DNA from: an uncultured Candidatus Saccharibacteria bacterium
Lineage (GTDB): Bacteria > Patescibacteriota > Saccharimonadia > Saccharimonadales > Saccharimonadaceae
Reading direction: 5' to 3'
Length of the DNA stretch: 54,728 nucleotides
Assembly (NCBI GenBank): GCA_946548715.1
Contig: CAMNPZ010000005.1
Span: 1 to 54,728, forward strand
Position numbers and translations under genes: made by a program. How positions within the stretch are numbered: position 1 is the first letter of the stretch; each line of letters begins with the position of its first letter. The notes under the pieces are model-generated. The model searched no databases. It was not told where the DNA came from and saw only the letters and a program-made list of their open reading frames with translations. Positions 1 to 54,728 of the stretch are shown in pieces.

Positions 1-139
1 TATAAGAAAAAGCAGATTAAGAAGTGATTCTCATATGTTCGTTTATCCTACAGTGTAATACATACTTAATCAGAGTATTGCGTTGGCAAGCCGGGAATGT
101 CGTGTTATAATTAACATAAGTAAGAAAGGATTAATTAAA

Positions 140-739
140 ATGGCAAAAATCAATCGAAGATATATAGACAAACACTGGATGGTGTTTCTAATTCGCGGCG
201 CTGTGGCGGCGATATTTGGAGCGTTTGCGTTATTCCGTGGACCCGTAGAAATGGAGAACACGGTTGCAATATTGGGTGTATTTCTGTTATTTATGGGAAT
301 CATTGATTCCGTTGGCGCACTTTATTGCTCTTCCAAAAAACATGGCTGGATTAATGCCGTTATTGATGCACTGGTCGATGTAGTAGCGGCCGTCGCATTG
401 TTATTTGTGGCAAAAAACGATTTGACGAATAGCGTAATCATCATTTCGATTTATACAATAGTGTCTGGTATTATTGATATATTTCACGGGTTTCTTTCGA
501 CCGTTGACCCAACTGATCGTTTTATCCGAATACTAGCGGGGGTTTGTGGTTGTATTATCGGAGCGGTAATTCTTAACGCTGGAGATTTTGAGATTACTAC
601 CTTCGTGCGGTTCTTTGGTGCTTATATGCTGATTGTGGGGGTCACTAGCTCGATTTATGGAGTGCATAACCGCGCTCAAAACATCGAAGACAAGGTTGCT
701 AGGAAAGAATCTTATAGGAAAAAGAAGTCGAAAAAATAG
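140..739 (+). CDS. DUF308/HdeD-like multi-pass membrane protein
   Basis: ORF with repeated TM hairpins; start moved from 83 to ATG at 140 after AAAGGA and an upstream TATAAT. Confidence 0.6.
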   Translation: MAKINRRYIDKHWMVFLIRGAVAAIFGAFALFRGPVEMENTVAILGVFLLFMGIIDSVGALYCSSKKHGWINAVIDALVDVVAAVALLFVAKNDLTNSVIIISIYTIVSGIIDIFHGFLSTVDPTDRFIRILAGVCGCIIGAVILNAGDFEITTFVRFFGAYMLIVGVTSSIYGVHNRAQNIEDKVARKESYRKKKSKK

Positions 740-784
740 TGTTTACGATGCCCATATGATATAATTGGGTTTTAAGGAGACTTT

Positions 785-1663
785 ATGAAAGCAATAATCA
801 CTGATGCGGGGTTTGCGAGCCGCTATCTACCAATCACTAAAACTATCCCTAAGGCGATGATTCCAATCGGAGCAAAGCCAGTAATGCAACTTTGCGTAGA
901 AGAATGCGTCGAAGCCGGAATTGATGAAATAATCATTGTGGCAACGCCAAATACTAAGGCTAAAGAGATTTATGATGATTATTTTCATAGTAAAGCGGAA
1001 AATGTAAAAGCTTTACTTGAGAAGCAAGGCAAGACGGAACGATTTGAACCGGTTGAGAAAGTATTGAATTTTCCTAACATTATTGTCATCGAACAGGATC
1101 CGAGTTTACCTTATGGAAACGGGTCACCGATTGTTTCGGCAAAAGATTATGTAAAGGATGACGAAGCTTTCGTGGTGCTGTATTCCGATGACCTAATTCT
1201 AGGAAATAGCGACGTCAAAACTTTGATTGAGACTTACCGAGCACACCCAGAAGCGAAAGCAGTAATCGCGGCGCAAGAAATGCCTGAATCGGTCTGGAAC
1301 AAATATGGCATGATTGCCCTCAAGGAAAATGGAACCTTAAGCCACATCGTTGAGAAACCCAAGACACCAGATTTGTCACCGAGCAACTTAACATCATACG
1401 GACGATATCTATTAACACCAGAGGTATTCGATTACCTCGTGCCATCTAATACCGGACTGGATGGTGAACTATGGACCGTGGATGCTATTACGCGGTTAGC
1501 TGAACATGGCGATGTGATTGTGGCTCGAAGCCAAGGGCACTGGATTACAACTGGTGATCCGAAGAATTATTTCTTAGCTCATTTGGAATACGTACTACGG
1601 GAAACTGATTATGCGGATGACGTGCGGAAAATAGTGTATAATAACGATAAGGAGGATAAATAA
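785..1663 (+). CDS. galU: UTP--glucose-1-phosphate uridylyltransferase-like nucleotidyltransferase
   Basis: MKAIITDAGFASRYLPITKTIPKAMIPIGAKPVMQ N-terminus typical of GalU; SD AAGGAG; TGATATAAT upstream. Confidence 0.85.
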   Translation: MKAIITDAGFASRYLPITKTIPKAMIPIGAKPVMQLCVEECVEAGIDEIIIVATPNTKAKEIYDDYFHSKAENVKALLEKQGKTERFEPVEKVLNFPNIIVIEQDPSLPYGNGSPIVSAKDYVKDDEAFVVLYSDDLILGNSDVKTLIETYRAHPEAKAVIAAQEMPESVWNKYGMIALKENGTLSHIVEKPKTPDLSPSNLTSYGRYLLTPEVFDYLVPSNTGLDGELWTVDAITRLAEHGDVIVARSQGHWITTGDPKNYFLAHLEYVLRETDYADDVRKIVYNNDKEDK

Positions 1664-1666
1664 TAA

Positions 1667-1951
1667 ATGAACGTAGCGGAATGGATATTGGTTGCAATTC
1701 TTAGCATGACACTTTTGGTGTTTTTAGTGATGGGGATTGTGCTAGTTGTGAAGCTGATTGGGCTGAGCGATGAGATTAAAGAAGTAATCGTTGAGGGGCA
1801 AGACATCGCTAAGAATGCGAACGGCATCGTCAATAACGTCAAAGGTATGACTTCAATTGGCGGAACGGTCGAAATGTTTGTTGATAAATATATTAACCCA
1901 AGATTAAAAGAAAAGAAGAAGGAAGGAGAGAAGAAAAATGGCGGAAAATAA
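1667..1951 (+). CDS. small membrane-anchored hypothetical protein
   Basis: N-terminal TM followed by charged tail; SD AAGGAGG; operonic with neighbours. Confidence 0.6.
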   Translation: MNVAEWILVAILSMTLLVFLVMGIVLVVKLIGLSDEIKEVIVEGQDIAKNANGIVNNVKGMTSIGGTVEMFVDKYINPRLKEKKKEGEKKNGGK

Positions 1952-2252
1952 CAAAAAAGGTGGTGCAGGCAAATTTATGCTTGGAGCGGCACTTGGTGCG
2001 CTAGCTGGAATATTTGCAGGAAAATGCGTGTCGAAGAAGCTAGAAGAGGATGGCGAGGAAATTGACGACAGAATTGATGATATTGAAGAAGATATCGAGG
2101 AGAATATCGACGACGCGGCAGAATGGGCTGAAGAAAAGGCTGACGATATCAAGGAAAAGGCTGGCGAGGCTAAGAAAAAGGCAACAACTGTAGCCAAAGA
2201 AGCCAAGAAAACCGTCAAAGATACCGCAAAGACCATCAAGAAATCGAAGTAG
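1938..2252 (+). CDS. YtxH-like small protein (Gly/Ala-rich N-terminal helix, charged coiled tail)
   Basis: KFMLGAALGALAGIFAG then acidic/lysine-rich helix; SD GGAGAG; overlaps previous ORF by 14 nt. Confidence 0.6.
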   Translation: MAENNKKGGAGKFMLGAALGALAGIFAGKCVSKKLEEDGEEIDDRIDDIEEDIEENIDDAAEWAEEKADDIKEKAGEAKKKATTVAKEAKKTVKDTAKTIKKSK

Positions 2253-2288
2253 TAGTTTATAAACTTCGCTTTGTGATATAATTTTAGT

Positions 2289-5200
2289 ATGACAGTGGAG
2301 TTAAAACCTAGTGATTTCGTGCATTTGCATAACCATACGCACTATTCGCTTTTGGATGGGCTGACGAAGATTCCGGAACTCGTGCAATATGTGAAGGAAC
2401 AGGGAATGGAAGCCGTGGCGGTAACCGACCACGGTACTATGTCGGGGCTCGTGGAGCTTTATAAGGAATGTAACGACGCTGGAATTAAACCACTGCTCGG
2501 ACTAGAATCTTACGTTGCGGCACGCAAGAAGACTGATAAGGACCCGGCGCACGACAAGCAGAGATTTCATATTACTTTGATTGCGATGAATAACAAAGGA
2601 TATGAGAACTTGTGTCGGATTATGTCGGCGGCGGAGATTGATGGTAAATACTACAAGCCGCGTACTGACCACGAAGATTTGGAGAAATATAGTGAGGGGG
2701 TGATTTGCCTGTCGGGCTGTATGGGTTCGGAGATTTCTGAGGCAATACGAGCAGGCGATGATGAGAAGGCGCTTGAGCTAATCGACTGGTACCGAAATGT
2801 TTATAAAGATCGGTTCTACCTCGAGATGCAGGACCATGGCCATCCAAAATCCACCACGCATTCCGCGGAACAAAAGAAAATCAACGACTGGCATATGGCG
2901 CACGCCAAGGAACTGGGGCTGCCTTTGGTGGTAACTTGCGATGCGCACTATTTGAAGAAGGAAGATCAAGATGCACACGAAGTACTGCTTTGTATCGGTA
3001 CGGCGGGGAACTTGTCGGACAAGAACCGGTTTTCTTTGAAGGATTATGATTTGCATGTAATACCGGCACAGGAGATTATCGAGCATTGGCAGGATACTTG
3101 CCCGGAAGCAGTTTTAAATACAAAGCGAATTGCAGAACGTTGCAACGTAGATTTGCAGCTCGGACGGATTTTGATTCCGAAGTTTCCGATTCCAACCGAC
3201 GAGGACGAAAAGACTTACTTGGACCGGTTGGTGTTCCAGGGATTAGTGTACCGCTATGGCGGAAAGACGTTGCAGGAAGCTTCGGAGATACCAGTGCCGG
3301 AGTGCCGAAAGATACTGGAAGAGGCCGACAAGGAGCGTGACGAGGCACACAAAGTACTGCCGCGGATTGACTATGAGCTTTCCGTGGTGGACAAGATGGG
3401 CTATAATGGATATTTCTTGATTGTACAAGACTTCATCAACTGGGGGAAGTCGCAGAGAATTGTGTATGGACCGGGACGTGGCTCAGCAGCTGGGTCGATT
3501 CTAGCGTATGCGCTGCGTATTACAGAGCTTGACCCGCTGAAGTACGATTTACTATTTGAGCGGTTCTTGAATCCGGACCGGATTAGTATGCCAGATATTG
3601 ATACCGATATTCAGGATACGCGACGCGATGAGGTGATTCAATATTGTTCGGACAAATATGGGTTCAACCGGGTGTCAAATATTGCGACGTTTGGTAAAAT
3701 GATGGCCAAAAACGCAGTACGCGACGTAGCGCGAGTGCTCGAAGTACCGTATGCGGAAGCCGACAGGCTGGCGAAGATGGTGCCAGATCCGGTGATGGGG
3801 CACCATGTGAAACTAGCCGATGCGATTAAAGACGTGCCGGATTTGAAGCAAGAATACGAAACCAACCCGACCTCGAAGGAGGTGATTGATTTTGCTTCGC
3901 GGCTTGAAGGAACGATTCGCAACCACGGCGTGCACGCCTGTGGCGTGATTATTGCGCCGGATGATTTGGTGAAGTTCCTGCCGCTTGAAGTCTCGGCCAA
4001 GGGGCCGATTGCGGCACAATTCCCGATGGGGCAGGTAGAGGAAATTGGACTACTCAAAATGGACTTCTTGGGACTATCAAACTTGTCGGTGATTAATAAT
4101 GCACTCCGGATGATTCGGAAGGTTTACCATAATGATATTGATATGTATTCGCTACCACTAGATGACGAGAAGACCTACGAATTATTACAACGGGCAGAGA
4201 CGACTGGCGTATTCCAGCTAGAATCGGCGGGGATGAAAAGATATCTGCGTGACCTCAAGGCATCGTCGTTTGAGGATATTATCGCTATGGTAGCCTTGTA
4301 TCGTCCGGGACCGATGCAGTTTATCGATTCATTTATTCGACGCAAACATGGCGAGGAACCGATTACTTACCTACATCCAGGGCTGGAGAATTCTCTGAAA
4401 AACACTTACGGGATTATGATTTACCAAGAGCAGTTCATGCAGATTTCGAAGGAATGGTGCGGGTTTACTGGTGGTCAGGCAGATACTTTGCGAAAGGCGG
4501 TGGGAAAGAAAAAGATTGACATGATGAAGAAAGTAAAACCGCAGTTCATCGAGGGTGCCGTAAAGATTGGTGGGGCGACCGAGGAGATTGCGGAGACTTT
4601 CTGGGCGCAGCTGCTGGATTTCGCGAACTACTGTTTCAACAAGTCGCACGCAGCGTGTTATGCGCTGGTGGCATACTGGACGGCGTATCTGAAGGCGCAC
4701 TATCCAGATGCATTCATGGCGGCATTGATGACGGCAGATATGCGGTGGACTGACCGGCTTGCGATTGAGATTGCCGAGTGCAAACGTATGGGAATCAAGG
4801 TGCTAGGGCCGGACATTAATCAGTCGTATGGTGATTTTGGTATTGTGGGTGGCGAGAAGACGATTCGGTTCGGGCTATCTGGCGTAAAGGGAATCGGTAA
4901 GGCTTTGATTGAGGAGATTGTAATCCCGGAGCGCGATAAAAACGGGCCATTCAAATCGGTGTGTGATTTTGCTAAGCGAGTAGATTCGACGAAGTTTAAT
5001 AAGAAGGCGTGGGAGAGCGCAATCAAGACAGGAGCATTTGATAGTTTCGGACATACGCGGTCGGATTTGCTATACAATCTCGAAGCAGTGCAGGCGTATG
5101 GATCGAAAATCCAAAAAGACGTAGGATCGGGACAAACTGATCTCTTCGGCATGATGGGCGAAGCGGGGGCGATTCCAGAAGTAGAAATCAAGCCAGCGCC

Positions 5201-6032
5201 TGTCCAGCACCCGGAAAAAGAGCAGTTATTGTGGGAGCGAGATCTGATGGGACTATACCTGTCGGCACATCCTTTGGATAAGTACGATACATACTTCGAA
5301 GAGCAGACGCACCCGATGTCGCTGGTATCGGCGGAAAATGATGGGAAGATGGTAACAGTGGGCGGAATTATTACAGCGGTGCGGACGATTCTGACGAAGA
5401 AGGGCGACAAAATGGCTTTCATTAAGATGGAGAACAAGACCGACGAGATAGAGTTTATCGTGTTCCCGAGCGTATTTGCCGAGCATGGAGCGAAATTGGC
5501 GGTCGATAACGTAGTGCGAGTAAAAGGTAAGGTGAATGCGAAGGATAAGGATGGTAATATTACTTCCGATGTGAAATTACTGGCCGAAGTAGTAGAACTG
5601 GTGTCAGATGAAGTATTGGAGTCATATGAATCGACGGGTACGAAGCTAGCGGCACCAGCAGCGGCGCCCGAAAAGAATTTCCGTCGCCGTTCGCGCGTTT
5701 CGGCGGAGCGGGTATCTAATAATGGGGGTGGCGGAAGTAGTGGAGGTTCGTCGTCGGCGATTATTGACGAGCCGCGCGTACTGAAGAAACCGCCGAAAGA
5801 TCCACGCAAGGAACGGTTGTATATTTTAGTTGAAGATGCGTCGGACACGGAGACTTTGACCGCGATACGAAGACTAGCGGATATTTATGTTGGTATGCAG
5901 GAAGTGGTGCTGGTATTGAAGGATGAAGAATCAAAACGGCCGCTTCGGATGCCGTTTCGGGTGGATGCCTCAAAAGAACTCACCGATAAGCTGTCGGAAC
6001 TCGTCGGTGAGAGTAATGTGAAGGTTTGCTAG
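2289..6032 (+). CDS. dnaE: DNA polymerase III subunit alpha
   Basis: PHP domain (FVHLHNHTHYSLLDG), polymerase motifs (PDIDTDIQDTRRDEVI, FNKSHAACYALVAYWTAYLKAHYP), OB domain. Confidence 0.97.
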   Translation: MTVELKPSDFVHLHNHTHYSLLDGLTKIPELVQYVKEQGMEAVAVTDHGTMSGLVELYKECNDAGIKPLLGLESYVAARKKTDKDPAHDKQRFHITLIAMNNKGYENLCRIMSAAEIDGKYYKPRTDHEDLEKYSEGVICLSGCMGSEISEAIRAGDDEKALELIDWYRNVYKDRFYLEMQDHGHPKSTTHSAEQKKINDWHMAHAKELGLPLVVTCDAHYLKKEDQDAHEVLLCIGTAGNLSDKNRFSLKDYDLHVIPAQEIIEHWQDTCPEAVLNTKRIAERCNVDLQLGRILIPKFPIPTDEDEKTYLDRLVFQGLVYRYGGKTLQEASEIPVPECRKILEEADKERDEAHKVLPRIDYELSVVDKMGYNGYFLIVQDFINWGKSQRIVYGPGRGSAAGSILAYALRITELDPLKYDLLFERFLNPDRISMPDIDTDIQDTRRDEVIQYCSDKYGFNRVSNIATFGKMMAKNAVRDVARVLEVPYAEADRLAKMVPDPVMGHHVKLADAIKDVPDLKQEYETNPTSKEVIDFASRLEGTIRNHGVHACGVIIAPDDLVKFLPLEVSAKGPIAAQFPMGQVEEIGLLKMDFLGLSNLSVINNALRMIRKVYHNDIDMYSLPLDDEKTYELLQRAETTGVFQLESAGMKRYLRDLKASSFEDIIAMVALYRPGPMQFIDSFIRRKHGEEPITYLHPGLENSLKNTYGIMIYQEQFMQISKEWCGFTGGQADTLRKAVGKKKIDMMKKVKPQFIEGAVKIGGATEEIAETFWAQLLDFANYCFNKSHAACYALVAYWTAYLKAHYPDAFMAALMTADMRWTDRLAIEIAECKRMGIKVLGPDINQSYGDFGIVGGEKTIRFGLSGVKGIGKALIEEIVIPERDKNGPFKSVCDFAKRVDSTKFNKKAWESAIKTGAFDSFGHTRSDLLYNLEAVQAYGSKIQKDVGSGQTDLFGMMGEAGAIPEVEIKPAPVQHPEKEQLLWERDLMGLYLSAHPLDKYDTYFEEQTHPMSLVSAENDGKMVTVGGIITAVRTILTKKGDKMAFIKMENKTDEIEFIVFPSVFAEHGAKLAVDNVVRVKGKVNAKDKDGNITSDVKLLAEVVELVSDEVLESYESTGTKLAAPAAAPEKNFRRRSRVSAERVSNNGGGGSSGGSSSAIIDEPRVLKKPPKDPRKERLYILVEDASDTETLTAIRRLADIYVGMQEVVLVLKDEESKRPLRMPFRVDASKELTDKLSELVGESNVKVC

Positions 6033-6088
6033 AAATATGGCTCGGACCAGCACTCTTCATCGTATGATATGATAGAATTGAAACATTA

Positions 6089-7285
6089 TTAGCGGTTGCG
6101 AGGCTGGATTGTTTTATATCGTTCAGCCTTACCTTCACGTTCAAGTGCTCTCAATGATTTAACTTCCGAGATTAATGTCCGATATTTAGGGTCCTGTCTT
6201 CGGTAAATGTCAGAAACAAGTTCATATAGTTCCATTCTGAGCTTGCGAATCTGGTGTGCTTTTTCTTGCTGAGGAAGGTCAGAGTTGCGGCAATCCTTAA
6301 TTTGTTCCAGTAATTGTTTGCGTTTTTCTTTCGCTTCAAGAATCGCTTTATCATCATCTGAAAGAACAGTATTATTTGAGGCAAGTGCTATTATACTGGG
6401 TTGAAGTGGGCATCGTTCAGCAGCGCGCGCCAGAGCAGACCAAAGTTTTTTGTCGATGTATTGCAACTTAGCCCTCGCATCATCGATAATTCGATTATCT
6501 CTGCCGTTATGCTCTGGAAGCATTGCTAAGGCCAGTCGATTCTGTTCAAAGATTTCCGAAAGAACTATAAAGCGAGCCTTGTCATTAAAGAATCGCAGGA
6601 AATTCTTTGCTTCTTGTAGGCGTTTTGGATTAAGGGATTCTTGGTCTGGGCTTTTTATGTAGTCATAATGATGTCTGTATGTTTTAACAGTATTCTCGTC
6701 TATATTCATAGCAATACAATAATGTGGAACATTCGACTCTCTTGCAAGCAAGGTGCCGTCTTCCAAGTAGGAATAGTCTAGTCCCGAGAAACCGAATGGA
6801 AGGTTTTTGCGAGAGTCATTAGTGGTCCTGAGGAGCTTCGTGCGAATCTCGTCGTCATTTAGCGTGACGTCAAAACCCATATAAGCTTGTTCGCCGCCGT
6901 CAAAGTCACTGATTCTTACAGCGCAGTCGATACGATTCACCACATCGTCGTAGCCAATACCATTAACATTAGCGGTATAGACGGGTGAAACCATGAATGG
7001 AATATGGCCAGTGCGACTAGGAACGTCGCCTAGCCATTTACCTTCGACAAAACCATGTGCTGCGATAGCCTCGAATTGCGACGCTAGCCAGCCTTTATCG
7101 CTAAAATCCTTTTGTCTTTCCTCTAGATATTGTTTGTCTCTTTCTACCACGTTGTTGTTGCGCGAATCCTTAAAATCATCCATAGTCTTAAGGCTCGCAG
7201 TTATAGCCATGTGTCCATAACGCCGGACCGAATCTTCGGATGGTTTTTCTGCTTTGGGCTGTTCTATATTGTTTATTCTTTCCAT
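6089..7285 (-). CDS. hypothetical protein
   Basis: 398-aa ORF; SD AGGAGA and TGCTATAAT upstream on minus strand. Confidence 0.6.
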   Translation of the reverse strand: MERINNIEQPKAEKPSEDSVRRYGHMAITASLKTMDDFKDSRNNNVVERDKQYLEERQKDFSDKGWLASQFEAIAAHGFVEGKWLGDVPSRTGHIPFMVSPVYTANVNGIGYDDVVNRIDCAVRISDFDGGEQAYMGFDVTLNDDEIRTKLLRTTNDSRKNLPFGFSGLDYSYLEDGTLLARESNVPHYCIAMNIDENTVKTYRHHYDYIKSPDQESLNPKRLQEAKNFLRFFNDKARFIVLSEIFEQNRLALAMLPEHNGRDNRIIDDARAKLQYIDKKLWSALARAAERCPLQPSIIALASNNTVLSDDDKAILEAKEKRKQLLEQIKDCRNSDLPQQEKAHQIRKLRMELYELVSDIYRRQDPKYRTLISEVKSLRALEREGKAERYKTIQPRNR

Positions 7286-7316
7286 ACTATTCTCCTGGGG
7301 TTATTATAGCACAAAA

Positions 7317-7336
7317 AGCCCCTCCGAAGAGAGGCT
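7317..7336 (-). terminator. Rho-independent terminator of the 7344-7670 gene
   Basis: minus strand AGCCTCTC-TTCG-GAGGGGCT followed by TTTTT. Confidence 0.7.
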
Positions 7337-7343
7337 ACAAAAA

Positions 7344-7670
7344 CTAACAGTAATCATCATAATCATCGTCGTCGACGACGCGATGATCGAAGAGGAACCT
7401 CGTAATGGATTCCTTTATCATCTCGCTCGTATGATAATGAAGAATTGTAGGATTGATTACTAAGGTAATCACGCCCCAGTAAAGCTCCGACAAGTTCAAT
7501 GTAACGGCTGCATTGGTCTCGCACTGCAGCGTTTTTGCAAATTCCTTTGTTTCATCCTGCTCAACCTCGAAGTACTCCGGGTTGAAGAAGAAGAGCGTCA
7601 TGTTTTCACCGACTTCCTGAATCGTGAAATCGTCGCGCCCTTCAATCATGAATCCCTTATACTCCTTCAT
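7344..7670 (-). CDS. hypothetical protein with acidic C-terminus (VVDDDDYDDYC)
   Basis: ORF; start moved to M11 (AAAGGTGG SD, 6-nt spacing). Confidence 0.55.
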   Translation of the reverse strand: MKEYKGFMIEGRDDFTIQEVGENMTLFFFNPEYFEVEQDETKEFAKTLQCETNAAVTLNLSELYWGVITLVINPTILHYHTSEMIKESITRFLFDHRVVDDDDYDDYC

Positions 7671-7873
7671 CTTTGCCCACCTTTCTAAAAACAGGTCCAC
7701 ATCGTTACTCTGATTAATGGATCCGCTGCGTCGCGTTACTTGAGTTTATATCCTGACTCAGCAATATCCGAGCTTTCCGCTCGTGAACACTGCCGAGTCG
7801 GTTTACTGCTAAAAACTAAAACGTACTCGCCCTTCACCTCCCCTCGGAATATTGATTATTGGCGTATTCGCGT

Positions 7874-7902
7874 ATTATAGCATACATTATGAATATTGTC
7901 AA
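7874..7902 (-). promoter_or_regulatory. perfect sigma70-type promoter TTGACA-N17-TATAAT
   Basis: revcomp: TTGACA (7902-7897), 17-nt spacer, TATAAT (7879-7874). Confidence 0.8.
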
Positions 7903-7965
7903 TATTTACGCGTTACAGATTAGCCACGCGCTTGCCTCGAATAGAAATGCTGGTATAATACAATT

Positions 7966-8382
7966 ATGAAGAAGAAGCAGGTGCCAGATATGGTTACGGT
8001 GAATCGAAAAGCAAAATTCGATTATGTTCTTGGTGACGAATTAACAGTAGGAATGGTTTTGACCGGGCCGGAGGTACGTGCAATTCGCGACCACCATGTG
8101 CAACTTAAAGGTTCTTATGTAACGATACGCGAAGGGGAGCTGTGGTTATATGGACTAACTCTGGGAGCAGAAACGGCGCAGAATATCAAGTTGTTAGCAA
8201 CGCGGAGACAAATCACAGAGTTAGAGCGCGAGAAAGTAGCTGGTTCAACAATTGTGCCAGTGAGATTATTAGGCGGCAGTCGCCATATTAAATTAGTGAT
8301 TGCAGTCGGGCGCGGGAAAAAGAAATACGACAAAAGGGAAACAATTAAGAAACGCGATATAGAAAGAGGGAGATACACCTAA
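7966..8382 (+). CDS. smpB: SsrA-binding protein
   Basis: NRKAKFDYVLGDELTVGMVLTGPEVRAIRD...VRLLGGSRHIKLVIAVGRGKKKYDKRETIKKRD. Confidence 0.92.
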   Translation: MKKKQVPDMVTVNRKAKFDYVLGDELTVGMVLTGPEVRAIRDHHVQLKGSYVTIREGELWLYGLTLGAETAQNIKLLATRRQITELEREKVAGSTIVPVRLLGGSRHIKLVIAVGRGKKKYDKRETIKKRDIERGRYT

Positions 8383-8460
8383 AAGGCAAATCTCCCTATA
8401 TTATCGTACGCTAGCTATACCTTAACGATGTTTTAATGTCAAGTTATCAAACAGAGGCGG

Positions 8461-8871
8461 CTAGATTTGATTTAGCTCGTCAAAGAATGGTTTTTGCTTA
8501 TCATATTCTTCAACGGCGCCGCCTTCTTCCGTGTGGGCGTCTTCTCTCATAATTCTGGCCTTGCGAAGCATCTTCCATGCTTCTTCCTCCTTACCCGCTA
8601 ACATTAAATCCCTAGCCTCTTTTTTTAGTTTTTCAGTCTCAGTCTCTAGTATATCTCCAGCCATTGCCATTGCGTGAGCTTTATTCGGGTCTTCTTCGCG
8701 CTTGCCTGGCTGATATGCCTCCATAGCTTTCTTTTTCGCTTCGCTTCGATCGAGCATTTCATAAAAGTCTATTGGCCCCGAAGTTGTAATTTTTCTACCT
8801 CGCTCTCGATGGTCCTCCCTCTGTTGAGTAAGATCTTCTGCATCATCATTAGCTAGTTTTTCTCCTGACAT
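8461..8871 (-). CDS. hypothetical charged coiled-coil protein
   Basis: ORF with AAAGGAGGT SD. Confidence 0.55.
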   Translation of the reverse strand: MSGEKLANDDAEDLTQQREDHRERGRKITTSGPIDFYEMLDRSEAKKKAMEAYQPGKREEDPNKAHAMAMAGDILETETEKLKKEARDLMLAGKEEEAWKMLRKARIMREDAHTEEGGAVEEYDKQKPFFDELNQI

Positions 8872-8994
8872 ATATACCTCCTTTGAAGTTTATTAAATTA
8901 TAAATATAATTATAAAGTTTCCCAATAGACTACGTCAATAGCTGGAGTGGTTTTTGCAATGATATTGAGTAGCGAAATGTGATACAATTATTCT

Positions 8995-9777
8995 ATGAGG
9001 ATTTTTTCTTGGAATGTGAATGGGCTACGGGCAGTGATTCGGAAGGGGGCTTTGCAAGAATTTATTGATGGTTATGCGCCGGATATCCTTTGCTTGCAGG
9101 AGACAAAGGCGAAACAGGGACAGGCGGAGGTGGATTTGCCGGAATATGAGGAGATTTGGAATTCGGCGGAGCGGCCAGGATATGCGGGGACAGCGATTTT
9201 TACGAAGATAAAACCATTGTCGGTGAAATATGGGTTACCGACGGAAATAGAGATGAATGATGAATATGGCAATCCTTTGAGTGAGGGGAGGGTACTAACA
9301 GCGGAGTTTTCTGAGTTTTTTCTAGTAGATGTGTACACGCCAAATTCGAAAAACGGCTTGGAGCGACTAGGACTGCGCGCAGAGAAATGGGATAAGGAGT
9401 TTCTGCGGTATTTGAAGGAATTGGAGCAAGTGAAGCCGGTCGTGGTCTGTGGCGATTTCAACGCGGCACACGAGGAAATTGATATCGCGAGACCAAAAAC
9501 GAACCATCATTCGGCAGGGTTCACCGACGAAGAGCGACAGGGAATTACGAATATGATTGACGCTGGATTCGTGGACACTTTTCGGGCATTACATCCAGAT
9601 GAAGTGCGGTATACTTGGTGGTCGCATTGGGGCCAGGCGCGAGCAAATAATGTGGGGTGGCGAATTGATTATTTCTTCGTATCATATGGGCTGATGCCAC
9701 GAGTGGACAAGGCAGAGATTCATGAGGATGTGATGGGGTCGGACCATTGTCCGGTGTCGATTGAACTGGAGGTGTAA
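8995..9777 (+). CDS. xth: exodeoxyribonuclease III
   Basis: MRIFSWNVNGLRA, DILCLQETKA, GDFNAAHEEIDIARP, GSDHCPVSIEL. Confidence 0.93.
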   Translation: MRIFSWNVNGLRAVIRKGALQEFIDGYAPDILCLQETKAKQGQAEVDLPEYEEIWNSAERPGYAGTAIFTKIKPLSVKYGLPTEIEMNDEYGNPLSEGRVLTAEFSEFFLVDVYTPNSKNGLERLGLRAEKWDKEFLRYLKELEQVKPVVVCGDFNAAHEEIDIARPKTNHHSAGFTDEERQGITNMIDAGFVDTFRALHPDEVRYTWWSHWGQARANNVGWRIDYFFVSYGLMPRVDKAEIHEDVMGSDHCPVSIELEV

Positions 9778-9779
9778 AA

Positions 9780-10553
9780 ATGGATTATTTCGAGAAGATT
9801 GAGGGAAATCCGTACGAGGATTTGAGGTGGAACATTCCCGAACACAAACAGGGCACCGTGAATGTGATTGGTGGGAATGCGCAGAGATTCCGAGACGAGG
9901 TTAGAGTTGCAGAGTTCTTAGGGCGAGAGTTCCCGCTCGAGGCCGTACGATTAGTGTTGCCGGATACCCTGAAAGGTAAACTACCAGAGATGCCGAATTT
10001 TGTGTTTATACCATCGTCGGAGTCGGGGTCATTTGCAGAGAGTCAGGAGTTGCTCGATGTATTCAAGATGGCGGACTACAATCTGGTGCTGGGAGACTTA
10101 TCGCGAAATAGCGTGACGGGGCGAGCTGTAGCGAGCGCGTGTCGCGGTGCCGAGAAAATGACCTTGATTACGCGCGACAGCGTTGATTTACTGGCAGACA
10201 ATATGCCGGAACGATGGTTGATGAATGAAAACATCGTTGTGATGGCTTCGGTAGCACAGCTTGCTAAACTGCTGCGATTAGTATATTACCCCAAGATGCT
10301 ACTAATGTCGGCGTCCTTAGTGCAAGTAGCGGAAGTGTTGCACAAATTCACATTGAGCTACCCAGTAGGGATAGTAACTTTACATAATGGGCAGGTCGTA
10401 GTGGCACACGGTGGGACCGTGAAGGCCGTGGCACTATCTGGGTATTCGCCGCTGGCGTTCTGGAGCGGAGAAGTAGCAGCGAAGATTGTGGGGGTAAACC
10501 TATATAATCCGAGCCGGCTAGTTGAGGCGGTAGTCTTGAGCTTGAATAATTAA
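9780..10553 (+). CDS. divergent ribokinase-fold protein, possibly NAD(P)H-hydrate dehydratase (CARKD)-like
   Basis: KQGTVNVIGGNAQRFRDEVRVAEFL and overall layout resemble CARKD; weak similarity by eye only. Confidence 0.4.
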   Translation: MDYFEKIEGNPYEDLRWNIPEHKQGTVNVIGGNAQRFRDEVRVAEFLGREFPLEAVRLVLPDTLKGKLPEMPNFVFIPSSESGSFAESQELLDVFKMADYNLVLGDLSRNSVTGRAVASACRGAEKMTLITRDSVDLLADNMPERWLMNENIVVMASVAQLAKLLRLVYYPKMLLMSASLVQVAEVLHKFTLSYPVGIVTLHNGQVVVAHGGTVKAVALSGYSPLAFWSGEVAAKIVGVNLYNPSRLVEAVVLSLNN

Positions 10554-10615
10554 TAAGCTCCGATTCGTAGCATCAGAACACATAAAGGGCTTTTATGCCA
10601 TAATAAAATCTATAC

Positions 10616-10644
10616 TTGACATTTTGTAGATTATATGCTATAAT
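10616..10644 (+). promoter_or_regulatory. perfect promoter TTGACA-N17-TATAAT
   Basis: TTGACA 10616-10621, TATAAT 10639-10644. Confidence 0.85.
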
Positions 10645-10700
10645 GCAAGTTATGAGCTATTTATTGGGATAGATGTACTTTAACTTTGTTGGACTATTTG

Positions 10701-10761
10701 ATTGCAGAGTAGTCTCTCCGTGCCGTATGTCGGCCATTGACGGAGGAACTATTCTGCAATC
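10701..10761 (+). promoter_or_regulatory. structured 5' leader hairpin
   Basis: GATTGCAGA.TAGT..CTCCGT ... ACGGAG..ACTA..CTGCAATC inverted repeat in the 5' UTR of 10854. Confidence 0.6.
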
Positions 10762-10853
10762 ATATACCTAAATACACAAGTCGAGAATAAGGAGGCTCGC
10801 TACGAGGTGATGTTTGTGGAAAAAACTATTCATTTACCACATGGAGGAAAACC

Positions 10854-11747
10854 GTGATGAAAACGAATATTTGTGGCTCAAAGTTTAACACGCCGGGACA
10901 GAATCTTGCAGCAGCAGTTGAGGGATGCGATCAGGCGATTGGCATTCCGTCGTATAGCTACGACAAGGCTTTGGAGATTCTTTCAACGGCACTTACAACT
11001 GAAGAATTTGACCTGGTCTGTCGTGGATTTGCATTTAACTATCCTCGACACACACAGAAGGAAATTGCTCAAGAATTGGGTGTACCGGAGTTTTACGTCT
11101 CTAAGACAATCCGAAATGCAATAAAAAAGCTGCAGGGTTCGCCTTATCGCGTTCAGCTTCGTGCTCTCATTCCCACCGTCGAAGAGCTCTTTCGTGAGAT
11201 TGAGACGCTTCGAAATGAAACCGTCAATAAGAAAGCATTAAAGGAGTCTCAGTATAGGCTGGAAGAGGCTAAAGCTAAGCTCGCTGCCTCCAATGAAGCT
11301 TTGAAAAAGGCCGAAATGGCTCAAGCTTCGGTCTCTTTCGAGAACGAAAAGCTTACCAAAAAGCTGGCATTATCCAATGCCACTTTGGCCATGACGGAGA
11401 AGCGTGTGACTGAGCTTGTTTTCGAAGCTAAGCGACAAAAAGCTCGTGCTGATGCCGCAAAAGCTTCTTACGACCAGCTCGTTGCAGCTATAAGGAGTAG
11501 CATCGCGGAAAACAACAGAAGCTTTGCTGCAAAAGTGAAGCAGGCTGAAGCAGAAAATGACTCCTTTGAGGCTTTAGGGTTCTCAGAGAAAGAGATTTAC
11601 GCCCTCAGAAGGATCAATTGCACCTCTTTGAAGCAACTTCTCGGGATGACCCCCAGGATGCTCAAGAAGATGGCAGTCGGTGCTGAAAACCTTGCTGGGA
11701 TTCAGAGCAAGCTTGAAGAGCACGGATTCTCACTACGCAAGGAGTAA
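10854..11747 (+). CDS. sigma-region-4-like HTH + coiled coil + RNAP alpha-CTD-like C-terminal domain
   Basis: HTQKEIAQELGVPEFYVSKTIRNAIKKLQ; long heptad region; C-term LGFSEKEIYALRRINCTSLKQLLGMTPRMLKKMAVGAENLAGIQSKLEEHGFSL. Confidence 0.6.
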   Translation: MMKTNICGSKFNTPGQNLAAAVEGCDQAIGIPSYSYDKALEILSTALTTEEFDLVCRGFAFNYPRHTQKEIAQELGVPEFYVSKTIRNAIKKLQGSPYRVQLRALIPTVEELFREIETLRNETVNKKALKESQYRLEEAKAKLAASNEALKKAEMAQASVSFENEKLTKKLALSNATLAMTEKRVTELVFEAKRQKARADAAKASYDQLVAAIRSSIAENNRSFAAKVKQAEAENDSFEALGFSEKEIYALRRINCTSLKQLLGMTPRMLKKMAVGAENLAGIQSKLEEHGFSLRKE

Positions 11748-11820
11748 GTCTCAAAGCAACTCGTCAAATTCAGGCCTTCGCTGCATAAGACGTAAGGTCT
11801 AACAGTAGGTATTGGTCCAA

Positions 11821-11856
11821 CAAAAAACCACGGGCTCATTCGTCTGTGGTTTTTTG
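11821..11856 (+). terminator. Rho-independent terminator
   Basis: CAAAAAACCAC ... GTGGTTTTTTG. Confidence 0.85.
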
Positions 11857-11892
11857 TCGCCTCGTTACCTTCTAGTCATCATTGGTTTTGAA

Positions 11893-11917
11893 AAACCCGC
11901 CTGTTGTAGGCGGGTTT
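11893..11917 (-). terminator. terminator
   Basis: AAACCCGCC/GGCGGGTTT hairpin. Confidence 0.7.
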
Positions 11918-11927
11918 GAAGAAAAAA

Positions 11928-12227
11928 CTAATAGGTTGCAGGATTAAGGATCTGCTCATTCATGTATTTTTCAATATCTTTTATGGCTATCTTGGTTGCT
12001 ATTGTTGGGCAATCATGACTATCAATTAAGTCAAGCTTAAGAAGTGTTGCCCTAATAGAGTCGTCCATTCTCACTGGAGCTTTGGAGTTTACTTTGAGTT
12101 CTAGAACGAAATATGCCCTTGGGTTATCCCAGACCAGTTGACTTAGTCGTTGTAACGCTTCAGCCTTTGTGAGATGTTCGACTGGTTGTCCCCCCTTGCG
12201 GTCGAACAAATGAATGATTTTTCCCAT
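11928..12227 (-). CDS. hypothetical protein
   Basis: ORF with SD and own downstream terminator. Confidence 0.5.
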   Translation of the reverse strand: MGKIIHLFDRKGGQPVEHLTKAEALQRLSQLVWDNPRAYFVLELKVNSKAPVRMDDSIRATLLKLDLIDSHDCPTIATKIAIKDIEKYMNEQILNPATY

Positions 12228-12336
12228 CTGACGTTTCCTCTCTTTCTAAATGTACTACGACCATTGTGTCGTTTTCATATTATATCATTTTAACTTGCTT
12301 AAGTCAAGGCTATTCTTCGATGTTTTCTTGTGATAG

Positions 12337-13002
12337 TTACTTGCGACGTTGCTGAGTAGGGGCAGGTTTCTTGGACGCCTTCGTGAGTTTTTGCTCAATA
12401 TCGACAGCGTCACGAGAGACGTTTTTGCGGCGCTGGCGGAGAAAAAACCAAATGAAGACAAAGATAGAGCAGCCAAAGGCAAAGAGGCCGTATTTGACGG
12501 GGTCGGGCCAGTTGGTAGCGAAGAGGATGACGGCGTTAACGACGCCGAGGCAGATGGTATAGAGGTAGCGACGGGCGAGGACAATTTTCTTGGCAAGCGG
12601 AAAATTACGGGCGGTAAGTGAGTTCTTGGTGCAATTGTCGGGGTGACCGAAGAGTTTGCCGTAGAGGATTAGTTCAAGCGAACCGCAGATGACGGTGTAA
12701 TAGAGAATAACAATGAGCCCCACAATCCAGTTGACGCGAAGAGCACAGAATAGAACTTGGCCAGCGGCGAGCAAAACATCCGAGACTATATCAAACTGGG
12801 CGGCGTATTTGCGATATTTTGGCGTCTTATCCTTCGGGAAAGGCCATTTACGAGCGCAAGTGCCGTCGAAAGTATCGGTCAGCTCGGCAGTAAGAAAAAT
12901 GATAAAGGCTTGCTCTGGCGTACCACCAGTAAAACTGATTGCAATTAGAATTAGGCTTAAGATTAATCTGGTTAGAGTTAAAATGTCTGCTAAATATCTC
13001 AT
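12337..13002 (-). CDS. CDP-alcohol phosphatidyltransferase family membrane protein
   Basis: DTFDGTCAR...AAQFDIVSD motif plus TM segments. Confidence 0.75.
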   Translation of the reverse strand: MRYLADILTLTRLILSLILIAISFTGGTPEQAFIIFLTAELTDTFDGTCARKWPFPKDKTPKYRKYAAQFDIVSDVLLAAGQVLFCALRVNWIVGLIVILYYTVICGSLELILYGKLFGHPDNCTKNSLTARNFPLAKKIVLARRYLYTICLGVVNAVILFATNWPDPVKYGLFAFGCSIFVFIWFFLRQRRKNVSRDAVDIEQKLTKASKKPAPTQQRRK

Positions 13003-13038
13003 GGAATAATTATACCACCAAATACATAGACACGACGA

Positions 13039-14316
13039 CTAGTGATTGTTATGCTCGGTAATCTCGACAAATAGAGCAAGTAGCGATTCGATGCGGGCAC
13101 TTATGAGCGTTTCGCGGCGGTGTTGTAGCATGGTTTTGGACATTTTAGCGATGCGGTCGGGGTGAGTTAAGAGGACGTTGAGGGCTTTTGCCATATCTTC
13201 GGGGGATTCGGATTTACTGAGTATATAGCCGCCTTCTGGGATGATTTCTCGCATATCTGGGTCGCAGATGAGGCACGGCACGCCGCAGGCTTCGGCTTCG
13301 ACCAGAGTCATGGGATAGTTGTCGAAATTATAAGAGGCAAGGATGTCGAGGTGGGAGCGCTGGATTTGCTGCTGGACTTTTTTGAAGGGGGTGGCGCCGT
13401 GGAAGGTGACATTCAGATGATGGCGACGAACGAAGCGCGTAGCTTTATTCAGATCGGGACCGTCGCCGTAGATATCGAGGTGGTAGAGTGTATCGGTCTG
13501 GCGAGTAGAATCGGAGCGGTGTGTTTTCTCGAGTTGTGCTAGGGCTTGCAGAAAAGGAAGAATGCGTTTCTCGCCAGAGAGGCGAGAGTGCCAGATGATG
13601 TTAAGCGGTTCGCCGGATTGCAGTGATTTGACTGGGGGTTCGGGCGGAAAATTGGCGTCGGGATAGCCGTTTGGTACGATGTGGATTTGATGTTTGACGC
13701 CGTAGTGTTTGAGTTTCTTGGCAAAGTGATGCGAGGGGCAGACGACATGAGCGGCGTAATTTGCGTGGTTTACCATCATGGTCCACATTTTGGCTTTGGC
13801 GGTGGTATCGGCAAGATAGGTGTCTTTTTTGATTCTGACAGGGTGGGGAAGATACCAAGAATGGAACCAGTTAAGCGCCGTCGCGACAATGGTACGGAAA
13901 CCGTGCGGGATGATGCTGGTCACGCCCATGTCTTCGCGGCCATGCATGACCTGGACGGTAGGGATTTTGAGTCGCTTTCCTAGGCGGAGACCAGCGATGG
14001 AACAGCCAGCTTCGTAGTGGATATAGAAAATGTCGTATTCTTTTAGTTCGGGATGGATAGTAATAAGCCAGTTTTCGACGATTTTGGGTCTTCTGGAAAC
14101 TGGGGTGGCGCCACGAATGAGATACTTGCAACTGGGAACGACATAGATGTGGTCTTTCGCAAGGTCTCTAAGTTCTTTGGCGGATTTCGGATAGGCGGTG
14201 GTGAAAATAGCAACTTCGTGGCCGTTTTGTTCGAGGGCGTGCTTCTGGGCGTTGATAGAGCTCACGATGCCGCCAGTATTGTCAAGATAACAATCGGAAA
14301 AGATGGCGATTTTCAT
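13039..14316 (-). CDS. GT4-type glycosyltransferase
   Basis: SDCYLDNTGGIVSSINAQKHALEQNGHEV N-term; HSRLSGEKRI...EAEACGVPCLI C-term. Confidence 0.85.
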   Translation of the reverse strand: MKIAIFSDCYLDNTGGIVSSINAQKHALEQNGHEVAIFTTAYPKSAKELRDLAKDHIYVVPSCKYLIRGATPVSRRPKIVENWLITIHPELKEYDIFYIHYEAGCSIAGLRLGKRLKIPTVQVMHGREDMGVTSIIPHGFRTIVATALNWFHSWYLPHPVRIKKDTYLADTTAKAKMWTMMVNHANYAAHVVCPSHHFAKKLKHYGVKHQIHIVPNGYPDANFPPEPPVKSLQSGEPLNIIWHSRLSGEKRILPFLQALAQLEKTHRSDSTRQTDTLYHLDIYGDGPDLNKATRFVRRHHLNVTFHGATPFKKVQQQIQRSHLDILASYNFDNYPMTLVEAEACGVPCLICDPDMREIIPEGGYILSKSESPEDMAKALNVLLTHPDRIAKMSKTMLQHRRETLISARIESLLALFVEITEHNNH

Positions 14317-14365
14317 GTTTATATTTTACCACGCGGTGTGCTACAATGGTAATATTAACAATTTA

Positions 14366-14466
14366 ATATCAAGAAGGAGCGAGGGAGCGGCCCGGTGACC
14401 TCCTGCCAACCTAGCACGCCAAGACGGCGAGCCAAGGTGGTAAATCCGACCAGAAAGGAAAGATAT
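14366..14466 (+). promoter_or_regulatory. SAM-I (S-box) riboswitch
   Basis: AUAUCAAGAAGGAGCGAGGGAGCGGCCCGGUGACCUCCUGCCAACCU...AGGUGGUAAAUCCGACCAGAAAGGAAAGAUAU aligns with the S-box consensus (AUCAAGAGaGGugGAGGGAcuGGCCCgAUGAaaCCyCGGCAACC...GGUGCuAAuUCC...AAAGAU); directly upstream of metK. Confidence 0.88.
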
Positions 14467-15508
14467 GTTCTATCGAACTGCGGAGAGCGTTTCTCCGAAA
14501 CACCCAGACAAATTATGTGACCAAATTAGCGATGCGATTTTGGACGCATATCTTAAAGAGGACCCAAATGCGCGCGTGGCGGCCGAGGCTTGTGGCGGAC
14601 ACGGCGTAGTATTCGTAACTGGCGAAATTACGTCGACGGCTGGCGAGGTTGACATTCCCGCCATCGTGCATCGTATCGCTGGCGATGACATGGAAGTACA
14701 CACGAAAATCGTCAAACAATCGCCCGAAATCGCTGCGGGGGTAGATACCGGCGGGGCTGGCGACCAGGGAATCATGATTGGTTATGCTTGCGATGAAACA
14801 CCGGAAATGTTGCCGCGCGAAGTGGTTTTGTCGAGAAGGCTAAATCAGTTCATTTACGAGAAACACCCGTATGATGGTAAGACCCAGGTCACGATTGCGC
14901 CAGATGGGTCGATTGATTCTATCGTAGTAAGCTTCCAAAACGTATCATCGAAGGAACTGTCCCATTTGGTGTCCGAATGGCTGGATACCGAAGGAGTCCT
15001 GGAAAAACAGCAGGTTACGATGCTATCAAAAAGAATCCTGGATGAGCCTGAGGAGTTTGAATTATTGACAAAAAATAACGATTCAATTATTGCGTATATT
15101 AACCCAGCTGGCGACTGGAATCAGGGTGGATTTGAAGCCGATACCGGCCTGACTGGTCGTAAGTTAATCGTGGATAATTACGGTCCACGCGTAGCTATTG
15201 GCGGTGGCTGTTACTCAGGCAAGGATCCGTCCAAGGTAGATCGTTCAGCGGCTTACATGGCACGCAGGATAGCAGTGGACTATCTGCGCAACCGCAAAGC
15301 ACACGAAGTACTAGTGCGACTGGCTTACGCGATTGGCTATGCTGAGCCACTAGAGAAAACCGTGATTATCGATGGTAAGCCAGAGGAAATTAATGGATAC
15401 GATTTAACCCCAAATGGCATCATTAAACATTTGAACCTGAAACGCCCGATTTACGAGGCGACCGCGCGCTACGGTCACTACGGCGAAGGATTCGACTGGG
15501 ATAAATAA
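14465..15508 (+). CDS. metK: S-adenosylmethionine synthase
   Basis: MFYRTAESVSPKHPDKLCDQISDAILDA, GGAGDQGIMIGYACDETPE, GGGCYSGKDPSKVDRSAAYMARR. Confidence 0.97.
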   Translation: MFYRTAESVSPKHPDKLCDQISDAILDAYLKEDPNARVAAEACGGHGVVFVTGEITSTAGEVDIPAIVHRIAGDDMEVHTKIVKQSPEIAAGVDTGGAGDQGIMIGYACDETPEMLPREVVLSRRLNQFIYEKHPYDGKTQVTIAPDGSIDSIVVSFQNVSSKELSHLVSEWLDTEGVLEKQQVTMLSKRILDEPEEFELLTKNNDSIIAYINPAGDWNQGGFEADTGLTGRKLIVDNYGPRVAIGGGCYSGKDPSKVDRSAAYMARRIAVDYLRNRKAHEVLVRLAYAIGYAEPLEKTVIIDGKPEEINGYDLTPNGIIKHLNLKRPIYEATARYGHYGEGFDWDK

Positions 15509-15544
15509 CAGAAAATACCAGAGCAAAAGCTCTGGTATTTTCTG
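15509..15544. terminator. bidirectional terminator between metK and tRNA-Leu
   Basis: CAGAAAATACCAGAGC-AAAA-GCTCTGGTATTTTCTG, 16-bp perfect stem. Confidence 0.9.
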
Positions 15545-15631
15545 TGGTGGGCGAGAAGGGACTTGAACCCTTACGACCCGAAGGTCACAAGATTTTGAGT
15601 CTAGCGCGTCTACCAGTTCCGCCACTCGCCC
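15545..15631 (-). tRNA. tRNA-Leu (CAA), CCA encoded
   Basis: revcomp GGGCGAG...CUAGA-CUCAAAA-UCUUG...variable arm...GGUUCAAGUCC...CUCGCCCACCA. Confidence 0.93.
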
Positions 15632-15678
15632 ATACGACAATTATAGCATAAAACACTAGAATATGCTATAATTATCTT

Positions 15679-16884
15679 ATGGATTCAACAAACGGTGGGC
15701 AGTCTTCTGATTTGGCCCGTCAAGCCGCAGCTCAACTCGCCAGGAAGAAGGTTCTGGCGGCCTATACTGAGAAGGCGCAAAAATCGGCACGTGCCGCCAG
15801 TGGCCAAGAAGGTAGGCTAAAAGACGAACCGATTACAACCCGTATTAATTCCGAGTCTTGGAAAAGGTATCATTCTGCATGGCAAAATTATTATCAGAAA
15901 TACTACAGCGACTACTATTCAAAGGCAGCGCAAGACTATATCGCCAAGGAAAGACTGAAAGATGCCCGCGAGAAGGCCGAAGAGGAGGAAATACTAAGCT
16001 CACTTTCGAAGTTTAGCAAAAAGACCGATCAAAAAGCCGGTTTATCCCTAGGAACAGATAAAGCTTCCCAAGAGAGCGCCGAGATAGATTCCGCAAGCAT
16101 TGGCGATAGATTGCGCCAAAAAATTCGTAAAAAAGCCACTGAGAATGCTAAGCATACACACCGAAGACGCAAGTTTATCCCAATTGCAGCTGGCATTTTC
16201 GTAGTGCTGCTGGTATTGTTTTTACAATACAACCGTCTTATTTTTGCGCCCATTATGGCATACGTTTCACCAGGTAATGCTCCTGCTTCAGGAATCGACG
16301 CAATAGATCCGACCGTAACCCAGACCGTATCAGCTGAGCCGCGTTTGATTATCCCGAAGCTGAACGTCGACGTGCCTGTTCGGTTCGGCGTTCCGCTCAG
16401 TGACGTAATGGCAGCCATGAACGACGGCGTGGCACATTATCGTATCGCTGGGGCTAGCGCATATCCCGGCGAGGTGGGTAATTTTGTCATTACTGGACAC
16501 TCGGCCGGAGACGTCTATAGTTCCAACCAATACAAATACATCTTCTCTGGTTTGGAACGTTTAGAAGATGGTGATTTGATATACGTGAATTACAACTCGG
16601 TACGCTACACTTACAGAGTCATCAAAAAACAAATCGTCGATCCATCCAACGTGGCGGCACTAGTTATGGACACAGATAAGCCCTTACTCACTCTAGTGAC
16701 CTGTACACCACTAGGGACATCGCGAAACCGACTGCTTGTAACGGCGGAGCAAATCTCGCCTAATTATGATAATGCTACAGAGGCAGACAAGGTTACCCCT
16801 GTAGTCGATGGAGCCGCCGAGCTATTGCCCGCCAATGAGCCTTCCTTCTTTGAAGGAGTATGGAATTTCTTAACTGGTCAATAA
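15679..16884 (+). CDS. sortase-family protein with N-terminal cytoplasmic extension and TM
   Basis: IPKLNVDVPVRFG, VITGHSA, TLVTCTPLGTSRNRLLV (TLxTC-Arg). Confidence 0.88.
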   Translation: MDSTNGGQSSDLARQAAAQLARKKVLAAYTEKAQKSARAASGQEGRLKDEPITTRINSESWKRYHSAWQNYYQKYYSDYYSKAAQDYIAKERLKDAREKAEEEEILSSLSKFSKKTDQKAGLSLGTDKASQESAEIDSASIGDRLRQKIRKKATENAKHTHRRRKFIPIAAGIFVVLLVLFLQYNRLIFAPIMAYVSPGNAPASGIDAIDPTVTQTVSAEPRLIIPKLNVDVPVRFGVPLSDVMAAMNDGVAHYRIAGASAYPGEVGNFVITGHSAGDVYSSNQYKYIFSGLERLEDGDLIYVNYNSVRYTYRVIKKQIVDPSNVAALVMDTDKPLLTLVTCTPLGTSRNRLLVTAEQISPNYDNATEADKVTPVVDGAAELLPANEPSFFEGVWNFLTGQ

Positions 16885-16885
16885 A

Positions 16886-18310
16886 CTATTTGGCGACCAA
16901 CCATTCGCGAACGAGTTTACCGTCGCTGAAATAATATAGCCATCTATCATTAGTAATGACGGCTGGGAAATGATCTGAGACGCTGTGTGCCAGTACGCGT
17001 CGATTCAGCCCGTCGAAGTCATAGACAATTAAGCTGCCTTCCGAAACAACATATAACATATCGTTATCAATCCAACCATAATGATCATTTTCTATAACCC
17101 ATTCGTGCATCGATTCGGCCTCAAAGTCCAGCGTAGCTAGTGAGTTTTCCTTGTTTAGGAGCAAAAACTCGCCATTGTGCCCCACCTTAATGTTGTTAGG
17201 GCTAAAAGATAAACCGTACTCAGAAAAGTCCATAGCATAATCTTCTTTCTGATGTACGGTGACGGCATTATCAGTTAAAGTAGCGATATACTCAGATTCA
17301 TAGAATTTGCCAATCACAACTTTAGCCGGCGCCGATAATGTTCCCAGAGTTTTGACATTGCGGTCGCCTAGTCTAAAATATCCCACATAGTAACCAGATG
17401 GATTCTCTTGCGATACCGCGGAACTATCTTGGGCAGAAAAAACGACTTCATTATTGTAATGGTCAAAATCGATAACGTTTTTAACGATAACAGCAGAAAT
17501 AGAGCGCCCAGGTATATCAATTCTATGCAGGTTACGATCGCGTACGGCGAGGAGATTGTTGGAATTATTATCTATGATTTCGATATGTGAAAAATCCGCG
17601 CCAAACTCTTTGGTCAGATTGATGCTTTTATCTACATTATGGATGTCCAGCAAGACCCATTCTATTGAATTAGCATTGCGCGATTTGATTAAGACATGGG
17701 AAGCATCGTAATCCCAGTTCACTTCTAGAATATCACTGTTTAGTGCGGTCATCTTCGCATCCTCATTGCGAGTTGCCGCAGCGAAGAGATTTGAGACATC
17801 GAGCCTGCGGGAAACCGGTTCGTCGGCGTCTAGATTAATGTACGACCACTCTGAAGTATTATTGACTAATAAAACGGCGTTGTGATCGGAAGAAATAAAT
17901 GCGCTAGTGTAATCTTTTACATCCGCGACGGATTCTAGTTGTCGTTGTTCTAGGAATAATCTAGGATAGTGGAGCCGATAAAGCAGCCCTTCAGAAATAT
18001 TGACTGTCTTAGACCAGGAGTCGTATCCGTCCTTAGTGAGCCGAATAGTATGAGAACCACTGGAGAGAATTTTGGACGAATTAGTACGTTCGAGCCATGA
18101 AGTAGTCTGACCATCTATTTCAACACTGGCACCAGTGGGGATAGACGAGATTTGGAGCATACCATTACGTTCTATTTCAAAATTAGAATTAAGCCAATAA
18201 CCAGAAACCAATAGAGCCAATACAATTACCGTTATAATAACGGCAATCACCATAAAGACTTCAGAGATGATAACTTTGATGTTCTGTTTTTTGAAGCTAT
18301 CTGGATCCAT
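16886..18310 (-). CDS. PEGA-domain membrane-anchored protein
   Basis: N-terminal TM then GMLQISSIPTGASVEIDGQTTSW...SSGSHTIRLTKDGYDSWSKTVNI. Confidence 0.7.
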   Translation of the reverse strand: MDPDSFKKQNIKVIISEVFMVIAVIITVIVLALLVSGYWLNSNFEIERNGMLQISSIPTGASVEIDGQTTSWLERTNSSKILSSGSHTIRLTKDGYDSWSKTVNISEGLLYRLHYPRLFLEQRQLESVADVKDYTSAFISSDHNAVLLVNNTSEWSYINLDADEPVSRRLDVSNLFAAATRNEDAKMTALNSDILEVNWDYDASHVLIKSRNANSIEWVLLDIHNVDKSINLTKEFGADFSHIEIIDNNSNNLLAVRDRNLHRIDIPGRSISAVIVKNVIDFDHYNNEVVFSAQDSSAVSQENPSGYYVGYFRLGDRNVKTLGTLSAPAKVVIGKFYESEYIATLTDNAVTVHQKEDYAMDFSEYGLSFSPNNIKVGHNGEFLLLNKENSLATLDFEAESMHEWVIENDHYGWIDNDMLYVVSEGSLIVYDFDGLNRRVLAHSVSDHFPAVITNDRWLYYFSDGKLVREWLVAK

Positions 18311-18403
18311 ATCTATTCATAGTATAACATATTTTCTCAAAAATTAAACTCTTGCATTTTCAAATTAACAATAGTATTATAGATACAGAATAAGAGAGGT
18401 AAT

Positions 18404-19279
18404 ATGCAAAAAAACAATGGAACGGCAAAATCCGCGCAGCGGAAGACACAAAACTCTACGACTCTCAATAGGAGGTATGTTAAGAGACCCACTCAAAGAG
18501 TAGTAACAACTACCGATATTGATAGGAGCGAGAGAATCCAGCATTTTAAAACTGAGCCGGTAGGTGAGAGCATTCCAATTAGGATTAATGAGCAACAAGG
18601 AATCACCAACACAGTCCAGAGACATCCACTTCAGACTACCGCGATTAAGCGGATGCAAGCGTTAAACTCCCAACAATTGGCATTTGAACAGCAGGCTAGC
18701 AAAAGATTATCCGCCAAAGAAATCAAAGAGCAGGCCATCCAGAAAGCCCTACAAAGTGCCACCACGGCAAATCAAGACGCTCAAGAAAAGTCTTCAAGCA
18801 AGCTGCATAAGATGCATTTTGGGTTTGGACGAGTCGCACTAGCCTTAGCTTCGGCGGCGGTTGTTGTTTTTGCAATAGTTTATTTCGTTAATCTAAACAT
18901 GCCGGATGTATCATTACGTGTAGCAGCCATGCAGACTGGTATCAATGCTTCTTATCCAGGCCACGTACCGCGAGGTTACGCGGTCTCTAGCATTACCTCT
19001 GAAAGCAAAAAGATTGTACTAGAATTCTCCAACAGCAGTGAGGGCGCTTCTTTTGAGTTGACCGAGGAAGCTTCATCATGGGATTCCAATGCTCTACTAA
19101 ATAACTACGTCAAATCAGAATTTGGCGACAATTACAAAACCATCAAGGAACAGGGATTGACGATTTATATTAGTGGTAGTCGTGCGGCTTGGGTGAATGG
19201 CGGAGTCGTGTACAAGATTACGGCAGAGAACGGTACTTTGTCTAATAAACAGATTTGCTCCATTGCAACTTCTCTTTAA
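18404..19279 (+). CDS. single-TM protein with DUF4367-like extracellular domain
   Basis: TM at about residue 145; PGHVPRGYAVSSI...YISGSRAAWVNGGVVYKI. Confidence 0.5.
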   Translation: MQKNNGTAKSAQRKTQNSTTLNRRYVKRPTQRVVTTTDIDRSERIQHFKTEPVGESIPIRINEQQGITNTVQRHPLQTTAIKRMQALNSQQLAFEQQASKRLSAKEIKEQAIQKALQSATTANQDAQEKSSSKLHKMHFGFGRVALALASAAVVVFAIVYFVNLNMPDVSLRVAAMQTGINASYPGHVPRGYAVSSITSESKKIVLEFSNSSEGASFELTEEASSWDSNALLNNYVKSEFGDNYKTIKEQGLTIYISGSRAAWVNGGVVYKITAENGTLSNKQICSIATSL

Positions 19280-19288
19280 TGAGGTCTT

Positions 19289-19319
19289 AAAAAATCACCC
19301 ATTGACTGGGTGATTTTTT
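19289..19319. terminator. bidirectional terminator
   Basis: AAAAAATCACCCA/TGGGTGATTTTTT between convergent genes. Confidence 0.85.
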
Positions 19320-20766
19320 ATTGGATTGCACGCGCAACCGCATTGAGGCGTGCTAGGGAAGCGTCACGGCCCAGCACCTCCATAGTAAGATTAAGGGCTG
19401 GACTAAATGGCGCGAAGCTAAGTGCGAGGCGAATTAGGCTAAATAATTCCGCTGGTTTTTTGCCAGTCTCTTGCAATAGCTGATTAAGCGTAGATTGCAA
19501 TGAGTCTGCATTCCACGTAGTCTCCGGTAAGCTCGATAGCTTCGCGATTGAAGTCTTGAGTAGGTTTTCCAACTCGGATTCGGAAAGTTTTTTGAGGAAT
19601 TTATTGTTGAGAAGCATATTCATGTCGAGCTCTGGATCGGCAAAGAAGTAGGCGGTCATTTCGCGTAAATCTGATAAGGTTTTGAGTCGGTCGTAGATAA
19701 TGGAAAGAACTTTTTTACGATATTCTACACTATGTTCATCGGCAACATCTGGCCAAAAGCCTTCTGTGCGTTCAAACAAGGCGTCGACACCCCGTTCGTT
19801 AAAGATTCTACGTATCCATTGACCATTCATCCAAAGAAGCTTTGTCTCATCGTAGCGAGCACCCGATGTTTGAATGCGGTCGAGTGAAAATCGTTCGATG
19901 AGTTCTTCTTTGGTGTAGATTTCTTGTTCCGTACCATCATTCCAACCAAGACACGCTAGGTAGTTCAGCATTGCTTCTGGTAAAACACCATCGTCGCGAT
20001 ATTCGGTGACTGATTTGGCACCATCGCGCTTGCCGAGTTTTTTGTTGCCCTGAGGGGCTAAAATATGCGGAAGCGAGACCAGCTTGGGGCGTGTCAGCCC
20101 TAACGCGTCATAGAGAGCCAGGTAGTTGGGCGTGCTTGAGAGATATTCTACGCCACGCATCACATGTGTGACGCCCATTTCGGCGTCGTCCACAATATGA
20201 GCAAAGTTATAAGTCGGATAGCCGTCTTTTTTGATTAGGATAATATCATCCTGTACTTCTGGTCCGGCATGCATATCGCCCATTACTTCGTCGCGCCACT
20301 GGTAGTTTTGCGGCTCAGCCTTGAAGCGTAAAGGAATACCGGGATGCCATTCTGGCGTATCCGTAGGTCGATAGTTGCGGTAAAGGAAAGGGATTTTCTG
20401 GTCGTTGCATTCCTTACGATATTGCTCAATCTGCTCGGGTGGAGTCGGGTCAGCATAGGCGCGACCGGCTTCGATTAATCGCTTCGCGTAGGCGTGGTAG
20501 ATTTCTTTACGCTCACTCTGGAAATACGGAGCTTGAGGCCCGCCAACTAGGGGACCTTCGTCCCAATCAAGAGTTAACCATCGCAATGTATCCTCGATGA
20601 GCTCAGTGGCACCTTCAACATAGCGCCCCCTGTCGGTATCTTCAATGCGCAGAATGAATTTACCGTGTTGTTGCTTGGCTAGTAAATACGGGTAGATAGC
20701 CGAGCGAACATTGCCAATGTGGATGTATCCAGTAGGGCTCGGCGCGAACCTTGTAACTGTTTCCAT
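19318..20766 (-). CDS. gltX: glutamate--tRNA ligase
   Basis: TRFAPSPTGYIHIGNVRSA, KLGKRDGA (KMSKR-like). Confidence 0.95.
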   Translation of the reverse strand: METVTRFAPSPTGYIHIGNVRSAIYPYLLAKQQHGKFILRIEDTDRGRYVEGATELIEDTLRWLTLDWDEGPLVGGPQAPYFQSERKEIYHAYAKRLIEAGRAYADPTPPEQIEQYRKECNDQKIPFLYRNYRPTDTPEWHPGIPLRFKAEPQNYQWRDEVMGDMHAGPEVQDDIILIKKDGYPTYNFAHIVDDAEMGVTHVMRGVEYLSSTPNYLALYDALGLTRPKLVSLPHILAPQGNKKLGKRDGAKSVTEYRDDGVLPEAMLNYLACLGWNDGTEQEIYTKEELIERFSLDRIQTSGARYDETKLLWMNGQWIRRIFNERGVDALFERTEGFWPDVADEHSVEYRKKVLSIIYDRLKTLSDLREMTAYFFADPELDMNMLLNNKFLKKLSESELENLLKTSIAKLSSLPETTWNADSLQSTLNQLLQETGKKPAELFSLIRLALSFAPFSPALNLTMEVLGRDASLARLNAVARAIQ

Positions 20767-20787
20767 ACTGATTATTATATCACAAGA

Positions 20788-21873
20788 TTAGATTAAATCT
20801 TCTTCTTCGTCTTCTTCGTCATCCTCATCACGCTTCGCTAGGATAAAGAATATCATGCCAGCGGTAGCTGTTGCGACTGAAGTAGCAGCCAATCCAAGAG
20901 GGATGGAAGAGCCATTTTCGACGATATTTGATTGAGTGGATATACTGACACCATGTGGTTCCACATAAGAGCCCGTATTGTTGCCAGCGCTGATTTCGGT
21001 CGTATCAGTAGAAGTGGCAGGAGTGCCTGAATTCGTAGCCCTGACAGTACGCACGGTAGTTCCATTGGTTCCGCTAATACCAGTCCCGACAGTGCTAGTG
21101 TTGCCAGTATAGACCGGAACCGTATCACTGGGGTTAGGATCTGTGCCTGGGTTTGCCGGGTTTACTGGAGTGATTGGGTTAGTTTCTGAATCGATGACAC
21201 CAGTCACAACACTAATGACGACCGTATTAAGGTAGGTGCCAGCTGGTTTTTCGGCGTTGACTTTGGTACCGAAATAAACACTTTGTTCACCGCTTTTGGT
21301 GCCGGCGGCGGCAGTGATGATTTTGATTGGGGCAGTAGTGCTATCGGTTAGTGGATAATATGTACTACTCGTATTACCGGCGTCGGTCTCACCATATGTC
21401 TTGCCGTCGAGAGAGGATGACTTCAGAGAATAACCCCAAGTGTTGATAGGGAAGGTGCCACGAGAAGCGCTGTTGCTCATGGTCGGTATGTAATAAGACG
21501 AACCGAGCATGGTATGGGTGAGATTGGTGTTGTTCCTGGAATACATTGAAGCAGTAAAGCCATTGGCAACATTGGTGTTAATCTCTACATCGACAGTATT
21601 GCGCAAAAACTCATTTATATCTCCGGTCGCACCAGATACCGGTGTAGTAACCGCTACAGCAATTGTATCTTTAACATTGACTTGAAATGTAGTATTAGAT
21701 GATGAATCTACTGCAGATGTATTGTCTGCAATGACCGATGCGAGCCCGGATGCGGTTACCCAAGATAGCAGCGTCATTATTGCGATTAAACTGACGTATG
21801 TTTTTTTGTGATATGTTACTTCGAGCATCAAAGCACGGAGGTTTTTTCTTATTTTTCGTTTATTCATTTGCAT
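20788..21873 (-). CDS. secreted/surface protein with signal-like N-term, Ser/Thr-rich stalk, C-terminal TM and acidic tail
   Basis: hydrophobic N-term, low-complexity stalk, IPLGLAATSVATATAGMIFFILAKRDEDDEEDEEEDLI. Confidence 0.65.
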   Translation of the reverse strand: MQMNKRKIRKNLRALMLEVTYHKKTYVSLIAIMTLLSWVTASGLASVIADNTSAVDSSSNTTFQVNVKDTIAVAVTTPVSGATGDINEFLRNTVDVEINTNVANGFTASMYSRNNTNLTHTMLGSSYYIPTMSNSASRGTFPINTWGYSLKSSSLDGKTYGETDAGNTSSTYYPLTDSTTAPIKIITAAAGTKSGEQSVYFGTKVNAEKPAGTYLNTVVISVVTGVIDSETNPITPVNPANPGTDPNPSDTVPVYTGNTSTVGTGISGTNGTTVRTVRATNSGTPATSTDTTEISAGNNTGSYVEPHGVSISTQSNIVENGSSIPLGLAATSVATATAGMIFFILAKRDEDDEEDEEEDLI

Positions 21874-22031
21874 ATGACCTTTATTGTCTTATAAATATAT
21901 TAGCATAAGAAAAATTCTATGTAAATAGGTTTTTCGAAAAAAATCGAATTCATTTCAGCAATAAGCTAGAAATTGTGGAAAAATCTTATGTTTTTATATA
22001 TAATATATATGAGCTTAATTTGGAGCATATT

Positions 22032-23324
22032 ATGGATAGAAACAATCAACAAATCACAAATAAAGAGCTTGCCACAGCATTTACTGAGACAAGTACAACC
22101 AAGACAGGAGAACCTCTGGACGCACCAAAGGACAAATCTCGGTCCAAAAAGAGCAAACTCAAAAAGTCAATAGACAAGATGGTGCTTTGGTTTAGCATAG
22201 TAGGGGGTCTGGGATTTGTCGGTGGGGTTGCCATGCTCCTATTTGCGTTGTTCACATCATCGGAGATTATCGACTCGATACAATACCCCGATTTGGCTGG
22301 GGGCGCGTCGAGTGAGGCAATATATAGTGATTTGACTGGCGAACCTTTAGCCGACGCGTCACTTAAGACTGCTCCTGCTTATTGTATTCAGACCCCTAAT
22401 GGCACAGATGGCGCCCGCCCACACGCCGGATTGAATCAAGCTGGGGTAATATTTGAAGCGATTGCCGAGGCGGGCATTACGCGTTTTGCGGCAATCTACC
22501 AGAATCCGACTGCGTCGATTATTGGTCCGATTCGGTCTCTGAGGATTTACTATCTACAGTGGGATACACCGTTTGATTGTACAATTGTGCACGCTGGAGG
22601 CTCTGGGGACGCGCTCGCCGCCGTGTCACGAGGATATAAGAACTTAGATGAGAATTATACTTATATGTATCGCGGGACCGTGGGGTCAAGATTATGGAAT
22701 AATTTATTCACCACAGCAGGGAATTTACGGAGATTCAGTGATGATAATGGTTACACAACGTCCGAGATTAAGGGGTTCAAACGGATGACGCCGGAGGAAA
22801 GTAGCCGTTCGCGGATTGATGCTTTGGCGGTTGAGAAACTGGATATAGTAAAACCAGCTTCTGGGAATACCTCCGAGTTGAAGCCGGCTGTCTCTGATAT
22901 TACTCTGAGGCTTGGTGGATGGGGAGATTTTAATGTGAAATATCAATATGACGAGCATAGCAACAAGTATTTCCGAAGTTACGAGTCGGGTGCTGCGCAT
23001 GAGGTGTATGACTGTGCGGAGGGTGATGGCAATGGGCAAAACCCCGAGAGTGGCTGCACTTTGACCCAGATGGCACCATCAGTAGTGGTGGCGATGGTAG
23101 TATCTGAACGACGCGCTGCCGATAACTACCATGAAGATATAGATGTGATTGGTATGGGCGATGTCTATATTTTCCAGAACGGAGTTGCTTTGCGCGGGAC
23201 CTGGAAAAAAGACTCCGCCGAGGCTCAGATCCAATTCCTCGATGCTGATGGAAAGGAAATCGCTTTAGCGCCTGGGCAGACCTTTATTACGGCCGTGCCA
23301 AATTACGGAAGTGTTGACTTTTAA
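22032..23324 (+). CDS. DUF3048 (YerB-like) lipoprotein/membrane protein
   Basis: RPHAGLNQAGVIFEAIAEAGITRFAAIYQN...IGPIRSLRIYYLQW. Confidence 0.75.
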   Translation: MDRNNQQITNKELATAFTETSTTKTGEPLDAPKDKSRSKKSKLKKSIDKMVLWFSIVGGLGFVGGVAMLLFALFTSSEIIDSIQYPDLAGGASSEAIYSDLTGEPLADASLKTAPAYCIQTPNGTDGARPHAGLNQAGVIFEAIAEAGITRFAAIYQNPTASIIGPIRSLRIYYLQWDTPFDCTIVHAGGSGDALAAVSRGYKNLDENYTYMYRGTVGSRLWNNLFTTAGNLRRFSDDNGYTTSEIKGFKRMTPEESSRSRIDALAVEKLDIVKPASGNTSELKPAVSDITLRLGGWGDFNVKYQYDEHSNKYFRSYESGAAHEVYDCAEGDGNGQNPESGCTLTQMAPSVVVAMVVSERRAADNYHEDIDVIGMGDVYIFQNGVALRGTWKKDSAEAQIQFLDADGKEIALAPGQTFITAVPNYGSVDF

Positions 23325-23348
23325 ATTGAAGTGCGCTATAATGATGCT

Positions 23349-23374
23349 ACGGACCTAACCCCCCTTAGGTCCGT
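23349..23374 (+). terminator. 10-bp perfect hairpin between DUF3048 gene and tRNA-Glu, terminator or processing site
   Basis: ACGGACCTAA-CCCCCC-TTAGGTCCGT; no U-tract. Confidence 0.45.
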
Positions 23375-23385
23375 ATCTTGTATAT

Positions 23386-23462
23386 GGTTCCGTCGTCTAG
23401 TGGTCTAGGACGTCTGGTTCTCATCCAGAAAATCGCGGGTTCGACTCCCGCCGGAATCACCA
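23386..23462 (+). tRNA. tRNA-Glu (CTC), CCA encoded
   Basis: GGUUCCG...UCUGG-UUCUCAU-CCAGA...GGGUUCGACUCCC...CGGAAUCACCA. Confidence 0.93.
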
Positions 23463-23504
23463 GAAATTAAAAGAAGACTCCAAAGGAGTCTTATTTTAAT
23501 TTCT
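23462..23504 (+). terminator. terminator of tRNA-Glu
   Basis: AGAAATTAAAAGAAGACTCC-aaa-GGAGTCTTATTTTAATTTCT. Confidence 0.8.
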
Positions 23505-23750
23505 AATGGCTCTGACGGGAGGCGAACGAAGTTCGCTCGTAGTAGGAGCCGAGGAAATATCCGAAACTTGTTTTGGATATTTTGAGGCGACGCCCTACGA
23601 AAAGGATTTGCGAAGCAAATCCTTACTCCCGCCAAGACGAAGCGGGTTCGCTCGCCGAAGGCGAATAGCCGAAGCGGAGCGAAGGCTAACTCCCGCCGAA
23701 GCAAATCCTTACTCCCGCCGGAACCCACTCCCGCCGCGTCCCACCGGCCT
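23505..23750. repeat. cluster of GAA-loop palindromes separated by repeated ACTCCCGCC
   Basis: CGAACgaaGTTCG, AAGGATTTGCgaaGCAAATCCTT, TTCGCTCGCCgaaGGCGAA, several ACTCCCGCC copies. Confidence 0.7.
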
Positions 23751-23882
23751 AATCATGTCCCTATATATGTAATAGTCGGAGTAATTACAGAGTCCTCACG
23801 TTCTAAGTTACCTTTTCTGAGATCATGAAAAAAGATTTTTCTCTTATGAGCGCCCGTAACCGCACCAGGTTTCTATACATCC

Positions 23883-25400
23883 CTACTGTTTTGTATACCG
23901 AATCGTGGATTCAGTTGCTTCCTTATGCTGCTCAAAATTCGTAGTGGTTAAGTCATTACAATTAATAACGAGTTTATGAGCGCCAGTAACTTTATACCAG
24001 TCTGGCGTAATCCAATACGGGACTGCTTCTACATAATTACCTGGAACAAGGTATTTCTGGTCGCTAGTATATTCCAAAAAGTCGTTTATTCTGTTCTTTG
24101 CGCCGGTCGCTAATGGATTTATACTTGCAGGAGTATAAGTATTCTCGGTTTTTGTTGTTCGGATAGTAAGAGTATATCTCTTGTGTGTGACCGGATTCTC
24201 TTCAGGTGTGCCATCTTGCCCTACCGCTATGTCGAAACCGATGTTACGATACATAAGATCGTCCGTGTTGTTCATATAATATGCAGCCATGAGCTTCAAA
24301 GTACTGGTATGGAATAGATAATGGAATCTAACATCCAAATAAACGTCTTCCGGTACTTCTTTAATAATATAGATTGTGCCATCCGTAGGCGTAAGATTCG
24401 ATGCGTCCATGGTGTAAGCCATGCCACCTGAAAGATCTGGAAGATAATAATTTGTGCCATCATATACATCGTGACTTTCGGCAAACTCCATAAACTCACT
24501 TCGGCTTCCTTTAAAAATATAATACCCACCATACAGTGTTTCTGGAGTCAGTTTATCATATGAGCCATATTCTGTGCCCATCATATTATAAGTGCCGCTC
24601 TCTGGCAAATCAGTCATGCGAACATAGACTGGGTTTTCATGGCCCGGCTCCGTTGAGAAAGGTCGTCCAGTATAGAAAACCCTGAACGAAGGTGGTTCTG
24701 GGGCGTCATAATTATACGGATGCACCATCGTATACTTAACCTGTCCAGTATAAGTATCGGCAGCTTGGGTGCTGGAAATATAAGTAGCATAGGTGGTTTC
24801 TATCTTGGCGCCTAGGGTGGTGTCCGTAGTAGCTGGGTCTGTGGTGGTTGAATGGTATTCGGCTACTTTGGTGTATACATCCGGAATTGCTTGCCAAGTA
24901 TTAAAGCTACCTACAACGTTCATGTTTTGCGGGTTGTAGACTATGGGGTCACCGGAAACGGGATTATCCACTTTGTTTATTTTCATGGACCAGTTGGAGC
25001 TTGTGTCGCCCGATTCGTAGGGCTTAGTATCAATTGTTTGGTTGGTGTTTTGGCCTACAAGCTTAGTATGGAGGTCTCCTTCGTATAAATCATTGGTGTA
25101 GCCTATAGCGTAAATAGAAAAGCCGTTGCTGTCATTACAGAAAACAGTGAGAGTAGTCTTGCCGATGCCGTTTTCATATTCATTGCCAGCGGCTCCAGAA
25201 TAAGTACCCGGACTCATGGAGGCGTTATGAGAATCGGTACCAACACCGCCCATAGTGCAGGCAACTGGAACAGTAAGACTAACTTCATCTATGACTTCCG
25301 TATCAGCCGAAACATGAGATGACATTAATACTTCGCCAGCAAACAGGACTATAGTAAGTAAGCTAAATATGCTTACAGCAATAATATGATTTGTTTTCAT
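23883..25400 (-). CDS. secreted surface protein, shares N-terminal domain with the BspA-type proteins
   Basis: signal peptide; VPVACTMGGVGTDSHNA...FCNDSNGFSIYAIGYT...TYATYISSTQAADTYTGQVKYTMVHP. Confidence 0.75.
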   Translation of the reverse strand: MKTNHIIAVSIFSLLTIVLFAGEVLMSSHVSADTEVIDEVSLTVPVACTMGGVGTDSHNASMSPGTYSGAAGNEYENGIGKTTLTVFCNDSNGFSIYAIGYTNDLYEGDLHTKLVGQNTNQTIDTKPYESGDTSSNWSMKINKVDNPVSGDPIVYNPQNMNVVGSFNTWQAIPDVYTKVAEYHSTTTDPATTDTTLGAKIETTYATYISSTQAADTYTGQVKYTMVHPYNYDAPEPPSFRVFYTGRPFSTEPGHENPVYVRMTDLPESGTYNMMGTEYGSYDKLTPETLYGGYYIFKGSRSEFMEFAESHDVYDGTNYYLPDLSGGMAYTMDASNLTPTDGTIYIIKEVPEDVYLDVRFHYLFHTSTLKLMAAYYMNNTDDLMYRNIGFDIAVGQDGTPEENPVTHKRYTLTIRTTKTENTYTPASINPLATGAKNRINDFLEYTSDQKYLVPGNYVEAVPYWITPDWYKVTGAHKLVINCNDLTTTNFEQHKEATESTIRYTKQ

Positions 25401-25519
25401 TGTATAATTGTAGTTCCTTTAAATGGTTATGTATATTGTAACATAGAAAAGCAGAAAGCGCCGCTAAATTTCCTTAATCGTCCTCGTTGCGGTAAATCTA
25501 GATTGACACATGATTATTA

Positions 25520-27229
25520 TTACGGTGCCAATGTGAAGGCTTTGCCGCTGGATGGAGTGGCGTAGACAGATACAGTGTTGCCATACATTCGGCTGGTAGT
25601 GTTATCGATACCGTTACCATTAGTTTGCGGGATAATTACTGACCAAATAGACGCATTGGGACCAGCACCTGACAACATAGTACCCATATTAGGAACTACA
25701 CCGCTCATGTTGGTTACCCTGGAAGTGTCCCAATTAGAAAGATCTAATGAGAAGGTGGAAGCACTCATGCCAGCATCATAAAACATTGCATTCATATTAG
25801 TGACGCTAGAAGTATCCCAGTCGGAAAGGTCAAGTGAAAAAGTAGAGACGTTGAGGCCAGTACTGAGAAACATACCACTCATATTAGTGACGCTAGAAGT
25901 ATCCCAGTCGGAAAGGTCAAGTGAAAAAGTAGAGACGTTGCGGCCAGCGGCATAGAACATGGCGCCCATATTAGTCACACTGGAAGTGTTCCAGGAAGAA
26001 AGGTCACCGATAGACCAGTCGGTGGCACTAAAGCCGACCGAGCGAAACATGGATGCCATGTCAGTCACACTAGAAGTATCCCAAGAGGATAGGTCTAGCG
26101 AGAAGGTGGGGGCATCATAACCTGCGTCATAGAACATGCTATACATATTAACTACACCAGAAGTATCCCAGTCGGAAATCGCTGGCGCAGTAGAAAGAGA
26201 TCGCAAGCTGTAAAACATATATGACGAATCTGGATTGAGTACCGGAGTGGCATTGCCAGAATAAACATACATAATGCCAGCATCATTGGTATTATCAAAG
26301 AAAATATAGGCAGGCTTATCTGAAGTAGAAAGCGAGATAGTGTTGGCTTCGGTTGGTTCGAAATCGGCAGGGAGGGAGTCGGCGGTTTGAATGGATTTAA
26401 TAAGACTGTCACTATTATTGTAGGTTTTTGTTTCACCTGCGGCGAGAGACTTCATCTTGGCGTTGACGTTTTGGCCTGTATCAAGGAAGGCAGGAATGAT
26501 TGGAGCTGGGTGATTAGCTGGATGAACGAGTGTGTATATCACCTGTCCACTATACGTATCCGCAGGCTGAGTCTTGCTGATATAAGCTGCATAAGTAGTA
26601 GTAAGTTTAACTCCACCAGTAGTTTCAGTCATATCAGTGCCAGAGTTCTTATGAGCTACTTTAACGTATTCATTTGGGACTACATGATATTGTGAGAAAG
26701 GAGCCTGAGTAGCACCAGATTCTGCTTGGCTAGGAAGAGCTACATTGGGAGCAGAATCAATAGTGAAGGCATTGTCAGCTGAAGTATCTCCTGAGTCCTG
26801 AGTCATAGTAAGTTTCATGGCCCAGTTAGATACATCAGGGTTACCAGCAGTCGTAGCAATACCTGATTCTATAGTTGCATCACCAGAAGCAGTTGTTCCG
26901 ACTAGTTTATTACTATTTGTTCCTCCTACTTCATTCCCTGTATATCCTGCTGCATATATAGCGAATCCTTCATTATCATTACAGAATGCATGGAGTACTG
27001 TAGAACCTATATCATGGTCATATAGTCCATTATTAATATTGGCATTATGGGACTGCATGCCAGTACCGGACATAGTGCAGGAGATAGGCACTGTAATATT
27101 TATCTCATCTACGACGGAAGGGTCGTCGGCGGAGACATGGGAAGAAGCCAATACGCCACCAGCGAGCAGACTAATACTAGCTAGACTTAGCGGGATTAGG
27201 TTGATGTTGTTTAATTGTCGTTTGTGCAT
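25520..27229 (-). CDS. BspA-like/DUF285 surface protein
   Basis: 30-aa repeats W(D/N)TS.VT(N/D)M..MF; signal peptide; start at M6 (AAAGG SD). Confidence 0.85.
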   Translation of the reverse strand: MHKRQLNNINLIPLSLASISLLAGGVLASSHVSADDPSVVDEINITVPISCTMSGTGMQSHNANINNGLYDHDIGSTVLHAFCNDNEGFAIYAAGYTGNEVGGTNSNKLVGTTASGDATIESGIATTAGNPDVSNWAMKLTMTQDSGDTSADNAFTIDSAPNVALPSQAESGATQAPFSQYHVVPNEYVKVAHKNSGTDMTETTGGVKLTTTYAAYISKTQPADTYSGQVIYTLVHPANHPAPIIPAFLDTGQNVNAKMKSLAAGETKTYNNSDSLIKSIQTADSLPADFEPTEANTISLSTSDKPAYIFFDNTNDAGIMYVYSGNATPVLNPDSSYMFYSLRSLSTAPAISDWDTSGVVNMYSMFYDAGYDAPTFSLDLSSWDTSSVTDMASMFRSVGFSATDWSIGDLSSWNTSSVTNMGAMFYAAGRNVSTFSLDLSDWDTSSVTNMSGMFLSTGLNVSTFSLDLSDWDTSSVTNMNAMFYDAGMSASTFSLDLSNWDTSRVTNMSGVVPNMGTMLSGAGPNASIWSVIIPQTNGNGIDNTTSRMYGNTVSVYATPSSGKAFTLAP

Positions 27230-27284
27230 GCAGTGGCCTTTCATTTATACATAATATATTATCATAAGTATTATCATAATAATA

Positions 27285-27303
27285 CCCCCCCCCCCCCCCC
27301 CCC
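27285..27303 (-). repeat. homopolymer C19 (+) / G19 (-) in promoter spacer
   Basis: 19 consecutive C on + strand, 3' of TTGACA on minus strand (27316-27311). Confidence 0.95.
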
Positions 27304-27411
27304 GCGAAGTTGTCAAGGAGAAATTTTGTTGTAATTTTTACAACAATGTATTGTACGGAAGCCCGAAAAGCATCTGATTGATTTTTGCAAGATTTATGGT
27401 ACAATATGTTT

Positions 27412-28878
27412 ATGAAAAAATTACCAATCGTTGCATTAATCGGCCAGACCAATGCTGGGAAATCCAGTCTATTAAATCGGATGGCGCGCAAAAATATCGC
27501 TATCGTGGCTCGCGAGGAGGGAACTACACGCGATAACGTGGTGGCGACGATTGATAATGCTTTTATTTTGGTTGACACGGCGGGACTAAAAGACCCGAGT
27601 GATGATTTCGAGGCGTCTATTCAAGAGCAGATTCAGGATGCGATTGAATCTGCTGACATGATTCTAGTGACGCTTGATTCGTCGAAATACTTCGACCATC
27701 GGGACCGCAAGATTGCCAAGGACGCTTTGCGCTCTGGTAAGCCTGTTTTCCTAGTCTTAAACAAGTGCGACCTCGGCGAGTCCTTACCGATCGAGGAATT
27801 CCGGGCGCTTGGTATTGCACCCGAAAATATCTACTATACTTCCGCTACGACCGGGCAAGGGATAGAGAAACTTAAAGGAATGGTATTGGACGGAATAGCT
27901 GGATTTTGCTCATCGAAGGGGGTCCGGAGGCTGGCAAGCCGAGGGGTAGCGCCGGCCGCCCGTGGCGACGGGCCGGCCGGACGCGCCCCGAGAGGAGCAA
28001 AATCAGCTATTCTGTCTGAATCCACTCCACTTAAACTTGCCCTAATCGGGCGGCCGAATGTAGGGAAGTCATCGCTGTTTAATACACTTGGTAAGAAACA
28101 ACAGGCGATTGTGTCGAGTCGTCAGGGAACTACGCGCGATGTGAATCGAGTACAAGTGAAGTATAAGGGCAGAGAGCTGGAAATACTAGACACAGCGGGT
28201 TTACGCAAGCCAGGCAAACGCGAGGTAGGGATTGAGAAATTTAGCGCCATCCGCACACTGGCGGCCATAGAAGAGTCGGACGTTTGTTGTTTGTTAGTGG
28301 ATTCCACCGAGCCGCACAGTAAGCTCGACCAGTCTCTCGCAGGACAGATTGTCGAGGCAGGCAAGGGAATCATTATGGTGGTAACAAAGGCAGATTTACT
28401 AGAAAACGCCGAACCGACTAACTACTTCGGCGAGGAAAATATCGGTAATCGTACGGCGGCAGATTTCCTAATTGACCAGCTGGAGAAAGATTATGATTTT
28501 CTTCCTTATGCTCCAGTAATACTGACCTCGTCGGAGACGGGTGAGAATGTAACACAACTGTTCGAACTAGCATTACAGGTAGATGAGGCACGTCACACTG
28601 AAGTTAAAACAGCCGAGCTTAATAAGATTTTAAACGAGGCCATCGTCTCTCACCCGCCAGCAGGACTCAAAAACACCCGACCGAAACCAAAATACATCGT
28701 ACAAACCGACACCTGCCCGCCGTGGTTCGTGGTGCACGGGCACGATTTGGGATTACTGCACTGGTCATGGAAACGATTCTTGGAGCGCAAAATTCGCGAA
28801 AAATACCCCTTCATTGGTACGCCAATTATGTTTTCTTACCGAAGCGATAACAGAGATAAAATTGACAAAAAAGCTTAA
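27412..28878 (+). CDS. der: ribosome biogenesis GTPase Der, with in-frame hairpin insertion in the inter-domain linker
   Basis: two G domains: ALIGQTNAGKSSLLNR and ALIGRPNVGKSSLFNTL; KH-like C-term. Confidence 0.95.
   Translation: MKKLPIVALIGQTNAGKSSLLNRMARKNIAIVAREEGTTRDNVVATIDNAFILVDTAGLKDPSDDFEASIQEQIQDAIESADMILVTLDSSKYFDHRDRKIAKDALRSGKPVFLVLNKCDLGESLPIEEFRALGIAPENIYYTSATTGQGIEKLKGMVLDGIAGFCSSKGVRRLASRGVAPAARGDGPAGRAPRGAKSAILSESTPLKLALIGRPNVGKSSLFNTLGKKQQAIVSSRQGTTRDVNRVQVKYKGRELEILDTAGLRKPGKREVGIEKFSAIRTLAAIEESDVCCLLVDSTEPHSKLDQSLAGQIVEAGKGIIMVVTKADLLENAEPTNYFGEENIGNRTAADFLIDQLEKDYDFLPYAPVILTSSETGENVTQLFELALQVDEARHTEVKTAELNKILNEAIVSHPPAGLKNTRPKPKYIVQTDTCPPWFVVHGHDLGLLHWSWKRFLERKIREKYPFIGTPIMFSYRSDNRDKIDKKA
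27889..28016. repeat. hairpin element family A (79-nt core 27913-27991) with der-specific inverted arms
   Basis: arms GACGGAATAGCTGGATTTTGCTC / GAGCAAAATCAGCTATTCTGTC; core shared (reverse orientation) with topA and ftsQ-like copies. Confidence 0.9.
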
Positions 28879-29029
28879 GTGTGATATAATAAGTATATAG
28901 TTTTTCTTGTTTTTATGGTAAAATATAGATGTGGGCAGGTAGCCCACTTTTGTTTTAGGGGTTAATATTGAAGGGAGTTATCATAATTACCTTTTGACAC
29001 CCAGCACATTGACAAGGAGGTGTAAGACT

Positions 29030-30913
29030 ATGTCGAAAGGGAAATACCACGATGTCGGCAAAACTCGCCGAGTCATAACGGAAAGACGACAGAAACGCGA
29101 GCTCTTTGACGCAAATAGGGGGATTGTAGAAGAAGAACTGATTGACGAGGCGTTTCCTATGCGGAGAGAAGACTCTCCAGCCTCAGATTGGATACCCTAC
29201 GATAAACGGAAATGGTATGTGATTGACACCAATTTAATACTGTCGTGCGTCGATGTGATTTACGATGCAGATGACGAGAATTGGCGTCCGCCACTCGATT
29301 TTCGCCCGAGTTTAGATAGTGCACATATTATCATTCCGAGTGTAGTATTTGAAGAATTGAATCATTTGAAGGATGGCCACACTCATAATCGCACTATTGC
29401 AAGAAAGGCTTTTCGGAGACTGATGAAGTTCTTCCCGAACAGTGAACGGAGCTTGCGAGAGATTATGGAACTGTCCAGGCCGATTCCGACTGGTTGGAAA
29501 CAGCAGACGATTTCGATTCTGCCTTTACATCGGGACTTTGCCAGATCTTTGCCTTGGGTGCCACAGCCCACCGACAATGATGGCTGGATTGCAGTTACAG
29601 CACTCGCTGCGACTATGATTCGTGAGCGGTTACCCGTAGACGGAACAGCATCAGTCGACGAAGTATTAGAGCATAATAACAGTCGAAGAGACGTCGTTCT
29701 TTTAACCAATGATAACCCGTTGTTGATTAAGGCAGATGAATTCGGAGTCAGGGCCAAGTCGTATAGTTTCAAGACACGTCCAGTTTTTACTGGGATGCGC
29801 GACTTGGTAGTGCCAGCCGCTCTGTTTGAACAATTCTGGCAGGAGGATGGACTGAGCAAAAGCGATTTTGAAGCCGCTATGCCGAATGAGCCGCCATTGG
29901 TGGCAAACGAGTATATCGTAATGACCCCGGAGGGGGACGTGTACCCCAAAGGATATTTCGCAGCTGATTTGCCGTTTTCGAATGTCATGCGTTACCATAA
30001 GGAAAAGCAGATGTTTTACCCGTTACGCTTCATGAAACGCGAACAGCTCACGCCACCGAATGCCGGAATTGCTACTTATTATGATGCAATGAACGATGAT
30101 TCGGTTAGTGTTATAGTTGCGACCGGTAAGGCCGGAACTGGTAAAACATATCAGATTGTTAGGCACGCAATTCGGGTACTCGGGGCAGGAAAGTATACCA
30201 GAGCGGTCCTGATTGTAAATCCCGATAATGGGGTTGGATATCTGCCTGGCAGTCAGGAGAAGAAGCTTGAGCCGATGATTGCATTTTGTAAGGATGCGAT
30301 TCGGTCGTATTTAGCCGAGACGCCAGAGTTTAAACGGAAACGCGAGGCTCTGCGCAAGTTTGGCGATACGAACGATGAGCCTTCCGAGACCAGAACTGAC
30401 AGAAAACCCAATAAATATCGTGAGTTGGTTGATGAATTGACCGACGGTCGTATCGAGAAGAGACGCTGTCGAGTCGAAAAAGTCGAAAAAGCCGAAAAAA
30501 CAGCGAGATCTGGCCGTAAGACCTACGCTGAACTGCTCGACGAACAGGTTGACTATTACTATGAGCGGTATTTCACGGCTATCCCTTACAAGCAGGCCCA
30601 GGGTCGGACCTTCGAGGACACAATCATTATCATAGACGAGGCACAGAGAATTATCATAGACGAAATGGAGACATTTATTACTAGATTGGGTAAAAACTCA
30701 CTGTTGGTAGTATGTGGCGACGTTAATCAGATTAAGTATAATTCTCCGGAAAAACGGATCAAAAACGGTCTCATCTTTACAAGGATGATGTACTATGACT
30801 GGGAAGGTTGCGTCAATATTCATCTGACCGAGAATATGAGACACCAGGCCGCCGATATCGCCAATCGCAACTACGAGAGAGTGCTCGAAGAGATTGGCGA
30901 ATTGCAGACGTAA
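29030..30913 (+). CDS. PhoH-family ATPase with N-terminal PIN domain
   Basis: YVIDTNLILSC PIN start; VIVATGKAGTGKTYQIVRHAIRVL Walker A; TIIIIDEAQRI Walker B; SD AGGAGGTG. Confidence 0.88.
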   Translation: MSKGKYHDVGKTRRVITERRQKRELFDANRGIVEEELIDEAFPMRREDSPASDWIPYDKRKWYVIDTNLILSCVDVIYDADDENWRPPLDFRPSLDSAHIIIPSVVFEELNHLKDGHTHNRTIARKAFRRLMKFFPNSERSLREIMELSRPIPTGWKQQTISILPLHRDFARSLPWVPQPTDNDGWIAVTALAATMIRERLPVDGTASVDEVLEHNNSRRDVVLLTNDNPLLIKADEFGVRAKSYSFKTRPVFTGMRDLVVPAALFEQFWQEDGLSKSDFEAAMPNEPPLVANEYIVMTPEGDVYPKGYFAADLPFSNVMRYHKEKQMFYPLRFMKREQLTPPNAGIATYYDAMNDDSVSVIVATGKAGTGKTYQIVRHAIRVLGAGKYTRAVLIVNPDNGVGYLPGSQEKKLEPMIAFCKDAIRSYLAETPEFKRKREALRKFGDTNDEPSETRTDRKPNKYRELVDELTDGRIEKRRCRVEKVEKAEKTARSGRKTYAELLDEQVDYYYERYFTAIPYKQAQGRTFEDTIIIIDEAQRIIIDEMETFITRLGKNSLLVVCGDVNQIKYNSPEKRIKNGLIFTRMMYYDWEGCVNIHLTENMRHQAADIANRNYERVLEEIGELQT

Positions 30914-31001
30914 ACACAAGCAATATCACGCTTGCAATCTAAGATGCGCCATAACGACACCGAGATCTCTCGGACAAATAGCGAGTTACACCCCCCCTAT
31001 C

Positions 31002-31030
31002 AACCCCGCACGCGCCAGTGCGGGGTTTTT
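31002..31030 (+). terminator. Rho-independent terminator of phoH-like gene
   Basis: AACCCCGCAC-gcgcca-GTGCGGGGTTTTT. Confidence 0.85.
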
Positions 31031-31047
31031 CATGATATAATTATGAC

Positions 31048-31572
31048 ATGAAGCTAATAGTAGGACTAGGGAACCCAGGGAATCGGTATAACTTCACGCG
31101 ACACAATGTGGGTTTTTTGGCGCTCGACTATTATTTTAAGCGGCATAAGTTCGAGTGGCGCGATAAAGCATTTTTGGGTGCCATAAGAGGCTCCGTGGAT
31201 GATGTTTTGTTTATTAAGCCGCAAAATTTCTACAACGAGACTGGCAAGGTAGTGGCTGATTATATGCGACATTATCAGATTGCTGCCTCTGATATTTTGG
31301 TGATTTGTGATAATTTTGACTTAAAATTCGGTTTAGTGCGAGAGCGAGCTTCGGGGTCGGCCGGAGGAAACAACGGGTTAAAATCTATCGATGCGGCTCT
31401 AGGTACGTCGGATTATGCTAGAATCAGGATTGGAACAGGGAACGATGAGTTGCGCTCTAAGTTGGGTGACATTGAGTTTGTTTTGTCGCGATTCACAGAC
31501 GAGGAAAAGAGCCAGTTGCCGTCAGTATTAGAGGAAGTACTACATAAAATTGATGATTTCGTCTTAGGCTAA
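31048..31572 (+). CDS. pth: peptidyl-tRNA hydrolase
   Basis: MKLIVGLGNPGNRYNFTRHNVGFLALD; SAGGNNGLKSI. Confidence 0.95.
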   Translation: MKLIVGLGNPGNRYNFTRHNVGFLALDYYFKRHKFEWRDKAFLGAIRGSVDDVLFIKPQNFYNETGKVVADYMRHYQIAASDILVICDNFDLKFGLVRERASGSAGGNNGLKSIDAALGTSDYARIRIGTGNDELRSKLGDIEFVLSRFTDEEKSQLPSVLEEVLHKIDDFVLG

Positions 31573-32571
31573 ACTCCAGTGATTAGCACCGAGCGAGCGG
31601 ATACGGCCTTTAATTTCAAGAAGGGTAGTGGTTTGATTAAACACCTCTGGTGGGAGATGCGTGTCTGTCATGATTTGCTCGCCAGCTCGGAGACCATTAG
31701 CAAGAGCAACTAGCACTAGAGTTTCGGTATCAGTGTCGCCAATGAGAGATTGTTGGCGAAGCTTGCGATGTTTCTTGAGATATTCTTCTGGAAAGAGCTC
31801 GCGCAAAACATCATCGGGTTCAGTGTAAGGAATAGCGCCTTGCTTGATGAGTTTATTGCAGCCCTGCGAGTATGGATTCGTGATGTTGCCAGGGACAGCA
31901 AAGACAGTCTTGCCTTGTTCAAGCGCATGAGTAGCGGTATTAAGTGAACCAGATTGTTCCGCGGCTTCCACCACGACTACAATGTCGGAAAGACCTGCAA
32001 TGATGCGGTTACGATAGAGGAAGGAGCCTTTGGGGTCTTGGGTACGTTTGCCAGAATCGGCATAGTATTCGCCTGGAGCCAGTTCGGCGGCATCATACTC
32101 TGGAGTATGTGGGGCATATTCGGAGACAATAGCGCCGTTCTGTGACACAATTTCGCGTGCCAGACCAGTATGCGCGGTGGGATAGATGCGATCAATGGGT
32201 GTGCCGAGGACCGCTACGGTAACGCCTTGTGCAGCGAGGCATCCTCGATGTGCAATGCTATCTATACCGTAAGCTAGACCGGATACTACCACTACGCCAC
32301 GTTTGCCTAGCTCGTAAGCTAGTTTGTAGGCAACTTCTTCGCCGTATTTGGTATTGTGTCTCGATCCAACGATGGCGACGGTTTTGGGCCTTGCTGTTCG
32401 GGTTTGTTCGGGTTTTTGTCTGGGTGCTTTTGACATATTTTCTGGCATTTTGCCACGAAAATACAATGTTTTAGGCGTAAGCGCAATAGCATCTAACACC
32501 TCTGTAAAATCGTGTTCTTGGGGTGAAATTTGGTTGATTTTTGTAAAAAAGTGTGAAGAAAGTGTTGACAT
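31564..32571 (-). CDS. dprA: DNA-processing protein DprA/Smf
   Basis: TVAIVGSRHNTKYGEE, GLAYGIDSIAHRG, FAVPGNI; start moved to M19 with AGGAGG SD; overlaps pth 3' end. Confidence 0.92.
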   Translation of the reverse strand: MSTLSSHFFTKINQISPQEHDFTEVLDAIALTPKTLYFRGKMPENMSKAPRQKPEQTRTARPKTVAIVGSRHNTKYGEEVAYKLAYELGKRGVVVVSGLAYGIDSIAHRGCLAAQGVTVAVLGTPIDRIYPTAHTGLAREIVSQNGAIVSEYAPHTPEYDAAELAPGEYYADSGKRTQDPKGSFLYRNRIIAGLSDIVVVVEAAEQSGSLNTATHALEQGKTVFAVPGNITNPYSQGCNKLIKQGAIPYTEPDDVLRELFPEEYLKKHRKLRQQSLIGDTDTETLVLVALANGLRAGEQIMTDTHLPPEVFNQTTTLLEIKGRIRSLGANHWSLA

Positions 32572-32593
32572 ATTTTTCCTCCTGTGATATAAT
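32565..32593 (+). promoter_or_regulatory. perfect promoter TTGACA-N17-TATAAT
   Basis: TTGACA 32565-32570, TATAAT 32588-32593. Confidence 0.88.
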
Positions 32594-32599
32594 TGACTC

Positions 32600-32909
32600 A
32601 GTTGGTACGAAAAAACGTGCCACACCGCACCTAAATAAGTTATAATTTCGCTATACTACTCGTAGTATAGCAGAAATTGCGAGCTTTTGAAACCCTTTCG
32701 GGCTTAAAATTTCTTCAAAGGTTTTAAGTTTATAAGTATTACCTCCACTTTGAAAGGAAACTTTCGAAGGCTTAGCAATCCCTCTAACCGGCGGGCCCTT
32801 GTATTGTGTGAGGTGGGTCGCGCTTCCGGGGTTCACCCGGTATAGTAGTGAAGCGTTAGAGGGCCAAAAAGACCTTAGGTGATGCCCACCCTTACCTAAG
32901 GTCTTTTTT
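32600..32909 (+). ncRNA. unassigned structured ncRNA or topA leader
   Basis: perfect promoter, stems GCTATACTAC/GTAGTATAGC, CCCTCTAAC/GTTAGAGGG enclosing CGCTTC/GAAGCG and CCGGG/CCCGG, strong terminator at the end; no credible ORF. Confidence 0.65.
32866..32909 (+). terminator. Rho-independent terminator
   Basis: AAAAAGACCTTAGGT...ACCTAAGGTCTTTTTT. Confidence 0.9.
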
Positions 32910-32941
32910 GTTGTCTTGACGGATGTGATATTATAGTATAT

Positions 32942-35500
32942 ATGGCAAAAAATTTGGTAATAGTAGAGAGCCCAGCGAAAGCGCATACGATCGAGAAGTA
33001 TCTCGGGCCGGATTTTAAGGTGTTGGCTTCGGTCGGACATATTCGCAAGGACACGAAAGTAGATAAGGCGACATTTGATGTAACGTATGAGATTGATCCG
33101 GGACACAAGTCGATTATTGCCGAATTAAAGAGTGAAGCTAAAAAAGCTGACAAAATCTGGCTCGCAACCGATGAAGACCGCGAAGGAGAGTCGATTTCGT
33201 GGCATCTTTGCGAGGTGTTGCAGTTACCGAAGAATACGGCGCGAATCACTTTTCATGAAATTACAAAACCAGCACTCGAGAATGCGATCAAAAACCCACG
33301 CACGGTGGATATGGACATGGTCTCATCGCAGCAGGCACGGCAAACTCTAGATATGTTAGTAGGATATGATTTATCAGATATGGTGCGCAAAAAGGTGCCC
33401 GGAGCGATTTCAGCGGGGCGCGTACAGTCGCCGGCGCTCAGATTAATCGTAGAGCGAGAAAAAGAAATCGAGAAGTTCGATTCCAAGTTTAACTTCAAGA
33501 TTACTGGTGAATTCGCTGCCAGCAGTGTAAAATCAGGTGCTTCTCGGGACGCTTCGTCGCGCCCGTCGTTACGGGGCTCCTCGCTCACTCGCTCCCCGTT
33601 GGTCGCGCAAGCCCTCGAAACACCTGATTCTTACACTGCCGAAAGCACCACATTCACAGCCAACTACGACGGTAAAGCTCCTGAAACCGAAGACGAAGCG
33701 AACAAACTACTCGAATTATTGTCACAGTCGGACTTTGAGGTGGAAGATGTTGAAGAAACGGAAGGAACGAAGGCAAATCCAGTACCGTTCACGACTGCGG
33801 CTTTGCAAATTGAGGCTAATAGTAAACTAGGGTTCGCATCGCGCACTACGATGAGTGCAGCACAAGGACTGTACCAGGCTGGCTTGATTACTTACCACAG
33901 AACCGATTCACTCAATTTGTCCTCGCAGGCGGTTGGGGCGATTGCGAGGTATATCGAAGAAACATTTGGGAAGAATTACTTAAAGGTACGGCATTTCAAA
34001 ACCAAGGATGCTTCAGCCCAGGAGGCGCACGAGGCAATCCGTCCAACTGATGTTTTTCGAACTAAGGCAGGGAAGAATGATTACGAAAAACGGCTTTATC
34101 AATTGATCTGGTCTCGTACTGTGGCTACTCAAATGGCCAATGCAAAAGTCGCCAAAACTACGATTCGCCTTACCGCAAAGGAGCTCGAAATGGCTTCTCT
34201 CGGGGCGCGTCCAGCCGGCCCGTCGCCACGGGCGGCTGGCGCTACCCCTCGCGCTGCCGCGCTCCGGACCCCCTTCGATAAGCCATCTTCAAGCTCCTTT
34301 GTCGCTAAAGGCGAAGTTGTAGTTTTTGATGGATTTTTGAGGGTTTATGGGAAGTCGAAGGACTTGGAGTTACCGAAGGTAGCAAAAGGCGACAAGATGG
34401 ATTGCTTAGAGCTAACTGCGAAACAGACTTACGGCAAACCGCCGGCAAGATACACTGAAGGGTCTCTGGTAAAGAAGCTGGAAGAGCTTGGAATTGGCCG
34501 TCCGTCGACTTACGCATCGATTATGACAGCGATTCAGGCCAGAAAATACGTTGAAAAAGGCGAATCCGAAGGAACTGAACGCGACGTAATAGAATTAAAG
34601 GCTACAAAAGGTCAAGTCTCACGTAGTACCGTAAAAGAAAAATACGGTGCCAATAAGGGACGTCTCGTACCGACGCCAATCGGCGAGCTAGTTAGCGGAT
34701 TTTTGACAGACAACTTCAAGAGTATCGTCGATTACAAGTTTACAGCAAACATCGAGAAGGATTTGGACCTGGTGGCAGAGGCGAAATTAGAGCGCGTCAA
34801 GATGCTCCGAGATTTCTATGGGCCATTTCACGATACAGTACTAGCCGCCAACGGTGTAGAGCGTTATAATAATGCACGTTTGCTAGGACATCATCCGGAG
34901 AACGGAAAACCAATTTATGCCAAAGTAGGCAAAACTGGTGGCTTTATCCAGCTAGGTGATAACGAGAAGGAGGCTGGCGAAAAACCGGTATTCGCACCGC
35001 TTCCTAAGCGAAAATCAGTGAAAACGGTAACTTTGGAACAGGCACTGAAGCAGTTGGCCTTACCATCACTGCCGCGTTCGCTAGGCAACGCGCCCGATGG
35101 GACCGAGTTAATTGCCGCTAATGGGCCGTTTGGACCATATCTTAAGGGTGGCAAATACAATGTACCAATGAAAGATTTAGATCCATACACGGTGACTCTA
35201 GCGGAGGCTTTGCCTTTGTACCAGAAAAAAATCGATTCAATGATTGCCGATTGGGATGACATCCAGATCATTAACGGCGCTTATGGACCATACGTGAAGG
35301 GACCTGGTCGACGCAACAATGTCAAAATTCCGAAGGAGATGGACCCGAAGAAGATTACCAAAGAAGAAGCGCTCAAAATGCTCGAAAACAAGCCAAAAAC
35401 TACTCGACGCGGCGTGCGTGGTGGACGTAAGAAGACCACCAAGACAGCCAATAAGAAGGCAGCCAAGAAGACCACGACAAAGAAGAAAACTAGTACATAG
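32942..35500 (+). CDS. topA: DNA topoisomerase I, with two in-frame hairpin insertions
   Basis: KNLVIVESPAKAHTIEKYLG, WLATDEDREGE, ITYHRTDSLNLS, Lys-rich tail. Confidence 0.96.
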   Translation: MAKNLVIVESPAKAHTIEKYLGPDFKVLASVGHIRKDTKVDKATFDVTYEIDPGHKSIIAELKSEAKKADKIWLATDEDREGESISWHLCEVLQLPKNTARITFHEITKPALENAIKNPRTVDMDMVSSQQARQTLDMLVGYDLSDMVRKKVPGAISAGRVQSPALRLIVEREKEIEKFDSKFNFKITGEFAASSVKSGASRDASSRPSLRGSSLTRSPLVAQALETPDSYTAESTTFTANYDGKAPETEDEANKLLELLSQSDFEVEDVEETEGTKANPVPFTTAALQIEANSKLGFASRTTMSAAQGLYQAGLITYHRTDSLNLSSQAVGAIARYIEETFGKNYLKVRHFKTKDASAQEAHEAIRPTDVFRTKAGKNDYEKRLYQLIWSRTVATQMANAKVAKTTIRLTAKELEMASLGARPAGPSPRAAGATPRAAALRTPFDKPSSSSFVAKGEVVVFDGFLRVYGKSKDLELPKVAKGDKMDCLELTAKQTYGKPPARYTEGSLVKKLEELGIGRPSTYASIMTAIQARKYVEKGESEGTERDVIELKATKGQVSRSTVKEKYGANKGRLVPTPIGELVSGFLTDNFKSIVDYKFTANIEKDLDLVAEAKLERVKMLRDFYGPFHDTVLAANGVERYNNARLLGHHPENGKPIYAKVGKTGGFIQLGDNEKEAGEKPVFAPLPKRKSVKTVTLEQALKQLALPSLPRSLGNAPDGTELIAANGPFGPYLKGGKYNVPMKDLDPYTVTLAEALPLYQKKIDSMIADWDDIQIINGAYGPYVKGPGRRNNVKIPKEMDPKKITKEEALKMLENKPKTTRRGVRGGRKKTTKTANKKAAKKTTTKKKTST
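33522..33640. repeat. hairpin element family B inside topA
   Basis: arms GCAGTGTAAAATCAGGTG / CACCTGATTCTTACACTGC; core contains TCGCGCCCGTCGTTACGGGGCTC. Confidence 0.88.
34166..34313. repeat. hairpin element family A (core 34200-34278) inside topA
   Basis: arms CGCCTTACCGCAAAGGAGCTCGAAATGGCTT / AAGCCATCTTCAAGCTCCTTTGTCGCTAAAGGCG. Confidence 0.9.
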
Positions 35501-35671
35501 AACGTTTTTAGCATCATAAAGTTTATGTTTTAATATTTTTTTCGGTATTTGTAAAAAATATGCTACAATAATAAACAGGAATTCATAAATTCATAGTTGA
35601 CAGAATGCCTAACATATGATATTATAATATGAATTGATAATAATAACAGATATAAGATAAGGAAGAATCTA

Positions 35672-36712
35672 ATGGAGCAAAATGCGGAAACTCTCAAAAA
35701 AGCAATCTCCGGAAGCCTGAAAATTATTGAGCAAGAGCGCGAAAGAGAAATCATTACCCGACGTTTCGGACTAAAAGGCCAAAGAGAAACACTTGAACAG
35801 ATTGGTGAAATGCTATCTATTACGCGTGAGAGAGTACGCCAGCTCGAAAAAGCAATCTTGATTCGCCTTCAAATTTCCGCAGAAGAGAACCAAATCCCCG
35901 AGCTTGCTGCCGCCGAAAAACTACTAGTGCGCAACCTTACCGAGATGGGCCGCGTAGCAAAGCTTTCCAGCATTGCAGACAAAGTATACGGCAGGAAGAC
36001 CAGCTCCTCTGAAAGAATGGGGATTTATTTTATCGCAACTTTCGCTAAGAATCTGACTATCGTTGAAGAAAATGACAAATATTATGCTGCGATTGGTATA
36101 GCAGAATACGGCAATAGCCGTACGATACGTGAGCGGGTAGATGCAATAGTTGGCATTATCAAGGCCAACAAGCAACCGATGACTATTGATGAGCTTGACG
36201 AGAAACTAGATTACGAACACCCGGATCACATTAAGGCCATAGCGTCGGTTTCAAAACTCCTCGCAACATTAAACAATGTATGGGGACTAGCCAAATGGCC
36301 AGCCGTAAACCCTAAAAACATTCGCGATAAGATTTACGTTATTCTCGAGGCAAAGAAAGAGCCGATGCATTTTTCCGATATTGCGAAGGCGATTAAAGAA
36401 TCTAGTTTCAAACGCCGCAATGTCACAGTGCAGGCAATTCATAATGAACTAATTAAGGATTCCCGTTACGTTCTCATTGGTCGCGGAATCTATGCTCTAT
36501 CGTCATGGGGGTACAAGAAGGGAACTATTTCCGATATTATTAATTCTATTTTAGCAAAATCAGAAAAACCATTAACCAGAGAGGAAATCGTCAAACAAGT
36601 CCTCAAGGTTCGTAAGGTTAAGGAAACTACGATTCTCCTTAATTTGCAGAATAAAAAACTCTTCAAGAAAACAGGGAAAAACGCCTACACTTTGGCCGAT
36701 ATTCAAAAATAA
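35672..36712 (+). CDS. sigma-70 region-4-like HTH fused to HARE-HTH-like repeats
   Basis: REREIITRRFGLKGQRETLEQIGEMLSITRERVRQLEKA; then SFKRRNVTVQAIHNELIKDSRYVLIGRGIYAL. Confidence 0.7.
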   Translation: MEQNAETLKKAISGSLKIIEQEREREIITRRFGLKGQRETLEQIGEMLSITRERVRQLEKAILIRLQISAEENQIPELAAAEKLLVRNLTEMGRVAKLSSIADKVYGRKTSSSERMGIYFIATFAKNLTIVEENDKYYAAIGIAEYGNSRTIRERVDAIVGIIKANKQPMTIDELDEKLDYEHPDHIKAIASVSKLLATLNNVWGLAKWPAVNPKNIRDKIYVILEAKKEPMHFSDIAKAIKESSFKRRNVTVQAIHNELIKDSRYVLIGRGIYALSSWGYKKGTISDIINSILAKSEKPLTREEIVKQVLKVRKVKETTILLNLQNKKLFKKTGKNAYTLADIQK

Positions 36713-36736
36713 GCTAGAGTATGATAAAATAAAAAC

Positions 36737-39700
36737 ATGGAAGCAATAATACATTTTATTCTGATGCCGATATTCTGGATTCCCTTGGTGGGTATTTTGG
36801 CGTTTTTAACTTATCGAAACTACAAAAAACTCAATAAACTCAAAGTATTGAATGTCGATTCGGTACTATTAATGCTCGAGATACCGCGAGAAAATGATAA
36901 GAAAGAATTAGCAGCAGAACAACTTTTTGCAAGTCTGCATGGAATTTTGCGTGACAGACAAGAACTACGTAATTCCGGTGGTGTACAAGAACATCTATCG
37001 TTCGAAATCGTATCGACGGCTGGACAGATTAGATTTTATGTGTGGGTGCCGAAAATCCTACAAAGCTTTGTTGAGGGGCAAATCTACTCTCAATACCCGA
37101 CTGTGCAGATTTACAAGATGAATGAAGACTACGTAGATGAACGTACTAAGTATCCGGTAGTCTATTCATCCGAATTGGGCTTGGTCGAAAATGATGCGTT
37201 ACCAATTAAGACGTTCGATTCTTTCGAGGTGGATCCGTTGGCCGGGATTACAGGGACTTTGGCCAAACTTGATGCCGATACGTCAGAGGAACTTTGGATT
37301 CAAATCTTAGCCAGGCCGATTGCTGATGATTGGCACAAGAATACTACCGATAAATGGATTCGACGCGTCAAAACTGGCACCAAATCTCTGTTTATGGGTA
37401 CCGGGATAGATTGGACATGGATTTCGGAAGTTTTCATGGCGCTATTTAGGCCACCGGCGGGCGGCACCAATTCCGATACTACGGTCGAGCTATCAGAGAG
37501 AGCTAAGACTCAAATAGCAAAAGCCGAGGAAAAAGCCACGAAACTAGGGTATGAGGTCAAGATACGCCTTGCCTATCTTGGCCAAAACCAGACCGATGCC
37601 AAACTAAACATGCAAGCCCTAGTGGGAACGTTTAAGCAGTTTAATTCCACTAATCTTAACGGTTTTAGGCAGCTCGGCGGAAGTTTTAATGCGGCCGATT
37701 TAGACGCTTATAAGTTACGACAATTTTCCAATCGCGGTTTTATTCTAAACATCTCAGAACTAGCCTCAGTTTATCATTTGCCTCATACTTCCGTCGAGAC
37801 ACCAAATATCGTCTGGGCTTCTTCTAAGACCGCCGAACCACCCGCCAAACTACCCGTCCTTACCGGTGATGTTTCGATTGATGAAAACATTTCTGCATTC
37901 GGTTTGACTAATTTTCGTGGCATCAATCATCAGTTTGGGTTACTCCGACGGGACCGCTCGCGTCACATCTACATCATTGGTCAGACTGGGGCAGGAAAAA
38001 GCGGTATGTTGGAACTATTGGCGTTGTCTGATGTATTCTACAATCAAGGCTATTGTATCATCGATCCACATGGTGATTTTGCCATCGACAACCTAAAATT
38101 CGTACCAGCATCTAGAATTAATGACGTAATATATTTCAATCCGGCAGATACGGCTTTTCCGGTAGCCTTTAATCCGTTGGAGGTATCCGACCCTGCACGT
38201 AAACCAAATATTTGTTCGGAGGTGATTGGGGTGCTAAAACGGATGTTTGGAGACTCCTGGGGCCCGAGGCTTGAGCATATCCTTAGGTATACATTGCTTG
38301 CCCTACTCGATCGACCATCTGCTACCCTACTAGATATATCACGATTACTCACCGATAAGGAGTTCCGTAAGGAAACTTTGGATTACTGCCAAGACGTAAC
38401 AGTGCTACAATTCTGGAAACATGAGTTTGGACAGTGGAACGATAAACAGGTCAATGAGTCGATTGCACCAGTGCTAAATAAGGTTGGAGCATTTACGGCT
38501 AATCCTATCATTCGAAATATCATCGGGCAGCCAAAGTCGTCGTTCGATATTCGTAAGATCATGGACGAAGGTAAGATTCTAGTCGTGAACCTATCGAAAG
38601 GTTTGATTGGTGAGGATAATGCGGCAATTCTGGGTTCTTTCTTAGTAACCAAAGTACAGCTCGCTGCGATGTCACGTTCTGACATCCCTCGAGTTGAAGA
38701 CAGGCGGCCGTTTTATCTTTATGTTGACGAGTTCCAAAACTTCGCCACTGACTCATTCTCGGTGATTCTTTCAGAAGCTCGCAAATATGGCCTGAATCTC
38801 ACCGTAGCCAATCAATATGTAGCCCAGATGACCGATTCGGTGCGAGACGCAGTGTTTGGTAACGTAGGTACAACAATCTCTTTCCGCGTATCAGCAGACG
38901 ACGCGCCCGTCCTAGTCAAGCAATTCGAGCCAACTTTTGACGAGTCGGATTTGTTGCAGTTAAACAACCGTCACTTTGTTATTTCGATGATTATTAATGG
39001 TGAGAAAGTACCAGCCTTCTCTGCCACCACGCTGTCGATTCCGGCTACTCCGGCGGATAATTTCGACGCAATTGTAGCCCATTCACGCGAGTATTATGCG
39101 CGCCCACGCATGGAAGTAGAGGCCGAGATTCGCGAGACCATTGAACAATCCGAAAAATACAAACGTGAGCTCTCCGACTCTGGCAGGCAAGAGGGAACTG
39201 CTGAACCGAGACTGGTAATTAATTCTAAAGATGAAAAACCCGTCTTCCGTTTGATTCCACAACCAGAAGTTAAATCTGGACGCTCTACCGAACAAAAACC
39301 GAACTACAAGAACTTGACGCCGCAAGCTGATTTGAGACGCTCTGGTATGAGCCCCAACGCCGTTGAGGGTAAAGAACGCTTGGGGCTCAAAGATTTAGCC
39401 AGGCTGGCCGCTGAGCAGAAAGACAGCAAAGTCGAGTTCAAGAAGCCTGAAATCACCAAGACCGAATCAGGCAAAAAAGGGAAAGGCAGCCTCAAGAAAA
39501 AAGGGAAGAAAGATCACAAGAGAAAAGACTCGAGTCCGAAAGTCTCTACCCCAATTAGTTCCCCCGTAATCCCGGTAGAGGCTCCTGTTCAGACACCGCA
39601 TAAGACGTCTTTCCCCACCCCTGTTACACCAGAGGTAGAATACCAAGAAAAGTCGACTGTGACAATTCAGCCCTCCCATAACAAAACACCCCTGTCTACC

Positions 39701-39772
39701 CCTATAAAACGAACTGAGGACTTTGCAGGCAAAGATAATTCGGTAGACGGATTCTTGAGTATAAAGCATTAG
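36737..39772 (+). CDS. membrane-anchored VirD4/TraD-type coupling ATPase
   Basis: two N-term hydrophobic stretches; IIGQTGAGKSGMLELLAL, YCIIDPHGDFA, FYLYVDEFQNFATDSF, ARKYGLNLTVANQY; Lys/Pro-rich tail. Confidence 0.8.
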   Translation: MEAIIHFILMPIFWIPLVGILAFLTYRNYKKLNKLKVLNVDSVLLMLEIPRENDKKELAAEQLFASLHGILRDRQELRNSGGVQEHLSFEIVSTAGQIRFYVWVPKILQSFVEGQIYSQYPTVQIYKMNEDYVDERTKYPVVYSSELGLVENDALPIKTFDSFEVDPLAGITGTLAKLDADTSEELWIQILARPIADDWHKNTTDKWIRRVKTGTKSLFMGTGIDWTWISEVFMALFRPPAGGTNSDTTVELSERAKTQIAKAEEKATKLGYEVKIRLAYLGQNQTDAKLNMQALVGTFKQFNSTNLNGFRQLGGSFNAADLDAYKLRQFSNRGFILNISELASVYHLPHTSVETPNIVWASSKTAEPPAKLPVLTGDVSIDENISAFGLTNFRGINHQFGLLRRDRSRHIYIIGQTGAGKSGMLELLALSDVFYNQGYCIIDPHGDFAIDNLKFVPASRINDVIYFNPADTAFPVAFNPLEVSDPARKPNICSEVIGVLKRMFGDSWGPRLEHILRYTLLALLDRPSATLLDISRLLTDKEFRKETLDYCQDVTVLQFWKHEFGQWNDKQVNESIAPVLNKVGAFTANPIIRNIIGQPKSSFDIRKIMDEGKILVVNLSKGLIGEDNAAILGSFLVTKVQLAAMSRSDIPRVEDRRPFYLYVDEFQNFATDSFSVILSEARKYGLNLTVANQYVAQMTDSVRDAVFGNVGTTISFRVSADDAPVLVKQFEPTFDESDLLQLNNRHFVISMIINGEKVPAFSATTLSIPATPADNFDAIVAHSREYYARPRMEVEAEIRETIEQSEKYKRELSDSGRQEGTAEPRLVINSKDEKPVFRLIPQPEVKSGRSTEQKPNYKNLTPQADLRRSGMSPNAVEGKERLGLKDLARLAAEQKDSKVEFKKPEITKTESGKKGKGSLKKKGKKDHKRKDSSPKVSTPISSPVIPVEAPVQTPHKTSFPTPVTPEVEYQEKSTVTIQPSHNKTPLSTPIKRTEDFAGKDNSVDGFLSIKH

Positions 39773-39797
39773 AATCTAACAAGTGGGGAAATGATCC

Positions 39798-39836
39798 AAA
39801 AATAATCCGGCCAACAAGCCAAATGGCCGGATTTTG
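39798..39836 (+). terminator. terminator after 36737-39772
   Basis: AATCCGGCCA...TGGCCGGATTTT. Confidence 0.7.
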
Positions 39837-39955
39837 GCTGAAGTCTGGATTGCGATTTTAGCATAAGCTTAATGTCGCACAATATAGATTTTAAGACATA
39901 AGCACTTTGGATTTTAGACGGTTAAGTTATCGTCTAATATAGGCAAATAATGTTG

Positions 39956-40195
39956 GGCGGGCGGGAATTAGTGTCTGTGAGGGCTTTCTAACAGTCCGTT
40001 CGCGATGACTTCGCGCCATGCTAGTTTTTACAACGTTTCACTCAATCCTCGCCTCGATCAAGTTATCAGACTCGCTTCGCGAATCTGTAACTTTACTCGT
40101 CTCGGATGAGGAAAAGTTGTAAAAACCACCTGGGCTCGTCACATGCTCACGGACTCATCAGAAAGCCTCCACAGGCAACAATCCTCGCCCGCTAA
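39956..40195. repeat. ~240-nt intergenic nested hairpin
   Basis: outer arms GCGGGCGGGAATTAGTGTCTGTGAGGGCTTTCTAACAGTCCG / CGGACTCATCAGAAAGCCTCCACAGGCAACAATCCTCGCCCGC; inner GTTTTTACAAC/GTTGTAAAAAC and AAGTTATCAGA/TCTGTAACTT. Confidence 0.8.
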
Positions 40196-40456
40196 ATTCT
40201 GTAGGATTCACAACTATCCGGGTCCTTCTATGCCTTTATATTGGCTTGGTTAGCCGTCACCTCTGTTAGACGTTTGTCTTGATCGGATTTTTGTTGGATT
40301 TTTGGCTAAAATTTGCAGATTTGACGTTTCCCCGTTTTGTTTCCTTTTTTTCGTGTTTCCCTGTTATTTTGGCTGGTTCTGCCCTGGTCGATGTTTTGTA
40401 ACTGTTTTATGTCTGAACAAAAACCGAACATAAACAGGGTATTACCGAAAGCGTTT

Positions 40457-40487
40457 TTACAGGGGTAGACCCCTGTAATGCTATAAT
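40457..40487 (+). promoter_or_regulatory. 22-bp operator-like palindrome abutting an extended -10
   Basis: TTACAGGGGT-AG-ACCCCTGTAA immediately followed by TGCTATAAT. Confidence 0.6.
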
Positions 40488-40523
40488 GGTTTGTTTTTTG
40501 CCATTGTCGTCCGCAGGAGAAGC

Positions 40524-40751
40524 TCACTCGTTAATACTTGTACCAAACAGTGGTAGTAGATCTTCTTTCTCTTTGCTATCCGTGATAACCCTTATTTTGC
40601 CGTTAGTAACTTCGGCAAAGAGGATTTTTAATGGCTTTTCAACTGTAGCTAGGCAAATGTATTTTCGTGCGTCTTTTTCGGCACTAATAACAACACTGTA
40701 TCTTTCGCCGTTCGTAAATTTAATAGTAGTACCTATTGGATAATTATCCAT
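40524..40751 (-). CDS. small hypothetical protein
   Basis: 75-aa ORF with AAAGGAG SD. Confidence 0.55.
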   Translation of the reverse strand: MDNYPIGTTIKFTNGERYSVVISAEKDARKYICLATVEKPLKILFAEVTNGKIRVITDSKEKEDLLPLFGTSINE

Positions 40752-40784
40752 TTTTTCTCCTTTCTCTAATAGTATTTGTCGGGT

Positions 40785-42182
40785 TTAGATAACGACGAGG
40801 TCTCCTACGTCAACGAAGCCGACATAGCCGCCTTCGGTAGCGAGAAGTACTTCTATCGTGTCGGGGTTAATTAAAGAATCTGCATCACTACTTGCATCCC
40901 CAGATAAGCTTTCAGCAACTTCTTGCAGATACTCACCTAAACCTTCACCCTCTTGAAGAGTCTTAAACTCACCTTCTTGGAGAGATTCTTGGTCTAAGAC
41001 GTAGAAACCAGCAATCGTGTAATCTCGGTCACTCGGTAGCAAAGCTCCGCCAATAACTCCTTCCCTATTTGCGCCGCCGTGTGCATAATCCGCCGATTCG
41101 TGGACTATAGTTCCCTCTTCAACCTGGACACTATCACCAATCCGCAAGCCTGCATATTTCTTTAATTCACTCTCTTCGCCCTGACTTGTGGCTTCCGGAG
41201 TGGTGTCGGAATCCCCTACCGGTGTTACCTCTGGTACCCCTGATACTTCTGTTGCACTTTCCGTTGCGGCCTCAGTCTCTTGCGTGGCAAGCTCAGTTTC
41301 TGGTGTGGCAAGCTCAGTTTCTGGTGTGGCGAACTCAGTCTCGGTCTCTGGCATAGCTTTGGTTTCGTCTTCCATTGTTACGGTCACAGGTGCTGGCGGA
41401 ACGATATCGCCTCTATGATTAGCCGCAAGCGTATCTTCACCAGTCCGTGTTGCAAATAAGAGTGATAGCGATAGAGTTAGGGCGGCAATTATAGCCCCAA
41501 TCTTACGAGATTTTCTGGCGGTTTCGGGTTGAGGCGGATCAACCACATCGACGTCAGCATTGAAGACAGTAGTTTCGAAAACATAACCCGACAAAGCCTC
41601 CATGACAGATTCGTATGATATATAAGCTTCCCCTTCGGGCAGCCATTTTTCGCCCCAGCTCTTTTGGCCTCCTCTAATAAAGGAGCCTAGGGCCTTCTTC
41701 GTTTTTTCGACCAAAATACGTCTAGCGTCGTGATATGGAAATCTTTGATCGTATTCTATCCTAATAGTGTCATCACTAGCTTTAGCCTTGTCGATAATGG
41801 ATTCTACGCCTTGAAGTAAACCGAGTTTCGTTTGTTGATCTACATCGACGATTTCGGTGTCTAATGAAGGGGCTGAATCATGAATAATAGAACGAATGGC
41901 ACTTTCTGGATAATACTTCTTGCCTTCTTTTGTTAGTCCTAGCTCTTGTGCTTTTTGGCCTTTGCTTGTGTCAAAAATAGTGCCACGCCTAGCATGTTGT
42001 GCGCCACCATAATGCGTTTCTATTGTTTTAGTACCGTTGCCTAATTCACCTGCTTTTAGGATGACCGCATCTTCTTCTCTTGGACGAAATGGTATTTCGC
42101 TACGTAGAGTCTGCCATCCATCTGCATTTGACGATTCTTCTGCGTCACTTTCTTGTTCTGTTCCTTTAAGTCGTTCACTCAT
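40785..42182 (-). CDS. hypothetical single-TM protein with TE/AT-rich repeats (ETELATPETELATQE)
   Basis: ORF; start moved to M12 (AAAGGAGGT SD); TM IGAIIAALTLSLSLLFA. Confidence 0.6.
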   Translation of the reverse strand: MSERLKGTEQESDAEESSNADGWQTLRSEIPFRPREEDAVILKAGELGNGTKTIETHYGGAQHARRGTIFDTSKGQKAQELGLTKEGKKYYPESAIRSIIHDSAPSLDTEIVDVDQQTKLGLLQGVESIIDKAKASDDTIRIEYDQRFPYHDARRILVEKTKKALGSFIRGGQKSWGEKWLPEGEAYISYESVMEALSGYVFETTVFNADVDVVDPPQPETARKSRKIGAIIAALTLSLSLLFATRTGEDTLAANHRGDIVPPAPVTVTMEDETKAMPETETEFATPETELATPETELATQETEAATESATEVSGVPEVTPVGDSDTTPEATSQGEESELKKYAGLRIGDSVQVEEGTIVHESADYAHGGANREGVIGGALLPSDRDYTIAGFYVLDQESLQEGEFKTLQEGEGLGEYLQEVAESLSGDASSDADSLINPDTIEVLLATEGGYVGFVDVGDLVVI

Positions 42183-42220
42183 TAATACCTCCTTTTTTGT
42201 ATTATAACATGCCAACTTGG

Positions 42221-42901
42221 TTATTTCCAGAAGGCGCGGCCGTCGACGCGGACGTCGACGTATTCGAAGGTAGTGATTCCCTGTCCCGCTAGATAACGGA
42301 GCATGCGGTCGATGTCTTCGGCAGTGATGGCGGCGTCGCGGTCGATGGTGGTTTTAAAATAACCCGTGTAACCGTCGAGATAGAGGTCGACTTCGCGAAT
42401 AGAGTCGGTTGGGATAACAGCTTTGATGGGTTGGTAGCTGTATGATTTGAGGTCGGACTCGATGAGGCCGATGTAGTTTCGCATCCGTGAAGTGATTTTG
42501 CCGCCGGTGGCAGAGGCGGAAGCGTCGATGATTTCGATGGTGGGCTCGGCGGTAAGAATTGGTTCGGGGGCGACTTCTTCTGGCGATAGTGGTTCGACTT
42601 CTTGGTGAAGAAAAGTAGTAGCAAGCACAATCAAGATAACTATTAGGCTCACGAAACCGAGGCTAACAGAAACTACTCGTGTAAGGTATCTCTGTTTATC
42701 TTTCTTGCGCGCTGCGGCGCGTTCGTTCTTAGTCTCGAGCTTTTCCCTTTTGGCGCCAATAGTGAGGCCTACAACAACCTGGGAAGAGCGTCTACTAAAC
42801 TTCGGGGCGCGTCCGGCCGGCCCATCGCCATGGGCGGCCGGCGCTACCTCTCGCGCTGCCGCGCTCCGAACCCCCTCGTTTTTAGTAGACTCTCTTCCCA
42901 C
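42221..42901 (-). CDS. FtsQ-like bitopic membrane protein, GTG start; N-terminus carries the hairpin element
   Basis: position after murG, single TM (VVSVSLGFVSLIVILIVLATTFL), small extracellular domain. Confidence 0.55.
   Translation of the reverse strand: MGRESTKNEGVRSAAAREVAPAAHGDGPAGRAPKFSRRSSQVVVGLTIGAKREKLETKNERAAARKKDKQRYLTRVVSVSLGFVSLIVILIVLATTFLHQEVEPLSPEEVAPEPILTAEPTIEIIDASASATGGKITSRMRNYIGLIESDLKSYSYQPIKAVIPTDSIREVDLYLDGYTGYFKTTIDRDAAITAEDIDRMLRYLAGQGITTFEYVDVRVDGRAFWK
42781..42899. repeat. hairpin element family A (core 42802-42879) at the 5' end of the ftsQ-like gene
   Basis: arms GGGAAGAGCGTCTACTAAA / TTTAGTAGACTCTCTTCCC. Confidence 0.9.
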
Positions 42902-42908
42902 CTTCTTC

Positions 42909-44135
42909 TTAGACCTCCCCTAAGATTATTTCGGCGAGGCGGCGGGCGGAGTCAGAACGAGCTTCTTCGTGGAGCTTGTCGGCCATGTTGGCCCGGAGGC
43001 GAGGAGACCTGATGAGGTGACGGATTTCATCAAGGAGAATGGTCGGATCTTGCACCATGTCATAATCTTTGACTACCGAGATAGCGTCAACCGCCGCGAG
43101 ACGTTCAGCGTTCTTGACCTGGTGTCCGCCAGGTAGCGGTGCGAATGGAACTAGAATAACTGCCTTCTTGAGCGAGGCTAATTCGGCAATAGTGGTGGCG
43201 CCAGCACGCGAAACAATAATATCGGCGGCGCCCATGAGTTCGTTCATAGTAGTATTAAACTCCCACATACGGAAATTCGACTCTAGCGAGGCGTGATCCC
43301 AGTTTTCGTATTGTTTCAAATCAACCATGTTTTCATAGTGTTTGCGTCCAGCAACTAGACCTACAGAGGTGAATTTGAGGAGTTCTGGCAAGATAGCGCG
43401 CGTGGCTTCGTTGAGGTTTTCGGAGCCTTGTGAGCCGCCCGTAACCACGACGAGTGGTTTGTCTGGATTGAATGAAAAGGCTTTTTTAAGTTCAAGTTGC
43501 TTGGAGGGGCTGACGGATTTGAATTCTGGTCCGACCGGAATGCCGGTCCAGACATAATTAGGATGCTGTGCTTGTAAATCATCTGGGATAGGCATGCCAA
43601 AAGCAACTTTGGCGGCTTTTTTCATGAGAATACGATTAGCAAGGCCCGCTACGACGTCCGACTCGTGGATAATGTAAGGGATTTTGAAAAGCTTTGCCAT
43701 AATGCCGACTGGTAGGCAGACGTAGCCACCTTTTAGAAAAATAACATTGGGGCGCGAAGATTTCTTGACGAGACGGCAAAAGGCCGTAACGAGCCCCATC
43801 AGGAAGCCAAAAAAACCTAAGATGTTGCCCAAGATGATATCTTTTAATGTAAGTCCAAAATGGATGAAGTAGTCCTTGAGTTTCCAATTAGCATAGCGAT
43901 GAAACTTGCCGGCCGGGATGCGGCGCACTCGAATGTATGGAGTGTTCCTGTGGCTAGCTTCTTCGCCCCAGGCTACTCCTATTTCGGTGGTGAGACGAGT
44001 GACGTTTTTGTAATATTTAAAATCAGTCCAAAATTCAACCTCAGCACGAGGTTTGCGATTTAGAATTTCACGCACTACGGCGACGACTGGCGTGATGTGT
44101 CCCCCCGACCCGCCGCCGACTACTAATATTTTCAT
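42909..44135 (-). CDS. murG: UDP-N-acetylglucosamine transferase MurG
   Basis: MKILVVGGGSGGHITPVVAVVREI; VTGGSQGSENLNE; SRAGATTIAEL. Confidence 0.95.
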   Translation of the reverse strand: MKILVVGGGSGGHITPVVAVVREILNRKPRAEVEFWTDFKYYKNVTRLTTEIGVAWGEEASHRNTPYIRVRRIPAGKFHRYANWKLKDYFIHFGLTLKDIILGNILGFFGFLMGLVTAFCRLVKKSSRPNVIFLKGGYVCLPVGIMAKLFKIPYIIHESDVVAGLANRILMKKAAKVAFGMPIPDDLQAQHPNYVWTGIPVGPEFKSVSPSKQLELKKAFSFNPDKPLVVVTGGSQGSENLNEATRAILPELLKFTSVGLVAGRKHYENMVDLKQYENWDHASLESNFRMWEFNTTMNELMGAADIIVSRAGATTIAELASLKKAVILVPFAPLPGGHQVKNAERLAAVDAISVVKDYDMVQDPTILLDEIRHLIRSPRLRANMADKLHEEARSDSARRLAEIILGEV

Positions 44136-45297
44136 GGTTTGTTGTTACCTCCCTACTAGTATAACACGAAAGTTGGCAAACAAGGCCAATTGCAAAAGCG
44201 ATAAAGATCATGCTAGTGCCACCATAAGACAAAAGTGGTAAAGTAATGCCAGTAACGGGAACGAGTCCGGTCATGGCTGCGATATTGACAACGACTTGGG
44301 CAAGAGCCCAAGAGAAAACTCCGACGATATAGAGGTGCGACTCGAAATCTGGAGTGTGGTCGGCGACTTTAAGCATGCGAATTAACATGGCCGCAAAAAC
44401 AATTAGGACCAGAAAAAGGCCGACAAAACCGAAGGTTTCGCCCATGATAGCGAAGACTGAGTCATTGATGGATTCCGGCAAGTAGCCCGTGGCCTGAACG
44501 GAATTGCCGATACCGACGCCAAATAAACCACCAGTACCGATGGCAAGCATAGCATTCTCGATATGATAAGTGGAATCCGTAACTTCTGCACCTTGCAGAG
44601 TATCTAGCCAAGCGTTGACGCGTTCCATACGATGCGTTGAGGTGACCACCGAACCAACCGCAATAGCAATCACTAAGGCAAGCATAATGAGATATTGCTT
44701 GGCCGGAATGCCAGACGCTAGGAGCATACCAAAAATAATGGCAATTAATGCCACTCCGGTACCCAAATCGCCCTGTGCAATGACTACTAGAAATAGTGAA
44801 GCCCCGCAAATAACGATGAGCGGAAGCCAGAATTCTTGCCATTTGCCTAGTTCCCCGTTCTGCTGCTTGCGAGTGATAAAGTCAGCAAGATAAACGACGA
44901 GGGCCAGCTTGATGAGCTCGGCAGGCTGAAAACTGACAATGCCTAAATTGAACCAGCGACACTCACCGAGTTCACATTTGGCGAGTGAGGAGCCGGCCAT
45001 GGAGAGGAGCCATAACAAAACCGACAGTGCAAGAGCGACGAGCATGAAGGGTTTAGCATATTTCTTGAGATATTTATAAGGTATTACCTTGAAAGCTAGG
45101 AAAAAAGCGACTAGTGAGAGCACGACTGAGCGCAGTTGACCGATGAAGAAATAATTGGAAGCGTAATCTGTGCCATATGCATTATTGAGAACGTTGGCAC
45201 GCATGGGTCCAATTGCATAGATAATAATAAGACCCAAAGCCATGAGCCCCAAAGTACTAAATAAAATAGTCAAATCCGCATGGTGTTTGCGAATCAT
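44068..45297 (-). CDS. ftsW: FtsW/RodA-family lipid II polymerase
   Basis: 10-TM SEDS protein; AAMTGLVPVTGITLPLLSYGGTSMI. Confidence 0.93.
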   Translation of the reverse strand: MIRKHHADLTILFSTLGLMALGLIIIYAIGPMRANVLNNAYGTDYASNYFFIGQLRSVVLSLVAFFLAFKVIPYKYLKKYAKPFMLVALALSVLLWLLSMAGSSLAKCELGECRWFNLGIVSFQPAELIKLALVVYLADFITRKQQNGELGKWQEFWLPLIVICGASLFLVVIAQGDLGTGVALIAIIFGMLLASGIPAKQYLIMLALVIAIAVGSVVTSTHRMERVNAWLDTLQGAEVTDSTYHIENAMLAIGTGGLFGVGIGNSVQATGYLPESINDSVFAIMGETFGFVGLFLVLIVFAAMLIRMLKVADHTPDFESHLYIVGVFSWALAQVVVNIAAMTGLVPVTGITLPLLSYGGTSMIFIAFAIGLVCQLSCYTSREVTTNHENISSRRRVGGTHHASRRRSA

Positions 45298-46316
45298 ATC
45301 GCCCCTCCGGTAGCTGCAACAAATATGCCCACTATAGCACAGACACCGGCTACGATCCAGAAACGCATTACGATTTTGGCTTCACCCCAGCCGATGGCTT
45401 CAAGATGATGGTGAAGCGGAGCGGAAATGAAAATTTTGCGATGGAAGAATTTCTTGCTAGCAAGCTGAATAAGCGAAGAACCAGCCTCAATCACAAATGG
45501 TAGCCCAATAATCGGTAGCAAAAAGAACGAATTCGTCATCATAGCAACCACCCCAAGGCCGGAGCCCAGCGCGAAAGAACCAGTGTCGCCCATCATAAAA
45601 CGTGCCGGCGGGACATTGAACCAGATGTAAGAAAGAAGCCAGCCGACTACAGTCATACAGAACCCGAATAGCAACACATTGCCCTGAAATAGCGCGATTA
45701 CACCAAAAGCGGCGTAGGCGAGCATCGAAAGTCCGCCAGATAAGCCATCAAGACCATCAGATATATTGACTGCGTTGCTAGTTGCCACTACGGCAAAAGC
45801 AAAAATCATAATCATGCCAGCAATTCCTACTTCGATGTCCCCCACAAATGGGACGAGGATAGAGGTCCAACCGAGTTTGACTGAGAAAAACCATCCCAAC
45901 ACAAGGCCTACCACTGTAATCAAAAAGAATTTCACGGGGCCCCGTAGGCCAGCCGCGCCACGACCGGTACCGAAAATATTAATAACATCATCAATGACGC
46001 CGACTAGGGCGCCACCAAGAAATCCAACCAGAGGAAGCCAGGTTTGGCCGCGGTCGAGATTAAAGAGCCACGTGACAGCAGTAACAGAGACTACGCCAAC
46101 TAGCCCAGCCATGGTCGGGAAAACGTGCTTAAATTTATGAGCGTGAAGTTTGCGCATGATTGGCAAATCTTTACCATCGACGGTAGTCTGTTTCTGTTTT
46201 TTCCAGAATTTATATTTGTAAGCAAAATGTGTGTAAAACGGCGTAAGCGCCATTGAGAACAGGAAGCCGGCGAGAGCTAGCAATAATCCTTGGAATAATT
46301 CATCATTTAATGTCAT
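45294..46316 (-). CDS. mraY: phospho-N-acetylmuramoyl-pentapeptide transferase
   Basis: NISDGLDGLSGG, MGDTGSFALG, HHHLEAIGW; TGA stop overlaps ftsW ATG. Confidence 0.95.
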   Translation of the reverse strand: MTLNDELFQGLLLALAGFLFSMALTPFYTHFAYKYKFWKKQKQTTVDGKDLPIMRKLHAHKFKHVFPTMAGLVGVVSVTAVTWLFNLDRGQTWLPLVGFLGGALVGVIDDVINIFGTGRGAAGLRGPVKFFLITVVGLVLGWFFSVKLGWTSILVPFVGDIEVGIAGMIMIFAFAVVATSNAVNISDGLDGLSGGLSMLAYAAFGVIALFQGNVLLFGFCMTVVGWLLSYIWFNVPPARFMMGDTGSFALGSGLGVVAMMTNSFFLLPIIGLPFVIEAGSSLIQLASKKFFHRKIFISAPLHHHLEAIGWGEAKIVMRFWIVAGVCAIVGIFVAATGGAI

Positions 46317-46344
46317 AACCACATTATATCACATCCAGCACAAT

Positions 46345-46538
46345 AGCAACCCAAGCAACACTTTTCAGGGACGGGGTTCCTCGCGCCCGTCGTTACGGGG
46401 CTCGGACCCCTCATCCCTCGACCAAGGGTCGCCCACTGGGCGTCGCCTCGAGACGAAAAGCAAGCTTTCCGCCTGCTCGGCTCCTACAGTGGTCGGTCGT
46501 AACCTGCGGAAGCCCCTCAAAGTGCTGTCTGGGTTGCT
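46345..46538. repeat. intergenic hairpin element sharing 23 nt with the topA family B core
   Basis: arms AGCAACCCAAGCAACACTTTTCAGG / CCTCAAAGTGCTGTCTGGGTTGCT; TCGCGCCCGTCGTTACGGGGCTC at 46381-46403. Confidence 0.8.
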
Positions 46539-48416
46539 CTACTGGTTAGGTTTGATTTTGTAATAATCAATGAGGTAATTAGATAAGGAGTTAAAAAGAT
46601 TCATGGCGTCACCAGAACCGATGGACTGCCCTTCGCCCCACATCTTGGTCATGATGACATATTGCGGCATTTCGCCGCTGGGTGCAATAAAACCAATATA
46701 GGAGCCGATAAGTTCGGCAAAAGAATCATCGTAGGCACCATTTCTGACAACTTGGGCTGTACCGGATTTACCACCAATATCGTAACCTGGGCGGTCAATG
46801 CCGCCACGTACCAAGTACTCGCGGTTATTGATTAGCATACTGCGCATAGAAGCAGAAGTTTCGTCGGTGAGGATCTTGTCTTCGACGGGTCCTGCCGATG
46901 TGCTATTCTCGACGGGTTCTGTCGTCGTCTCCTCCCCCGCGAGAACTTCGCGGGGGGGCCCCTCCGACGACGCCACCCGTCCATGTAAAGCATCTTTTGG
47001 AATAACCTTGCCGTCTTCATAATATCCTTTGATGACAGAGGGGGTGCGCCAAGTGCCACCGTTGACGACGGCCGAGAAAGCAGTAGCAGTTTGAAGCATT
47101 GTAATACTGAGGTTTTGGCCGAAAGTAAGATTAGCATAGGTAGAATCGCGGCCCCAACCTTCATTTGGGTCTGGGATGAACCCCTCGGCTTCGGCCAATT
47201 CGACGCCAGTAGGCTGGCCTAAGCGGAATTTGTTATAGTAATAGTCAAAGAGCTTTTCCCTGCCTTGTTGATTAATAGAGTTAGGATTGCCGCCCAATAG
47301 TTTGAGTGCATAAATAGAACCGGTGTTTAGTGACCAGTACAAAGCGTCTTTCATAGTTAAAGTGCCATAGAGGGAGCTACGTTGTTCGGCATTCCAAATC
47401 TTCCAATCATCGACTTCTTCATAATGTTTATTAAAGAATGTCGTATCAGGTGTCATAACACCTTCGTTGATAGCCGCCGAGAAAGCGAAGTTTTTGCAAA
47501 TTGAGGCCGGTTCGTATGGAACATCAAGAGTATAGTTGTTGTAAACGGATGCGTCGGTGACATTGGCGTAATTTGCGGGGTCATAATTTGGCAAATTAGC
47601 CATGGTAAGGATTTCGCCAGTATTGGGATTCATGATGAGTACAGACGCGTTGGTGGCGGCCGTATGAGAGATGGCTTCGGCCGTGATTCTTTCGACACCT
47701 TTTTCGAGACCGCGATCAATGGATAGCACGACGTTTTCGCCGTCTTCGGCGGGGATTTTGGTATTGTCTTTACCGATGGAGAGCGCTACGTTGTTAACAT
47801 CTGAAGTGGTTTTAAGTAGGCCATCTTTGCCAGATAGGATGTGATTGAGTGAACCTTCGACGCCGTACTGACCAACGCCGTCAGCATTGACGAAGCCGAG
47901 TAATCCTGAAGCCAGTTGCCCTTCAGAATACACTCGTTGGTTGTTTTTCTTGAACCAGACGGCACCGATGTCTTCGGAAGCGATTTTTTCTGCAAGTTCG
48001 CGCGGGACGTTTTTGGCGACGATGGCGTATCGGAGACCTTCTTGCTGGTATATATCGTCAAAATTAACCGCAATGTAGGGTTCGGCGTAAGTCTTGAGAG
48101 CTTGTTCGATGGGTTCCCTTTTGGTGACGGTCGGATCGATAATAATCTGATAGGCTGTTTGGTTCAACACGACTGGTACCGGTTCGCCCTTATCCATCAT
48201 ATAGATTTCGCCGCGCCGCGCCGTAATGGTTTCAAGTAGGGTGTGCTGTTCTTCGGCTTTAGCTACCCAAGCGTTGTGTTCGATGATTTGAATGAAAAAA
48301 AGCCGCACCACAATAATTGCAAAAGTAATCAGAACGACATTTTGCAAAATTTTAATGCGACTATGAGTCGATTGTGCAGAAGATTGCTTGATGGACGACT
48401 GACTATTCCGTGGCAT
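46539..48416 (-). CDS. ftsI: FtsI-type penicillin-binding protein
   Basis: SICK, SLN, KSGTAQV transpeptidase motifs; N-terminal TM. Confidence 0.93.
   Translation of the reverse strand: MPRNSQSSIKQSSAQSTHSRIKILQNVVLITFAIIVVRLFFIQIIEHNAWVAKAEEQHTLLETITARRGEIYMMDKGEPVPVVLNQTAYQIIIDPTVTKREPIEQALKTYAEPYIAVNFDDIYQQEGLRYAIVAKNVPRELAEKIASEDIGAVWFKKNNQRVYSEGQLASGLLGFVNADGVGQYGVEGSLNHILSGKDGLLKTTSDVNNVALSIGKDNTKIPAEDGENVVLSIDRGLEKGVERITAEAISHTAATNASVLIMNPNTGEILTMANLPNYDPANYANVTDASVYNNYTLDVPYEPASICKNFAFSAAINEGVMTPDTTFFNKHYEEVDDWKIWNAEQRSSLYGTLTMKDALYWSLNTGSIYALKLLGGNPNSINQQGREKLFDYYYNKFRLGQPTGVELAEAEGFIPDPNEGWGRDSTYANLTFGQNLSITMLQTATAFSAVVNGGTWRTPSVIKGYYEDGKVIPKDALHGRVASSEGPPREVLAGEETTTEPVENSTSAGPVEDKILTDETSASMRSMLINNREYLVRGGIDRPGYDIGGKSGTAQVVRNGAYDDSFAELIGSYIGFIAPSGEMPQYVIMTKMWGEGQSIGSGDAMNLFNSLSNYLIDYYKIKPNQ
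46911..46981. repeat. GC-rich nested hairpin inside ftsI
   Basis: GACGGGTTCTGTCGTCG / CGACGACGCCACCCGTC around CCCCCGCGA-gaact-TCGCGGGGG. Confidence 0.75.
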
Positions 48417-48750
48417 AGCCGGTTACCGTGGCATTCTCCATGGCAGCCGCAACCGTGCTGTTTTCGGCAGTAGCGACGGAGTTCAGACGGGCTTTTTCGA
48501 CTGCTAGGTCATCTTTCTTGGCATTCATTTCAGTAATTTCTGCTTCAACAGAGGAAATTTCGTAGTCAAAACCAGTGGCCTTGGTTCCCTCAGCCACATA
48601 GATGAGACCAAACACCAATGTCAACATGCCAACAATGACGATTTGTGAGATAGAGCCTAAGCTCCTCTTGGTGTGACGGACGGTATTGCGGTTACGGACG
48701 AAAGTCGTACCGGTGGCGCGTCGTGAAATATAGGTTGTTTGGTTATGCAT
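48403..48750 (-). CDS. FtsL-like bitopic coiled-coil protein
   Basis: position between rsmH and ftsI; single TM then coiled coil. Confidence 0.65.
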   Translation of the reverse strand: MHNQTTYISRRATGTTFVRNRNTVRHTKRSLGSISQIVIVGMLTLVFGLIYVAEGTKATGFDYEISSVEAEITEMNAKKDDLAVEKARLNSVATAENSTVAAAMENATVTGYATE

Positions 48751-48794
48751 TATTTTCCTCGCTTTTTTTGTTTTTATTTTGTTATCAGTTTGAT

Positions 48795-48980
48795 TATTCT
48801 TATCTTAGACCGGGCAGCCTTTACAGCCAGAGCTATAAGTAAACTGTAAAGCTGGTCCCGGGAAGGTCATACACTCCACACTCTCCTGTGTGAACTCTAA
48901 ATTGGTGGACCCTAGAGGTCCATATCACTAGTCCTGGAAGCCCGAGTGGGGATTCGCTCTACCCACTCGGTAAAGGGAGA
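48795..48980 (-). ncRNA. structured intercistronic RNA region in dcw operon
   Basis: CCGAGTGGG/CCCACTCGG, GGACC/GGTCC, TTTACAG/CTGTAAA within CCGGG/CCCGG. Confidence 0.55.
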
Positions 48981-49046
48981 CTAGCGGAAATTAACCTTAA
49001 TGGTTTGTTTGCGGGATTTATTCGCAACGACAATTTGTTTTGGCAT
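48981..49046 (-). CDS. 21-aa small ORF MPKQIVVANKSRKQTIKVNFR
   Basis: AAAGGAGG SD 6 nt before ATG, between rsmH and ftsL-like. Confidence 0.55.
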   Translation of the reverse strand: MPKQIVVANKSRKQTIKVNFR

Positions 49047-49078
49047 TTTGCCTCCTTTTATTTTTATTGTTTGTTTTA

Positions 49079-49951
49079 TCAATTCCGTTTCGCTACGCGC
49101 AGTTTAGCGCTTCTAGCTCGCGGGTTGATAACTAACTCCTGGGCATCCGCAACGATAGGCTTCTTGTTAATGATAGTCAAAGGCGATTCCTCGCCGAGGC
49201 TGGTTTGCTCTCTTAGGAAATCTTTGACAAGCCGATCTTCTAGACTGTGAAAAGTGATGATACCGACGCGGCCGTGCTGGCGCAGAAGTTGCGGAATAAG
49301 CGGAAGCGATTGCTCGATTTGACCGAGTTCGTCGTTTACTACGATGCGGATTGCCTGGAATACTTTGGTAGCAGGATGATGGCGAAAATAACCGTGAATT
49401 CGAGTGGCGATGAGGTCGGCGAGTTGCTTAGTACTCTTGATGGGGCGATGATGGACGATGATACGAGCAAACATGGCAGCGGTACCCTTCTTCTCTTCAC
49501 CGTACTTTACAAATATCTCTGCTAATTCCCGTTCGCTATAGTGATTAATAATATCTGCTGCTGTGAGGCTCTGTCTACGATCCATCCGCATATCGAGAGG
49601 GCTATCATATCGGAATGAAAAACCGCGCTCTTCTCTATCTAGTTGCGGAGAAGAAACACCAAAATCAGCGAGTATTAAATCAAAAGTTTCTCCACGTGTT
49701 AAAAGCTGCAGCATAGCACTATAAAAATCCGAATGCATGGTGGTGGTCGACGGGAACTCCTGATTTAAATAATTGACAGCGAATTCATCGCGATCCACTA
49801 AGACCGAATTCTTATAGTCCTGTGTTACATCCAAAATTTTACTAGCGTGACCTCCGTAGCCGGCAGTGAGGTCTAAATACCGTTCACCGGGATGCGGGTC
49901 CAAATTTGCTAGAACTTCCGATAATAATACAGGCGTATGGGGTTTCTCCAT
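49079..49951 (-). CDS. rsmH: 16S rRNA (cytosine1402-N4)-methyltransferase
   Basis: MEKPHTPVLLSEVL, DLTAGYGGHA, ILADFGVSSPQLD, GRVGIITFHSLEDRLVK. Confidence 0.95.
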   Translation of the reverse strand: MEKPHTPVLLSEVLANLDPHPGERYLDLTAGYGGHASKILDVTQDYKNSVLVDRDEFAVNYLNQEFPSTTTMHSDFYSAMLQLLTRGETFDLILADFGVSSPQLDREERGFSFRYDSPLDMRMDRRQSLTAADIINHYSERELAEIFVKYGEEKKGTAAMFARIIVHHRPIKSTKQLADLIATRIHGYFRHHPATKVFQAIRIVVNDELGQIEQSLPLIPQLLRQHGRVGIITFHSLEDRLVKDFLREQTSLGEESPLTIINKKPIVADAQELVINPRARSAKLRVAKRN

Positions 49952-50418
49952 ACTATATATTATACAACGTTTGAGATCGTTCAACTAGAAACTTCAGCGG
50001 TTTTGTTTTTGCTTTGATTTTTGTTTGTAAGACACAATTTATCCACCATGATTGTGCGGTAGGCCGAAGCTCACCATATAATCATGGCCGTTGAGAGACT
50101 TATTGTGCAACCATAATAGAGTTTTATTGGGAGGTGTGTTTAACGAAAGAACGCACGATTTTTTTGTCGCATCTCGCTTGAGTTTTAATGCGCGCGAAGC
50201 TCCTAGATGGTCGATCTCAAACTTTTTTAATGTGCTTGCCTTCAAGGCTCATGTTTGTTTAGCGTTTTTGTTTATTATTTGCGCTGGTTTTATTGTATGA
50301 CATATTTTTGAAAAATGCAAGTGCTTTTTTGAAAGAATTTTGATTATTATTATATATAGGTGAAGAAAAGGATTTTTATAGGGGCAGATGAATAATTCGG
50401 TTGGCTGCAGATGGAGAG

Positions 50419-50438
50419 TTTTCCACAGGTGTGGATAT
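50419..50438. promoter_or_regulatory. inverted pair of DnaA-box-like 9-mers
   Basis: TTTTCCACA-GG-TGTGGATAT, each one mismatch from TTATCCACA. Confidence 0.45.
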
Positions 50439-50454
50439 TTCCCCTGTTATTTGA

Positions 50455-50541
50455 CCGAACAAGTGTTGGTTTAGCGACCGAACATCAGAGGTAGAAAAAA
50501 CCGAACAGTTTGGCTCTCAGACCCGAACACGGAACCGAACA
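50455..50541 (+). repeat. five direct CCGAACA iterons
   Basis: starts 50455, 50478, 50501, 50523, 50535 (spacing 23, 23, 22, 12). Confidence 0.8.
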
Positions 50542-50618
50542 TATATGGTTGATTTTTATAGTGTTTTGTGGTATAATTATGCTAATAAGTGTGCACTTGT
50601 TTGAAAGGGGTGATATAG

Positions 50619-51176
50619 ATGCGCACCGATAGTACTTTTTTGGGTTTTGAGAGGTATCGTTTTTGCTTTTTAAGGTATCTTGACGTAGCTGATAGGCTTT
50701 TAAGGCTCCATGACAATGCGAATTGCATTCAGTCATATCTGTCCATGACTAAGGAAGGTAGAAGATTTGAGAGCGAAGAAGCAATCCTCCGCCAGCAAAA
50801 TGTTTCTATTGAGGTTGGAATGATATTACTGAGATTCGGAGGAGGCCTGAGTCATTTTTCCCTTTCTGGTATAAAAAGATGTCTCAGACAGATTGAAACA
50901 GAGATAGAAATTCTTTCAGCTGAAAGCGATTTTTGTTGGGAGAACTTATATCAGAGTGTTGCTCAGGTCTATTCTACGGATGATGGAGTATGGGCAGATA
51001 GCGACGAGGCTCACCGTTTACTGTTTACTACAGAAAACAAAGCAGCGAGTGAGCGAATCCGCTATTACAACACGATTTTAACGAGGTGGGATAGCCTTCC
51101 ACCTAAGCCGGCTGCCTTGGAAGATGTTTTTCTATTACATTATGATGGATTACTCCATCTGATACCTTTCAATTAA
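50619..51176 (+). CDS. hypothetical protein
   Basis: 185-aa ORF with SD; TGGTATAAT upstream; terminator GTGGCCATT/AATGGCCACTTTTTT downstream. Confidence 0.6.
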   Translation: MRTDSTFLGFERYRFCFLRYLDVADRLLRLHDNANCIQSYLSMTKEGRRFESEEAILRQQNVSIEVGMILLRFGGGLSHFSLSGIKRCLRQIETEIEILSAESDFCWENLYQSVAQVYSTDDGVWADSDEAHRLLFTTENKAASERIRYYNTILTRWDSLPPKPAALEDVFLLHYDGLLHLIPFN

Positions 51177-51309
51177 ACCCATTTCGGTGGCCATTTTATG
51201 ATAATGGCCACTTTTTTACGTAATGCGCTAGAACATAAGTCCTTTAAATAAAATAGCCCAAGAATGTCGCAGAACGTGATATAATAAAAAGAATTAAGTG
51301 GAGATAATT

Positions 51310-52323
51310 ATGGATAATAATACAGATGCGGGTGGCAATATTGGTTCTAATGGTGAATCATTTGATGTTTTTCTCTGGGCGAATGAGATTGACGAAGTAA
51401 AAAACAACGTGTCGGCAGAGTTGTTTCTTTTCAACAAGAACTACACGCCGTTTAAGATTAAATATTCGGACAAGTTGACGGGCGCAGTGAAGGCGATGTT
51501 CATGCAGGAGGCGATTTCATACATCATTACGGAGGCCGACAAGGGTCTGGAATGCCGTGAGTACGAGCGAGCTGATGGTGAGGAGAAAGTAATCTATCGG
51601 ACGACAATTGATAAGGTCGGGCGAGCGGAGACCTTAGTCCACCTGATTGAGAATGAGTATAAAGATATTGATTATTTTTCAGAAAACGAATACGATTTTA
51701 AGAAAGTAAAAGGTATTATTGCGCGGTTTACTTATCCGGGTGAAGAAGGCATGAAGACTTTCTATATCGCGAAGCTATTACCCGCATCGGCGGCGCTGAA
51801 GGGTGCGACTTCGTGGGAGATTAATGGCGAATCGTTTGAACCGTTCTCGGCTGAGATTGCGCTAAAAATGCCAGATGACAACCAAGTCGCGATTGTGGAC
51901 GGTAATATTGTAGTGTTCAATCAGGCGAAGTTCGAAAATCTGTTCCAGTATGATTACAAATCACAGGTGATTGCAGAGGCAAAGGCGCGTGAATTGACTG
52001 AGAAATATAAATTATCGTTTGCAGAAGGATTGACTCTTGATGGGCTGCTGGCTGATAAGAAGCCGATTTTGAAGAAAGTCCAGGCAATGGATATCGCAGA
52101 GGAGATGCCACAGGATAAGCTACTGGATTACGCTGATGAGATGCAGCTTGAGTTGATGACTGATGATGATGGCTCGATTATCATTATGGACGATAAGGAT
52201 CTCACGATGTTTGTGAATCTTTTGAATGAGGATTATTACATTTCGCCGGTGAATGGTAAGCGGTACGAGATTAAGTCGAAGAAGCTACTTGGCGAACCCG
52301 ATGGCGAGCCACCGCGTGGGTAG
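51310..52323 (+). CDS. DUF4868-like protein (family of KwaB, Kiwa defence)
   Basis: overall layout, FYIAKLLPASAALKGATSWEI...NQVAIVDGNIVVFNQAKFENLFQYD; family call by eye. Confidence 0.5.
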   Translation: MDNNTDAGGNIGSNGESFDVFLWANEIDEVKNNVSAELFLFNKNYTPFKIKYSDKLTGAVKAMFMQEAISYIITEADKGLECREYERADGEEKVIYRTTIDKVGRAETLVHLIENEYKDIDYFSENEYDFKKVKGIIARFTYPGEEGMKTFYIAKLLPASAALKGATSWEINGESFEPFSAEIALKMPDDNQVAIVDGNIVVFNQAKFENLFQYDYKSQVIAEAKARELTEKYKLSFAEGLTLDGLLADKKPILKKVQAMDIAEEMPQDKLLDYADEMQLELMTDDDGSIIIMDDKDLTMFVNLLNEDYYISPVNGKRYEIKSKKLLGEPDGEPPRG

Positions 52324-52333
52324 AGCCTTACTC

Positions 52334-52864
52334 TTATATTTCAAAGTAAGGACTATCCACAAAGTGGGATTCGCCGAGGGTGCGGAAGGTCTTCTCGAGG
52401 TCGGCGTGGGCGGCCTCGACAGAGTCGGTGGATTGGAGGTTGGATTCGATCTTGGCGTAGTAGCCGGCGAGGTTGTCGACTTTGTCGAGATAGATAGTAG
52501 TTCCCTCCCCCATGCTTAGCTCTTGGCGACGGCGAGAGACTTCGGCGATGGGTTTGAAGCCGAGCTGAAGGATGATATTGACGAGTTTTTCATAATCGGT
52601 GACCGCAGTTTCTTCGACGATATCAACGCCGGAATCTTCGATGTGGCGACGCAGGATAAAGTAGTATTTGGCGGGTTTGTCGACGGATTTCATCTCGGTG
52701 CGCATGACGAGCTTTGGGAAATTGGCGTGCGGCTTGTAATTGCGTGGCACATAGATGCGGTCGTGCTGCCAGTAAATCGGGCTAAAATCTAGGTCGATAT
52801 CGGAGAGCTTCTGTTCGAAGCTGTCGCGGTTAGTGAGTTTACATTTGAGAATGATTTTTTTCAT
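52334..52864 (-). CDS. CYTH-domain protein (class IV adenylate cyclase/thiamine triphosphatase fold)
   Basis: ILKCKLTN, QHDRIYV, YYFILRRH, YLDKVDNLAGYYAKIES. Confidence 0.65.
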   Translation of the reverse strand: MKKIILKCKLTNRDSFEQKLSDIDLDFSPIYWQHDRIYVPRNYKPHANFPKLVMRTEMKSVDKPAKYYFILRRHIEDSGVDIVEETAVTDYEKLVNIILQLGFKPIAEVSRRRQELSMGEGTTIYLDKVDNLAGYYAKIESNLQSTDSVEAAHADLEKTFRTLGESHFVDSPYFEI

Positions 52865-52932
52865 GGTTATAATTATACATTACTTAAGAGAAAAAGTATA
52901 GACAATAAGGGCGGATAGGACGACTTGATATC

Positions 52933-54728
52933 CTATTCTGACGGGATAAAGGTGCCTTCGCTATTCCAGGTACCGGCACGACGAGCGAAAGTGGGATGAG
53001 CCGGCGCTTTTCCGAACATACTATAGAAATTATTAGCGGCCGATGTAGAGCTACCAGCAGTAGCGGTAACGTTAGTAATATTCCAGTTATTGATTGCTGA
53101 GGCGTCGGTGAGCGAGACAGAATCAAAGAACATAGAGTTCATATCTGTTGCACTGGAAACATTCCAGTTTTCTAGACCAGCTAGGGTAGTAGTAGTTGAT
53201 TTATCAGTTTGGTTAAAGGCACCTTTGAAGCTTTCCACTTTACTAACATTCCAGTTTCCCAGAGGCAAGAATGAGGCTATATTATTATTCTGAAACATGA
53301 AACTCATATCTGTCACGCTGGAAACGTTCCAATTCTCTAGTGGGGACAAATCGATAATAGCATCATCAAATTTAGATTCACTTGGACCCATGGCGAACAT
53401 CCAGCTCATATTTGTTACTTTGCCTGTATCCCATGTTGACAGCCCTCGAAGAGAGGTTAAGTGACTTGTCTCATAGAACAACGCGGTCATAGAAGTCACA
53501 TTGCTCACATTCCAACCGCCTAGAGCAGAAATATCTGAAAGATTAGACGCCCCACAGAACATCTGGTACATGGTTTCAACGTTACCTGTATCCCAATTAG
53601 CTAAGGCCGAAATATCTGAAAGATTAGACGCCCCGAAGAACATATTCCGCATTGTGGTGACCTTGCTTGTATCCCAGGATTCTAAACCTCTAAGTGAAAC
53701 CAAGCCTGTTGCCCCTTGAAACATGTTTGCTGTCGTCGTCACATTACTTACGTCCCATCTTGCTAGGCCGGAGATGTCCGCATGCAAATAGTTTTCTGCA
53801 GGGCAAGTTGAATCGGATGCAAATAAAAGGGACATGTCCGTAACATTTGAGACATTCCAAGCCGAGATGGCATCTAAATTTGTGAACTTAGAAGCACTAC
53901 AAGCGAACATAGCTTTCATGTTTGTCACTTTTGAAGTATCCCAAAACTTGAGACCGGAGATGTCGGAGAGATTAGTAAGCCTAAGGAATGCAAAAGAAGA
54001 ATCCGGATTCATGGTTACTTGATAACCACCAGAATAGAAATACATAATCCCAGCATCGTCAGTGTTGTCGAAGACAATGTAAACTGGGTGGGCGGATTCC
54101 GGAGTAGTGACGGTGTTTTCAGCAGTAGCAACGAAACCATCGGGGAGTGAGTCTGCCATGCGAATAGCCTTGATTCTAGTATCCAAGGTTTGCGTCGAAG
54201 CGTCCGTGATTCCCCCAGAAAGGTTTTTCAGCTTATTCGATAGCTCTTTACCAGTAATAAGCATAGAATCGGTCTGTGGGATAGGGTGGGAGGCTGGGCG
54301 TACGAGAGTGTAAATAACTTGTCCTGAGTAGGTATCTGCCGGTTGAGTCTTAGAAATGTAAGCAGCATAAGTAGTAGTAAGCTTAACTCCACCAGTAGTT
54401 TCAGTCATGTCGGTCATGGAGTTCTTATGGGCTACTTTAACATATTCATTTGGGACTACATGGTAGTCTGAGAAAGGAGCTTGAGTTGCACCTGATTCTG
54501 CAGTACTCGGAAGAGCTACATTTGGAGCAGAGTCTATGGTGAAGGCATTGTCAGTTGAAGTATCTCCACTATCCTGAGTCATAGTAAGTTTCATAGCCCA
54601 GTTAGATATGTCATTACTGCCTACTGGTCCTGTTGCAATACCTGATTCTATAGTTGCATTACCAGAAGCTGTTGTTCCTACTAGTTTATTACTATTTGTT
54701 CCTCCTACTTCATTTCCTGTATATCCTG
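52933..54728 (-). CDS. BspA-like/DUF285 surface protein, 5' end beyond window
   Basis: WD(T/V)S.VT.M..MF repeats; N-term domain ~90% identical by eye in DNA to the 25520 gene. Confidence 0.85.
   Translation of the reverse strand, partial: GYTGNEVGGTNSNKLVGTTASGNATIESGIATGPVGSNDISNWAMKLTMTQDSGDTSTDNAFTIDSAPNVALPSTAESGATQAPFSDYHVVPNEYVKVAHKNSMTDMTETTGGVKLTTTYAAYISKTQPADTYSGQVIYTLVRPASHPIPQTDSMLITGKELSNKLKNLSGGITDASTQTLDTRIKAIRMADSLPDGFVATAENTVTTPESAHPVYIVFDNTDDAGIMYFYSGGYQVTMNPDSSFAFLRLTNLSDISGLKFWDTSKVTNMKAMFACSASKFTNLDAISAWNVSNVTDMSLLFASDSTCPAENYLHADISGLARWDVSNVTTTANMFQGATGLVSLRGLESWDTSKVTTMRNMFFGASNLSDISALANWDTGNVETMYQMFCGASNLSDISALGGWNVSNVTSMTALFYETSHLTSLRGLSTWDTGKVTNMSWMFAMGPSESKFDDAIIDLSPLENWNVSSVTDMSFMFQNNNIASFLPLGNWNVSKVESFKGAFNQTDKSTTTTLAGLENWNVSSATDMNSMFFDSVSLTDASAINNWNITNVTATAGSSTSAANNFYSMFGKAPAHPTFARRAGTWNSEGTFIPSE

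Follow-up and report, generated by a model that had tools for sequence, protein, structure and literature searches.

The window, the whole 54,728-nucleotide stretch analyzed here, is contig C5 of a 781,578-base Saccharibacteria genome (G000) comprising 26 contigs. On its minus strand, adjoining murG, lies an ORF of 226 aa (42221..42901); a family search with this ORF gave no match, so the name ftsQ-like reflects gene position alone. Its N-terminal ~40 codons are an insert in which an element core (42800..42878, minus strand; 97.7 bits against R1, our covariance model of the core) is enclosed by two host arms. The core-sense strand is the minus strand, which is also the coding strand of the gene. 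In core-sense numbering, the 5′ host arm occupies 42880..42899 (minus strand, GGGAAGAGAGTCTACTAAAA) and the 3′ host arm 42781..42799 (minus strand); the latter reads GGGAAGAGCGTCTACTAAA on the plus strand and is the reverse complement of the opposite arm, with one mismatch.

Within the core, RNAfold forms a basal stem between GAGGGGG (42871..42877) and CCCCGA (42802..42807), both on the minus strand. Fold and covariation together delimit a short hairpin, H1, with the loop GGCA (42853..42864, minus strand) and a long hairpin, H2, with the loop GGCG (42809..42844, minus strand).

A consensus pattern matched the window at exactly three places, 27908-27998 (-), 34193-34283 and 42802-42876, where none was expected. 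The second copy, with its arms, spans 27889..28016 on the plus strand (core 27915-27993); it is inserted in the sense of der, between the two GTPase domains of Der. The third (34172..34303, minus strand; core 34198-34276) lies in topA, its core-sense strand antisense to the gene. Der homologues in the named sequence collections all come from Candidatus Saccharibacteria, mostly of the ruminant gut, and the piece 42781-42899 is one copy of an element family dispersed in this ruminant-gut clade.

Two further stretches of the window are insert-like. TopA residues ~195-240 (33500-33700) form a Ser/Arg-rich stretch that has no aligned counterpart in solved topoisomerases, and 46850-47050, within the ORF 46541-48422, is strongly folded (z -5.1).

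Copies, host genes and site occupancy

BLAST of the genome with the ftsQ-like copy as query returned 21 places, and the R1 model found about 25 clear copies in the 781 kb, followed by a weaker tail of related types. Within one genome the cores are near-identical, and the arms are unrelated from copy to copy. Cores are ~80 nt long, with long forms of ~160 nt; in three copies the long hairpin's loop is enlarged by 75-85 nt. Translation across the copies placed nearly all of them in frame within conserved genes, in either orientation. The hosts are valS (twice), uvrB, topA, rarA, queA (twice), ligA, pcrA/uvrD, leuS, der, priA, obgE, gatA, uvrC, an aminopeptidase, a methyltransferase and the ftsQ-like gene, where the identities of der, topA, murG, queA and the RarA-type ATPase were checked and the others were assigned by eye or from PDB matches. 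Alignments with solved structures locate the inserts in loops or interdomain segments, as in the linker between the G1 and G2 domains of Der and in TopA, LigA, PcrA and UvrC.

Of 117 unique copies, 96 lie inside open frames of 200 aa or more; the core runs with the gene in 48 of these and against it in the other 48. Nearly all in-gene copies keep a stop-free frame, for which the naive expectation with a random insert is ~0.15. Judged from these open frames, the insert would be translated as an extra peptide of ~25 aa. The initial annotation had proposed that selection acts on structure and not on peptide; the covariation described below bears out the folded structure, and the exclusion of the peptide is put too strongly, because most copies lie in long open frames and translatability is therefore required as well.

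A folding scan of the genome marked 155 strongly folded places, 65 of them within open frames and other hairpin families included. Folding z-scores were more sensitive than gap-free palindrome censuses, which missed most in-gene copies. In valS (contig C6:1399-4618, 1073 aa; L002, L003), the encoded ValS apparently contains four or more separate in-frame inserts of the hairpin type, which belong to two or more families. Many long palindromes of unassigned families (150-250 bp, with arm scores reaching 38) lie in intergenic regions, for example at C9:22397-22608 and C2:76693-76874.

R1 matches were present in 102 of 118 sampled genomes of the genus; of the 153 genera sampled across the class, just 3 had matches, and these belong to a single family. 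Phage and plasmid records gave no match. Collection scans with the core pattern CGGAGNNNNGGCANNNNCGAG..., which had one N too many in two places, gave zeros that carry no weight. The correctly spaced pattern matched one viral contig, weakly and partially, in a GC-rich phage gene, which we took to be chance. Our literature search found no description of such elements in Saccharibacteria.

Occupancy varies between relatives, whose genomes are metagenome-assembled. In the der linker and in the uvrB and valS loops, the same place holds different hairpin elements across species and is empty in some. The species G056 and G104, ~92-97% identical where aligned, have different element types at lepA, and at one intergenic site a whole palindrome separates them. 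From such differences in presence and absence, we infer that the element moves. At L198/L218, the sole clean empty site, the two arms are both absent, and not just one; the empty state may be a deletion. MITEs of insertion sequences have conserved terminal inverted repeats and a direct target duplication; the arms here differ at each site, and no direct duplication was seen by eye at this one empty site.

Two side observations concern related structures. At L064, L065 and L066, and at L198 and L200 of G104/G056, a related family has a different first hairpin (CGTTCGCGACAACGGGAGCGAG) but shares the overall architecture. The der linker of L390 contains a near-perfect host palindrome around a 5-nt loop; it lacks a core, as though one had been lost or had been absent from the start.

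Covariation in the core and pairing of the arms

Read on the core-sense strand, the element consists of the basal stem GAnGGGG/CCCCGA, the bases CGGA, hairpin H1 (GCGC-GGCA-GCGC), the linker GAGnnnTA and hairpin H2 (GCGCCGGCCGCCCGT-GGCG-ACGGGCCGGCCGGACGC), the whole being closed by the host arms. The loops GGCA and GGCG and the junction bases are invariant across copies. RNAfold draws a three-way junction for either orientation, and it is more stable on the core-sense strand.

The paired base changes reported in the initial annotation are all present in the window sequence. The apical stem reads CCCGT-CGCC-ACGGG in der and topA and CCCAT-CGCC-ATGGG in the ftsQ-like copy; the next helix is CCGGCC/GGCCGG in der and the ftsQ-like copy and CCAGCC/GGCTGG in topA; and the second hairpin is GCGC-TGCC-GCGC in topA and the ftsQ-like copy and GGCT-TGCC-AGCC in der. 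Covariation persisted in a larger set of 64 distinct cores, the comparison on which the annotation had staked its claim. In this set 99.5% of cells pair, and double compensatory changes occur at 14 of the 19 pairs. Double-change cells number 138, compared with 26 ± 4 after shuffling (0/500 reaching the observed count) and 3-11 in slid controls; these are not counts of independent events, because the core alignment was made by fitting to the model, which does not include the arms, and because the copies share ancestry and are partly orthologous. The core helices contain 8 GT and 2 AC cells in about 2,140. Together, RNAfold and this strong covariation support the earlier proposal of a folded core that forms a three-way junction and is closed by the host arms.

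The closing helix is host sequence: the arms differ at each site, yet each is the reverse complement of its partner. Across the 117 unique copies the pairing has a median length of 19 nt (5-95%: 13-40), with a median score of 17 vs 0 for arms mixed between copies. In ligA, topA, uvrC, der and lepA, one arm, on the upstream or the downstream side, appears by eye to lie within conserved host sequence, which, on the same inspection, makes the opposite arm a copy of it.

Pairing is also kept in place between orthologues. G036 has an orthologous ftsQ-like insert, which differs from the window copy by four compensated pairs, one of which lies in the host arm (T-A to C-G) at the cost of a Ser-Gly change. 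With pairs defined from one sequence alone and both directions summed, this comparison gives 8 double changes vs 2 broken pairs. For der, with an antisense core, the comparison of L114/L118 shows 21 double changes, 1 GU and 6 broken pairs (both directions summed), and L112/L114 show 19, 9 and 10, respectively. A separate comparison gave zero broken pairs, which is not evidence because its structure was fitted to both orthologues.

Strand bias of the arms and its explanations

Arm mismatches within the first 20 nt, read on the core-sense strand, favor GT over AC at 35:8 in gene-sense copies, 34:1 in gene-antisense copies (p = 2e-9) and 10:2 in copies outside ORFs. Beyond 20 nt from the core this bias is absent. 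If the host mRNA kept the structure, an excess of AC would be expected in the antisense copies; GT was seen instead, which makes the core-sense strand itself the molecule that keeps the structure, whether in the form of DNA or of a separate RNA.

The best explanation, to which we give about even credence, is a family of mobile palindromic elements resembling those of Rickettsia, in which the folded strand primes snap-back copying that turns one flank into the complement of the other. The core lies either way round, mostly in surface loops or domain linkers of housekeeping genes, and persists where the reading frame remains open. With the core-sense strand single-stranded at insertion or replication, the basal stem GAnGGGG/CCCCGA would bring the 3′ end back to lie against the host bases immediately upstream. 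A polymerase could then copy ~20-40 nt of the upstream flank before returning to its template, leaving one flank as the reverse complement of the other, and recurring events of this kind would keep the palindrome paired despite sequence drift. Dispersal, covariation and the strand bias are observed, and this copying step is inferred. The GT bias may come from copying errors on the core-sense strand or from selection for a GT-tolerant hairpin; selection near the core is slightly favored because the bias is absent beyond 20 nt. The invariance of the loop sequences suggests that a protein recognizes the folded strand.

Filled and empty loop lengths in der, uvrB and valS are compatible with a copied arm that is either added or overwrites host sequence. 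A clean inverted duplication in which one arm is always added is weakened by the regression of loop length on arm length and by site L198. Known enzymes were also considered as a universal mover. The Y1 transposase domain (PF01797) has no match in the genome itself and occurs in only 5 of 116 congeners; reverse transcriptase (PF00078) is found in 67 of the 116 and is absent from G000, G026, G036 and G046, several element-rich genomes among them. Neither RAYT nor a reverse transcriptase was therefore retained in that role.

The arms could also be paired through selection on the hairpin rather than by copying, the mobile in-frame element being otherwise the same and its ssDNA, or a dedicated RNA, being bound or cleaved by a nuclease or transposase. 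We regard this as rather unlikely. It would account for a tolerance of GT and avoidance of AC that are confined to the ~20 nt adjoining the core on the core-sense strand and give way to neutral decay farther out, as well as for the invariant GGCA and GGCG loops and junction bases and the arm pairing retained by orthologous copies; host selection for a single-stranded hairpin could yield the same GT bias with no copying at all. However, a host gains nothing evident from preserving the pairing of site-specific arms in dead copies, and selection at the level of the element cannot act on the arms because new copies do not inherit them.

A cis-acting structure in the host mRNA, serving regulation, processing or as an RNase III site, is very unlikely, even though stable folds are predicted for der and the ftsQ-like gene. 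The host genes are unrelated, the same site carries different element types, and orientation is evenly split; read on the mRNA, the arm mismatches of antisense copies are AC and not GT. The orientation symmetry and the GT:AC counts in antisense genes led us to reject a host-mRNA function, and with it the view of the structure as a feature of the message.

The inserts interrupt otherwise conserved proteins, and translational bypass elements form closed hairpins, as the inserts do here. An intron-like or bypassed insert, lost before or during protein synthesis, is nonetheless most improbable: nearly all in-gene copies keep a frame free of stops, more often than naively expected of a random insert, both orientations are tolerated, and the Rfam 15 covariance models gave no match to the element. 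Chimeric palindromes from assembly or amplification are scarcely credible, for although the relatives in the named collections are metagenome-assembled, the same loci recur across many separately assembled genomes, orthologous copies covary and frames are open throughout.

Within the snap-back reading, we tentatively advance a more specific possibility, that the element spreads by folding: the inserted strand would snap back, prime on the host strand, rewrite ~20-40 nt of the gene in frame as the reverse complement of the adjoining sequence, and keep correcting the palindrome in situ over evolutionary time. Quasipalindrome correction by template switching, in which replication folds back and perfects imperfect inverted repeats, is a related process; it has been described for short native quasipalindromes and is not known to act on arms flanking a dispersed element.

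Comparison with known palindromic elements

To our knowledge, in-frame gene palindromes have been described as an oddity of Rickettsia, and we know of no explanation of how they move. The nearest known kind is these Rickettsia palindromic elements (RPE; Ogata et al. 2000, 2002), whose in-frame insertion is described in PMC10969869. According to that description they are palindromic, ~150 bp long, present as several families per genome and often in frame in unrelated housekeeping genes, where they are apparently tolerated. The Saccharibacteria element shares in-frame insertion into many unrelated protein genes, and its size, a core of ~80 nt plus two ~20-nt arms, falls within the RPE-type range of ~100-150 bp. 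In contrast, it belongs to another phylum and, set against the PMC10969869 description only, differs in its site-specific closing stem of host sequence, a three-way junction with invariant loops, insertion in either orientation and a strand-specific G-T arm bias.

REP/BIME/REPIN sequences, which RAYT (TnpA-REP) transposases move, are likewise short, dispersed hairpins that probably act single-stranded. REPs, however, are extragenic, unlike most of our copies, and the Y1_Tnp domain is missing from this genome and from 111 of 116 congeners. Repetitive hairpin elements (RHEs) of sponge mitochondria occasionally lie in genes, and the double hairpins of Allomyces lack flanking duplications, according to the relevant part of PMC2800124, which cites the latter; these mitochondrial elements are organellar and mostly intergenic or in rRNA, and that part of the source does not report host-derived complementary arms.

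The element thus adds a second, distant lineage with in-frame palindromes, in reduced genomes. Its copies occur in more than 100 species, its fold covaries and its arms bear a strand-specific signature. How such elements move and are tolerated becomes testable by comparing close strains. Many conserved Saccharibacteria proteins bear element-encoded loops, which bears on annotation and phylogeny. Our results suggest an unusual copy-and-fold route by which DNA spreads within genes without destroying them.

The window also contains other repeats and a riboswitch. Tandem ~87-nt repeats occupy 25706-26178 in a large repetitive ORF, possibly that of a surface protein, and the stretches 26508-26949 and 54284-54728, in large repetitive ORFs that possibly encode surface proteins, are 82-95% identical. 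A SAM riboswitch (14363-14469) lies immediately 5′ of the ORF at 14465.
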